DNA from: Sinohyriopsis cumingii
Lineage: Eukaryota > Mollusca > Bivalvia > Unionida > Unionidae
Assembly (NCBI GenBank): GCA_028554795.2
Contig: CM068842.1
Coordinates: 49,373,574-49,437,573, forward strand
Reading direction: 5' to 3'
Length of the DNA: 64,000 nucleotides
The notes below the pieces were generated by a model that saw only the letters and a list, made by a program, of their open reading frames with translations, had not been told where the DNA came from and ran no database searches. The position numbers and the translations under genes were made by a program. Each line of letters starts with the position of its first letter. Position 1 is the stretch's first letter. Shown one piece after another: positions 1 through 64,000 of the stretch.

Positions 1-2
1 GG

Positions 3-206
3 AGTCTCATCTCGGACGAAGTCGTGTTGCATCAGTGGTATAAAGACTTGCGTGAACATTCTTGTCCACCATTAACCATTAAAGAGATCCATCGTATCGA
101 AGCTCTCCTGAAACAGAGTGGGGAGACGAAGCGAAGAAACGGTTATTTGTCAGACATTTTCAAGCAAAAAGTCAGGATCGAATTGATGACTTATTATTAC
201 CTGTGA
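3..206 (+). CDS. C-terminal end of an unidentified element gene (open at left edge)
   Basis: A reading frame open from the window edge to a TGA at 204-206. The visible 67 or so residues are hydrophilic and mixed-charge (KEIHRIEALLKQSGE region) with no membrane segment. It ends 24 bases before the protease ATG, on the same strand, so it is probably the preceding gene of the same element. I do not recognise the family. The true start is outside the window or at Met 24. Confidence 0.35.
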   Translation, partial: SLISDEVVLHQWYKDLREHSCPPLTIKEIHRIEALLKQSGETKRRNGYLSDIFKQKVRIELMTYYYL

Positions 207-229
207 AGAAGAAAAAAACCACACAAAAC

Positions 230-792
230 ATGGATACCTGGGAACTTTATTACCTTTTGAACCACAGTTCGTACACGGCTTCTTGGAATCCTGTCGTCTG
301 TGCTAAAGATGAACTCCCTCATCGCAAACCTCAAGACCATCTAGCTTATGTCATCAACACGGACGACAGTCATCTCCCAGGAACCCCCTGGGTAGCCGTC
401 TACTTTCCTCAAGAAGGATGTGTGGAATATTTTGATTCGTATGGATTGCCCCCTTTCGAAGACGATATCATTGACTTTATGAGAAGAAATGCTCAGACCA
501 CCCGATTCAATAATGTGAAATTACAAGGCACAGATTCCTTGGTGTGTGGACAATATTGTGTGTTTATTTTCTGCATCGTCGCAGCCTGGGCTATTCTTTA
601 GAACATTTAGTGACTCATTTTGATCCTCGTTCTTCTTCTAGAAACGATGTGAAAGTAAATCAATGGTTTTGTGACCATTATGCTTATCTTTTGTCTCAAG
701 CTAGGAAACGTAGTGTCCATCAATGGCCTAATGACTTCCAACAGTGGAAATCACAATTTCATTCACAACGTTGTCAGCCTTGTCCAAAATAA
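230..792 (+). pseudogene. Adenovirus-type (C5-like) cysteine protease, broken
   Basis: Processing protease of the adenain fold family, which in Polinton-like elements cuts capsid precursors. The likely start is ATG 230 (MDTWELYYLLN); the frame also opens upstream from a GTG but has no better start. Visible landmarks in order: NTDDSHLPGTPWVAVYF, then EYFDSYGLPP, then VCGQYCVF with the candidate nucleophile cysteine. Family members have His where this copy has Pro in PGT-P-WVA, so the catalytic base is lost. The frame then runs into a stop at 599-601, while the expected C-terminal part (about 60 residues, ending at 792) continues in another frame, so there is a one-step frameshift around 560-600. 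Overall span fits a protease of about 190 residues. The gene is followed by an ordinary AATAAA at 903, unlike the next three genes. Confidence 0.75.
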
Positions 793-902
793 TGTGTGAG
801 TTGGAAAAAAAATGTTTGTCATTTGAAACAAAATGTTTGATGTTATATTGTTGGATTATTGTTAAAAATGTTAGAGTTGTTTGTTAGTGTTAAGTGATTT
901 TG

Positions 903-908
903 AATAAA
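903..908 (+). terminator. AATAAA polyadenylation signal after the protease gene
   Basis: Hexamer about 110 bases past the end of the protease frame, followed by T- and GT-rich sequence. It contrasts with the histone-like ends of the three downstream genes. Confidence 0.45.
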
Positions 909-1040
909 AAAATGTTGTGTTTTGAAAAAAAAATGCCTTTGTGGTTTGTTTGACTATAGAAATCTTGAGTCATGCTCTTTGACTTCTTACTATCCCTCTC
1001 ATGGCACTCATTGAACGTTCCGGCTCGAAAACCGTGGAGA

Positions 1041-1076
1041 GATGTTTTCCTTCACGTCCGCGCTTTGACTTTAAAG
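1041..1076 (+). promoter_or_regulatory. Promoter-like box, copy 1
   Basis: First of three near-identical boxes with core TTCACGTCCGCGCTTT preceded by GATGTTTTCC and followed after a few bases by a TTTAAAG or TATAAA-like run. It lies about 55-90 bases upstream of the ATG at 1129. Position, repetition and the TATA-like tail suggest a shared promoter; this is inference. Confidence 0.6.
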
Positions 1077-1128
1077 CCAGGGTAACCTCCAGTCTAACCA
1101 TCCATTGTCGACTCATCCTCCTACGAAG

Positions 1129-1491
1129 ATGTGATCCAAACTAGCTAAGCTAAACGAAGCCTACGTGAATTTGTACAGGGTCAGACACAGTCTGATACAG
1201 AAGCCAGAAGAGATAGAGAATGTGAGAGTGCTAAAAGTCACTGAAGACCTGATAGAAGAGCTCTTCAGAGAAGAAATGAACAGGGAGAAAGAAGAATGGA
1301 CAGAGAAGTACAGACTTCAGAAACAGCAGAGAGAGCAGCAACAGCAGCAACAGCAGCAGCAGCAACCTGAACCTGACAGAGGCTTTGTCGATTGTCGTAT
1401 CGACACCAAAGAGTTCTTCTTCTCTTTCCGAAGAAACAGACCTATCGTCAGAATGTCTATCGTCAGAGGACATCGCATTCTTAGAAACTAA
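1129..1491 (+). pseudogene. Small charged, polyglutamine-containing element gene A (stop at codon 2)
   Basis: ATG at 1129 is followed at once by TGA, then the same frame stays open to 1491 (about 118 codons). The start SKLAKLNEAYVNLYRVR aligns with the start of gene B (TRLAKLLELHVHLEYAR), so the two are paralogues and the TGA is a mutation of this copy. The middle is Glu/Lys-rich and likely helical (EELFREEMNREKEEW), followed by a run of ten glutamines from mixed CAG/CAA codons near 1340-1366. No known domain is recognised. It sits between promoter box 1 and histone-like 3' end 1. Confidence 0.5.
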
Positions 1492-1517
1492 AAGATTGCC
1501 ATAGCAAACAAAAAAAC

Positions 1518-1557
1518 AGCCCTTTTCAGGGCTACCCAATACTCTAGAAAAGAAATA
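1518..1557 (+). terminator. Histone-mRNA-like 3' end, copy 1
   Basis: AGCCCTTTTCAGGGCT (1518-1533) forms a perfect 6-bp stem with a TTTC tetraloop, preceded by an A-rich flank and followed by ACCCAAT, as in replication-dependent histone mRNAs. Then comes the purine-rich CTCTAGAAAAGAAATAG (1541-1557) at the position of the histone downstream element bound by U7 snRNA. It lies 27 bases after the stop of gene A. Confidence 0.75.
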
Positions 1558-1904
1558 GTAATCCATTTGCCAATGTGTGTAGGTAGAGTAGTATGAATAT
1601 AAACACCGGCTCTTTTTTTATAGTGTGAGTGTATGTGTTTGTGTATATGATTGTGTGTTTGTAAGTGCTCACGTACGTTTGTGTGGATAGTAGATTATGA
1701 TGATTTTTTTTTTTTTTTTGCTGTTTCACGTGTGGGGAGAGTAGATTTGGGGTTTGATTGGATTGCCTTGCGTATGTGGATAGTGTATTATTTGTTTAAT
1801 AAAATTTTTTAGAATAGTGATGGGTAGTATAAAAAGTGAGTGTTTCTTTTAGGTCCGAGCGTTGTTTGGTTATGATCTAGGTAAGATCAATTTTGTTTTA
1901 GGGG

Positions 1905-1940
1905 GATGTTTTCCATCACGTCCGCGCTTTCAGTATAAAT
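1905..1940 (+). promoter_or_regulatory. Promoter-like box, copy 2
   Basis: Same core as copy 1 with one change in the first half (TCC-A-TCACG) and a TATAAAT directly downstream (1934-1940). About 55-90 bases before the ATG at 1994, the same spacing as copy 1. Confidence 0.6.
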
Positions 1941-1993
1941 TAAAAATCGTTCGGCAGTCTAGCTACCCTTGTTGATTGATCAACTCCACCAGA

Positions 1994-2309
1994 ATGAACA
2001 CCAGACTAGCTAAACTGCTTGAACTTCATGTACACCTGGAATATGCCAGGCGTATAGTGAATTGAGCTGGCTGCAGAGGCCATCGTAGAAGAGGGAAGGA
2101 TGAAAGAGGAGGAGAGAAGAAACAAAGAAGAGGAGGAGAGAAGAAACAAAGAGGAAGAAAAGGAAAGAGGAAATTTCAGAATCCCAGGGACAGAAGATTG
2201 GGGTTCTGAAACCACTTATCCCGCCTCTGCTCTCCCCCAAAAAAGAGTGAAAAGAGACTGGGGAAGAAGATGTGTGTGTGGTGCCAGGCCTGGAAGGTGT
2301 CATCATTAA
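1994..2309 (+). pseudogene. Small charged element gene B (frameshifted)
   Basis: ATG at 1994 opens a frame related to gene A but meets TGA at 2063. The adjacent frame stays open from about 2064 (ELAAEAIVEEG) through a Glu/Arg-rich repeat (RRNKEEEE, two copies) to a stop at 2309, so a frameshift near 2060 splits the gene. The combined product would be about 105 residues: a short helical start, an acidic/basic coiled-coil-like middle and a basic tail (QKRVKRDWGRR). No known family recognised. Flanked by promoter box 2 and histone-like 3' end 2. Confidence 0.5.
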
Positions 2310-2337
2310 CCAGGTACCGTGGAGTTCAAAAACAAAC

Positions 2338-2377
2338 AGCCCTTTTCAGGACTACCCAATACTCTAGAAAAGAAATA
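2338..2377 (+). terminator. Histone-mRNA-like 3' end, copy 2
   Basis: AGCCCTTTTCAGGACT (2338-2353), the same stem-loop with one mispaired position, followed by ACCCAAT and an identical purine-rich element CTCTAGAAAAGAAATAG (2361-2377). It is 28 bases after the stop of gene B, matching copy 1. Confidence 0.7.
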
Positions 2378-2591
2378 GTAATCGATTTGCCAACGTGTGT
2401 ATGTAGAGTAGTGTGAATATAAACACTGACTCTTTTTTTCTTGTGTGTTTGTAAGCGCTCACGTACGTTTGTGTGGATAGTAGATTTGGGTTTAATTTTA
2501 ATGCTTTGCGTGTGTGAATAGTAGATTAGGTTTTTTTTATTGATGCTTCACGTATGTGGATAGTAGATCATATGAAATGAGAAAAGTAGGG

Positions 2592-2627
2592 GATGTTTTC
2601 CTTCACGTCCGCGCTTTAACTATAAAA
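2592..2627 (+). promoter_or_regulatory. Promoter-like box, copy 3
   Basis: Same core as copies 1 and 2, followed by CTATAAAA. It lies about 50-85 bases upstream of the ATG at 2679. Confidence 0.6.
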
Positions 2628-2678
2628 CTAACAGTGTTTGCCATTGGAGCCCATTCCACGGAATAAGCAAACAAGAAG

Positions 2679-3243
2679 ATGCCAGCAGCTTCAGCTTTGT
2701 ATAACAACCTTATGGGAAGTTGGTACTGGATGGTGGATGGATTGAATGTAGCAGAAAGGCTTGAACAGGAATGGAGGCATGCAGTGACAAAAGACTTCGT
2801 CTCAAGACAAGTAACCAGCCTCCACTTAGCAATCGATATTGTGAAAGAAATGATAGAGGATGAGGAGAAGAGAATCAGAGGTTTCATTAACCCACCGTAT
2901 GTGAAAGTGGGCAAGTTGAAAGAAGCCACAGTTTGTGACGAGTGTAAGGTGTTTTTTAGAAGACATTGTAGAATGGACAGATTGGTCTTTTGTGAAGTGG
3001 GGCTTAGACAAGTTTAAGAAAGCGGAAGAAGTAATGAGGAAAGTGCTGACCGAAGAGGTCAAGAACATCAAAGAAAAGTGGTCAAAGGAAAGAAAAGAAG
3101 AAGAAAATAGAAAGAAAAAGGAAGAACTAGAGAAACTAAACGCTAACTGGATGAAAATCCAACAGAAGTTCCGAGCCATGGGTCACCCGGACTGGATACC
3201 GGAAACAGAAAAGAAGAAGAAGAAAGAAATGATGGAAAAATAA
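2679..3243 (+). pseudogene. Charged coiled-coil element gene C (frameshifted)
   Basis: ATG at 2679 opens about 110 codons ending at 3017. A second frame, open from about 2935, continues to 3243 with the lysine/glutamate-rich helix (KEKWSKERKEEENRKKKEE) and a tail containing GHPDWIPE. The two halves overlap by about 80 bases and together sit exactly between promoter box 3 and histone-like 3' end 3, so they are best read as one gene of about 185 residues split by a frameshift near 2940. No known domain is recognised. Two overlapping genes remain possible. Confidence 0.5.
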
Positions 3244-3296
3244 GGGGATGGATAAAGAAGTTAAGGAGTTAGAAGAAAAAGAAGAAGAAACCCAAA

Positions 3297-3335
3297 GGCC
3301 CTTTTCAGGGCCACACCAATTTCTCGAAAAGAGAT
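3297..3335 (+). terminator. Histone-mRNA-like 3' end, copy 3
   Basis: GGCCCTTTTCAGGGCC (3297-3312) is the canonical histone stem-loop, with CCAAA on the 5' side and ACACCA on the 3' side, followed by the purine-rich TTCTCGAAAAGAGATCG about 9 bases on. It lies 53 bases after the stop of gene C. The stem differs from copies 1 and 2 (GGC..GCC against AGC..GCT) but keeps pairing, a compensatory change. Confidence 0.8.
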
Positions 3336-3407
3336 CGACTTTTAATTGCCTACCCCTTTTTTTTCTTTTCTTTATTTTTTTAAAAAGAAAACAAAAAAAT
3401 CCAATGT

Positions 3408-3660
3408 TCAATTCCCCTTGTCCCTAGAATTGCTTTTTTTCTCCCATGTTAAATTTCCCTTGTCGCTCAACAGACCCACGATTTATTCCCCATGTTAATT
3501 TCCCTTGTCGCTCAACAGACCCAAACTCTATTCCCATGTTAAATTTCCCTTGACGCCAAAGTGACCCAGGGGATTTCGTAATGTTAAATTTCCCATTGAC
3601 GCCTAAGTGACCCAGGGTGTTTTTTAATGCTAATTCCCATTGACGCTAAAGTGACCCGAT
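3408..3660. repeat. Terminal 50-60 bp tandem repeats of the Polinton-like element
   Basis: About six degenerate units built on ATGTTAAATTTCCC followed by TTGTCGCTCAACAGACCCA or TTGACGCCAAAGTGACCCA. They begin just after the last gene and end at the putative element boundary. Short repeats near the ends are plausible for such elements, but no inverted partner is visible in the window. Confidence 0.6.
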
Positions 3661-3664
3661 TTAC

Positions 3665-3742
3665 TACTGGCAGGCTTTCCCACGTATCCACGCTAGCCGA
3701 GCCTTGGACTCGAACCCTCGCAGACAGATGTGAGATGGGATG
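3665..3742 (-). mobile_element. SINE-B fragment (copy B1, minus strand)
   Basis: The reverse complement aligns to the tRNA-like head of SINE-B, including the box-B-like GGTTCGAGTCC and the segment GTGGGAAAGCCTGCCAGTAG. Only about 80 bp remain; the other side is cut off where the tandem repeats of the virus-like element begin. Confidence 0.65.
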
Positions 3743-4890
3743 AGTGAAGCAAAGTCATCAGTTGTAATTGTTGTTATCCTCATTTTACATATATTTAGAC
3801 ATTTAGGCAACCTTGTACCAGGATTACCTATTCGAGTTTTCGTTCACTGAGCAAATGAAGCTACCCTGATTACTGTTCATGCTGGATTGTTCTATTGTAT
3901 GACAAGTGGTAAGTAACTTTCTGATTGGTTGGTTTGCTACTTGTCTGTATAAACAAGATAGTATGAACAGCATACTAGTGGTGGTCATGCCACTGGAGTT
4001 TCTGAAGGGTACTGGTCATGGCACTGAAGTAAGAAAAGTGCCTGATTCTATTGCTTCAAGGAAAATGTGACTTTATCTTTGTCCCATATGATAAGGTAAA
4101 TAGATTTTGAATATGGTTAATGTAACAGTTTATTTTATATGTACTCTGTATATTTCTCTAGAATTTTATGTTGATGAATTTTAGTCTGCATATTTCTCTA
4201 GAATGTATGATGTATTTTAGTACCTTTAATAGGTTATCAACCTACATATTCATTTTTAAGAGCCTATCATTATGTCCATACGCTTGTCTGATTGCCTGTC
4301 TGTCTGCTCTCTACTTCTGCTCTACACACTGATTGTTGTGTTTAGGTTTATTTGGTCCACTATCTCTCTAGATGGATAATCAATAAATATATGGTGTAGT
4401 CAGATTGAATGTACTGTAAACATGATCAATGTATACATGCAGAACAATAATGCACTGATGACGGTATTATTTATTGTTGTAGTAAATGTATTTTCATTGT
4501 ATTTGCAGTGTGTAACAAAGCAGGAGAAATGTATTTATTTCCACTTGTCAACCTCATGCACAATAAAACCCAATTTCTTTTAACAAATACTGGACTTGTA
4601 TCGTCTATTCTGTTAGTAGAAGGCATGTGCTGTAACTTTAATCCATTAAAATATGCGGGCAGTTAAAAAAAAATATGGGATTAAGAAGGCAAACGATGTT
4701 TCACTTGTGTTTCTACAATGATGTTCAGCAGTTCTGGTGCTAAATAAGAGAATTATTTAATTTCTTTCACTATATCTAAGGCACATTTTCAAAATATATA
4801 ATTGTAGGCTGAAAAATAACTTGTGAATCACCGTTCCGCTGATAGACTTGTCATTAAACTCGTGTTAGTATCCTGTCCACGAAGTAGGAT

Positions 4891-4972
4891 AGTCCTACAA
4901 TGTAAGACATCGACCCAGATATTTATCCCTAAAACATAATATCGGGGTCGATGTCTTATATTGTAGGACTAG
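4891..4972. mobile_element. Small foldback MITE
   Basis: Arms 4891-4916 and 4945-4970 are inverted and match at 25 of 26 positions (outer bases AGTCCTACAATGTAAGACAT). The flanks 4881-4890 and 4973-4982 are the same 10 bases, gaagtaggat, a likely target duplication. A 9-10 bp duplication points to a Mutator-like family. Confidence 0.7.
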
Positions 4973-5224
4973 GAAGTAGGATTACTAATATTAGTACTAT
5001 CAAAAGTTAGTCATGTTGAAGAAGGGCAATAACTCTTGGAGCGCCATCTTCAGTAGTCAGATATTTCTATCGGTTGTAGGCGGGAAGGTCACCACTATAT
5101 CAGTGTTCGAGACAGGAAATTTCAGGTACATCGTTTTTATATGGGGAGAAAATCATTGTTTTTGTTAAATTACATTGATAACTAGTAATAGACTGTTGTT
5201 CTTCTGCATTCTCTTACTAGCTAC

Positions 5225-5519
5225 GATGTCGTATCCTCCGCAACTTAAGTTGATGAAGATAGTATAAGACCTATACGCGTCTGGGACGATGTCGTATCAC
5301 AGGGGTCTGACGTTTTATAAATAAAGTACGGCGAAATCTCTGACAATATGAAATCCCCTTATCGATAATAGTGTTTATTTATATTACCGACAAGGGGATT
5401 TCATATTGTCAGAGATTTCGCCGTACTTTATTGATAAAACGTCAGACTTCTGTGGTCGTATCCTCCGCAACTTTAGTTGATAAAGATAGTATAAGACCTA
5501 TACGCGTCTGGGACGATGC
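5225..5519. repeat. 63-bp tandem pair, second copy split by a MITE
   Basis: Copy 1 (5225-5287) and copy 2 (5288-5298 continued at 5455-5515) share the unit starting GATGTCGTATCCTCCGCAAC. The inserted MITE separates copy 2, so copy 1 shows the empty site. Confidence 0.75.
5299..5454. mobile_element. hAT-related MITE with 8-bp target duplication
   Basis: A nearly perfect palindrome of 156 bp whose arms start ACAGGGGTCTGACGTTTTAT and whose 3' end mirrors this. The 8 bases gtcgtatc occur on both sides (5291-5298 and 5455-5462) but only once in the empty-site copy. The arm sequence (GTACGGCGAAATCTCTGACA) matches the left end of the decayed hAT element at 20206, so that family is its probable source. 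Confidence 0.8.
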
Positions 5520-5978
5520 ACTTGAACATTAATAACATGTGATACGTCTTACATTATAGTGGTGGTGTTTGGTACCGCCCCATTTATAATATTCTGAAAA
5601 TTCTAAGGATATTGTTTGCTTTACATCAGCAATATATCGATGTTGGATATTTATTAAAAATACTGTCATTATTTTCATTTCACAACTGCTGAAAAAAAAA
5701 AAAAAGAACAGAAGAACAGGACGGAAAAATGTTAGTTAACTCCACTACTAACTCCATGGTTATGTTCATGTACACTACATCTCCAGCATTGAACAACATA
5801 TCTATTCATAATGAAGTTAACGACAGTACTGTGATGTTGTGGTTATTGTTGTGGTTGCTGTGGTTTACAGTGTGAAACATACCTCAGATCTTTTTTTCAT
5901 TTTTCCTTTTCTGAACTGTTACGTAATATTTAATTTGCTTACTGACCAATCGAAATATCTCCAGCATGTTGATGATTG

Positions 5979-6237
5979 TGTGTGTATATGTGACTTGGAT
6001 TTTTAATGTAGTTTTAACAGTTTTTCAGTCATATCGGTATGATGTCTACAGTGTGGCAGTTTATAGTGATGTCTAGCACTGGGGCATCATGCCGCAGACA
6101 TGTAGCATGATGTCCCACCCAGTCACATTATGCTGGCACCAGGCCGACCAGTCCCAATACTATCCTCTTAATGCTGAGCGCATAGCGAGGCAGCTGTTAC
6201 TACCATTTTATTAAGTCTTTGGTATGACTCGGCTGAA
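5979..6237 (-). mobile_element. SINE-A copy 1 (minus, 5'-truncated)
   Basis: Matches the body of SINE-A in reverse orientation with the (CA)n tail at its low-coordinate end; the tRNA-like head is missing. Flanked by an exact 11-bp target duplication, gttgatgattg (5968-5978 and 6238-6248). Confidence 0.9.
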
Positions 6238-6728
6238 GTTGATGATTGATAGAAATTATAAATTTTCAAGCTTATTCAGATAAATATGCTGAATGTATCT
6301 GATTGTGGAAGGGTGGGTAGGGATATCAGATGAATTTTAATCACTGCTTTATTCTTGTTAAAGCAAGTCTAATTGCATTTATCAGGCAACTTATTTCTCA
6401 ATAAATTGGAGTTTGTGATCTGGCTTTATATTTCAGTTTAGACCAAGGAAGTCTCTTTCAGATTAGTTTTATGTAAAAAGTTTTTCTTTGTAAAACCTGA
6501 TGAGATTTTCTTTATGAAGCGGGATTATAAAGTTAAGTACTAAACATTGGCTTAAACTGGATGTTTAAGATTTTTTAGTAAATTTTTATTTCTAAGGTAA
6601 GTAGGGCTGATAAGAATATGGTTTAGAGATTTTGTGATATTGTTCTGCACTTCAGATTATTTTTTTTGTTTATTGGACAGGGCATGACTTTTATAATATA
6701 TATGATATTTTAAAACACAGTATTCATG

Positions 6729-6729
<1 letters not shown>

Positions 6730-6786
<57 letters not shown>
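6730..6786. repeat. (AT)n microsatellite
   Basis: About 57 bases of pure alternating A and T. Confidence 0.98.
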
Positions 6787-6790
<4 letters not shown>

Positions 6791-7132
6791 AAAATGAAAA
6801 AGTTATGACAAGTTCTCATGTGACTGGAGGCTGGTTGTATGTTGAGGTAATGGTAATACATACTTCTGTTCTGAAGCATGACATTTGTATATGGTTGGTG
6901 TGGGGTGCTCCCAATGTTTTATTTAAACAATTATAGAAGTCCCACCCAGGCTCTATTTCCTTGGAAGTTAAATTTAGTAAAAGATGGATGTAAAGCTCTG
7001 AGCCCCTAGTCAGCAATGCTGACAATTAAATGATTGAATCTACAAAAAGTGAAATTCAATGAGTAATAATTAAGTAACAATGCAATAATCAAATGACTCA
7101 AATTTCCAATTACACTCCTTCGTCTCAACCCT

Positions 7133-7350
7133 TTAATAAGCATACTGCATCACTTGAGAGATTGATTTCTGCCTTTCCTTGTATTTCTCCCAATTCCTTC
7201 TCTTCCTTATTGACATTTCTCGAAATTCCATCTCCCCTCCTCGACTTTCTCTAGACTCCTCCACTTTCTCTCCAATGACTTTGTGGATTTCGACTGTCTT
7301 GACAAGTCTCAGTTTTGTCTCCAGCTCTTGAAGACTTGGTATCCAGTGGA
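7133..7350 (-). CDS. Possible terminal exon of an unidentified minus-strand gene
   Basis: Read on the minus strand, an acceptor-like ACTTTTCAG is followed by an open frame of 72 codons to TAA at 7133-7135. The peptide begins HWIPSLQELETKLRLVK and is rich in Lys, Glu and Arg with a heptad-like pattern, so a coiled coil is plausible. No upstream exon could be confirmed; a weak candidate lies near 7930-8090. It could also be a relic of a transposon gene. Confidence 0.3.
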
Positions 7351-8710
7351 CTGAAAAGTTCTGTGTCCCCTAAAAAGCTTCTGTGAAAACACAAGGACAG
7401 TACAATCTTTTTCCTTAGCCCTCTCATCTCACACTACACACAGCCTATCATCACCCTCTCATCTCACACTACACGCAGCCTATCATCACATAACAGCTAT
7501 TAAATTTCTTGGATCACACATTCGTTCACATTGAGATACCTATACATTCTTGTATGGTAAAGCAGACATCATAATACAGCACGGTATCAATTACTTCTTA
7601 CACATGCATCAACAAATTCCAAATTCACAATTCAAGCATGTATAAATTCTAACATGACACATTAATAAATACACTAGTTTACTATGATGTAACCTAATAG
7701 CAAATTTCAAAATTAATTCTGACCACAAGCTAACAAGCTTTATTATATAGTTCGCCTCATCTAATAATTCTCTACGTAGGCTCAAGCCCATTTCTCAAAT
7801 ACACACGTAAATGAAACATTACAAAGGTTAGTCTACAAAATAAACAATCCTAGTAAGTATACATACTTCAAATAATTACAGTTATGATGACGTAATATTC
7901 TGCAAAAATCACGCAAATAACTTACTGACCTTTTTGAAGCTTTCTTTCCTTAGAATCTACCTCTAAGTTTTGCCCCCAAATTATGAGTGGCTTTGTAAAC
8001 CCTATTGATTTGCAATCCCTCCAAGTGAATACTAAAATTTTTCTTATGAGTTTGGAAAGTATCATTCGGGTCTAAATTGTAATCACACCCTCTGTCTCAA
8101 TTTTGATTGGATATTGCTGTAAACCAATCCAATAGAACTTCGCCAACAATGTACCTCGCTGTCTGTTAATGTGGGGACTGATAAGAACACACCCCGCTCA
8201 CCACGCGGGCTTCCCTTTGATCCTAAATTAACCTTTTAGCACATAGGTGTGATAATGGCAAGCCTTTGTTTAGTCATGTGGTCTATTGCGTTTGGCGATT
8301 CAAGTTTCTGGTCTCCAGCTGGTCAGGCAACCTTGTGTAAGAGTTCAACACAAACCCCACAGCAATCTTCAGACATGAAACACATGGCCACGGTAATATT
8401 CCCAAGACAGGTAGATTATGGCTTATTTATAGCTGGGGCTTAGAAAACGTAACATAAAGGAAACTTGTATTTTATTTAATATGAAGAAATTTTCGGCATA
8501 AGGTTTTTTATCAGAATGCTGACTGCGTGTATATATATATGTGTGTGTGTGTGTGGTCATTTATTAAGTTTTCTTACAAGTGGAACATATTTATGCATGA
8601 AGTTGCACAACAGTAGAAATGAAAAAGGTTGAAATTCACCAAGCTTACATGCCATTTATTTAGACCTACAGTTTCTTACAGAAAGGCTGTTAAAGCAAAC
8701 TTAAATAGAG
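7351..8710. other. Intergenic region upstream of the glucosidase gene
   Basis: Contains a two-copy 35-bp tandem repeat at 7420-7488 (CTCTCATCTCACACTACAC), a short GT microsatellite at 8530-8555, and no convincing gene. The core promoter of the downstream gene should lie near its right end, but I see no clear TATA box or initiator. Confidence 0.5.
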
Positions 8711-8880
8711 ATGGCTAGTTCCACTAGTTCTGACTTTTCTGAACCTGCTACCAAAAGGAGAAAGACTGAGAAAAGGGAACCTTTGGGAAAGCAGCCTGGT
8801 GGTAACAAATTTTGGGGGCCTTATCTATCAGAGAGACAGTGGGGTACAGTGCGGGAAGACCTGTCAGCAAATGGAATGTG
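8711..8880 (+). CDS. Glucosidase exon 1 (start)
   Basis: ATG at 8711 with an in-frame TAA just upstream (8702-8704), so this is the start if no 5' exon is spliced in. The first 30 residues are low-complexity with a basic run [12 protein letters not shown] that resembles a monopartite nuclear localisation signal; then [20 protein letters not shown], the conserved family N-terminus. Donor ATGTG|GTATGC, phase 2. Confidence 0.9.
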
Positions 8881-11800
8881 GTATGCACTTGAGACTGGCA
8901 TTATAATCTTGGCCTGATTGATCCAATAGGACTTTTATTTTACTGTTAACGTCATTACATATTTTGTACCCTTTGAGTGTTGTTGGACATCTGGATATTA
9001 ATTAAAACTACTATGAGGAAGACTTTTTTTTATATATCTATGAGAGCTTACATAAATATGCACCATTTTTGATTAGCTTCAGAGGGATTTCCAACTTTTT
9101 CTGATTTTATGTAAAATTGTAGTCTGAATCAGGAAGTCACATTGGTGGTCAGGGAGGTGTCACATATAATTTCTCCAGTCTCTAAATGTTCATATTCACC
9201 AGATTCAACAGGAATTTTACATTTTTGTTTTTATCTATAATTTTTCATACACATGAAGAAAAAATTAAAAACAATTTGAAACATTGAGGACAGTATGGTA
9301 CTTTCACCATAAAGGGAAAGATATTACCTTAGTCATCTAATTCTAGTGTTTCTACCCTGTGATGAACTTGCATTGAACAGTGTTGAAGATAACTATTCAT
9401 TTAAGTGGCAGGAAAATATTTATTTAGATTCAACATCCATGGCCAGCAATCAGTAGATATTCTAACATTAGGGAAAGAGCTGAAAATGTCATTTGTGAGG
9501 CTTGTATACTGTTGCAGTCTTAATTTTTTTATATAGTTAGAGCCATTGTGGGTGACTGCTCCTTCTGCCAACAAAAGTAGCACTTAAAACAGGTGGTCTG
9601 TTAATGAATATCATATTATTATATCTGCACCTTTGCAGATATGTTGATAGTTCATGTTTGTCCAGTCTTCTTTTTGTCTGTTAATGCATCCATGCATCTA
9701 TCAGTGTAGCACTGTGTTATACTTTGACACCTGAGCACTGTCTATACTGTTTGAGGGACCGTGATCATATATGGTGTGATCTTGTAGAAGGACAAAAAGA
9801 TGAAAACAAAGGTTTTGGATTCTGGATCCAGCTTCATGGTTGGGATGGGGATTTGGGGGTTCAAGAACACATTGACTCTGCCATGTGAATTTAACACCAC
9901 CTACATCAATTTAGAGAAGGTGGTTGTATTTGGTTTGATATTTTATGAGGATGAACAGATGTTAACATAATTTTTGGATCCTGGGTGCAGTCCTAGGAAA
10001 GAGATGGTGGGGGTCAACATAACATTTTCATTGGTAATATGGACTCTACCTTGTGACCTAACTAATTTTGATTTGTTGGCTTAACTTCATTTTTCAACAC
10101 ATGAGATTTTACATGGCAGCCAGTTTATATTTTGTAGTGGAAAAACATGGGAAGAACGAATACATTGGAAGCAACTGGCAAATTTTCTTACATACATTGA
10201 CCAAGGTGAGACTTTTCCATAAAGACACAAATGAGATGTTAATGATCTTTAAAGACATGCAGCTTAGACCACTCAACCACCTGTACGTTTTTTTTCATTT
10301 TTTTAAACTCTTCATTCTCAATTCACATCTTTCACCTTAGGAAATGCCCTTGAATATCATGATCCCCCTACATGTACATAGTTGTAATCCTCAAAGCTCC
10401 CCATTATTTACTTTAAAGTAATATTTTATAGCTGGAATTACCTCCCTTACGAAGCTGCCCATAAAACTGTGTACCAGTCAGGGGAAGATGGCATATTTGG
10501 GATTACTGATGAACAGTCAGAATTCTGCATATCTTTTGCTGTATGGAATGGAAAAGATTCTCATCTCAAGGAGAGACTCTTTGGCTTGTCAGGACCCCAG
10601 GTATACCATTCCCTCAATAACTCGCACCCTAATCACTCTCAAACCCATTTATAACAGGGGGTCAGGCATGCATCCCTTTTTTTTCTTTCTTTTTTTATAC
10701 TAGAAAATGCCCAAGAAGTTACCCCTATTTGTTGAACTTGAAGAAAATTGTGATCAAAATTGTTAATAAGAAGTCATATATTTTGTTACATGTTCTTTCC
10801 AAATGACCTTCTTAGTACACCGTAAATAATGATATTCAATGAAATTTTGATCAATGAAAATGGACTATGCCTACTGGAGGCAGTACTTTAATAAATAAAA
10901 ATTCAATAATTTGTTTATCAAGCAAAATTTTTTTTAAAGTTCAGTTCTTCAGTTTGGTTTAAGTGTAATCATCATAAATGCAATGCGCACACGTGTATTA
11001 AGACAAATTGCATCAATCAACCATAACAGCTATGTCCGTGAATGTTTCACTGACAACTTAATTACGTGCCAACCGTGTTTTGATATCTAACTTGCAGAAG
11101 TATTTGTTGTATGGTTGCATGGAATTAATAGCTAGTTATGAGGCATGCAGATCCTACATGCATAAGATCCCAGTCCTAAATTGCTTGAACTCATTCCAGA
11201 TGATAAATGAAACAGATATAAATATTATTCTGTTTAATTAAACTGCTTTAAATTAACCTACTCATTCATAAACGTGATCATAATTAGTAAAAGGCAAGCA
11301 ATCAAAGTGAATACTTTGGAAATAAAGAGCTATATTTCAGTTTGTGGAGAATTAAGTTTCAGAATTTATGAATTGGCACTTTTAGATATTCACAAGAATG
11401 AGGAAAAATATCACTAATATTTGCAGTGAAATCACCTCATCACTATTTTACTAATGAACAATACAGAAATGTTGTTTCAATGTAGGCGATTGTTTCACAA
11501 AATAAATATTGCTAGATTTTTTGGAAAAAGGAATCTCGTATTAACAGTTAGTCTGATCCCAGTGTTTGGTTGACTCCCTGCTTTGTACTCCATAGCGTTA
11601 TATGAAGCAGGAAACCAACAACAAAAAGCAGTGGTGAAATACATGAATGTTCAGGTGCACATGGGAAGGTTGTTGGAAACCAGTTGGAATAATGTTAACA
11701 ATCTTTCAGATGTTGGGCATCATGTAAATAAATGTAATTTATACAGAAGCAACTTCATTAGAAAAAGAGCTTTATGGACAAGTTTTCTCGATGTGATTAT

Positions 11801-14800
11801 GAAATGAGTTGTCATCTATTAAACAGTATATTTAATTTACACACACACACACACACACAACCTGGTCCTGCAGTTTTTCATTCACTTATGTTTGGAGGTC
11901 TATCTGTAACTTGTGCTTTCACTTATAGTAGGGTCTGTTTTTGGAGCCCATTTTGCATGAGTTATCAAGGGAAAGGTGTACAGGACTGAAATAAAATATT
12001 TGGTTTATTTTATCAGAACATGTTATAAAATGTTAAGAAATTTGCTGATTTCATGTTTGTACATAAATTTTACCCATCTGTATAGCTGGACTGATCCTGA
12101 GTTTGCTAACTGACAAGTTTTGTTTTGAAAATGCAACCAAAGAATTGTTTAAATATTTAATCAGTATTATTTTGTAGACTTTTTAATAACTATTTTAGGT
12201 GTATTTAATAACTATTTTAAGTGTATTTTATTATTTTAAATGTGTAAATACTTTATAGTAAAAGTTAATTCTGATTTTCTTACTTACCTCCCATTTGCAG
12301 ATCTGTTTAATAAAAAGAGTTCTTCATATGAAAAATGACAGGAAAACATAAATATGATTTCTTTCGATTAATTGAGTATGAAATATTATAAAAAGTTAGT
12401 GACAAGACTGTAAATTAGATTTTCTTCTTGCAGAATGAAAAATATTGTTACTTTCAGTGTTTTACTTTGATTTTGCTCTCACTTTGCAAGTCCGATAAAT
12501 CTAGTAAAGTTAGCTGAAATGTACAGGCATTGCAGAAACCAGTGTTTTTACATTGGTATTTCAAAAAAGACAATCGGGTCTAGTGAGCTTTTATGTCCAG
12601 GCAACAATATTGAAAGGGGCATTTTGTGTTTATCATTTTTCTCTCCAGTGCCATTATTATCCTTGTCCCAAAACACTATCATGTCATCCCAAGATGCTTA
12701 AGAAATGGCTGATACCAGCTTTTATATGTTATGTTTCCAGCTATCCTTTCAACATTATTGTTTAAGTAGACATACTTTGACCCAGAAGACCGTATTCCAA
12801 GCCTTATCTCTTGAATGGCACCTTTTTGTAATTGCAATAATCTGAGGTAATTACCCCTCCCTCAGCCCTTAACTATTGTACCTCACTTAGTTTGACTAAC
12901 TGCATAATGCAAATATCTGATGCTGGTCCAGTCTGTCACCAACATGGATGCTATTGATTTATCTTAAATGTCAGTCATTTTCACTTAGAGCTGATACCAG
13001 CAATACCCTGTTTTGGCCCCTGATCCCTAGAATTGGGAGTTTTGTTTAACGAAAAAAAGTACTTTTGGGAATTAATGATGCATTAGCTTTGTGTTTCTAA
13101 CCTTCTGTCCCACATCAGTAATTTTTGTTGCAATTTCATGTCTTATTTTAGCAGATTTATAAGTGTTTGTGTATAGTGTAAACGAAAGTCAGTCATTTAA
13201 TTTTGTTCTTGTTTTGTAGAGAAGTTGCATTTTTGTAGTAGAAGCAGTAGTAGTATTTGTTTTGTGTATAAAATGCAGCTTTTACAGAACAAGTTCTTGA
13301 TACAAGGCAGAGTATCCACAGCCAACAAATGTTTATTCATCAACCATAATATAAGGCTGCATTATAATAATTATTTATTGATTCCAGGTGCTACTGTTTT
13401 GTGACGTTTTAGTTGAGAGTAATCTGCAGATGTGTCTTACCAAGTACGGGTCATTTTGACAGACATTACAACTTTTAGTTCTACATTTATGTCAGTTTCT
13501 TCATTAAATACATTACCGAATCATAATACCTTAGGAGACCTATTATTATCTTGTAAATTCAGCCTTCCCAGATAAAACTTTGCACTAAAAAGAGCTATGA
13601 GTTATCTGCCTACCTAGGTTGTGGATGGTCAGTCATCTCCTCTTGATGTGGGGATTGGTGACAGAACTAATGAATATTTCAGTTACCACTTTCGCTTTTG
13701 CTGAGAAGCACACTCTCACCATGAGAGACCTTGCAAAAGCCAGAATCAACATTGATACAAGGTGGAGTTCTCACTTCGCAAGGAAAGTATACTCAATCTA
13801 TATGTCCAACTTGTGTTTCTTTCTTTGTCAACAGAGTTTGCCTTTACAATTTTCGCCACACTTTGTCCATCTTTACACATTTACTTGTACTTAGGTACTT
13901 GCATGGGTAGCCTGTGACTTCACAAATAATTTCGGGCTGTACTTTAAATTATGTTTATGTGCAAGTCCCTGAAACCTAAAGAAAACTTTTAATATATGTA
14001 TAATTACACAATGACTGGTTACATACAGGTGAGTTTTCTCTGCTAATACATTTAGTGTCTGGACACCACGTTTCATTGCATTTACCTGTATGGGTTGTCC
14101 TTGAACCTCGCATAAGTAGTACCGTATAAGCTGACCCTCCAAACTTAACAGGTATAAACGCTAAAAAGTGCATGACCTGCGTATAAGCCGACCCACAACT
14201 CGGAGATTTCTCAAGATGCACAAGGTAAGTTCTAAATGTGTTTATTAGGCAAACTTATATTTAACAAAAATGACATGTATACTTAAGTAATTTATTTAAT
14301 TTTCTGTTTTCTTATTGTTTCTGCATAAGTTAGATTTGTGTATTTGATTGAACGGTGACAAGAATTTAGCAATCGCGAGTTGCTGTAACACTACCTCTCC
14401 CTTTTGACTCGATTATATTTTGTTTATGCATTATTGCATTGGACATTTTATATCAGTGTACCGGTAATTACATTTTTTTCTTTGCTTTGAAATTGTAAAT
14501 CCCCAACTATTTAAAATGTAAGCCCAGTATGACAACACAACGAACATCAATACGGTTCGATTCAGCGCTTGCAATTAGGCTACTGTATGTATTTATATAA
14601 TGGCGCCACTGCATGTACATTGTAGATTTGATTGCGCGCTGAATTAAGCACATCCCATGGAGTCGAATCATGGGCACCATTGCGCTAAACTTTAATGATA
14701 TTTCTAAAATAAAATAATGAAGTTTCAGAAATAATGCTTCAAAAATTATGCTGATACCACAAAAGATGAGTTGTAGTTTGTTTTGATGTAAGCGACCTTA

Positions 14801-17800
14801 CACCGTACCTGTCAACTTTCACGCCAGGAGGAAAGGAAAAAAAACTGATTTTGGGAGTCGTTCCACGCCTACCTCCCGATTTCATATCTTCTGATTTTTG
14901 CAGAGGACTCCCGATTATTACATTATGTCTTCGATTTTCATTTCTTCTAAACAAAAAAAGTCCTACATGTTCTGTTTTATCACCTGTGAACTATTGTTGT
15001 GACAAAATAATTACTAGGAAGAATTCGCTTCTTCAGTAAACAGAATGTTAAGCTTAAACAGTATTCATGTAAATTATTTTTTTAAATTCTACAACAATAA
15101 AAAAAGAATAAAAAAATAAACTAGAACAAAAATTAAACCACAACATATATAAAATCGTCCAGTTAATTTCAGTCCCAAGAGTGATCACTATGAATGATGT
15201 AACTCCATATCCTGAAGCGCCAGTCCCACGAAAGAAACTTGCATGAGTGAACACCTGGCATTTTTATGCCGTATATACCAATGTTAATTACACTGGTTAA
15301 ATTAAAAGAAGGAATGAAAATATATTCCATGCAGCAAATGTGTCATCAAAAACTAATTCGAAATACATGCCTTATGATAAACCATACTAAATGCTTTACA
15401 AGTTGACAATAAGGGAATATGGTCGGATATACAAAGAGGGGAAAATAGTTGCCACATGTAAGGTACCATGAGGCTGGCTATTTTGGTACCTTTAGTTCAA
15501 CAAAATTGGGAATCCTTTATTTGCCAATCAATTGCTGGTGCTTGTATAACACACAATAGTGTAGAACATGGTTTCTTTGAATTTAGCTGGAGGGCCGGTT
15601 GTTTTCACAACATAGTTGCATCGATAAGGATTAACTTTTAATTAGTCACACAAGCTTTCTTGCTTGTTTATTTAAGACTAACCTTTAGCTATTGTGCAGT
15701 TTGACCACAGCTGACCAGAATATGAAAATAGGGCACGTCCTGGGGGAAAATATGGCATGTCACAGGGAGAAATGGTGAGTCTTCTTGCGAATTTCAAGTA
15801 TATTGGACCAGGAAGATCGATTAATATTTAGTGAAAATAAGGCTTTAAAAATGCCATGAGAAACCTCCCGATTTTAGGTCCCAATCATTTTTTAATTCAG
15901 TCTCCATACTTGGCTTTTGAAAAGTTCATAGGTATGCCTTACTCCCCATTTTACAAAATTACGGTAATCGTGCTAATATTATGGAATAAAAGGCAATTAC
16001 ACATCAATGTATCGGTATAGTTGCCAGTCAAAATTCCCACTTAACACAAACCAGTTTCGGGGTTTTAATGATTAACAGGCCTGTATTACTGTCGCAAAAT
16101 GAAAGACAAATTCGCCAACTATCAACATAGGAGATGCCAAAACATCAAGCTTTCCATTGTGTGGAAAGTTATGTTTGTTCAGCCAAAACACAAAACTAAA
16201 ATTGATTGATGTTGATCTTAGTTGAACTATGAGAAATTTAGCCTTTATTTTTACCACTCTTCCTGAAAATGTAAATTATGCTGGTTATGTGCCTTGTACA
16301 ATCAAACATGCATACCTTTTTTAAAATATTACCTCAGTTTGTAGGATCGCTTATATCATTAAAAATGAGTAACTCATGAGCGCGTGATTCAACATAAATG
16401 AAACAGATATTATGGACTAGCTGAAATGTTATCTGGAAGAATGCAGTTTGGTCGAAACAATGAATAAAGTAAAATCTGCATCTAATATGTTTGGGAACAA
16501 GTAAGGATTTAAGTGATGCTATGCACGCTTTGCACTGTGTAAGTATTGTACATTATAGTTCAGCCTGGTCTCAACCGTCCTGCGAATTATGAAGTCTGTA
16601 TTTACCTTTATTTAATTTCGTGTTAGAGAAATCAGAAAATATGCACTTAAAATAATAACAAAATCAATCATAGTACTTTATAACAGTTTAATAAATGTTG
16701 GGTTACCAAAAGTTGTTTTTTATATGCCTCTGTCTTAGGACATGAAAAAATATTGTTTTGTGTCCCAGGATTTACAGCCATTACAGTAAAAAAAAACTGG
16801 CAAGTTTAGATATTGGCCCATGGATAAGGTGACCCCCTTACTTCCCAACCTTTAATTTTTCCTAAATTATTTGGCTTATAGAGTATATATGGTACTGTGA
16901 ATTATTTTGCTTTTTACATGGATGTTTCATAGCTTTATTAAATATGTCTGCTTCTTTTCCAGGTAATGCTATATGGCATAGTTCTGCACTGTCTTGATGT
17001 TCAGTGATAAGAGACAGTTTCATTACAGTTTTATACGTTCTGCTCTCTTTGTCTTACAGATAAGACCATGGGCAAAGTGCAGATACTCACAACTAAGGTG
17101 AAGACACTAGAACCCTACATGCTGACTTGCCCTCTGTGCGGGACTTTATGGTGGAAAAAGGCAATAGATAAAAAAAAGGGCTCTCCAATTAAAAATGCCC
17201 AAAATATATGCAATGAGAGACAGTCCCGATAACTATGTCACCACCACAGGGATCGTTGACCACTATGTGGCCTAGGGGCTAGAGCATCCACCTCGGATGT
17301 GGGAGGTCATGGGTTCGATCCCCGGCCAAGTCATACCAAAGTCTTACAAAAATGGTACTAACAGCTGCCTTGCTTGGCGCTCAGCATCAAGAGGTTAGTG
17401 TTAGGACTGGTTGGCCTGGTGTCAGGATAATGTGACTGGGTGGGACATCATGCTACATGTCTGCGACATGAGGCCCCAGCGCTAGGCATCACTATAAATT
17501 GCCACACTGCAGACATCATAGTGATATGACTGAAAAATTGTTAAAGCTACGTTAAAATCCAAATCACACAAACACACACAGGACTCGTTATTGCTGGTGA
17601 TACCTTTAGGCCATGACAGTATAGCCCTTGATGATAATCAGCAATCAAACAAACAAAACAGTATCTTTTTGTTCCACTGATACACGGACCAGTCACATGG
17701 ATCAGACATCCCACAACCCATCCCAACATTGTGACTTTGACAATGCCATCCATAACATGGCCTATTTCAATTTTGACTGGCTATGGCCTACTACAAAGGA

Positions 17801-20800
17801 TCTTCAGAGACAAAGACCTCAACACATAAGTTCCTGGAAATTGGACTGTCATCCAGTCTGTCAAACCTGGTGTATACATTCAGTTATGGTGACCAGTACC
17901 TGCCATCTCTCAATTCTCAACCTTTGGTACAGTAGAAGAGACTCTTTAAACAGTGACCGATTGGAAATGACCATTTCTACTTCAGGACACTCCATGAGTT
18001 TTTGTCAGTGGCAGATCTAGACACACTTCACCAGCTCCTTTAGGCAACAGCCTGACCTCAGGCAAGCAAAGACTATGATGCTTGCCCTCAGGCTCCTTCT
18101 TTGCTTCTTGATTTCACTATGTCGCTGGAAGACTCATCCTTCAGAGCTTTCATTACAGAAGTTTTCTGTCCTTTTGCCTCTGGAGTTCTGCCTGCCTCCT
18201 TCCTTACGAAACATCTGGACCAGAGCTGCAGCATCTGTCGATCTTATCACATAAAATGAAGAATCCAACTTCAAATTACTTCAGCAGTCTGGCAGATTCA
18301 GACTTCTTGCACAGTTTAACATCACAAAATGCCTTCCAGCAAGTTTTCGTCAGTGGTTCTATAATTGCCATACACTATCCTTTCATTTGGAAACTGCAAC
18401 AGTTGACATTGCAGCTCGGGATAACAAATCATATTCTGTTCCTAAGGACTGAATACACTTGGTCCACAATGTAGTAGCCATGGGCTCTGTTTTGACTTGG
18501 TATTGATGGCTGTCTTTAAACCGGTGGAACACAGCTCATCACCTCTTATTCCAAATTCCATGGTACATGCATGTTTCTAGAATGGCCAAGGTCTTGAATT
18601 GAGCAGACCATACTTTAACCAGTGCCATCACAGCAGCTGCAGATTTAAAGTTGGTGGAAATCTGAATAAATTTTTATAAAAGCTGTCCTTGTTCAACAAT
18701 TTCATAGAAGCACACATATTTTCCAGGAAAAAAAGAATTGATCCTTTTTAATCCAAGTAATTTGAAATAACTCCAAACAGCACAACATACAACTTTCAGT
18801 GTAAGAGCCCAACTGAGAATAGGTCTCCAAAACAAAGGTTATATCGTATTATAAAATGCAAAAGGTGGGTTACTTGATCATGTTCCAGAAGCTTGTCGAA
18901 ATTATTTACCCATTTTACTCTTAAGAAATATAAATTTAAAAAAAAAATGTTTACATCTTAAACATGCAGTCCCATCATGACCTCAACAACAACCAATCAT
19001 TTTAAAATAAAAATAGAACTTATTTACGTGGTTGTTACTATTTTTGAATTAAGGTCAGGATCTAGGTCAACACCTGGTGTTTACAAAATGAACAGTCAAG
19101 GTCAAATTATTTTCTGGAAAAATTATCATCCCCAGTGAATAAATTTACATTACAATAGCATGTAATGAAAAATAAATAAAATTTAAAACTGACAAACAAA
19201 CAATTAAATTGAAATAAATATATATTAAATCAGATATAATTAAATAAAATATAACACCATGCTGTGGGATGGTGATCAGAGTCCACATTCTCCAGTTTTT
19301 ACCTCAGAGATCTTTGATTCCAAAGGGCTTACCTTGATAAAGTCGCCTTATCAGGCTCAACAGCTTCATAAGACGCGGCTTCACAATTTCCGTTCGATTT
19401 GCAGAAGTAAAAGTTTCCTTTTCAGAAGCCTCTCCACGACAGATGGAGTGCTCTCCAGTTGGATTACATTGAAGTTACCTCACATACCTTGAGCGGCAGG
19501 TGATGGTATCTGGTGGGTAAGGGGATGTACCTCCGTCCACCTCTTACCTATTTTCCTAATTTATTATGATTGGGTAATGTATTTCAAGAAGAAACTAATT
19601 TTTTCTAGGAAAATGTTTCTTTGCGAATACCTAACCAATCATACACATACACCATCCCAGTCTTGCTGCAGTTACATCCTTATAGAGAGCAGGCCTGAGA
19701 CATTCATGGTTTTTTGACAATCTTTATATCTGGGGGAGATCACTCTGCCCCACTTCCACCTACATGGGTAGATGACTAGCTAAGTTTTATCTAGGAGGGC
19801 TGGATTTGCGAGGTAGTAGTAGTTCTCCTAATGTATTATGATTAGGTAAGTATTTGTGAAGAAACATATTTTAGTAGAAAAGATTAGTTTTACAGGTATT
19901 GTTGGTTTTTTTCCGGGTTCTTCCTCTACCATTGATACTGGCCGCCAAGTATAGCCTATCATGTGCTGAAAAATGGTGTTAAGCCCTACAACAACAACAA
20001 CAACTTCCAAGAAAAATTCTGGTTTCTACTTTAACTTTTGTCCTGATTTTCTATTTATAGCAGCTCTATGGCTTAGTTAGGAGAGAACAGACCGGTTGTC
20101 TAATTTTTAATCTTTGCTTGCAGATTCTTTGTTCTAATTTATATCTGGTATAGAAACTGTATGTATTTGGCACTTAAAGTCAAGATTTTATCAAGTCAAT
20201 TGATGCAGTGAGTCTGACATTTTATCAGTAAAGTACAACGAAATCTCTGACAACATGAAATCACCTTATCAGTACTCCTGTGATCAATGCATGTGTTTGA
20301 GCAAAAATGTTTTTCAAATAATTTCACAGATGGATTAGAATATGACGAAAAACCGATTCAAAGATGAATACATGAATTACACAATACAGCGTTTCATTCT
20401 AGGGCAGCTTCACGTCCATTGCAGGCTGTGTGGAAAGGATTTTAATATTGGTCATGGTGGTAAAACAAAGAAACCTTGAATAAGCTCGTTTTACTAACTC
20501 CAACACTATGGTAACTTTTTTACATCAGAACTAAATTGTAAACATGAATTTTATAAATGCAGACACGTTATTTACTGAGTTCTTAATAGAACAGACTAAC
20601 CGTAGCAGTAGAAGACTGTGTTGGTCCTTTATTCAAACAGATGTTTCCTGATTCCAAAATTGCAGAAAATATGCATGTACAAGAACAAAATCATCTAATA
20701 TTGTTTGGTGTTTAGCAGAAGATACTTCAATTAAAATTGCAGAAGCCAAGAAAATTGGGCTGTTTAGTATTGCAACATACAGGAGTAGTGATTATGTTGA

Positions 20801-23800
20801 CAAAAAGTTGTACCCAGTCTGTGTAAGAGACTTTGACAATAAAAAGGGCAAAGTCAGTGCTTTTCTTTCATTACGAGAATTAACAGTAGATTCCACTGAA
20901 CTTTATGGACTTTTCAGCTGATACTGCATCAATGATGACTGGGATATCAGGTTGTCCCTGTCATTTGATGCACCTTGCTGCAGGAAAGGCTGCCGATAAA
21001 TTAGAACTCCTGAAGTATCAAGTTGCTATTCTACCCAACAATGTACTTCATACGGACAGAGTTGATGTGCAATAGCACCTTATTTCCCAGTTAAAAGACC
21101 CAATAACTAGAAGATATAAATTTCTTCTTTCTCAAGTTATGAAAGGAATATTGGTTCTTTACCATTCTAATGCTAACTCTGAGAGATTGTTCGTTATTGT
21201 TAACATAAAAAGACTGAATTCAGATCCAGGCTCTGTAACCCAGCACATAGTGCTCTACTGGTGTGCAAAACATTGATAATCTCAGCTGGTACAAGGTGTT
21301 TTGAAATGCAGTATGAGAGTCTATTGCTTTTTAAAGCTCAAGGTGCTACAGTTGAAAACTTGAAACAGTAATTGATGTTAAAAGATGATCAGGGTATATA
21401 AATCATTTTGTACGTATGCTTTGAATTTTATTGTGTTATATGTGGATTACTCTGTTTGTCCACTTGGATTACACTTTTTCCTCGCCACGGGTTTGGCATG
21501 TATGTACACGTTGATTGGTTCCTTTTCCCATGATGTACAGAGTCCTAAGAGCACAACAGTAGAATCCAGTCCAGGTCCATGTATACTAATGCATAATGAC
21601 AATGGACTAAGGTGTAGATGGGGTCACAGGAGCATTATGGTTATAATAGATTCTTGAAGAGCATGAACTGTCATCATGTCATTGTAAACAGAAAATATGA
21701 ATGCAACATTATATTTTTTAAAATTTGTGGGGAAATACATAATTATGCAGAAATCTTCTGTTCACAGAATGTCTCTTGAAACTTACTGGCATTTACTTCC
21801 ATTTTGTTTTTCCACCAGGGCAACCATGGAGAGGATGTAAAAGAAGTTTACTACTACCTTGATAATGTACCAGATCATAGTTACATGAAAGCACTGTATC
21901 GGTACCCTCAGACTGAGTTTCCATATGATATGTTACTACAAGACAACAAGGCAAGGTCCTGTCAAGAACATGAGTTTAAATTAATAGACACAGGCAGGTT
22001 ATTTTAGAATTTTCCACTAGCTTGCATCATTGTAATTTTGCAGTAACTTTGATGGGAAAATATGCCATGTGGCTTTGTTGTAATTAATGTTATTTGGAGC
22101 ATCATGTAAAGGGCCCAATTGGACATCTTTTTATCCATGACTTATAACTACCAGGCTTTTAATTGTTGGACTTAACAATAGCTCAGTATTTTTTTTCAAA
22201 TTTGGAGAGAAAAAAAAGTATTCTGTTCTGTACAATTTTTTGGTTGATCAAATTGCAGTGTATGCATTATTAATTTTTAATAGCACATCAGGACAATCCA
22301 GGTTATATAGTACATTGTAAGTTTAGGTAGCCTAAAGCACAGAATACAAAGCAAAGACAAAGACAGTGAAAGGTAGAATTCTTAAATTAGTGTCAGATTT
22401 TGGGTATAAACCGCAGACAATTTAAAATCCAAGATTTCTGCTGGAACATCATCACAGGATGCATCTTGGAGCAGAAATGATTGTCCCCATTAGTCAACTC
22501 TTATAATATTCAAGGCTCTAACACATACCTGGTGGACAAGTTAAAAAATGTTTTTAAATAAAAGATGCCATTATGTATGCAATTGATTAAATACTGTCAT
22601 AATACAACTGCAATAAATTCAGAGTTATATAAGTTCCAATATGTTCATGCATCAGATGACATTTGAAATTTAAATTGGACTATGTCATTTATATGAAGTA
22701 GTCATTTGATTTATTTTCTCGAGTATAAATTTGTGTGGTTTTGTAAAACAACAAAGATTTTCCCTTGTACTTAAATTTTGTATGTGCCTCTATAGGTACT
22801 TAATCTTGGATAAAACAAGGAAATCAAAAGAATATGCCGACAACAAAGGATGCTAGTTTGAATGTTAACACTAACACCAATATGAGCACAGATCAAACAC
22901 TTGTCAAGATCAGTCCCTTGTTTAATTCAAGTGCTGAACATCAAGACAAAGCCAGCAACACCAAGGCAAGCAGTAATTAAAGCATGTCAACATATAATAT
23001 TTTACTTAAACGAGTGTACATAAAATTGCACCATCAGTATGTTCCAACAATCATGGTGTTATGAGTAGGTAAAATTCAAGTTAGATTGCCCATGAGAAAT
23101 TGTATGAGAGAGCATAGCTAATTACCTGTGGCTTTGATAAAGTTGGATTAATTCTGCTGTTTTAGAGTTATGTAGGTGGCAAAAGTTTGCATGTGTCAGG
23201 AGAAATGCTAAATGATTATTTAGCGGCTTTGTCTGAAAATCGGGATCATGCAAGTTTTAATACTGGGCTATAATTGTTTCGTGGTATATATGCATATTAT
23301 TACTTTTGATTATTACTAAGATGAAATATTTTGTGGTTTTAGGAATATTTTCAGCAGCAGTTTCACCTGTATAAAAGATCATTGTAATGTGAAATAAATG
23401 TAACTTTTTTAGGTAATTATGTTATCTTTTTTTAATTTCAGTAATACTAATATTCAAAGATACTTTACACTTTTTTTCCTCCCTACCTTCTAATGTTGAA
23501 AAATGTATTTAAGGCAGTTAGTGTAGCTTGCAACTACCAGATGCTTCATATATACATATGCATTAAAAAAAGATATATTTTATAATTTTTTCTTGAAAGC
23601 ATTAAAATAAAAGACATAAAAAGTAATATTTTATTGCAGTAATGAAATTAAAGTTTTCAACTAGCTAAGCTATTATGATCACTAAAAACGTTTTTGTAAG
23701 AAACGGAAGGGGCTTTCTGCATCATATTTTCATTGGGTCTTTAAATGTGTGGCTTAATTTTCATTGAGTCTTTACATTTTTCATTAGGTCTTTAAATTTG

Positions 23801-26800
23801 TGGCCTAATTTTCATTGGGTGTTGAAATTTTTCATTAGATCTTTAAATTTTTGGCTTAATTTTCATTGGGTCTTTAAATGTGTGACAAAATTTTGATTGT
23901 ATCTTTAAATTTGGTTCTTAATTTGATTGGATCTTTAAATTTGTGGTTTAATTTTAATTGGGTCTTTAATGTGTGGCTTGATTTTCATTGGGTCTTAATG
24001 TGTGGCTTGATTTTCATTGGGTCTTTAATGTGTGGCTTAATTTTCATTGGGTCTTTAATGTGTGGCTTGATTTTCATTGGGTCTTAATGTGTGGCTTAAT
24101 TTTCATTGGCTCTTTAAATTTGTGGCTTTAATTTCATTGAGTCTTTTAATTTGTGGTTTAATTTTCATTGGGTCTTTAAATTTGCAACTTAAATTTCATT
24201 GGGTCTTTAAATTTGTTATTCAGACCAGCCACAAAATCCTTGAAAATTGGTACAACACACAAAAATGAATCACATTAGTATACTTATGAGCTAGTGGTAT
24301 GACATGTAAGACTTGTTAGAAAATTATCAACATTTAACTGTGATTTTCAATAACCCATAATTATTCAATCTGTCTTTGGAGTATTTCTTTATTCTAGCAT
24401 TTTCACAGCATTGCAACCCAGCATGCTTATTAGATCAAATGGTTGGCCATTTCACATATTCACTCCCATTGGATGTTGATCAAAAGTATGAGACAAGTGG
24501 GGTTTTGCATGATAATCTGGTGACAGGGATAAATCTGAAATTAGGACAAGGAAACATTTCCATGTATGTAAAATGACATTTGCTGTGCAAAATAGAAAAT
24601 ATCTCCAACCAATTAAAATTTGTTGTTTATTGGTGATACTGAACTTAAAATTGATGTTCAAATTTAAACTGATTCCCATCATAAACCCACTTCAAATTCT
24701 TGGTAAGATTATGTCTGAAATAAGGTCACCCAGATAAATCAGGGTCATTCTATAAAGAAACAAAATCTATTTAAAAATATCTATATTAAAAGTAGTACCT
24801 CTTCATGTGAGCTCAGTTTGAGATGAAATTTATAAAACTTTTAAATAAAACTATTTGGATCTTTTGTTTCACAAGGTTTTATAAATGATAAGAATTAATG
24901 GACTTGTTAAATTAGTTTTCATGTCACATTCATTGAAGCTTTTTCATCTATATTTTCAGGAGTGCTCGATGATGGCAAGTACTGGAATATTTATGTGGAG
25001 TATGCCAAATCCAGGGAAAATCCAAAGCAGCTCTGGTGTAGGTACACTGTTCAGAATGTTAATCAAGATGAATCTGCCACGCTGAAACTGCTGCCTCAGT
25101 TTTGGTTCAGGTCAGTATTAATGTCCAAGTTGCATTAGCAGAAAGGCACATATTCTTTTCTGCTGTAAGTCGGTATGTCAACTGTGATAGCATCCATCTC
25201 AGATCTATTTTAGCATGATTACTTGGAAATCACTTGACTAAGATGATGTTTCTGGAGTCCCTCAGTATGTCAGCATGTATTTACATTCATCCCAAATCGT
25301 TTTTAGCTTGATAGCATGGAAACCACTTGACACAGATGAAGTTTTTGGAGTACATCTAGATGTCAGCACATCTTTACATTGATCCAGAATTTCTTTTAAC
25401 ATGGTTACATGGAAACAGTTTGACCTAGATGAAGTTTCTGGGATTGATCTGTATGTGAGCATGTATTTTCATCCATCTCCTATCTCTTTAGCATAATTAC
25501 AAGGAAACTACAAGACATAGGTAATATAATTTACATCCATTTCAAATCTCTTTAGCTTGTCTGTGTGGAAACCACTTGACATAGATACAGTTTTTACGGT
25601 CCATCAGTGTGTCAGCATGTCTTTACATCCATGTCAAATCTCTTTAGCTTGTCCGTATCAAAACCACTTGACATAAAGTTTTTGTTGGTCCATTTGCCTG
25701 TTAACATATCCATATGTCCATCCCAAGTTTCTTTAGCATGATTTCATGGAAACCACCACTCTGGTGGCCTGGTGGTTAGAGCGTCCACCTCGGATGCTGG
25801 AGGTTGTGCGTTCGATCCCAGACCAAGTCATACCAAAGACTTACAAAAATGGTACTAACAGCTGCCTCGCTTGATGCTCAGCATTAAGAGGTTAGCGTTT
25901 GGACTGGTCAGCCTGGTGTCAGGATAATGTGACTGGGTGGAACATCGTTCTACATGTCTGCAGCATGATGCCCCAGTGCTAGACATCACTATAAACTGTA
26001 ACACTGCAGACATCGTAGCAATATGACTGGAAAATTATTAAAGCTACATTAAAAATCCAAATTACACACACACAATTTCATGGAAACCACTTGACATAGA
26101 TAAAATATTTAAGTCCATCTGTATTTAAGCACTTTCTTATATCTATCCCATATATCTTGACTATGTGAAAATCGCTTGACATAGATAAAGTTTCTGGGGT
26201 CTGTATGTTAACTTAACCTGGAATGATGGGAAGACTATTTCATTACATTACTTCAAGTTGTTTTCATTTCTAGGAAATGCACTGAAGACAAGCAAGATAA
26301 TGAAAATGACTTCCCAAAACCACAAAGTCCATATATAATGCAGATCAGTGATCACACTGTACAGATGACTTATGACCTAGGTAAGAAATAAAGTTCAAGA
26401 CCCTGAACCACCAATTATCTTATTTATTTATTGATTGATTTTCACCCATCTGAACCTTAAGGTCACATGATGCCGTGGGATGGTCTTGCATCAGTTGTTT
26501 GCATTGAGTGCCATTATTTATGTCAGCTTGTTCAAAAACTGGAACCATTCTTGCACAAAGGGCATTAATAATGCCCAGTCCACCATTTAAGTTACAGAGC
26601 AGACCTGCCAACCCTACTGATTTTTGGACCTATCTCCCAATTCCCCAATTTTTTAACTCCTCAAGAGAAAAATAAATCTGTATTTATTTTTATACAAAAA
26701 CGTCATTTCCCTGTTTCTGTTTCTGGTCTTTCTGTGTCTGGTATGTTTCTTAGTACTTTACCATATCCGGCTTGACTTCCAGTTTTCATCTGCCAATAGA

Positions 26801-27630
26801 GATTTTCTCAGTGTGGTTCTCTTTATCCAACCCCATCAGCAAATCACAGCAACATAATGAATAAGTTTCTCAGCAAGAAGCACAAAAAAAAGAAGAAAAG
26901 GGAGTAACTGGTGAATTTTCACCAGCCATGAAAAAGAAATGGGATAAAAAATATAGGAGTGATTGGGAGATGCTTTTCATTCGTCCATCGAATCACAGGG
27001 CCTATCATGCAAACTGCTAATGTTGCTCACAGCATCTCTCCGTATGATGTGGTGGTCTAAATGACTAATAAACACAGTGCAAGCGTTGCAGATGTGTCTA
27101 AACAATCAGTAGTATCATTTAAGGACCTACCCTTTTTCTCCAGCTGAATGGAAGGAATTGGCACTGATGATTTGCATAGATAGTGTCATCTTTACCAAAT
27201 CTACAATTTAGAAGCAGAATTGAATGTGGAAAGAGCTGATCATCAGTGGGTTGCTCTCGGGGAAAAAAAATGGATCTGGCCAACTGTTGTTTCCAACCCT
27301 TGGGAGAGTAGTACTATCAATACTTTCAATACCGCAAAGCATCAGAAATGCTGAGAAAGCCTTCTCAATGGTAAAAAAACAGAACAAGCCAAAGAGCCAG
27401 CCTGTCAACATCAACCCTGGAAGCTATTCTTGTTAGCAAATTTGGCACTCAGGGACAAATAAATGCAAATTTGCAACATACAATGGACTGAAATAACAAA
27501 AGTAGACATCTTTATCATGATATATACATCTTTTGTACCTCCTGATTTTTTACCATGCCTCCTGATTTTTAATGGTGATTTTCCTGATTTTGATTTTTTT
27601 CAATGTTGGCAGGTCGCTTTCAGCATGTAC

Positions 27631-27661
<31 letters not shown>

Positions 27662-30600
27662 GCAGCTTTATTGAAAGACATCTAAACAGTTGGAGAACTA
27701 ATGTCTTTTAGGCCCCCATTCAGAGTAGCATATTCTCACACATATTCTGAAGGTTATACACACCCAGCATCCCCCATGGTGGGTATCTCATTGGATGGGC
27801 TATATCAGTTCTTTTTAACACAGCCAGTAGTTGTCATCTTATTTCTAAACTTGTATGGATATAATTTTTAATATTTACGTGATATAATGTTTATAAGTTT
27901 GTTTATGTTAATCAGAATGACAACAGAAGCACAGCAGCTCGTGGCTTATATCGTTGCTTACAATTTACCTATGGTATAGTGGGCCATATTAGAGACTATG
28001 GTGGCACATGGTATAGTGGGCCATATTAGGAATTATTGTGGCTGTGCTAGGGCTATGGTGGCACATGGTATAGTGGGCCATGTTAGGGACTATTGTGGCT
28101 GCGCTAGGGACTATTGTGGTACATAGTATCATGGGCCATACTATGAGCTATACCTGATGGAATTCAAGTAAAGGAGGTATTACTTTTGAGTTTAAAAAAG
28201 GCAGTGTGACAACAATAAAATAGGAAGAGGGTTGAAATCTCACTTGTAGTCCTTGTGTATAAATTCTGATATTTTGTTTTCCTCGGCATTTTTTTGTCAC
28301 TTTTTATGGATAAAATTTGAAAATCGTGCATTGACAAACTGCTGTTTTGATTTAGGTATTTTTTCATTTGGAAACAACAGCATTGGCATTAAAAAGTGAA
28401 GAAACAATTGTTATTATATGCTGATATTTTTTTCCCCGTTAACTTTACATTGTCAGAATCGTGCAATATTACCCGATACTGAACCTGCGCGCCAATACAC
28501 TAATAGCATTCACATGCATAAAGGAACTACTTTCTGTTGTAAACAAACAATGGACGCAGACGCCAGCACTTTTGATTTGTAAACAAATCATGTATGCTTG
28601 TAAGAGGCGCTTTACGTTGTGGTTGTTTAAATTTGTTTCTGAGTGAACTAAAACATGTTTCATGGACTGCCACATACCAGCTGCTTTGGCACATTTCATG
28701 TTGATACAATGTTTCGGATTTAGGCTAGCTACAGTATACAGTATAGCTTCATATTTTTCCCACATTATGATTTCAAATAGTCAATGACAGAACAAACACA
28801 CTTGCAGATGTAAACGCGCTTCTCCCACGCTGCTTCATTTTGATGTATTTCATGAACAATTTGCACAGATGAATCCAGTCCAAAATCACAAACTTTCGTA
28901 GAATCGAAACAAAATGCCAAAATATATTCAATCCAGAACAAATGGAAAAGTTGTTGCAATGCTCATGCATTCACAATATGACTGCAAATTTCAATTTTAA
29001 CTAGGCACGGCATTTTCTGTAGAAAATTATTTCGAGCTCGCGACTAAATTCACATTTATCTTGGCGGAGTTATGTGCACATTAATAATGTTGTTGTGTAA
29101 TGATGAATCTGCTCTTGTGTATTTAGTTTGGAATACGGCATACATTCATTTACATTGTTTATTGTAGTGTATTTTGTTTATAAATTAAGCCTTAGGTAGA
29201 ATAAGAAAATGAGCATATAATAAAAAGGTTACTGCATTTGTATGGGAAAATATGAACTCCCAAGGTTGTGCAGTATTCCATCCAAAAAACTAGTTCATAT
29301 TTTCCCATACAAATGCAGTAACCTATAAATATTTAGGTTAAAAATATTTTGATTTTGTTGTACCTGCAACTTAATCATTAATATCCTGATTCCTGGTAAT
29401 ACAAAAAGGTCATCAATCTTGCCCTATCTACAAACCAACCCTAAAGTTTTGGACAGTTTTGTTGTAAGCTATTTTTTTGCCCAAAGATTTTGGACATCAA
29501 AAAAGAAAATTATTTTTGACATCTGAAAATATAGGATAAAACTTGTATTACTGCTTATTACCACTGTACTACTTGCTACTTTGGCTGGATAGTAAAAGTT
29601 GTCCAGTTGCCTTGACAATGGAAAATTGAATTAGGTCAAATAACATTGCATCTCACATGACTTGAAATTGACTAAGCTATTTACTTATTTATTCAGTTGC
29701 CATGAAGTTTAAATGTTCATGTGATCTATTTTTATAAATAACATCAACTTATGCAAAGCTGTTTAACTTTGGTATTACTTCAAGATGGATATAAATTAAA
29801 ATTGTATTGACTGTTTCTTTGAACCATCTCCTCCCACCAAAAAATAGTCTGTTAGAGATTATTTCTTGAACAAACATTGTTGAGTAAAAGATGGGAGATT
29901 TGTTGAACAAGAGACAACTATAGACTAGTGAAGTTTACATTGCACTTTTATGCCAGAATAAACCAGTAATTTTAAAAGTTAATATCCAGCTTCTGCTACA
30001 GCTACTGTCTCTGTTAATAGTACTATATATCATAGATTGTTTCAAGAGGTTTTAGTGATCTCTGCCAGTAGTACCATATAAGTTTGTTTCAGGAAGTTTT
30101 AGTGATCTATACCAATAGTACTATATATCTCAGTTTGTTTTGGGAGGTTTTAGCAATCTCTGCCAATAGTACTATATAAGTTTGTTTCAGGAGGTTTTAG
30201 TGATCTATACCAATAGTACTATATATCTCAGTTTGTTTCAGGAGGTTTTAGTGATCTCTGCCAATAGTACTATATAAGTTTGTTTCAGGAGGTTTTAGTG
30301 ATCTATATCAATAGTACTATATATCTTTGTTTCATGAAGTTTTAGTGATCTTTGCCAATAGTACCATATAACCTAATTCATTTTAGGAGGTTTTAGTGAT
30401 CTATGCCAGTAGTTCATCTCTTCAGGAGACTTTAGTGATCTGTGTCAATGCTGTATATCTTAGTTCATTTCAGGTTTAGTAATCTCTTCAGGAGGCTTTA
30501 GTGATCTGTCTATAGTACCCTATCTCGTAGTCCTCTTCAGGAGGCTTTAGTGATCTGTCAATAGTACCGTATCTCTTTGTCCATTTCAGGAAATTTTAAT

Positions 30601-33600
30601 GTCAGTTTTGACATTAATGATCAGAGACCAACACTTCTGTTTACTGACAACAAAGATGATCCTGGTGGCGAAAGTGGGGGTCATGGTTGCAAAGATGCCT
30701 TCCACATATACCTTATATCGAGTAAGTGGGGCTATCGCATCTTTTCAATCTATGATCTTAGTTTTTTATTACTGCCAGCAGTTGATAGAAAAGAACTTGG
30801 TATTGCTTTTGTTGCTGTCATTATTTATTCTGCTTTTGTCACTGTGGCTAGTGTAAAGCATCAGCATTTAAATTTATAAACTAGCACATTTTACTTAGTA
30901 TGTGAAAGTATTCCTGGTGAACTGTTAGGGCTAAAAGTATTCTGTTCACTAGCTTTTATTTATGAATGGTGGCTAAGGAAGGACAGGTGACTCTTTCAGG
31001 CTACTCGTCCCATTTGACACCTGGCATTTTAAGCAGATTCATGTGTGTTGTAGGGTGAGTAAATATAATGCAGGACATGTCAAAGTTCCAAAATTGCTAA
31101 CCCTGCAGGACAAGTAAATTTTTTTAACCCTGCCTATAACATTTATGATTACTGTTGAATGAATGTATGCATTTTAAACCTAGATGACAGTGCAGTGGTG
31201 AAGTCAGATAAATGTGGCACAAAATGTGGGGCATTGTTTGATCTACAATTACCAGCAGGAGGCAGCATTGAAGTATATTGGGTACTGAGTCCAGAGTTTT
31301 CACAGATGAACCTGGACCTTCAGACAGCAAAGAGAATTTTTGATGAAAGGCTGGAGGAGGCTAATGATTTTTATGATAAGGTATTGCCATGGCAACACAT
31401 GTTATCTGGAGTAAATGAAGTCTAAATGTAAAATGTACTTAATTAAATTATTACCCCAAAAAATCTACTTACAAAAGATGCAGAGCATTCATGTCTTCAA
31501 CAGGTGTTAAAAACTGTATGCTAAATTGATGGGTTCATTCTAGTGTTTTTGTTTTAGTATTTATTATTTCTTCTGTATTTCCAGATAGTAACTTGTATTT
31601 TTCATCTATCCTGTATTGCATAGGTGAAACATAGGCATCAGTTTTCTCACGTACCTGCCATAACAAGACATGTTGCGCTATAAACATGATTTTTGCTTCC
31701 CCCCAACACATTTGTTCCAAAAAACACAATTTTCACTCATTTTAGGGAAAATAAAACAGATTGCAAGACATTTCTTTACCACCACTATATATGTCCATAG
31801 CATGTCGTCAATATAAACTGTAAACAGTCCTGTTCAAACCCAATGTAAAGCTATCCTCAGGACAGTTTATACAATTTACAGCTGATGATCACCAAGACAA
31901 TTAAAATTCAACAAGATATTGGGGATGGTATGAACAACAATACCATTCTTTCTGTAATTAGTGCAGAGATGAACACACATGAAGCTTGCATTGCCTTCAA
32001 TGCTTTCACCCCTACTGAACTGTTGAGAGCAGCCAAAACTGCATGATAGTACAAAAATATTCCTGTCAAATTGATTTAAAGACAAAACTTGGTATAATTT
32101 GTATTTATTTAATGTCTGTGTAGTTGTGTTTATGAGAGTATGGGCATGTTTGTTTATATGTATAGTAATAATATTGGACATTACTCTGTCTAAAAGGGGC
32201 CCGAGTGGTCTAAAGCGCTCTCCGTTATGGATCACTACCATCTCACCTCAGTCTGCGTGGGTTTGAGTCTCAGATTTGACCAATGTGGGTATGTGAGAAA
32301 GCTTGCCAGTAGCTTCTTTAGGGTCGGTGGTTCTTCCCGGGGGTTTTCCCAGGTTCTTCCTCCGCCATTAATACTGGCCACCATGTATAGCCTATCGTAT
32401 GCTGAAAAATGGCGTAAAAACACTACAACAACAACTACAACAACTCTGTATAACAACTGTTTTTGGTGCGTTAGTGTAGTAATGGCTTCAAAGAAAACAG
32501 ATGAGATTTTCTTTTTTATAATTTTAGAATTTCCAGGACACAATTTTATAGGCTTCTATGAAAGGATATTTTATGTTTAATTGGATGAGAAGTTGTTTTG
32601 GGGTCATGCACACTTACCCCCACTGCTTGTGACCTAAAAATGCACTCATAAAACTTGATGTGTGTATTTTGAATGTTCTGTTATCTGCATACCCAAACCT
32701 TGACATTATTTACAACATAACACTTGCACCATTGCATGGAGCATAACTCATAACTATAAAACAGCATCTGTAGGACCGCATATAGTTATTGCTGTTACAT
32801 ACGGCATACCAAATTCAAGGGGAAATGTATTGTCATAAAAAAAATCTCTATAGTTATCCAGACAGAACTAAGAATTTATTGTGATTTTCTAAATATACAG
32901 TGTATCTGCAGTTGTCTCATCAAGTAGGATTAATGTAGCCTTGAGATACTATGTTGGAACTGTTCATTTTGATAGATTACTTGTATTTCCAGTTGTTTCC
33001 CATTGGTTGGAATAATGAGCAAAGAAATCTTGCCAGACAGGCTTATGCTGGTCTGCTGTGGAGTAAACAGTTCTACAGCTTTGATGTCAAAATGTGGAGG
33101 AATAAAAAGACACTTCCAGAGAGGAAGAAGTTGTCTGTAGATTCTGAAATCTCTGGTCAAAGATCAGCTTTGAAAAGTGGTATGTGTGTTTACTGACTTT
33201 GACTTTACATTGTTTTTACATCTTGGCACTGTTGAAAACTTAGATTTTGATGTAGTTTGGGCTTTTGTGTTTTAGGAGGTGGAGAACCCAAAGGAAACTA
33301 AATGTGTGACCTTTGTTGAATACCAATATACCTATACACTTCCTAAAACCTGGAATTGAAGCCAGAGCCTCAGAGGTCTATAGTGGGTGGCTAAGAGTTT
33401 TTTTTTTATGTCATCAGTTTTGAGTCCTGCATGAGCAGTTTTTAGTTTTGAAATCATGATCACTGAAAATTGGTTCAGTGAAATGCACTTGTTACTTACA
33501 TTTTCATTGTTATACCCACATTAGAAGTACAGTGGTGACATCTTAATTTACTCCTACTTGTAAATTCAGCGATACCTGCATTCATTCTTACCTCCATTGA

Positions 33601-36600
33601 GCCATCCAGTCTGGGATAGTTTGTTTGCATTAAGTTTTAGATACCTGTCTGTGAGCTTACTATATGGCTTGTTTTTCCATCAGCTTCAATTCCCATAGCA
33701 AATATTGATGTAAACACAACAGACATCACTTTGCAATTCCCATAGCAAATATTGATGTAAACACAACGGACATCGCTTTGCAATTCCCATAGCAAATATT
33801 GATGTAAACACAATGGACATCACTTTGCAATTCCCATAGCAAATATCGATGTAAACACAATGGACATCACTTCGCAATTCCCATAGCAAATATCGATGTA
33901 AACACAACAGACAGCACATTGCAATTCCCATAGCAAATATCGATGTAAACACAACGGACAGCACATTGCAATTCCCATAGCAAATATCGATGTAAACACA
34001 ACGGACAGCACATTGCAATTCCCATAGCAAATATCGATGTAAACACAATGGACATCACTTTGCAATTCCCATAGCAAATATCGATGTAAACACAATGGAC
34101 ATCACTTTGCAATTCCCATAGCAAATATCGATGTAAACACAACAGACATCACTTTGCAATTCCCATAGCAAATATCGATGTAAACACAATGGACATCACT
34201 TTGCAATTCCCATAGCAAATATCGATGTAAACACAACGGACATCACTTTGCAATTCCCATAGCAAATATCGATGTAAACACAACGGACAGCACATTGCAA
34301 TTCCCATAGCAAATATTGATGTAAACACAACGGACATGACTTTGCAATTCCCATAGCAAATATTGATGTAAACACAACAGACATCACTTTGCAATTCCCA
34401 TAGCAAATATCGATGTAAACACAATGGACATCACTTCGCAATTCCCATAGCAAAAATATCAGTGTAAACACAACAGACAGCACATTGCAATTCCCATAGC
34501 AAATATCGATGTAAACACAACGGACAGCACATTGCAATTCCCATAGCAAATATTGATGTAAACACAATGGACATCACTTTGCAATTCCCATAGCAAATAT
34601 CGATGTAAACACAACGGACATCACTTTGCAATTCCCATAGCAAATATCGATGTAAACACAATGGACATCACTTTGCAATTCCCATAGCAAATATGTAAAC
34701 ACAACGGACAGCACATTGCAATTCCCATAGCAAATATCGATGTAAACACAACGGACAGCACATTGCAATTCCCATAGCAAATATTGATGTAAACACAACG
34801 GACATCACTTTGCAATTCCCATAGCAAATATCGATGTAAACACAATGGACATCACTTTGCAATTCCCATAGCAAATATTGATGTAAACACGATGGACAGC
34901 ACTTTGCAATTCCCATATACAAATATCAATGGAAGAACAATGGACAACACACTGCATTCCCATATGCAAATGTTGATAGAAAAACAATGGACAGTATTTT
35001 TCAGTTACAATAAGCAGATGTTAAACAGCATCTTTCCATCAGTTTCTTTTCTTCAGACAATGCAGATCTGCTAGTTGTATGTACAAACTTTTTAAAAAAC
35101 TGCCTGTTGAAAATCACAGAAAGCATCTTGGCCAAATTTGACAGTGCATCCTGTTGCTGAAGCTTGTCACATTTTTACAAATAAGGCAGACACACACACA
35201 CACACACACACACTTTAAATATGGTGATTCTTGCATGAAATATTACTGCCATTGTTTAAATACAGAAAAATCTTGTAACATCTTCTTCAAAGATGCCAGA
35301 CAGTCTGGATGGTGTGGAATTGTTTTGAATCATATTGACAAAATTTATATAAAAAACTACATTTTATGGTCATTGGTAGGGAGAAAAGTAATTTAGCAGC
35401 AGTATAATAAATAGTTAGTTTAAGAAATCCATAGTTTCCAAATGTGAAAAAATGGTATGTAGGTAACTAGAAACCAATCAGCTAGATAGTATTCAGGTGA
35501 AAAGTGATGACAAATGAAGAGTAAATAAAGACACATATAATGCATGAGGAAAACTGCTGTTTATGGTTTTTGTTTAGGATGAAGAAATTCAAGGTTCTTG
35601 AATGGATACATCATGTATTCTTATGGAACCTTAACTGTTACTTTATGCTCACAGAAAGATGCAGTATGATTATATAGATGTTTGTTACTTGTAACAAATA
35701 TGTTATCATTTATAGACTTGCCTCCTAGATTTTGAACAGTTGATGATGGTAGGCTTTCTCATCAGCATGCTCATGGGTTGGCTTCATGGTTTCTTCACTA
35801 TCATTTCCAGATTTGACAAGAGAACTTTTCAAGCACAATTTGACAAAAGAACATTTCAAATATGATTTGACCAAACATTTCAAGGTCAGTTTGACAAAAC
35901 ATTTCAAACACGAACTGCCATAGATCAACTTGATATTAAGCTTTTAAAATTGATGCAGTTGATGCCAGTCTGTTTCAGATATGGCTGACATCTGTAACAA
36001 AAAAAAGAAAACTCTTTGAAACCACTTCCTAGCAAATTAGAGATGAAGAAATTTTAACCATAATTAATCCTGGCACCAAGTCCTTTCAGACTGACAATAT
36101 AATACCAACCTGCCATCAGTTATGGTTGATATTGTTAACCCAGGTTGATATTGCTAACCCAGGTTGATATTGCTAACCCAGGCTGATATTGCTAACCCAG
36201 GCTGATATTGCTAACCCAGGCTGATATTGCTAACCAAGGTTGATATTGCTAACCCAGGTTGATATTGCTAACCCAGGCTGATATTGCTAACCCAGGTTGA
36301 TATTGCTAACACAGGCTGATATTGCTAACCCAGGTTACTTGCCAAGTTGCATTCAGCTTCTAGGCAAATGCCAGTCAGGTGAGGTCTCGTGGATACACTC
36401 GAGCCTCTTGTTATCTGATTCCATGGACCTGATCAAAAAATTGTTTCAGAGTCAGACATGAAGTAAGATATCTCTACCATCAGACTTTTACATTTAACTA
36501 ATATCCTCCTTGAATGGTATATTTCATCATGTTAACAAATATTTCTTGGATTACGTGCTGATAAATTTTGTTAAATCTTTACATTTGGTGGATAATGATA

Positions 36601-39600
36601 TAATACATGGCTTGCAGTGAGACTGTTATTTAATAATGTTATTGTGTAATATTACCTGTGAAACTATAGATGGATGTTATCATACTAATCAATTTTAATG
36701 TTATGTGATAAATTATATTTCTGAATTAAGAGGAGGCTGGATGTAGTCAACAGTCAGCACATGTGGATCCTGTGGTTTCTTCCGTGAATCCTGCCTATAT
36801 TCCCTTGGAGAAAAAGATGCTGGTTGAAAATTATGAGAAAGACGAGGAAGCTGGATGTAGCCAACAGTCAGCACATGTGGATCCTGTGGTTTCTTCTGTG
36901 AATCCTGCCTATATTCCCTTGGAGAAAAAGATGCTGGTTGAAAAGGATGAGAGAAACAAGGACTGGAAACATATTCAAAACCATGATATTATACTGATGC
37001 CAGACAAGTGGGAATTTCCATGGGTAGGTACCTCAAAACTAAATTATACCAGAAGAATGGTAATTTCCCTGGATAGGTGCCTCAAAACTAAATTCCATCA
37101 GATGAGTTGAAATTTTCCTAGATAGGTGCCTCAGAATTGAATTCCATCAGATGCGTGGGAGTTTCCCTGACGAGGTGCCAGAAAACTAAAATCCACATAA
37201 TTATTCAGTAGAAAGTTTTCTTTGGTTTTATTATATCAGGATCAACTGGCAATTAATTTTGGGGAGAGGTAGAGTGGAGCACTTATTTTCAACACATAAT
37301 AGCACTGTTGTACCTGAAATTGCAGACTTTGTATCTGTCTCAAAGCTGGTTGTGTTAGATTATAATGAGCCAGTAGAATATAAAGGATCTTGTAGATTCA
37401 CTTGAGGACCAGTGAATACATTGTATATTTTAGTTTGTGTGTGTTTTAACATTTGTGTATGTAACATTCAGTATGCCACATACTTGGCATTCAGTATGCA
37501 CACATACAAGGCATTCAACATGCACACATACAAGGCATTCAGCATGCACACATACAAGGCATTCAGCATGCACACATACAAGGCATTCAACATGCACACA
37601 TACAAGGCATTCAACATGCACACATACAAGGCATTCAGTATGCACACATACAAGGCATTCAACATGCACACATACAAGGCATTCAACATGCACACATACA
37701 AGGCATTCACCATGCACACATACAAGGCATTCAACATGCACACATACAAGGCATTCAACATGCACAAATACAAGCCATTCAATATGCACACACAAGTCAT
37801 TCAACATGCACACATACAAGGCATTCAGCATGCACACATAAAAGTCATTCAGCTTGCACACATACAAGGCATTCAACATGCACACATACAAGGCATTCAG
37901 CATGCACACATAAAAGTCATTCAGCATGCACACATACAAGGACAAGGCATTCAACATGCACACATAAAAGGCATTCAACATGCACACATACAAGGCATTA
38001 AGCATGCACACATACAAGGACAAGGCATTCATCATGCACACATACAAGGACAAGGCATTCAACATGCACACATACAAGGCATTCAACATGCACACATACA
38101 AGGCATTCAACATGCACACATAAAAGGCATTCAACATGCACACATAAAAGGCATTCAACATGCACACATACAAGGCATTCAACATGCACACATACAAGGA
38201 CAAGGCATTCAACATGCACACATACAAGGACAAGGCATTCAACATGCACACATACAAGGACAAGGCATTCAACATGCACACATACAAGGCATTCAGCATG
38301 CACACATACAAGGACAAGGCATTCAACATGCACACATACAAGGACAAGGTATTCAACATGCACACATACAAGGACAAGGCATTCAACATGCACACATACA
38401 AGGACAAGGCATTCAACATGCACACATACAAGGACAAGGCATTCGACATGCACACATACAAGGCATTCAGCATGCACACATACAAGGCATTCAGCATGCA
38501 CACATACAAGGCATTCAACATGCACACATACAAGGCATTCAACATGCACACATAAAAGGCATTCAACATGCACACATACAAGGACAAGGCATTCAACATG
38601 CACACATACAAGGACAAGGCATTCAACATGCACACATACAAGGCATTCAGCATGCACACATACAAGGACAAGGCATTCAACATGCACACATACAAGGCAT
38701 TCAGCATGCACACATACAAGGACAAGGCATTCAGCATGCACACATACAAGGACAAGGCATTCAACATGCACACACACAAGGCATTCAGCATGCACACATA
38801 CAAGGACAAGGCATTCAACATGCACACATACAAGGCATTCAGCATGCACACATACAAGGACAAGGCATTCAGCATGCACACATACAAGGACAAGGCATTC
38901 AACATGCACACATACAAGGACAAGGCATTCAGCATGCACACATACAAGACATCCAAAATGCTACAAAACAAAGCATTCAGCATACACACATACAAGACAT
39001 TCAGCATGCACACATACAAGGCATTCAACATGCACACATACAAGGCAAACATCAACACATACAAGCCATTCAACATGCACACTGTTATGTATATTTAATT
39101 TAATTATTTGTTTGTTAGTTATTTAATTTTTTTAATTCTATTTCATGCTATTGTAATGTAACTTTGTTTACTGGATTTGATATTGTCTAGAACAGAGTTC
39201 AGTTCTGATTGTTTTTTTAATATATTTTTGACAAATAATGGAGACTTTGTATCTAATGCTGACATAGTTCCTGATCTTGTTTCAAAATCAGTGGCAGTTT
39301 TGGTAAACAACTTTTTATATATATTTTGTTATATTCTTTCACAGAGTAAGAATTGTTAAGTTTAGCAAAGGTTATACCTGGACTAAGTGATAATTTTCAT
39401 GAACAAACTTTCATTTCTTCTGGAGGGGCTCCGAGTGGTCAAGTGGTCTAAAGTGCTGTCAGTTATGGATCCATGCCATCTCACCTCTGTGTGGGTTCGA
39501 GTCTAGGATTCAGCTAATGTGGGTATGTGAGAAAGCTTGCCAGTAGCTTCTCATGGGTTGGTGGTTCTTCCTGGGGTTTTCCCGGGTTCTTCCTCCACCA

Positions 39601-42600
39601 TTAATACTGGCCGCCATGCATAGCCTATTATGTGCTGCAAAATGGCATTAAACCTCACAACAATCAATCACTTCATTTCTTCTGGAAGGTTGATCTCTTG
39701 ACCCCTGTCCGGGATTCTGTTTTGCGTCTTAAGTTAGCTTTCATTCAGGACATTTTATTACAAGGATTTTTTGTTGTATTGTTGGATTATTTTTAGATTT
39801 GATTCATAAAACCATAAGTCCTTTTTTTCTCATTTTTCACTTGATATTCTAAGGAAATAAATTATTTGTTAAATTTTACAAAGCTTGTTGTCGTCACTTT
39901 TTTCCTGTTACCTTTTGTCAGAGCCTAGACACGTTACACACATGTACAATGCATTCAGCAAGCACACATACAAGGCATTCAACACGCCCACATACAAGGC
40001 ATTCAACATGCACACATGCAAGACATTCAACATGCACACACAAGGCAATCATGCACACATTCAAGGCATTTAACATGCCCACATGCACACATAATATAAA
40101 CATGCAGACATACAAGGTATTCATCATGCCACATAAAAGACATTCAATATGCCACATACAAGACATTCAACACACAAAGCAATCATGCACACATACAAGG
40201 CATTCAACATGTCCACACATCCAAGACATTCAACACACAAGGCAATCATGCACACATACAAGGCATTCAACACACCCACATACAAGGCATTCAACGTGTA
40301 CACATCCAAGACATTCAACACAAGGCAATCATGCACACATACAAGGCATTCAACATGTCCACACATACAAGGCATTCAACATGTCCACACATACAAGGCA
40401 TTCAACATGTCCACACATACAAGGCATTCAGCGTGTGCACACATAAATGGCATTCAGAATGTATACACATACATGGCATGCAACATGTGCACACATACAA
40501 GGCATTCATAAATCATGAAAATAATAGAGAATGTTGATCTTTTGTTTTCAACTGAGGAATTTTTTGAGGAAATGGATTGCTTCCTTTTGCACCAACTTAA
40601 TTACTAGCCCAACATAACTCTTTACCTCCAAGTGCCTATCACTGTACTGCACGTCAGTTTACATTTCTCTTTACTTGTACAGTGTGCTATAAATAGATCA
40701 GCTTACCATCAGTGTACAGTATCTCATTATGGCTAGGAGAAAATGCATCTCAATATATGCATATTTAAAGCTATCAAATTCATTTTTAGTAATGATTTTG
40801 TTCTTTTAACTAAAAATACAAAATGAAAAGCCCTAACATTATTGCTTGTACATCAAGCAGTGAATTTCCAGTTAGTGTGCTATAATTAGATTCTACTCGG
40901 TGTTGAACTTCGAGATCAGTGATCATTGCCATTGCCTTATCAGCTGTTTGGGCTTGTTGGATCATTGCCATTGCCTAATCAGCTGCTTGGGCTTGTTCTA
41001 GGGGTGCAAGGCTGTGAGTCAAAAGTCATCTTGATCTCAAAACTTGGGGTCAGACTGAGCAAAAAACAAACTTTGGTTCAAAACTGAGGGTAAAATAACA
41101 AATTTGGGGGTCTCTGACACACAAATGAGGGTAAAGGGAAACACTACTTGTTGGATCACTGCCATTGCCTGCCTTATCAGCTGTTTGGGCTTGTTGGATC
41201 ACTGCCATTGCCTCGTCAGCTGTTTGGGCTTGTTTTATCATTGCTATTGCCTCATCAGCTGTTTGGGCTTGTTGTATCATTGCCATTGCCTCATCAGCTG
41301 TTTGGGCTTGTTGGATCATTGCCATTGCCTCATCGGCTGTTTCAGCTTGTTGGATCACTGCCATTGCCTCATCAGCTATTTTGGTCTTGTTGGATCATTC
41401 ATATTGCCTTAGCTGTTTGGGCTTGTTGGATCATTGCCATTGCCTTATCAGCTTTTTGGGCTTGTTGGATCACTGCCATTGCCTTATCAGCTTTTTGGGC
41501 TTGTTGGATCACTGCCATTGCCTCATCTGCTGTTTGGGCTTGTTGGATCACTGCCATTGCCTCATCAGCTGTTTGGGCTTGTTGGATCATTGCCATTGCC
41601 TCATCTGCTGTTTGGGCTTGTTGGATCACTGCCATTGCCTCATCAGCTGTTTGGGCTTGTTGGATCATTGCCATTGCCTCATCAGCTGTTTGGGCTTGTT
41701 GGATCATTGTCATTGTTATGTAAACTAAATGGACTTTATTGGACCAATGTCATTGTTATGTAAATTAATTGGACTTTATTGGACCAAGGTCATTGCTATG
41801 TAAACTAAATGGACTTTATTGGACCAATGTCATTGTTATGTAAATAAATTGGACTTTATTGGACCAGTGTCTTTGTTATGTAAACTAAATGGACTTTATT
41901 GGACCAATGTCATTGCTATGTAAATTAATTGGACTTTATTGGACCAATGTCATTGCTATGTAAACTAATTGGACTTTATTGGACCAATGTCATTGCTATG
42001 TAAATTAATTGGACTTTATTGGACCAATGTCATTGCTATGTAAACTTGGGCTTGTTTGATAACTATTAAGAATATTGGTAAATGAATATAGTTTTGGGTG
42101 TCCAGTAGTCAAAGTAGGACATTGACCCTGACAGTTATGATGGGAGAGGGGCGGGATATGTCTCCCACCCACCCCACATTGTACATTGTAGGACTATGGG
42201 TCAAGTTGTTAAAATCTTAGTTTTTGAACCCCCTTCCTCCTAGTGTTTATATCCTTTTAATTTCATTTGTAACCAGATGCAGTGAATGTGCCGTTGCACA
42301 ATGTTCTTGGTAGATTGTTAGTTTCCCATCTTTGAAGGGGTCTACATAAGAGATCTACTTTTTTTATAGGGGTCTACATGAGAGATCTACTGCTCCGGTG
42401 GCCTAGTGATTAGAGCGTCCGCCTCAGTTGAGGGAGGTTGTTAGTTCGGTCTCCAGCCGAGTCATACCAAAGACTTACATAAATGGTACTACCAGCTGCC
42501 TCGCTTGGCGCTCAGCTTTAGAGGTTAGTGTTAGGACTGGTCTGCCTGTTGTCAGGATAATGTAACCAGGTGGGACATCATGCTACATGTCTGCAGCATG

Positions 42601-45600
42601 ATGCCCCAATGCTAGACATCACTAATAAACTGCCACACTGCAGACATCTTAGTGATATGACTGAAAAATTGTTAAAGAGTTTTTAAAAAGTCCAAATCAC
42701 ACACACACACACACATAAGAGATCTTGAGGGGCCAAGTGGTCTAAAGCGCTCACCGTTATGGATCACTGCCATCTCACCTGTCTGCGTCGGTTCGAGTCT
42801 CGGATTCGGCTAATGTGGTTATGTGAGAAAGCTTGCCAGTAGCTTCTCATGGGTCAGTGGTTCTTTCCGGGGGTTTTCCGGGTTCTTCCTCCACCATTAA
42901 TACTGGCCACCATGTATAGCCTATCTTCTGCTGGAAAATGGCATTAAGCCCTACACCAACTACAACAACATAAGAGATCTTGCTATTTTGAAGGGGTGTA
43001 CATAAAAGATCTTACTCTTTGTGAGATTTAATTCATTTTTGTTTATGTTTGCCCTTCCTCTTTGTGAGATTTAATTCAGTTTAGTTTGTGATCATCTTGC
43101 TGTTCAAATGGCAAGTGACTCAAATTTAGTTAGTTCATTTGAAATGCTTGATAATTCAGCTTGTGAAATATTGTATACTTCATAAGGAAAATTAGATATT
43201 GTTGGGTAAGGGTGTGATATGTATATGATATGGCAAATATGGGGAAAAGTTTAAGAATTCAGCCATTTCAGACAACAGTTGCCTGCAGATGATAGGATGC
43301 ACAACAGACCTAAACCACATGTAACAGTGTTTCCAGGTTGGGATGAAAAAAGAGAACGATTTATTTTCAGAAAAATCTGTTTCAGTGTGTATATTAGCTA
43401 CTTTGCACATAATGACTGTATTAATAGATGTTGATATAAAGTTGTTCTCCATACAATTTATACATAAAATAAATCCAGTTCAACCTGATCACATGGTTAT
43501 GTTCAGACCAATCAAAATTTTCATTACATTTATAAACTAATGCAATTATTTTGATTTTTTTTGGTATGCTGTATTTATAGGACAGTCTGGTTTAATTAAT
43601 GGACTTCAATATAAACACTAGATTAATGAAACTGAGAAATGGATGATGACTGAGTAAATCATTCTTATGGCATCATATCAGCATGTAAACATATAATACA
43701 CTAAGTTGTTTTTATATTTATTTAAAAATAGATGTCTCATAAACTGTAACAAAATGCTTATAAACTGTATGACATCATAAAATATATAACATGTTACAAG
43801 GTTGTTCATTTTGTTTTATAAGGTACTTTTTTATACTTAATAGGATAGATCATCAATTTATTAGATATAAAGTTTATAAGATATCATATACTTTATAAGA
43901 TACCATATACTTTATAAGATACCATATACTTTATAAGATAACACACACTTTATAAGATATCATGTACTTCATAAGATATACACTTTATAAGATATCATTT
44001 GCTTTATAAGATGTACATTTTATAGTATATCTTACACTTTGAAACATATCCTAAACTTTATAAGATATAAACTTTATAAAATTTTAAACTTTATAAGATA
44101 TCATAAACTTTATAAGTTATATACTTTATAAGATATCATGGACTTTATAAGATAACATATACTTTATAAGATATCATATACATTTAAAGATACGATATAC
44201 TGTGCAAGATATAAACTTTACAAGATATCATATACTTTATATATAAACTTTATTACAAATTTAATTAAGATATGAAGTTTATATTTTGTATAGATATCTT
44301 ATGAAAAGTACAAGAAGTCTGCAAAAACGAACAAGATATCTAAAACAATTTTCAATATGCTTGAGATCTTGTAAACAATGAGATATAAATAAACTATGAG
44401 AAATAATGTAAACAATATGAGATATAATGTAAACAATATGAGACATCTTTTATACCATATGATACATCTTATTAACTTTACAAGTTTATAACATACCATA
44501 AAGTTTGTAAGATATCTTTTGAATTTTATAAAATAGCTTGTAAAATAAATATCTTGAAAACAGATTTAATTTAGATATTTTATAAAGTATATAAGATATC
44601 TGTAAGTATGTAAGATATAAGTTTGAGATATTTTATAACGCTTATAAAATATCTTGTATAGTTTATGAGATATATATATTTTGGAATAAACAGTAACTTG
44701 GATTTACAGGTGTCACATAAATTAAACTAGACTATTGTTCTGCAGTCTCTATTATTGTTTTCCTATTTCAGTATGCTATATGGGATCTGGCATTCCATAT
44801 GATACCACTGTGTAGAGTGGACCCTGATCTAACCAAACAGCAGCTGCTTCTAATGCTCTCTGATACTTATATGCACCCTTCTGGACAGGTAAAGGCATCA
44901 CTTCACTAATTAAGTTCCTTCTGGGCAGGTAAAGGCATCACTTCACTAATTAAGTTTGATACATAGATATATCCTTCTGGACAGGTAAAGGCATCACTTC
45001 ACTAATTAAGTCCCTTCTGGGCAGAAAAAAGGCAGACATACTTGTACCCTTCTAGACAGGTAAAGGCAGACATACTTGTACCCTTCTAGACAGTTAAAGG
45101 CAGACATACTTGTACCCTTCTGGACAGTTAAAGGCAGACATACTTGTATCCTTCTGGACAGTTAAAGGCAGACATACTTGATCCCTTCTGGACAGGTAAA
45201 GGCATCAGTTCCTTATATATTTCCATAATTTGTTGACATTTTGGATGATATCCAGTGCATTAGTTCAGATGGACTATGACTATCTTACTGTGGTTCAAGT
45301 CCTACTTGGTCAACAGGACACAAACTGTGTCTGCAAAGGAAATACACTCCAGCCCATTTAATCTAGGTTGTGGTGTTCCACAGGGGTCTGTTCTTGTAGA
45401 GGTGCATTTCTGATGTGAAATCATGGATGACATGTAACAAAGCTGCAGATGAATGATGATAAAACTGAGGCCATTCTGATCACAACACAAAAATTTTCTC
45501 AGTCATATCCTTTACCTCAAACAATAAATGTCAGCAACACCAACATTAAATTCACAGTCATTACGAAACCTAGGTGTTACTCTGGACAGTACTCCCACAT

Positions 45601-48600
45601 TGCACCAATATGTCATGAACATATGCAAGGCTGCATATCTTGAGCTGAGACGCATCAGCTCAATTCTCAAATATCTTTCAGTTGATGCCACTGAAACTTG
45701 TGTTCATTTGTACTTTCAAGAGTGGACTATTGTAACTCATTTCTGTCTGGTTCATCTCAATTTCTACTCCAGAAACTTCAAAAAGTTCAAAGCCCAGCTG
45801 CTCAGATCATACTTAGAGTACCACGATCAGAGCTCACCTCCCCGCTGCTCTGTACCCTACACTGGCTATCCAGTCGATCCAGAATCAAACACAAATTTGT
45901 TCTGTTATACGTTTCACTGATGGACTCCATACCTATCTGACCTCACCCATGTGAACACACCAGCAAGATACTTAACACTCCTCTTCTGATAATCATATAC
46001 TCATTATTCCCACCATGAAAACAAATTCATATGGATAACATTCATTTTCATACCAGGGCCCTGTAATGTGGAATGAATTGCCAACTGAACTTAGACACAA
46101 TGACAGTGATCCCATTCTTAAAATTCACTTATTTCAACTGCAAGAATTTAAAGACCTAATAAAGTGTTCTACCTTAAATATTTTCAGCATGTTTTTTATG
46201 TTTTCTAATTTCATGGTGTTAGTTTTTTTGTAATCATATGCTTTTTTATACTTATAGGTGTTGTCTAATGTTGTAAAGCACTTAGAGCTTCTAAATTTTA
46301 GGTGCTATACAAAGTCCTCATTATTATTATTATTATTATTTCATTATAAAAACTGTCTGCATTTTCCAAAGTTAAAAAAAACAACAACAAAGAAGATAAT
46401 AAGCATGATTTGGCAACAGTATTATCATTATTTATCATAGTGACTTTACAATGACTTTGAGATATACTTCCATGATGCTTTTGTTTTCTGTTGTTTGAAA
46501 GGGCCATTATATTTCATGTTGATGAAGTTCAAAATATCTCTTTCTTACACACGTACTGCATTTAGCTTCCAGGGTGTGAGTTTAATTTTGCTGATACTAA
46601 CCCCCCTCTGATACCCTGGGCATGTCTTGATGTGTACAAGCGAACTGGCAGCTCTGACACAAAGTTCTTGAAAACTTGTTTCCACCGACTGAACTTCAAT
46701 TTCTCTTGGTAAGATGAAAATAATGTATATCTTTCTTCCACTCGTCATTCTGGTTTTTAGTATATTATTTTTCGATGATCTTTGCTATTGACAAAATTGT
46801 TCTTAAATGAAAACTTTGCTTTTTCAGATAGAAAAGTTGATGTGAGTAGGTAAAGATGTTCATTTTTACAATCAATGATGAATTGATAAAGGCGAACATT
46901 TTGTAATGGGCTGTTTTTCTTTTTTAAAAATTTATATCTTCATGCTGGTCATGCCACACAAAAAATATTGGTGAAGCTCAGATGCATCCCAAATGGAATG
47001 GCACTTTTTGTCAGACTAAGTCATTGTGATCTATATTTCAGATTATATTGTCTTCACGTAGCTTAGCATTAAAGTTTTTAAATGCTTTGCTGGCAAGGAC
47101 TTGTGGATCCAATGGCAGTTGTCTTCATTTTTTAATGGGTTCAGTTTCCATAACTTTTTGCCTCTCATGGCATGAGATCTGGTTGATGCCCTTCGTGGCA
47201 TTAGATTTGGTTCAAGACTATCGTTGCATGAGATTTGGTTCATGCCTGTCATGACACGAGATTTCGTTGATATTAATATGAATATCTTACTGTTCTTTAC
47301 TGCTTAAACAAAAAAGATCATTGTTGTGACATTGAATTTAAAATGGATACATGAATTTTAATATATTGCATATAAACTTGGCTCAGTGGAATAATCTAAG
47401 ACTGTGATCCGTATGCTCGTTTTTCACATTGCCTTTTGACTGTGCGCACTCTTGTACTTAATTTAAGTTTGCATTATCAAACTGATTTTTTTTTTAATGT
47501 TTCAAACAGTTTTTGTTTCTTTACTTATAATGATATGTGCAGGTGGATAAACAAGAAAGAAGATGGGACTAGTGGACTGTTCACAGGAGGGTTCTTGGGA
47601 CTGGATAATATCAGTGTGTTGGACAGATCAGCAAAGATACCAGGATACACTCTGCTTCAGGTTATTTTTTTTAAAAAGAAGAAAGAAAAACAAAATCTGG
47701 ACTTTGTGTTCTAATTTATTGTTAATGGGTATTAATACATTTCATATAAGATTATTTGGTAACAAGATTTTTTAATTTATTTATTCAATTAAATTGCATT
47801 CAAAAGTGTAGTGACAGCATTTTGAAGTATTTTTGGATGCTTCAGATATTATGTGTTACTATTCATATTGTCATTTGTGAAACAATAGTTTTATTATACA
47901 AGAGCACTGTGAAAAAATTACATTGTAGGTTTACATATCTACTTAACACAGTAGTCACAGGACAATACAAAACAAAGACTCCTTGGAGCATAATGCAAGT
48001 CTTTGAGTTCTTCTTGTGTTTATGTTTTGTGTTAAGTCCCTTGACATTACAGAGTCTTAAGGAATTCTCAGATCACTTGGATCTGGTGGTTTCTAATACA
48101 ATTGGGTCATTAATATAAAATATACTGCATGTATCAGAAAATTCCATAATTTTGTTCTGTTTACATCATAGAAAATTGGAAGAATAAGGAGACATAAGGT
48201 CTGAGTTTATTTACTTAACAGGATTTTTGGATCTTCAAATACAAAATTTTGTACGCAGAGTAAACAAAGCTCAAGTTACCACTTTATTTAGCTGCTTATG
48301 CGCAGATGATTAAGGAATTATGATGTCTGCATATCACAGATGTGTTGAAGAACATGGCTCTGTTGTTGATGCATGTTTTTTGTATTGGTTGAACAGGGAA
48401 TTATGTTAGGTTTGATAACATCATGGACCTTGCCACCATTGTGGAATGTCTGAATTGAGAAGTCAAAGATTGGAATTTACCACTAAGGTGCCATTAGATG
48501 GTGATCACAAGGTACTATTGTGTCTAAACAACTTATCAGCATAGTCTTTCCAAGCTGTTGGACCATTTGGGGACTACATCACATGCTTTTTTTTGCCTGT

Positions 48601-51600
48601 AGGCAGATGCCAGCGGGTGGATGGCCCGCTTCTCACTGTGCATGCTTGAGATGTGTGTAATTCTGGCCGAGTATGACCGTGTATATGATGATTTGGCACT
48701 CTTCTTCCTCAATCATTTCATCAGAATTGCTGAAGCTATCAACATGCGTATTGAAGATGGAGGTGAGTTCATGGTTTATGATGATAATGTCAGGCACAAT
48801 AAAATTGATGACAATCATGATGAGGATGATGATGATGATAACGACAGTGGTGGCAGCGGCAGTCGACCTGTCAGCAGCCTGGTTTCCATAGAATAACTTT
48901 ACTGGGAAAAGGTAGATTGTAACCAGATTTACTGTGCAGTTTATATTAATGAAACCTTGAAGAAGTTTAATTTTTCAGTCTTCTACGTCATCATGTCCAG
49001 GTGTTGTGGGTTTTTTGTCCAGCTAAACTTAGGTTTTTGAAGCATTATTTTACTTAGGATTGTTGAATATCAGTCAACTTTGTTAACAAAACTGTCAACT
49101 TTGATAGCTTTATATGAATGAGATTCATGAGTTAAATGTTTCCAAATGATTAAGTGCTAGGATGCAGTGACATTTATTGGTAGAGTGGTGATCTATATTT
49201 TTCAGACTTTGGTTTTGCAACCTCACAGTTGCCAGGAATAATTGAATTTCACATAAACTTCTTGTTGTGCTTTAAAATGTTAATTTTTTGCATGAGTTGG
49301 ATTCTGAGCAGTTTCAGTCATCAGTTTTTAGAGTTATGGCCCATTATTCATGAATGCAACCACTTTGTTTACAAAGTTTCTCTGCGTAAGGCCATGCCAG
49401 GCAAATTGTAATACCCATCACTAACATCTTTTGTTATAACCAGAATACATATTTGACTATCATCTTTGTTCAGGTTTGCTTTCTTTGCTTAAGACACATG
49501 ATCTCAGTACTAACTAAATCAATAAATTTCAGCTAGAAAAACTGCTTGGTGCAAATTAATGTTTCAAAGCTGTATTTCAGGTCACATAAAAATATAAATT
49601 ATTTTCATGTAGTTAATAGTATGCATATATATATAATAATAATCATGCATTTGTTTCATTATGGATATTGTCGTAATTTTGTCCTTTCATTTTAGGTTTG
49701 TGGCATGAAGATGATTGTTTCTATTATGATGTATTGAAAAGTAAAACAAGCCGACGACCACTCTGCATCCATTCACTTGTTGGTCTGATTCCTGTGCTAG
49801 CGTTTTCCAGAATAAAACGCACTGATCTTTTGAATGTACCCAGTCTTAGAGACAAATTGCGGGCTTTGAAGGAGACGTATCCAAGTTATGTAAGCAAATT
49901 TGTATTGAAAATTATAATGTTTTCATTTTCATTTTCTTATTTCAATAAATTGAAATTGTGTTTTGATGTCAAGAATGTATGGACCTGCTTTTACAGTGTG
50001 ACCTCCCTATAACATGGTAGTTGGGAACCATAGAACCTGACCGCATTATAGACCGAACCGTGTTATAAGCAACCAGGTCAGTTAGCCGAAGAAAATGTAC
50101 CCCCAAAAATTTGTGTGAAGGGTGTGTAGGTAATAAATGCTGGCAGTAAAATACATGCTTCATCAGCACAGTTACCATCTTAAATTGATGCATATTAAAT
50201 GAGAAATACACCTGTAGTGAAAACAGAGAAGAAATGTAATAGTTTGCTTTTATTTAGAGAACCACAAATAATGCAGTGCTGTCCAACCCGTGGCCTGCAT
50301 GCGGCCCGCAGGCTGATTTTAAATGACTTGCCAGACCTCAAGCAGCTATATTGTCATTGCTTTTCAGTTTTCTGCTGCGGCCCTCAGCTTCAAGAGAAAC
50401 ATTTTTCAGTGGCCCATGGTGTCATAAGGTTAGACAGCACTGGTCTAATGAATAACACGAATGGAGTATCAATACCATGTACTCACCCGCGAACCTCATC
50501 ATATACACAATACAAGTGATTCCATCGAAAATATGCACACAGCTTTAAAATATTCAATAATTTTGTAACAGGTCATATTGGTCTGAATTCAGTGGAAAAA
50601 CATAGCACAATCATGTAACAAATGATGAAGCACATTTACTTTTCAGTACGTTCCAAGTCGGTAAAAGTTAGTTTTCATTTTAAGCCGCCGTTGGTAGCAT
50701 TCTTAAGCATAAACTTTTTCCCTACAAAAAGGAAACTTTCACAGCACAGTTAACTTGTTCACGTCCTGTTGGAAAATGCAAAAATCTATCAGATTCCATC
50801 ACTTTATTTAAGTTTGGTACTGACTTTCTTTAAAGAAAAGTTCTTTGTTGTTATTGAAAGATTGTAGTCTGCTTTTTTTTTATGAAGGGTGCATGCGCTA
50901 TTGAAGTCACCGCTCAAGGACAGCTTTGGAGAACCAAACAAATGCCCATTTCTTATTGTGGTGCCAACATCAAATAATTGTATTGCATGATTGAGACTGG
51001 TATCTTTTTCCATTTGCTGAGTACATTTTCATAACAATCGGTGCATCAAAGGTAATCTCTTTCCTTTGAAATTTCAGCAAACGATATTATCTGGGTACAT
51101 TTTTAAAAAGGAATTGGCTGTCGTTTGGACTATTCTAGATACTGTCATCCCATGCCTATTGAACAAACCAATAAGTAAGATTGTTTTTACATTTGTGGTA
51201 GCAGCATGATGCTGCAATCCACACGTGCGTTTGAAAATTAACAAAGGATCAACAGACGATAGAGACACGGGTGTTCTGATGACAGGGATTATTACAGAAA
51301 ATGTGAGTGTTCTGAAAGATTTAATTCTGAGTGAAAAGAAGAGTAATTTTACTTACTATCCACATAAAAATGCCAGTCTTTGTAAATATATTAATTACTA
51401 GCGAGTGGCCGAATATGCTACAAAAGATAGATTATGAGATAATGCCTCATCTGGTTGATCTCTATTGCCAGAAATGTCAACAACAAAAAGAGCAGATAAT
51501 TCACAACATACAGAACTCATGCTAGATGTTAAGATAAGTGGATTATGATATAACAGTGCACTGTTTAGATGGTTTGTCAATATGGACAAAGAATTTGTTT

Positions 51601-54600
51601 ATGTAACAATAGATAAATTTCAGTGCATTTTATATCCAGTTTGCGGCCTCCTTTCATGGGGCCTCTGAATTTCTGCACTCCAAACCAATAGTTGTATATA
51701 AAAGTTTAAAACAGCCAACAATGTTGCCAATAAAAAAAAAAATCACCACATGTTATGTTTTGCAGCTAATAAGGAAAAACAATCCAATTTGCGACATTGG
51801 CGAAGACCTACACGATCCCAGAATAAACTTATTTTTTGTACTTTTAAGAAGAAAATACTTTTTTACGAGAAAAATACATATAAAATTTCATGAGCCAAGC
51901 CACGATTATCTTATATTATTCATACACGATCTCTTCCCCAAAATGATAATAAACTTTTTACAGGTTTTTTTCGTATTTTTTAGGAAAGAATTTTTTGTGC
52001 ACAAGAAAAATACGTGTTTATGAAATTTTGGGATCAACACAATGACCATGTTATATCCGAATTCGTATTATAACGGAGCGCGCTATAGTGGGGTCACACT
52101 GTACTTAATAAAAAGGGTGACCATGCATAAGATATTTTCCAGACACTAGTCTTTAAAATTAATTTAGATAAAACATTCTCTTTGATTTGCATTCTTTTAC
52201 CAAGAGGTTTATTTCATTTTCTTTGATCCAGAATGTAAACAATATCATAATCATGGTCACTTTCAAAGATTTTATTAAGTTAAAGATTGTGTGGCATTTA
52301 CATGTAATAAAGATCAAATTGATCCTTATTTAATTTATCATCAGGTTCACATAGCTTGTTGTAAACAAAAATTCTTGATTTGACTTGAATATATGACCAA
52401 ATATATCAATTTTCCATAAAAATCCAGAGACTGGACCAGGGAAAATTGTATTAGAAATGTGCAAAAGAAATTGTGTATACAAATAAAACCGAGACTGCCA
52501 TAAATTTAGAATTGGTTTTCATACACATAGAACCTCAGTATTATCGTGATTGCTTTTTAAACTGCTATTAAATTTTAACAAATTTAAATTTTAAGAAATA
52601 TAGTTAATATGCATGGTGTATAATTTGAAAGTAAAGAGTTTAGCTGATGACATTATTAATCAGTTACTTTGAAAACTTTTTTGATACCTTTCCAAAATGT
52701 TCTGTCATTTTTTATCCAATTTTTGATGTATAGAAAGTAATCACTTTTATAAATTCATTAGGAGCCTTCGTTGTTGTACAGAAACTTTATAATAAGCACC
52801 TTTAACTTCTGTCAATCCATCTATGTGAATCTGTGAACACTTCTTGTAACCACTATAGCTGTGCAGCCCTCCCGCAAAATTGAAATAGTTAGATGAAGAA
52901 TTGTGTAGTAGATGTGCTGTTTAAAGGTATTGTCTTTTCAGGTACAATATTGAATGAATTTTAAATCACCATTATAGCAGATCCTTGTAACCGACATAGA
53001 ACAAGAACAATTCAGCATGTTCTGATGCAGTTTGGCGTTCACATTTTCTCATAGACCTGGATGTGCTTTTTTATGGATTTTTGTATTGTCAGCTTCTTTA
53101 TGGACAGAGTACATTTAACTTCATATCTTCACATGGGATGTTGTTTGTAACCTGCATAACCACAAACTGTTCAACCTATTCTGATACAATCTGGTATGAA
53201 CATTTTCTCGTAGACCTAGACATATTTTTTGATGGATTTTTGTCTCATCATCTTCACTATTGACAGAGTTATAGTCCTTGACACTTAACATTTTCTCAGA
53301 CTTCCATGTGCCTTGTATGGGGTTAGTCTCGTTCATTTTGGACAGGGTATACCATTTTTAAATGTTTTGTTTTAAAGTTGGCCTGTGTTCTTCCAGTAAT
53401 GATGAAAATCTTTTAATCCATATATTGCAATCCAAGTTAAAATTTGAATGCGAAATCATTGCTTCAGTCCAGGCTCTGTATAGTAGAATAATTTGAAATA
53501 TAAGGTGAATTCATGCCTTACATGCATCCCATTTATTTGATCATTTGGTTGTTTTAAGAATATCCTTGCTGATTTAATGACTTCTTTTTATTTTATTAAT
53601 ACATTCACCATTTCTTTTGTTATTCTGCAGGTTCTTTTCTCTGATGATGGAGATGTGATACTGACTCAGGTCCCTACAGATAGACAAAAACATATTGTCT
53701 CTTACCTAAAGAATCCAGATGAGTTCTTATCTCCTTTTGGAATCAGATCTTTGTCTAAGGTGATCTAAGTATTACACAAACTTGTTATCTTTGTCTATCT
53801 GTCTGACAAAGTATTTTTACAACCTATGTTTATGGATGACCTATTAGGAAAATTACCCGTAAAATACAGACTTAAGCATACTAGCAAAAACTAAGGAAAA
53901 ATGATCGTTGCCAAAAATTCCAGATAATTGGTTCATCCGTGTTTTATCTTAGAATTAGTGAGGTTAGTCAGGGAACCAGACTAACTTTACAACAGCACCC
54001 CAGATGCTTCAAACTGCACCTATTTGTTTGCGAAGCATCTGTATGATCAAACTGTTGATTATAGAATTTTTTAAAAAGGCATCCAGAAAGCGATACATGT
54101 TTAAGACAAAAGGGAAAATAAACTTCTAGAAAAGTGTTAATAATCAACACAAAAGAATAAAAAGGAGTATTCAGATTCTTGTGAATAAAAGCTGGAAAGG
54201 ACACAATTACGTTTATTGGACATAACATGCCAATTTGAGTATGTCTTGTGGCAGGAGATATGATTGCCATCGCCATGTGAAATGGAAAAGAATTTCCAAG
54301 AATTATGTCAAGTTGAGAGATAGCAACAAGCCATTGAGCTGCATAGATTGGGAACTAGAGTTTGTGCAGCTGTAATAGTGGTAGATAAAGTCTACGCATA
54401 CTTTACAAACTTTTCAGTTGAACATAATGTTTATCATCGATGTGTCGAACTTTTAATTATGTTTTCCAGCTTAACAAAAGCAGTTATTGATATTTTGTTA
54501 ACCTTACTGAAAACTGGTCAATCTTATGGGGAAAAAATCAGCTGCCTTACTGACACAGACTCATCAGAGCTGGCAGGTCTGTTTTTATTGTAATTTACTT

Positions 54601-57600
54601 AGGTAATTACAAAGTGTTCTCTCTCTGACGCTGTTCAGGGAAAACGTAAAAGTGGACCATAATATAAGTGAGGTCACCTTAACACTTGGCTACATTACAC
54701 TTTTACTGGTGGCCTAGTGGTTAGAGTGTCCATCTCGGAGGCGGGAGGTCATGGGTTTGAACCCTGGCAGAGTGATACTAACAGCTTACAAAAATGGTAC
54801 TTACAGCTGCTTCGCTAGGTGCTCAGCATTAAGAGGTTAGTGTTAGGACTGGTCAGCCTCGTGTCAGGATGTGACTGGGTGGGACATCATGCTGCATGTC
54901 TGCGGCATGATGCCCCAGTGCTAAACATCACTGTAAACTGCTCCACTGCAGATATCGTCGCAATATGACTGAAAAATTGTTAGCTATGTAACAAATCCTA
55001 ATCTCTCACACACACATTATTATTTGGTAGTAGTTGTCATGATCATCATCAGCATAATCATCATCATTACCACATACATCATCATTATCATTAAAGGCAT
55101 GAGGTAATCTTTACATTTTTTTCTCCTTCAGATCTATGACCAAAATCCCTACGAGTTTCAGTTAGATAAAGAGAGAATATTATCATTGTACTATGCCCCT
55201 GGAGAATCTAACACCAACATGTTTGGAGGGAACAGCAACTGGCGAGGACCTGTGTGGCTTTGCAGTAAGTTCTAATTATTTACAAGTTTATAAATACCTC
55301 TGACTGTATAGCATGTACCTAAATGTGAACCATGTAGACCCAGATCTGCCATCACATAATGTGCAGGATTTTATAAAGGTCAGCTTATTTTGAGGGCTTT
55401 GGGGAGTTCATAAATGAGTGCAAATATCAATCAGTATTTGATAGAAAAAAAATTGTTCCCGATTCACAACTGATTTCTGCATTAGATTTATTAGCATCAG
55501 TATTGTTGATAACTATGAGTTGATCAAGTTTTGAAAGGATAAATACATAATTTTTGAAAGTACTTTCATTCCTAATTTAGACTGCAACCGCATTTCTACT
55601 TTGCCTTGTAAGAAGTAGATTATAAGTAGATTAGACACACGGTTAGGTCATTTGAGTTGAATTTACTGTAAAGTTGCTTCTTTCATTGTATATACAAAAG
55701 TCAAAGAAAATATTGACCCTTTGACCCCACTTGTATTCTCCCCATTCCAAAGGTTGAAGAAGACATTGGAAAAGACACTGATGATTATTATCTTTCAACG
55801 TTTCTGATGTGAGGACTTGTGTACTTGATAAGTATGTGTAGTATGCTGGGATTGAACCTAGAACATATAGAGATGGAAACTAAGTGGTTTATCACTGCTC
55901 TGTCTGGTTTTAGACCATGTTTTTTGTCCATAACTTTTGCTTCTCTTTTTCAGTCTACTGGTCTTAGACCAGAAGAGTTTATGGGATGGTCTGTTATCTG
56001 TTGTTCACTGTCTGTCTGTTAGAACAGATTTGTTATCACTACTCCACTTAAACTTAATGGAGGTTTGCCAAGAAACTTTACACACATTCTTGCCAAGGTC
56101 TAGTTGGACCTAAATGAAAATGGTGCTGTTCAGACATCTCAGACATCCAGTATGGCCACTGAAGCAGCCATCATGAAAATCTTGGTATTGCTGCTCTACC
56201 TAAATAGATGGCCCTGTCATCATAGTTTTCACTCTAAGAATTCTTATGATGCCTAATTGGTGCTAAATAAAAATGGTGCTGATCTGATGTCCATTGTGTT
56301 GCCACAACAAACATCTTGAAAATATTGTTATAGATTCTCCTTCTAAATGGAAAGTCATATTGACAAGGGACTTTCACCAGAAGACTTCATATGATGTCGT
56401 GTTAGTCCTGAATGAAAATGGTTCTGCGTGGACATCCAATAAGGCCACTATAGTTGCCATCTTGAAAATCATGTTTTCACTATTCCTTCCAAATGGATGG
56501 TCACATCAAAATGGGGTTTTTACCAAAGGACTTTCTATCATGTATGTTTGATCCTAAATGAGAATGGTGCTGATCTGAAGTCCTATATGACCATCACAGC
56601 AGCCATCTGAAAATCGTGATAAAGTTACTTGTCCTGATTGGAAAGTCATATTGACATGGGGTTTTTGCCAGAAGACTTGTTATGATGTATTGATGGTCCA
56701 AAATAAAAATGGTTCTGCTTGGACAACCAATATGGCCACTACATAGCCATCCTGAAAATCTTGTTTCTCATCCTGAAGAGAGAGTGGTTTTCACAGGAAG
56801 ACTTTTTATGGTGTCTAATTGGTTTTTTAATATCGGTTTACACCAGAAGACCTATTATGTCTAATTGGTACTAAATGAAAATGGTACGAATCTGACATCT
56901 ATTGTGGCCATCATGGCAGCTCCTTCTAAGGACTAATTGTGATATGTGATTGGTTCTGAATTAAATTAATGCTGATCTGATTTCAAACATGGCTGCCAAA
57001 ATAAACATGTTGAAAATCTTGTCTCAGATTCTCAGTGGGTGGTCATATCAGAATGTGGTTTTCACCAAAAGTCATTTAATGGTGTCTAGTTTGTCCTAAG
57101 AAAATGCTGCTGATCATAAAGCCAGTTGCCACTATGAAAATATCTTGCTCAGGAATGTTAAACATGGTTTAAATACTCGGCAGTTGAAATGGTCTTATAT
57201 TGAATTCCTGGAAATTTTTTGAGACAGTAGACCATCAGTCTGTTTTGAGGGGCTCTTCTTTAGCACATTGTTACAGTATTTTTCTACATGTTGACTGCCT
57301 GTTTTTAAGGAAGACTAATTTCAAGAACTTATAATAAGAGTTTATAATATCCACCATTCAACTGAACGAGTTGTTTTCTTACTGTGGATTCATCAAATAC
57401 AATATAAATTTATGACTAAGAGCAACAGCAAGTTAAATTACTTGGGATATTTTGTCTTGATCACCAGACATTTTCTACAAAATAATGTGTGATAGTTGAT
57501 GTGTAGTGTCCCATGATAAAAGAAGACAGTCAAAGATTGTTAATAAATGCATGAGATGGTCTCTGTATCTGCTATATTTGATACTGTAAAGTCCAAATTG

Positions 57601-60349
57601 TTTTTTGTTTGTCTGATCCATAGTGAACTACCTGCTGATGGAGAATCTAGAGGCTCGTGGTAAGGATTTTATTATACTGGGGAGCAACATGGGAGATGAG
57701 ACTTTGTCTGAATTGGCTGGAGACGTAGCCAGAAGAATACTATCCATTTTCTTGCCAGATGAAACTGGAAGAAGACCTTTACATGGTGAGTATTTTTTTA
57801 TGTATTTTTAACTTTGACCTTTTGAGGGAATGTGGATTATATAATGTGTTTTGATCCAATATTTAAAAATTTTTCATTTTTTTAAACCGTTATGTTGTAT
57901 CCCTAATAAAGAGTTTTAACATCTTTACAATTTATTGTATAGTATTGCATGTTTACATTATTATGGAGGGTTTGTCTTCCTGAGGATTTCTTCATGCAAT
58001 TCTTTGTCCTGACTTTTAGATACAGAAATATTGTGCTGATGTGCCACTAAACCCTATACATGCGTCCATGAAGATGAAGAATACTACACACAGTCTAAAC
58101 TGAGTCACTGTGACCTGTAATCTGCATTAACCTTTGCAGTTAGTGCCCTGTGTTTATTAGAAACTGTTGCTTGCAGAGTCCTGTAACTTGTTATTTAGAT
58201 GTGTCTTGATGTACACTTAATTTCTTCTTAGAATACCCAATCATAATACCTTAGGAAAACTACCACTACCTCGCAAATCCAGCCCTCCCAGATACTACTT
58301 TAGCTCATTGGCGGTTGGGCAGAGTGATCTCCCTGTACAATAAGACTTTGCGGCAAGGCGTAAGGATATATTAATTACTTCCGCTCGTGCCAAGAAGCAT
58401 GCTGTCGTCACAAAAGACCTCGCAAAGTCAAAGCTACATGGAACGTATGTAACTTCAAGTTGAGTTTCTTCACTTCTAAGGAAAGTATACTCCATCTATT
58501 TTTCCAACTTTTTCTCTCTCTTTCTCTCTTTCTCTCACCACAGAGTTCTGCCTTTACAAATTAGTTGCACTTTGTCCTTGTCACACAATGGTTACTTGCA
58601 TGTGGAGCCTAAGTGACTTCAGTCCATTTGCGCTTTACTTAATTTCACATGCAAGTCTCTAGTGCTCATATAACTCCTACATATGTGTAATTTCCTTACT
58701 AACGGGTACATATTAGCAAGTTTTTTATTCAAGGCTTTCATAGCATCCAAGCGCCATTTTAGTGTAATTACTTGTACGGGTGGTCTCTGTGTCTTTTTTC
58801 CCTACAAGTAGGTGTTCCAAGCTGCCCTAGCTGACAAGGTCAGTGGGCTGCCAGCAGGGCAAAGGTTAAAATTTTGCACATTTTGAACAATAAATTTTAT
58901 GCCATCACTATTCATAAAAATCAATAAATATATGCATTTGTCACAATAACTACTTGTCTTCTATCATTTTATGCATAAATCTTTGTGATTTTTTTTATTT
59001 TCATCTTTAAAATTGTTTGTTTGAAGTATGTAGAGGGCATTAATTGTGCAGATGCAGTTTGTCCGAACGTTGAAATTTTACATATTTATTGTAAGGCTTG
59101 AGATTATGTGTGGTATTTCCATGTTACTATATTTAGCACCATTGCAGAGCAGAGAGAACGACCTACATTTTGATATCTTTACTTTGTAAATCGGTTTTGT
59201 TTTTGCTTCAAATTTTACACGATGAAAAATTCAAAATTACAATTTTTCAGGTAAATCTCAATTTTAAAATACAAATTTGAAATCATTTTAACGTGTGTTC
59301 GTTATTCTTTATTTTTGTATAAACAGTGGAATTTTCTGTAACGTCATGCAAGATCACCACGTTTTTTAAAGTCTGCTGGGAATAAGCCATATGCAATGGC
59401 TGGCCCAACACTTATACCACATGACTTGATGTAAATCCAAGATGTATTATGACCTCTGATATTCCATCCATGGATTATTTATCGCTAGTTTGTAAGTAAA
59501 ATGATTCATTTTTGATGTTTTACATTTATTTTTGTCTTTATATCTGTGTTTTGAGTACATGAAGTCATTAATTGGAGGTCCTTTCCTATGGTTCAGGGAA
59601 AACTTTTCGAGTCCAATTTCCTCGGCTAAATCATTTTTACACATGTAGTACACATGCAAAAATGGCGTCAGATGATGCTTGGTATGTTATTTTATGTATT
59701 TAAAGTAAATTTGTTGACGTAATTTTTTTCTTTCTTCTTGTATGTGACCGAACAAGTAATAATTAATAGATTGAATTGGATAGCGATAAAATTGTGACCT
59801 TTGACTTTTCTGTTTGTAGACACGATTCACTAAAAGGAAAATGTGCTCTGTTACCCTTCTTTGAGTAAGGTCCAGAATTTAGGATAAGTGTTATTAACAT
59901 TGAAAGGGCATTGTAAATTGAGCTAACTATAGACTGGCAGTTTATATTCCAATTTTTATATATTTACATGACATTTATAATTATTCCAGTCTGTAACAAC
60001 TCTGTAAATTTTCAAGTCAGCATCATTAAATGTAGCTAAAAGTACCTAATTCGTTTTAAAAACTTCGTGTGAAATGAATTAATTCAGCCTCATTTAGGAA
60101 ATCAAAGAACAAGCTGTGCTCAACCACAAAACAGGACCATTTTTATAAACATAAAACTATTTTGGGCTGAACAAATAATCTACATGAATTTATTTAAATT
60201 CTTTCACTTCTTAATATTTTTCTTTTGCTTTGTTGCATTCATCAGTTCAAGTGCATCTGACTTCACTTTTTCTAACCTTTCAGGTTTAGGAGTGGATTAA
60301 GAAACTCTGTCCTGAGACATCCTATCCTCATACTGCTTCACATGAGTAG
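8711..60349 (+). CDS. MGH1-like / GH63-type glucosidase gene, 17 exons plus terminal exon
   Basis: A long glycoside hydrolase related to the 880-900 residue 'glucosidase' proteins of bacteria and fungi with an MGH1-like (alpha/alpha)6-barrel domain, distant from ER mannosyl-oligosaccharide glucosidase. Family landmarks appear in order across the exons: [66 protein letters not shown] (its Asp is the candidate general acid by analogy with GH63), [41 protein letters not shown] and NYLLME. The exons found give 912 codons; with the unlocated penultimate exon the protein would be about 980 residues. There is no signal peptide and no membrane segment, so it should be cytosolic or nuclear. All exon phases agree, with no stop in any exon. 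The substrate is unknown. Confidence 0.93.
8881..10431 (+). other. Intron 1
   Basis: Donor GTATGC, acceptor TTTTATAG. Holds two degenerate copies of a segment of about 170 bp at 9790-10060 (ggatcctgg.. and gttaacataa.. parts). No gene seen. Confidence 0.75.
10432..10600 (+). CDS. Glucosidase exon 2
   Basis: Joins exon 1 through a split Cys codon and encodes [20 protein letters not shown], then [13 protein letters not shown] and [11 protein letters not shown]. Donor CAG|GTATAC, phase 0. The match to the family is continuous across the junction. Confidence 0.93.
13490..13980 (+). repeat. Dispersed repeat R3, copy 1
   Basis: About 490 bp alignable with 58205-58690: shared tracts include CATAATACCTTAGG, CCAG..ATAAAACTTT, GGAAAGTATACTC and GCCTTTACAA. 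Class unknown; perhaps the non-coding part of a retroelement. Confidence 0.6.
14804..15936. mobile_element. Non-autonomous hAT-like element
   Basis: The left end CGTACCTGTCAACTTTC and the right end, reversed, CATACCTATGAACTTTTC form imperfect inverted repeats with nearby CTCCCGATTTT motifs. The flanks ccttacac (14796-14803) and ccttactc (15937-15944) are an 8-bp duplication with one mismatch, as expected for hAT. No transposase is visible inside. Confidence 0.65.
17262..17580 (+). mobile_element. SINE-A copy 2
   Basis: Full structure: a tRNA-like head (GTGGCCTAGGGGCTAGAGCA ... GGTTCGATCCC), a body with the central domain GGTGTCAGGATAATGTGACT, and a tail ending in AAATCACACAAACACACACA. Flanks share only a weak duplication (ggatcgtt / ggactcgtta). 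Confidence 0.9.
17600..18650 (+). mobile_element. Decayed retroelement-like sequence, class uncertain
   Basis: Codon-like but stop-ridden text with stretches such as EDSSFRAF and [11 protein letters not shown] in shifting frames. Composition is more GC-rich than the surrounding intron. It may be a gag-like part of the DIRS-like family seen at the right end, but this is a weak impression. Confidence 0.3.
19775..19860 (-). repeat. Dispersed repeat R3 fragment (minus)
   Basis: The reverse complement carries CTACCTCGCAAATCCAGCCC and CATAATACATTAGG as in the two longer R3 copies. A second, shorter piece lies at about 19545-19580. Confidence 0.5.
19890..20004 (+). mobile_element. SINE-B copy B2 (5'-truncated)
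   Basis: Only the 3' half: CCGGGTTCTTCCTCTACCAT, ACTGGCCGCC, GCTGAAAAATGG and a tail of ACAACAACAACAAC. Confidence 0.85.
20206..21370 (+). mobile_element. Decayed hAT transposon with BED finger and transposase remnants
   Basis: The left end CAGTGAGTCTGACATTTTAT followed by AGTACAACGAAATCTCTGAC matches the arms of the MITE at 5299. Inside, in broken frames: a BED-type zinc finger piece [16 protein letters not shown] (20417-20464), hAT transposase core text [17 protein letters not shown] and [16 protein letters not shown], and the C-terminal dimerisation segment [10 protein letters not shown] (about 21165-21195). Frameshifts and stops separate these, so it is inactive. No right terminal repeat found. 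Confidence 0.75.
21819..21993 (+). CDS. Glucosidase exon 3
   Basis: [39 protein letters not shown], then EFKLIDT. Among the best conserved parts of the protein. To continue correctly into exon 4 ([10 protein letters not shown]) the exon must end at ACAG|GCAGGT, a GC donor; the nearby GT (ACAGGCAG|GTTATT) would put exon 4 out of frame. Phase 1. Confidence 0.9.
21994..24959 (+). other. Intron 3 (GC-AG)
   Basis: Begins GCAGGTTATT and ends TATTTTCAG. Contains the 31-bp tandem array at 23725-24215; no gene or transposon recognised in the rest. Confidence 0.75.
23725..24215. repeat. 31-bp tandem array
   Basis: About sixteen degenerate units of TTTAAATTTGTGGCTTAATT followed by TTCATTGGGTC, some shortened to 28-29 bp. 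Confidence 0.9.
24960..25110 (+). CDS. Glucosidase exon 4
   Basis: [20 protein letters not shown], then [15 protein letters not shown] and LLPQFWFR. Completes the Gly codon begun at the end of exon 3. Donor TTCAG|GTCAGT, phase 2. Confidence 0.92.
25111..26273 (+). other. Intron 4
   Basis: Mostly a degenerate tandem array of about 90-100 bp units (25180-26220; TTTAGCATGATT and GGAAACCACTTGACATAGAT recur) interrupted by a SINE-A. Confidence 0.8.
25757..26074 (+). mobile_element. SINE-A copy 3
   Basis: Complete element from CACTCTGGTGGCCTGGTGG to ACACACACACA with an exact 16-bp target duplication, atttcatggaaaccac (25741-25756 and 26075-26090). The insertion is inside the intron 4 tandem array. 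Confidence 0.95.
26274..26380 (+). CDS. Glucosidase exon 5
   Basis: Finishes the Arg codon and encodes [20 protein letters not shown] then [10 protein letters not shown]. Less conserved than its neighbours. Acceptor TTTCTAG, donor CTAG|GTAAGA, phase 1. Confidence 0.88.
26600..27615 (+). mobile_element. hAT internal-deletion derivative
   Basis: Ends CAGACCTGCCAACC and, reversed at the right, CGACCTGCCAACAT form short inverted repeats. Inside, a BED-finger-like start ([20 protein letters not shown], about 26945-27004) is followed with no transposase core by the C-terminal dimerisation region ([20 protein letters not shown] and EKAFSMVKK, about 27290-27375). The catalytic core has been deleted. 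Confidence 0.65.
29227..29323. repeat. Perfect 32-bp inverted repeat (hairpin)
   Basis: Arms 29227-29258 and 29292-29323 are exact reverse complements (outer bases GGTTACTGCATTTGTATGGG) around a 33-base loop. No target duplication seen. Probably a tiny foldback element; perfect pairing suggests recent origin or gene conversion. Confidence 0.85.
30010..30589 (+). repeat. Tandem array derived from the exon 6 acceptor
   Basis: About twelve units of roughly 50 bp, each with AATAGTACTATATATCTCAG, TTTGTTTCAGGAGGTTTTAG and TGATCT. The last unit is the true exon 6 acceptor (ATAGTACCGTATCTCTTTGT..CATTTCAG|GAAATTTTAATG), so every unit resembles a 3' splice site with a few exon bases. Confidence 0.85.
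30590..30721 (+). CDS. Glucosidase exon 6
   Basis: [20 protein letters not shown], then [19 protein letters not shown]. The KDAFH motif is a family marker. Donor CGA|GTAAGT, phase 1. Confidence 0.93.
30722..31183 (+). other. Intron 6
   Basis: GTAAGT to AACCTAG; nothing recognisable inside. Confidence 0.8.
31184..31380 (+). CDS. Glucosidase exon 7
   Basis: [39 protein letters not shown] and a helix ending [14 protein letters not shown]. This is the linker between the N-terminal beta domain and the catalytic barrel in the family. Donor AAG|GTATTG, phase 0. Confidence 0.92.
31381..32992 (+). other. Intron 7
   Basis: Contains SINE-B copy B3; otherwise no recognised element. Confidence 0.8.
32190..32442 (+). 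mobile_element. SINE-B copy B3
   Basis: Complete: a tRNA-like head (CCGAGTGGTCTAAAGCGCTC ... GGTTTGAGTCTC), a body with GAGAAAGCTTGCCAGTAG and ACTGGCCACC, and a tail of ACTACAACAAC. Short duplication actctgt on both sides. Confidence 0.93.
32993..33179 (+). CDS. Glucosidase exon 8
   Basis: [40 protein letters not shown], then a variable hydrophilic linker. Start of the catalytic barrel. Donor AGTG|GTATGT, phase 1. Confidence 0.92.
33688..34990. repeat. 47-bp tandem array
   Basis: About 26 good units plus two diverged ones of CAATTCCCATAGCAAATATC, GATGTAAACACAACGGACAT, CACTTTG, with an alternative ending GACAGCACATTG. Variant order near 33840-34000 recurs near 34400-34530, hinting at a 12-unit block duplication. 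Reverse-strand frames are open but this is not a gene. Confidence 0.97.
36125..36340. repeat. 19-bp tandem array
   Basis: About eleven units of TTGATATTGCTAACCCAGG (T/C at the second base). Confidence 0.97.
36731..37023 (+). CDS. Glucosidase exon 9 with in-frame duplication
   Basis: Acceptor GAATTAAG, phase 1 to 0. Residues [20 protein letters not shown] and the following 18 occur twice in tandem (36733-36846 and 36847-36960, 114 bp each), then [18 protein letters not shown], the conserved motif before the general acid. In the first 32 codons of the two copies the only three base differences are synonymous (GAG/GAA, AGT/AGC, TCC/TCT). The repeated segment falls in a variable linker of the family. 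Donor TGG|GTAGGT. Confidence 0.93.
37001..37196 (+). repeat. 49-bp tandem array spanning the exon 9 donor
   Basis: Four units starting at 37001, 37050, 37099 and 37148. The first contains the end of exon 9 and its true donor (CCATGG|GTAGGT); in the next two the corresponding bases are ATAGGT and in the fourth GAGGTG, so the GT is lost in all three copies. Confidence 0.85.
37484..39082. repeat. 24/30-bp tandem array, part 1
   Basis: Units CACACATACAAGGCATTCAACATG (written as 20+4: CACACATACAAGGCATTCAA, CATG) mixed with a 30-bp form that gains GACAAG. Because both lengths are multiples of three, frames of more than 540 codons stay open on both strands; the composition and position in an intron argue against coding. 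Confidence 0.97.
39083..39938 (+). mobile_element. Candidate solo LTR inserted in the 24-bp array
   Basis: The sequence between the two array parts starts TGTTATG and ends GTTACA, flanked by cacac and cacat. It has an AATAAA near 39856 followed by a GTTGTCGTC-type region, as in an LTR. Length 856 bp including a nested SINE-B. No internal retroelement genes. Confidence 0.5.
39425..39671 (+). mobile_element. SINE-B copy B4
   Basis: Complete element with an exact 15-bp target duplication, ttcatttcttctgga (39410-39424 and 39672-39686). Nested inside the candidate solo LTR, so younger than it. Confidence 0.95.
39939..40510. repeat. 24/30-bp tandem array, part 2 (degenerate)
   Basis: Same unit family as 37484-39082 but more diverged, with forms such as CACACATCCAAGACATTCAA and AAGGCAATCATG. 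Confidence 0.93.
40925..41715. repeat. 39-bp tandem array
   Basis: About 17 units of GGATCATTGCCATTGCCTCA, TCAGCTGTTTGGGCTTGTT. A non-repeat segment of about 150 bp (40997-41150) interrupts it. The unit is a multiple of three, giving frames open on both strands ([12 protein letters not shown] and [11 protein letters not shown] repeats) that I do not regard as genes. Confidence 0.96.
41700..42048. repeat. 40-bp tandem array
   Basis: About eight units of AAATTAATTGGACTTTATTG, GACCAATGTCATTGCTATGT. It starts inside the last 39-bp unit (GGATCATTGTCATTG) and is followed again by TTGGGCTTGTT, so it seems to have grown within one unit of the older array. Confidence 0.96.
42389..42712 (+). mobile_element. 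SINE-A copy 4
   Basis: From TGCTCCGGTGGCCTAGTGAT to the (CA)n tail; target duplication acatgagagatct / acataagagatct (42376-42388 and 42713-42725). Confidence 0.93.
42728..42967 (+). mobile_element. SINE-B copy B5
   Basis: Complete; flanked by the exact 15-mer acataagagatcttg (42713-42727 and 42968-42982). Its left duplication is the right duplication of SINE-A copy 4. Confidence 0.95.
43860..44690. repeat. 20-bp AT-rich tandem array
   Basis: Degenerate units of ACTTTATAAGATATCATATA, decaying toward the right end. Confidence 0.9.
44772..44888 (+). CDS. Glucosidase exon 10
   Basis: [39 protein letters not shown]. The Asp of WDLAFH is the candidate catalytic acid of GH63-type enzymes, and it is intact. 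Donor CAG|GTAAAG, phase 0. Confidence 0.95.
44876..45215 (+). repeat. Tandem array derived from the exon 10 donor
   Basis: Nine copies of CCTTCTGGACAGGTAAAGGC (true donor at 44889). GT is kept at 44929, 44985, 45060 and 45195 and lost in four others. Spacing 33-56 bp. Confidence 0.88.
44889..46565 (+). other. Intron 10
   Basis: The donor-derived array, then a truncated LINE; a poly-T/AT-rich stretch leads to the acceptor GCATTTAG. Confidence 0.85.
45238..46340 (+). mobile_element. 5'-truncated L2/CR1-like LINE, 3' end
   Basis: Reverse-transcriptase C-terminal text in broken frames: [82 protein letters not shown] deletion right after GVPQGSV removes the region that would hold the catalytic Asp pair. 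The 3' end has the L2-type GTAAAGCACTTAGAGC..GTGCTATACAAA followed by (ATT)n at 46318-46339. Confidence 0.85.
46566..46708 (+). CDS. Glucosidase exon 11
   Basis: [28 protein letters not shown], then [15 protein letters not shown]. Matches the family segment after the general acid. Donor CTTG|GTAAGA, phase 2. Confidence 0.92.
46709..47542 (+). other. Intron 11
   Basis: A short run of degenerate repeats at 47155-47265 (GCATGAGATTTGGTT), otherwise nothing recognised. Confidence 0.8.
47543..47660 (+). CDS. Glucosidase exon 12
   Basis: [47 protein letters not shown] is strongly conserved in the family. Donor CAG|GTTATT, phase 0. Confidence 0.94.
47661..48602 (+). other. Intron 12
   Basis: AT-rich; no element or gene recognised. 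Acceptor TTTGCCTGTAG. Confidence 0.8.
48603..48762 (+). CDS. Glucosidase exon 13
   Basis: [53 protein letters not shown]. Two barrel helices. Donor GGAG|GTGAGT, phase 1. Confidence 0.93.
48763..49695 (+). other. Intron 13
   Basis: A GAT/GAC-rich simple-sequence stretch at 48800-48850; nothing else. Confidence 0.8.
49696..49889 (+). CDS. Glucosidase exon 14
   Basis: [40 protein letters not shown], then a helix ending KETYPSY. Donor TAT|GTAAGC, phase 0. Confidence 0.94.
49994..52101. mobile_element. Pogo/Tigger-like DNA transposon (decayed)
   Basis: Terminal inverted repeats CAGTGTGACCTCCCTATAAC and, reversed at the right, CAGTGTGACCCCACTATAGC, each bordered by TA (49992-49993 and 52102-52103), the pogo/mariner target. 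Second-layer homology (GTTATAA) lies just inside both ends. I could not recognise a transposase in the 2.1 kb interior, which is open in only short frames. Confidence 0.75.
50274..50442. mobile_element. hAT MITE nested in the pogo element
   Basis: 169 bp with ends CAGTGCTGTCCAACC and, reversed, CAGTGCTGTCTAACC; subterminal GGCCTGCATGCGGCCCGCAG and GCGGCCCTCAGC are typical of a widespread hAT MITE type. The 8-bp flanks aaataatg / gtctaatg match only in part. Confidence 0.8.
53631..53759 (+). CDS. Glucosidase exon 15
   Basis: [55 protein letters not shown] is a family marker. Donor AAG|GTGATC, phase 0. Confidence 0.93.
53760..55131 (+). other. Intron 15
   Basis: Carries a SINE-A at 54702 and a short ATCATC-rich run at 55040-55095. 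A segment at about 53960-54690 may be an old insertion, but I could not classify it. Confidence 0.75.
54702..55015 (+). mobile_element. SINE-A copy 5
   Basis: Full-length but diverged: TACTGGTGGCCTAGTGGTTA ... GGTTTGAACCC, a central domain with a deletion in CAGGATGTGACTGGGTGG, and a short CACACACA tail. No clear target duplication. Confidence 0.9.
55132..55264 (+). CDS. Glucosidase exon 16
   Basis: [54 protein letters not shown] is a very strong family motif lining the active site. Donor GCA|GTAAGT, phase 1. Confidence 0.95.
55265..57623 (+). other. Intron 16
   Basis: Mostly a degenerate tandem array at about 56060-57170 with units of roughly 180 bp (TTCACCAGAAGACTT, CTAAATGAAAATGGTGCTGA, GGCCACTA..GCCATC recur about six times). 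Confidence 0.8.
57624..57785 (+). CDS. Glucosidase exon 17
   Basis: [54 protein letters not shown]. Ends just before the segment that in the family reads into the conserved EYFHG/HQTGW region. Donor CATG|GTGAGT, phase 1. Confidence 0.94.
57786..60289 (+). other. Intron 17 region, expected penultimate exon not found
   Basis: An exon of about 140-150 bp with phase 1 to 0 should lie here. Scanning all acceptor-like AGs (58019, 58139, 58543, 59250, 59332, 59819) gave frames that close quickly or lack family motifs. Dispersed repeat R3 copy 2 occupies 58205-58690. The rest is AT-rich. Confidence 0.6.
58205..58690 (+). repeat. Dispersed repeat R3, copy 2
   Basis: Aligns with 13490-13980: CATAATACCTTAGG, CTACCTCGCAAATCCAGCCC, AGGAAAGTATACTCCATCTA, GCCTTTACAAATTAG. 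Includes a CTCTCT tract at 58514-58537. Confidence 0.6.
60290..60349 (+). CDS. Glucosidase terminal exon
   Basis: Acceptor CAGGTTTAG|GAG, then [19 protein letters not shown] and TAG. A helix reading EWI after the HQTGWT..LV region is what the family C-terminus looks like, and the phase (0) leaves room for one missing upstream exon. Direct splicing of exon 17 to the nearby CAG at 60283 instead gives only five extra residues (GLGVD) before a stop. Confidence 0.7.
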   Translation, partial: EWIKKLCPETSYPHTASHE

Positions 60350-60591
60350 CTGTGTATTACGATTACCAATATTACATTGGACAAGTGTTGGAAGTACACC
60401 AACCTGATCTGGCACTTGTACAGTTTTTATGTCAGATGAAAACCAAAACCAGTTGTTTCAAATGGCCAGCCAGTGATGACATTCCCAAGGTTAAGTCATG
60501 TTTTGAAACTTTACAACTAGTTTCAAGAGATGGCCAAGCTTGGAAAGTTGAAAATATGGGACACATTGACCAGCAAAATACAGCAGAATAA
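60346..60591 (+). CDS. Unexplained 80-codon frame in the 3' UTR
   Basis: An open frame from just after a TGA (60343-60345) to [23 protein letters not shown], then FLCQMKTKTSCFKWPASDDI and GQAWKVENMGH. The pattern (YY-IGQV, F-KWP-DDI, G-WKV) resembles a small C-terminal module seen in transposon-linked invertebrate proteins; I cannot name it with confidence. It could be an alternative last exon (CATGAGTAG|CTGTG) or a decayed insertion. It shows no internal stop. Confidence 0.35.
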   Translation, partial: VAVYYDYQYYIGQVLEVHQPDLALVQFLCQMKTKTSCFKWPASDDIPKVKSCFETLQLVSRDGQAWKVENMGHIDQQNTAE

Positions 60592-60592
60592 A
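60587..60592 (+). terminator. AATAAA polyadenylation signal (proximal)
   Basis: About 240 bases after the terminal stop; overlaps the end of the 80-codon frame. Confidence 0.5.
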
Positions 60593-60866
60593 ATTCTCAA
60601 GCTAAAACTTTGCTAAAGCTGTTACTTTTCTGATTATTTTAAACATAGCAGTCCTTTATGACATTTACAATTGTATCTACGGTTTGAAGTGTATATTATC
60701 TTCAAAACACTAGTCGTAGTGAAAGATTTTGATACTTTGATAATTTTGATAGTTCTTGCTTTGTAACCTATCTTTGCTTTATCATAATTACATTTGCTTT
60801 ATTAGTATATATGCATTAAGCCTGTAATATGCTCCATTTTGGTGAGAAAACTATCGGAGTGAACCA

Positions 60867-60872
60867 AATAAA
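60867..60872 (+). terminator. AATAAA polyadenylation signal (distal)
   Basis: Followed by a T-rich and GTGT-rich stretch (TTTTTTTGTGTATGATTG), which makes it the better-looking signal for the glucosidase transcript. Confidence 0.5.
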
Positions 60873-60879
60873 AGGATTT

Positions 60880-61860
60880 TTTTGTGTATGATTGTAGTGT
60901 TTGCATTTCTTGAGTAACGAAGAACTTGTCTAGCTTTGCAGTAAATGCCACTATTGTATAGCTTCAAATTTTTTTTTTTACTCATCCGAAGTTGATGGTA
61001 ATTGCATTTTCGGTGGGTATCGCAAATTTCCCAAGTCCCTCAAAAATGTTGAAAGGTCATATCTTGAAAAGTATTTGACCGATTTGCATGATTTTTTTAA
61101 ACATTTTATTTTCATATTAAGATTTTAAGGATGGTAACAACAGCTTAGTGCTTTTAATTGTATATGCTGATATCCTAAAAGTGCTTGGAATACCTACTTC
61201 AAGTATTAACTCATAATGGATTTTGCCGCACCTACCGGGTATATCTCGATGATGGTGCCTTTATTCCATTCTTTGTGAAGGTTGTTTTTGTGTAATGTGG
61301 ATACTGGTATATTCTTAGTTATACCATTCTAGTCAGACAAGTACAGTTCAGTGCTCTATACATGGTTCATTCAGTCACCTCCTGTGCATGCATGTTTATA
61401 TAGGTGACCCTTGAGTCATGCATAACTTTATATTATGTTGATTGAACATATAGTCGAGTGCTCATGTAGCCCGTGTCTTCATTGTTAGGTTTGGGCTACA
61501 TTATTTACGTCTTTACACTCTGAATAACCCCTTATATTTGTATTATTCCATTCTTTTTGTATATCAAGGTGAGTTCATTTACCATGGTATTTTTAACCTT
61601 GGAACACCATGCTTCAATGATTCTACCTGCATAGGCCATCCTTGACCTTCCTACAGGTAAGCATGGTCGTTCAAGTCATTTGCTAGCAATATTTTCCAGA
61701 TAACCATTATATATAGATCTGCACCCACAAACAGGTGGTATTGTCACATGTATGACATAACATGTGCAAGTACACGGGTTTGTAAACAGGTAATATTGTC
61801 ATTATTGTTTACCTGTACATTTCATTAAATTATTAGACTTGTACACTTCATTAGTATGTC
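60880..61860. other. Intergenic, nothing recognised
   Basis: AT-rich with a short tandem similarity at 61725-61805 (ACAGGT.ATATTGTCA). No gene or transposon identified. Confidence 0.6.
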
Positions 61861-61861
61861 C

Positions 61862-64000
61862 ACTTCCAGCTCCATCATCAACATACACCAGTGTTCCAGC
61901 ATCTGTTGATCTTACAATGAGTGGACAGTTCTGACTTGAATGATATTCATGAGAGAGACTTTGCCTTCACTCTGGGCTTAAATGGCACATACTTTCATGT
62001 CTCCTCATAGGTTCACGATCCATGGTAGTACATTTCTTTCTAGGATTTCCATCCGCATGGGATTGCTCAAAGCGGCAGCAGACATATGGAGCAGCCTAAC
62101 TTGGCTCATGGTGGGTATGCATCTGCGCATCCACCCACTCGATTACAGGCTGCACACTGACCGCTTCAATGGCCTAGTGGTTAGAGCGTCTGCCTCGGGA
62201 GCGGGAGGTCATGGGTTTGATCCCTGGCTGAGTCATACCAAAGACTTACAAAAATGGTACTAACAGCTGCCTTGCTTGGTGCTCAGCAGTAAGAGGTTAG
62301 TGTTTGGACTGGTCATCCTGGTTTCAGGATTTTGTGACTGGGTGGGACATCATGCTACATGTCTGTGGCTTGATGCCCTAGTGCTAGACATCACTATAAA
62401 CTGTCACACTGCAGACATTGTAGCGATATGACTAAAAAATTGTTAAAGCTACGTTAAAAATCCAAATCACACACACACACACACACACAGGCTGCACTGA
62501 TTCAAGTACAAAAAGCAGGGGAGCCCACCCACTACCATCATTTCAGGACACCAGTGGTGCATGATCTCCACAGGAGCAACATCTACATATCAATACTTCA
62601 GGAGAGGATGGCCAATGTGAAAGCTTTTCACTAGGGGCAAGAATACCTAAGGGAGTTCTCATTCTATCTGACATATCTACATTGGTGACTTTTATCTCAA
62701 GACTACAATAATGGTTTATCTCCAGCAACAAGGGGGATCCCAGTCCCCAGACCTTTGTGTCATGGTGTGGGACTTATCTCGTACAACAAAGAAGAACTCA
62801 ATCCTACAGTGGTGATTATCTTCAATAACAAGGATCCCAGTCACCAGACCTTTGCATCGTGGTGTGCAACTTGTTGAAGTGATGTTGTCATCAACAAGAA
62901 TTTCAAGTTCACCACATCCCAGGACTCCTCAACGCACTGATCATCCCTTCATCATGGAACAGTCAAAAAGTACAGAAGGAATGGTCTCTCCATGCCTTGG
63001 TTCTCATGCAGATCTGTACCCGATGGGATTGACCATTGGTAGGCCTGTTTGCGACAATAGGGAATGCCAAACCCCATTCTTTCTCTCCCATTCCAGACCC
63101 AACAGCTTGGGCAGTGGATGCGCTATTGTTGGATTGTACCAAGCTTAACTCTTAAACCAACCACCAATACCTCTGATTCCAAGCAATACAGCGAACAAGG
63201 GAACCAGCATGTGACCTCACTTCATCGCTCTCCAATGGAAAAAAGTGATGGATCAATGACCTCATCAATCTGGCATCGGAAACCCGGTGCAGTATTTAGG
63301 TCTTCCCTCATCTGCTCAAGCAACTAACACAGCAGTTGTTCATCCATGCCTGGAGTTCCTGGACCTGCATGTCTGGATCACATTAAACAGGCCCTCAGAC
63401 ACAAACAATTCCTGCAACCAGTAGTGGAGAGAATCACTCAGGCCATCCACTCTAAAGCATATGAAGGCAAATGGCACTTTACACCCACTAGTGCGCTATC
63501 AACATATCTTTCGCCAGGCATCGATATAGCACATAGCTAATTTCATCCTCAGGCTCTTCGAAGAGAGAAAATGAGCTCCATGGATGCGAAGATATCGGAC
63601 AAAACAAGGACATATCCAATCTCCTTGCAAATTAACCCTCTGCCTCAGGGGGAACCTATCTTGAGTATTAACCGGGCTGAACAAGAACCCTTCTGAACCA
63701 GTTGCATGTGCATCTCTGGTGCATCTTTCCTACAAGCCCTGGTTCCTCTTGGCCTTAGCAACAGCAGGCAGAATTGGTGAAATACATCCTCTGTCCTCAG
63801 ACCCCAATTAACTGCAGTTTTGACAATATGGGTCAGTCTTTCTTTTCATGGCATCCACTTTTATCACCAAAAACCATCACCCTTCAATGGGTAGCCAGTC
63901 TTTTCTCATGAAACCTGTCTCATCTGGACACTTCAACTGAAGGCCACTTACAAGAACTTGTCTGATCTTTGAACTGGTAACTTAATCAAATGGAGCTGGT
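61862..64000 (+). mobile_element. Decayed DIRS-like (tyrosine recombinase) retroelement
   Basis: Broken frames carry, in order: reverse-transcriptase-like LGLNGTYFHVSS (about 61975), RNase H-region text GLFATIGNAK and SPIPDPTAWAVDAL (about 63040-63125), and tyrosine recombinase text LALATAGRIGEIHPLS (about 63750), whose Arg-containing stretch fits the first catalytic site of these enzymes. This order is that of DIRS-type elements. Many stops; extends past the window. Confidence 0.65.
62161..62488 (+). mobile_element. SINE-A copy 6
   Basis: Complete element with its tRNA-like head (AATGGCCTAGTGGTTAGAGC ... GGTTTGATCCC) and (CA)n tail, inserted into the DIRS-like relic; the 9-mer aggctgcac repeats at 62147-62155 and 62489-62497. 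Confidence 0.93.

Follow-up and report, generated by a model that had tools for sequence, protein, structure and literature searches.

Polinton/Maverick elements and adintoviruses are marked by a type B DNA polymerase (PolB), an rve integrase with a chromodomain and an adenain-like protease. Polinton/Maverick elements also have jelly-roll capsid genes, a packaging ATPase, terminal inverted repeats and a 6-bp target duplication. A second field that bears on the locus described here is the 3' end formation of replication-dependent histone messages, which excerpts of two papers describe as the only animal protein-coding mRNAs without poly(A) tails (PMC6303110, PMC12819152). Their hallmark, in the portion of a paper that states it for Hydractinia, is a stem-loop together with a purine-rich element (PMC5011920), and the core of that element in mouse H2a is given in an excerpt as AAAGAG (PMC7026596). 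Finally, the viral histones, such as the bracovirus H4, are cases in which the histone protein itself was captured, according to sections of a review (PMC9145170).

The element considered here shares its polymerase, its integrase with chromodomain and its adenain-like protease with the Polinton/Maverick and adintovirus group, and differs in that its terminal small genes have histone-type ends. These ends are like those of replication-dependent histones in their 6-pair stem, 4-nt loop, ACCCA-like flank and purine element at 13 nt, and gene 3 contains the same AAAGAG as the mouse H2a core in that excerpt (PMC7026596), whereas the genes that bear them are non-histone and are carried by a mobile virus-like element. 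As with the bracovirus H4, a DNA virus would be using histone biology, but here the RNA signal occurs without a histone protein. The signals have the anatomy of histone 3' ends, are conserved across diverged copies and match the H3 and H2B signals of the host. Judging from sequence, we put at about 0.85 the probability that the terminal small genes of this Polinton family use replication-dependent histone-type 3' ends and, with them, the host S-phase route.

The window, that is, the whole 64-kb stretch of DNA that was analysed (C19:49373574-49437573), comes from a genome of 2.90 Gb. In the 20 kb to its left, Pfam searches reveal PolB frames, an rve integrase and a chromodomain: the family PF03175, type B polymerases of viral and organellar kind, is matched by two frames of this left flank (L033; E 3.1e-16 and 1.2e-23), and PF00665 (integrase, E 7.7e-12) and PF00385 (chromo, E 4.2e-08) by two adjoining frames. 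Within the window, the profile of the protease family, which has 163 homologues at E≤0.001, matches adenain (1avp, E 5.4e-05) and S273R (6lj9, E 2.6e-11). Because of these three markers the element is taken as a Polinton, the label that the earlier note had given it, and the evidence supports the view that the window contains the right end of a decayed copy. Two candidate capsid frames gave no Pfam match at E≤0.1. The protease and genes 1-3 are all broken in the window's copy (Table 1); the first frame of the protease spans 230-601, and by eye its C-terminal part switches to a different frame, which stops at 790-792.

Table 1. Features at the right end of the element (positions in the window)
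Feature	Position	Strand	Evidence or remark
Upstream open frame, 3' end (67 codons)	3..206	+	No Pfam family above cut-off
Adenain-like cysteine protease gene, frameshifted	230..792	+	Homologues, profile match
AATAAA downstream of protease gene	903..908	+	Ordinary polyadenylation-type signal
Promoter-side repeat, gene 1	1041..1075	+	26-nt motif and TATA-like TTTAAA
Gene 1	1129..1491	+	TGA at codon 2 in the window's copy; uninterrupted relatives exist
Histone-type stem-loop, gene 1 (AGCCCTTTTCAGGGCT)	1518..1533	+	RF00032, folding, pattern scan
Purine-rich downstream element, gene 1 (GAAAAGAAA)	1547..1555	+	13 nt past stem
Promoter-side repeat, gene 2	1905..1939	+	With TATAAA
Gene 2, N-terminal paralogue of gene 1	1994..2309	+	Frameshifted (first frame stops 2063-2065)
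Histone-type stem-loop, gene 2 (AGCCCTTTTCAGGACT)	2338..2353	+	RF00032, folding; third pair broken
Purine-rich downstream element, gene 2	2367..2375	+
Promoter-side repeat, gene 3	2592..2626	+	With TATAAA
Gene 3	2679..3243	+	Frameshifted in the window's copy (frames 2679-3017, 2953-3243)
Histone-type stem-loop, gene 3 (GGCCCTTTTCAGGGCC)	3297..3312	+	RF00032, above gathering score
Purine-rich downstream element, gene 3	3326..3334	+	Contains AAAAGAG
About five 45-nt tandem repeats, right end of element	3437..3660	+	Repeat families D3, D5, D6

The genes that bear the signal occur in two groups, the tandem genes 1-3 at one end of the element and, in other copies, a divergent pair, gA and gB. Decayed matches to gA and gB are present in the left flank of the window's copy. 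The core of the stem-loop was not found there within 2 mismatches of 14, in a scan covering 20 kb of this one decayed copy, and therefore the PolB and integrase core genes and the decayed gA/gB of this flank are without the signal.

The earlier note had claimed that each of the three small genes is followed by a stem-loop, an ACCCA-type flank and GAAAAGA, and this description holds in each of its parts. The TAA stops of genes 1, 2 and 3 are separated from the stems by 26, 28 and 53 nt; the flanks read ACCCA, ACCCA and ACACCA, respectively; and GAAAAGA begins 13 nt past the stem in all three cases. Between the genes the first pair of the stem changes from A-U to G-C with pairing kept, as had been noted, and the mispair reported in one of the two like stems is the broken third pair of gene 2. 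The protease gene was likewise found to have the normal AATAAA ascribed to it (at 903), and a second AATAAA occurs at 1798, 265 nt past the stem-loop of gene 1.

How strong are these signals? The covariance-model check that the earlier note had proposed gives matches to RF00032 (Histone3) at all three sites, with 33.0, 23.8 and 37.7 bits for genes 1, 2 and 3 (E 6.9e-07, 0.0019 and 1.2e-08 in a 4-kb scan), so that one of the three passes the gathering score of 34. Predicted folding is stable for genes 1 and 3 (-9.0 and -11.4 kcal/mol, z about -3) and weak for gene 2 (-1.8 kcal/mol, z -0.57). A pattern of stem-loop and flank has three matches in the 64 kb, all at genes 1-3, in a scan whose control, with up to 3 mismatches, also gave three matches in 1 of 100 shuffles. 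The pattern of stem-loop plus purine element finds only the three sites on both strands of the window, and when the first 3.7 kb were simulated 2000 times with a first-order model it never appeared. A chance origin of the signals is rejected on the RF00032 matches and these simulations.

Upstream of the coding regions, a 26-nt motif is common to genes 1-3 (at 1041, 1905 and 2592), 87-89 nt before each ATG, and a search of the window allowing up to 3 mismatches found no further site. Genes 1 and 2 are identical at 112 of 124 nt of their 3' flanks (90%), with coding parts at about 50%, and the 3' block of these two genes was therefore duplicated. The likeness of gene 3 to gene 1 is weak, 0-7 of 1000 shuffles being as good for these low-complexity proteins; the two pieces of gene 3 lie in one frame in four of the five other copies that match both. 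The intergenic DNA after genes 1 and 2 also contains 42-nt repeats (family D4, window 1711-2568).

The host's own histone genes provide a direct comparison. Of PF00125 hits 150 were scored, and the majority belong to tandem arrays with a repeat unit of about 8.3 kb, located on C14 and on many small contigs; arrays are seen, for example, on C310, C531, C561 and at C14:13.10 Mb. Three host 3' ends were read, one of H3 and two of H2B as assigned by their translated ends. With RF00032 the ends of H3 and H2B reach 35.9 and 38.2 bits; they have GAAAAGA 13 nt past the stem, and their stop-to-stem distances are 28 nt (H3) and 34 nt (H2B). When these modules are set against the three units of the window, 28-33 of 38 positions are identical; gene 3 reaches 33 of 38 against H3, and gene 1 and H2B share CTCTAGAAAAGA. 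The window sites, at 23.8-37.7 bits, fall within or below the host histone range. So close a match to host histone 3' ends is what one would see if the genes were fragments of host histone clusters and the signals simply those of histones. Yet no Pfam histone was found in the gene products (E≤1; E≤0.1 for gA and gB), none of H3, H4, H2A or H2B appeared at E≤1e-3 in 70 RF00032 loci of the genome, and the scored host histone hits are mostly in the separate arrays described above. On these grounds we reject such an origin, to which we give next to no probability; the capture of histone-cluster fragments, which the earlier note had named as refuting its reading, is contradicted.

Are the signals maintained in other copies of the element? 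The genome contains at least 150 copies of gene 1 (150 scored among 27,168 first-look candidates), and we analysed the best 30 of these by protein score, a choice made independently of the 3' signal. The stem-loop site follows gene 1 in all 30: 19 copies keep all six pairs, 8 keep five, 2 keep four, and 1 has lost half of the site by deletion; the expectation that relatives keep the stem-loops is thus upheld, 27 of the 30 having at least five of the six pairs. An RF00032 match at E≤0.01 lies at the gene-1 site in 15 of the 30 copies, the other 15 having no such match. Counting Histone3 matches anywhere in the loci at the same threshold, there are 24 in 19 of the 30 loci; none of the 24 reaches the gathering score of 34, the best being 33.5. 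A likely reason for these sub-cut-off scores is the A-U first pair, which is present in 29 of 29 ungapped copies. The purine core is in its usual place in 13 of the 19 gene-1 copies that pass a stricter stem-loop scan, one base off in 3 and unrecognised in 3. At the 5' side, 22 of the 30 copies have the 26-nt motif with no more than 5 mismatches, and in the other 8 it has at least 7; only 8 of the 30 copies have a TATA-like box following it.

Pairwise identity among the gene-1 copies is 0.881 in the stem-loop, 0.864 in ACCCA, 0.821 in the linker and 0.929 in the purine element, as against 0.847 at the coding end, 0.801 in the stop-to-stem spacer and 0.56-0.68 further downstream. The contrast of the stem-loop with the spacer and the coding end is modest. 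The frames of gene 1 are uninterrupted over the matched span in 19 of 30 copies. Median dN is 0.066 and median dN/dS 0.17, and the ratio is below 1 in all 169 usable pairs of 171; like the identities, these values describe copies from one genome and were computed regardless of how the copies are related.

It might be argued that a histone 3' end was acquired once and has since been copied along with the small genes as a passive relic that is not used. The 3' flank common to genes 1 and 2 would fit such a history, as would the 11 of 30 gene-1 copies that are without one or more of the six pairs, and the purine element of gB is not specially conserved (see below). The stem-loop and purine element of gene 1 are nonetheless better conserved than the DNA downstream of them, at a median dS of 0.405 between copies, and the signal is kept in five gene types, with a difference between them that preserves pairing. 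We therefore regard passive copying as improbable, and continue with the reading in which the histone-type ends are used.

Among 589,472 first-look candidates in the genome 75 RF00032 places were scored, and 70 loci were analysed, five being left out. All 75 listed places are above the curated cut-off, and element copies reach 45.6 bits; this perfection is biased, since it was a search for the signal itself that yielded the places, and the list is an incomplete one and no fair ranking, the host arrays being absent from it though host ends score 35.9-38.2 bits. By tblastn, 49 of the 70 loci have gA/gB, 18 have genes 1-3, 3 have neither and none has a histone; the 3 loci with neither gene set have the promoter motif, on the same strand as the stem-loop. 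The genes gA and gB are divergent and each ends in a stem-loop on its outer side, the two stem-loops being about 1.04-1.09 kb apart. Stem-loops other than those used as search anchors follow gA in 12 of 15 copies and gB in 4 of 4.

The 31 loci (30 plus the window) have 60 stem-loops, 30 of which were search anchors; 56 of the 60 share a single offset of the purine core, which is one base off in 1 and absent in 3. After gene 2 the stem opens with A-U in 10 of 11 cases (A-C in the other); it opens with G-C after gene 3 (14/14), gB (19/19) and gA (12/15). Together with the A-U of gene 1, this sets the gene classes apart by their first pair without loss of pairing. For gA and gB conservation is less informative: for gA (15 rows) the stem-loop, at 0.82 identity, is hardly distinct from the spacer, at 0.814, and for gB (30 rows, 26 of them anchored on the stem-loop) the stem-loop stands at 0.996 and the purine element at 0.709, no better than its surroundings.

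Perhaps the hairpin acts at some other level, as a transcription terminator, a DNA hairpin for replication or packaging, or an RNA stability element, with a convergent likeness to histone ends. Hairpins near the ends of an element would suit such a role, but it is difficult to see why each of the 60 stem-loops, in the tandem and the divergent arrangement alike, should then have a same-strand gene match upstream (a few of these assignments are poor), or why the spacing to the purine core should be fixed and the core the same as in host H3 and H2B, when a plain hairpin needs neither. We consider a role of this kind as unlikely as passive copying, and the histone-type 3' end, as the earlier note had read it, remains the preferred and supported reading.

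How might such ends be used? Since the signals are on the small genes, the messages of these genes are probably produced through the host S-phase histone route. RNA polymerase II would transcribe the small genes from promoters at the common 26-nt motif. By analogy with the known pathway, as set out in excerpts of two papers, host SLBP would bind the stem-loop (PMC7026596, PMC6303110), the U7 snRNP would pair with the purine element, and CPSF73 would cut about 5 nt past the stem. The resulting mRNAs would be non-polyadenylated and most stable in S phase, the phase in which replication of a DNA element that encodes a polymerase of its own would be expected.

It seems likely, if less so than the use of the route itself, that these are the first animal non-histone protein-coding genes with genuine histone-type non-polyadenylated ends, and that whole gene blocks have come under the host S-phase histone programme, with more than 100 copies drawing on SLBP and U7. 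If so, they would break the rule, given in passages of the literature, that in animals a protein-coding mRNA without a poly(A) tail is always a histone mRNA (PMC6303110, PMC12819152). They would also show, in a natural setting, which features are enough for the SLBP/U7 pathway, and would be an instance of a DNA element timing its own genes to host S phase. No publication was found that links histone stem-loops with Polintons, transposable elements, adintovirus polyadenylation or viral mRNAs, in a search that most subscription journals lay outside. In the main text of the viral-histone review the terms stem-loop, SLBP and polyadenylation were not found (PMC9145170), and in the accessible portion of a preprint on animal viruses that includes adintoviruses the terms polyadenylation and stem-loop are absent, its two histone passages being concerned with histone-like proteins (PMC11071296).

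Public sequence collections contain 12 protein relatives of gene 1, 7 of them at 70-79% identity over 87-99% of the query; one relative (P0122) appears to run upstream through a peptide that would correspond to the promoter-side motif and TATA box. The model of the gene-1 family (mean pLDDT 80, pTM 0.34) predicts helices and a beta hairpin, and no structural relative of it was found at E≤0.001. Because the gene 1 product is predicted to be a long helix with a basic tail, and gB is very basic (pI 11.0), our guesses for the small proteins are roles in DNA or chromatin binding or in packaging. For gA there is only a sub-cut-off Pfam match (DUF5089, 19.2 bits vs 36.1), and no homologue was found for the first frame of gene 3. 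Searches of IMG/VR by protease, gene 1, stem-loop pattern and promoter pattern confirmed no relative, nor did those of phages, nor those of prokaryote genome contigs by gene 1. Alignment of the protease found two Polinton-like contigs in bacterial MAGs, from an Escarpia endosymbiont (L001) and Muriicola (L002), which are probably contamination from other organisms. Both are fragments, and neither has a Histone3 match at E≤1. By eye, the protease adjoins frames resembling PolB or integrase in each (L001 1-3607, L002 1-7163).

Several minor features lie beyond the right end of the element. Past the tandem repeats, a tRNA-like B-box on the minus strand (window 3690-3720) is by eye perhaps a SINE relic. 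Near-perfect, MITE-like inverted repeats occur at 5298-5454 and 4890-4971 (73-nt arms at 93% and 34-nt arms at 94%, respectively), and matches of these to miRNA families are far below the family cut-offs. Finally, a short tandem repeat at 37406-39126 gives long open frames on both strands and appears by eye to be a minisatellite, not a gene.
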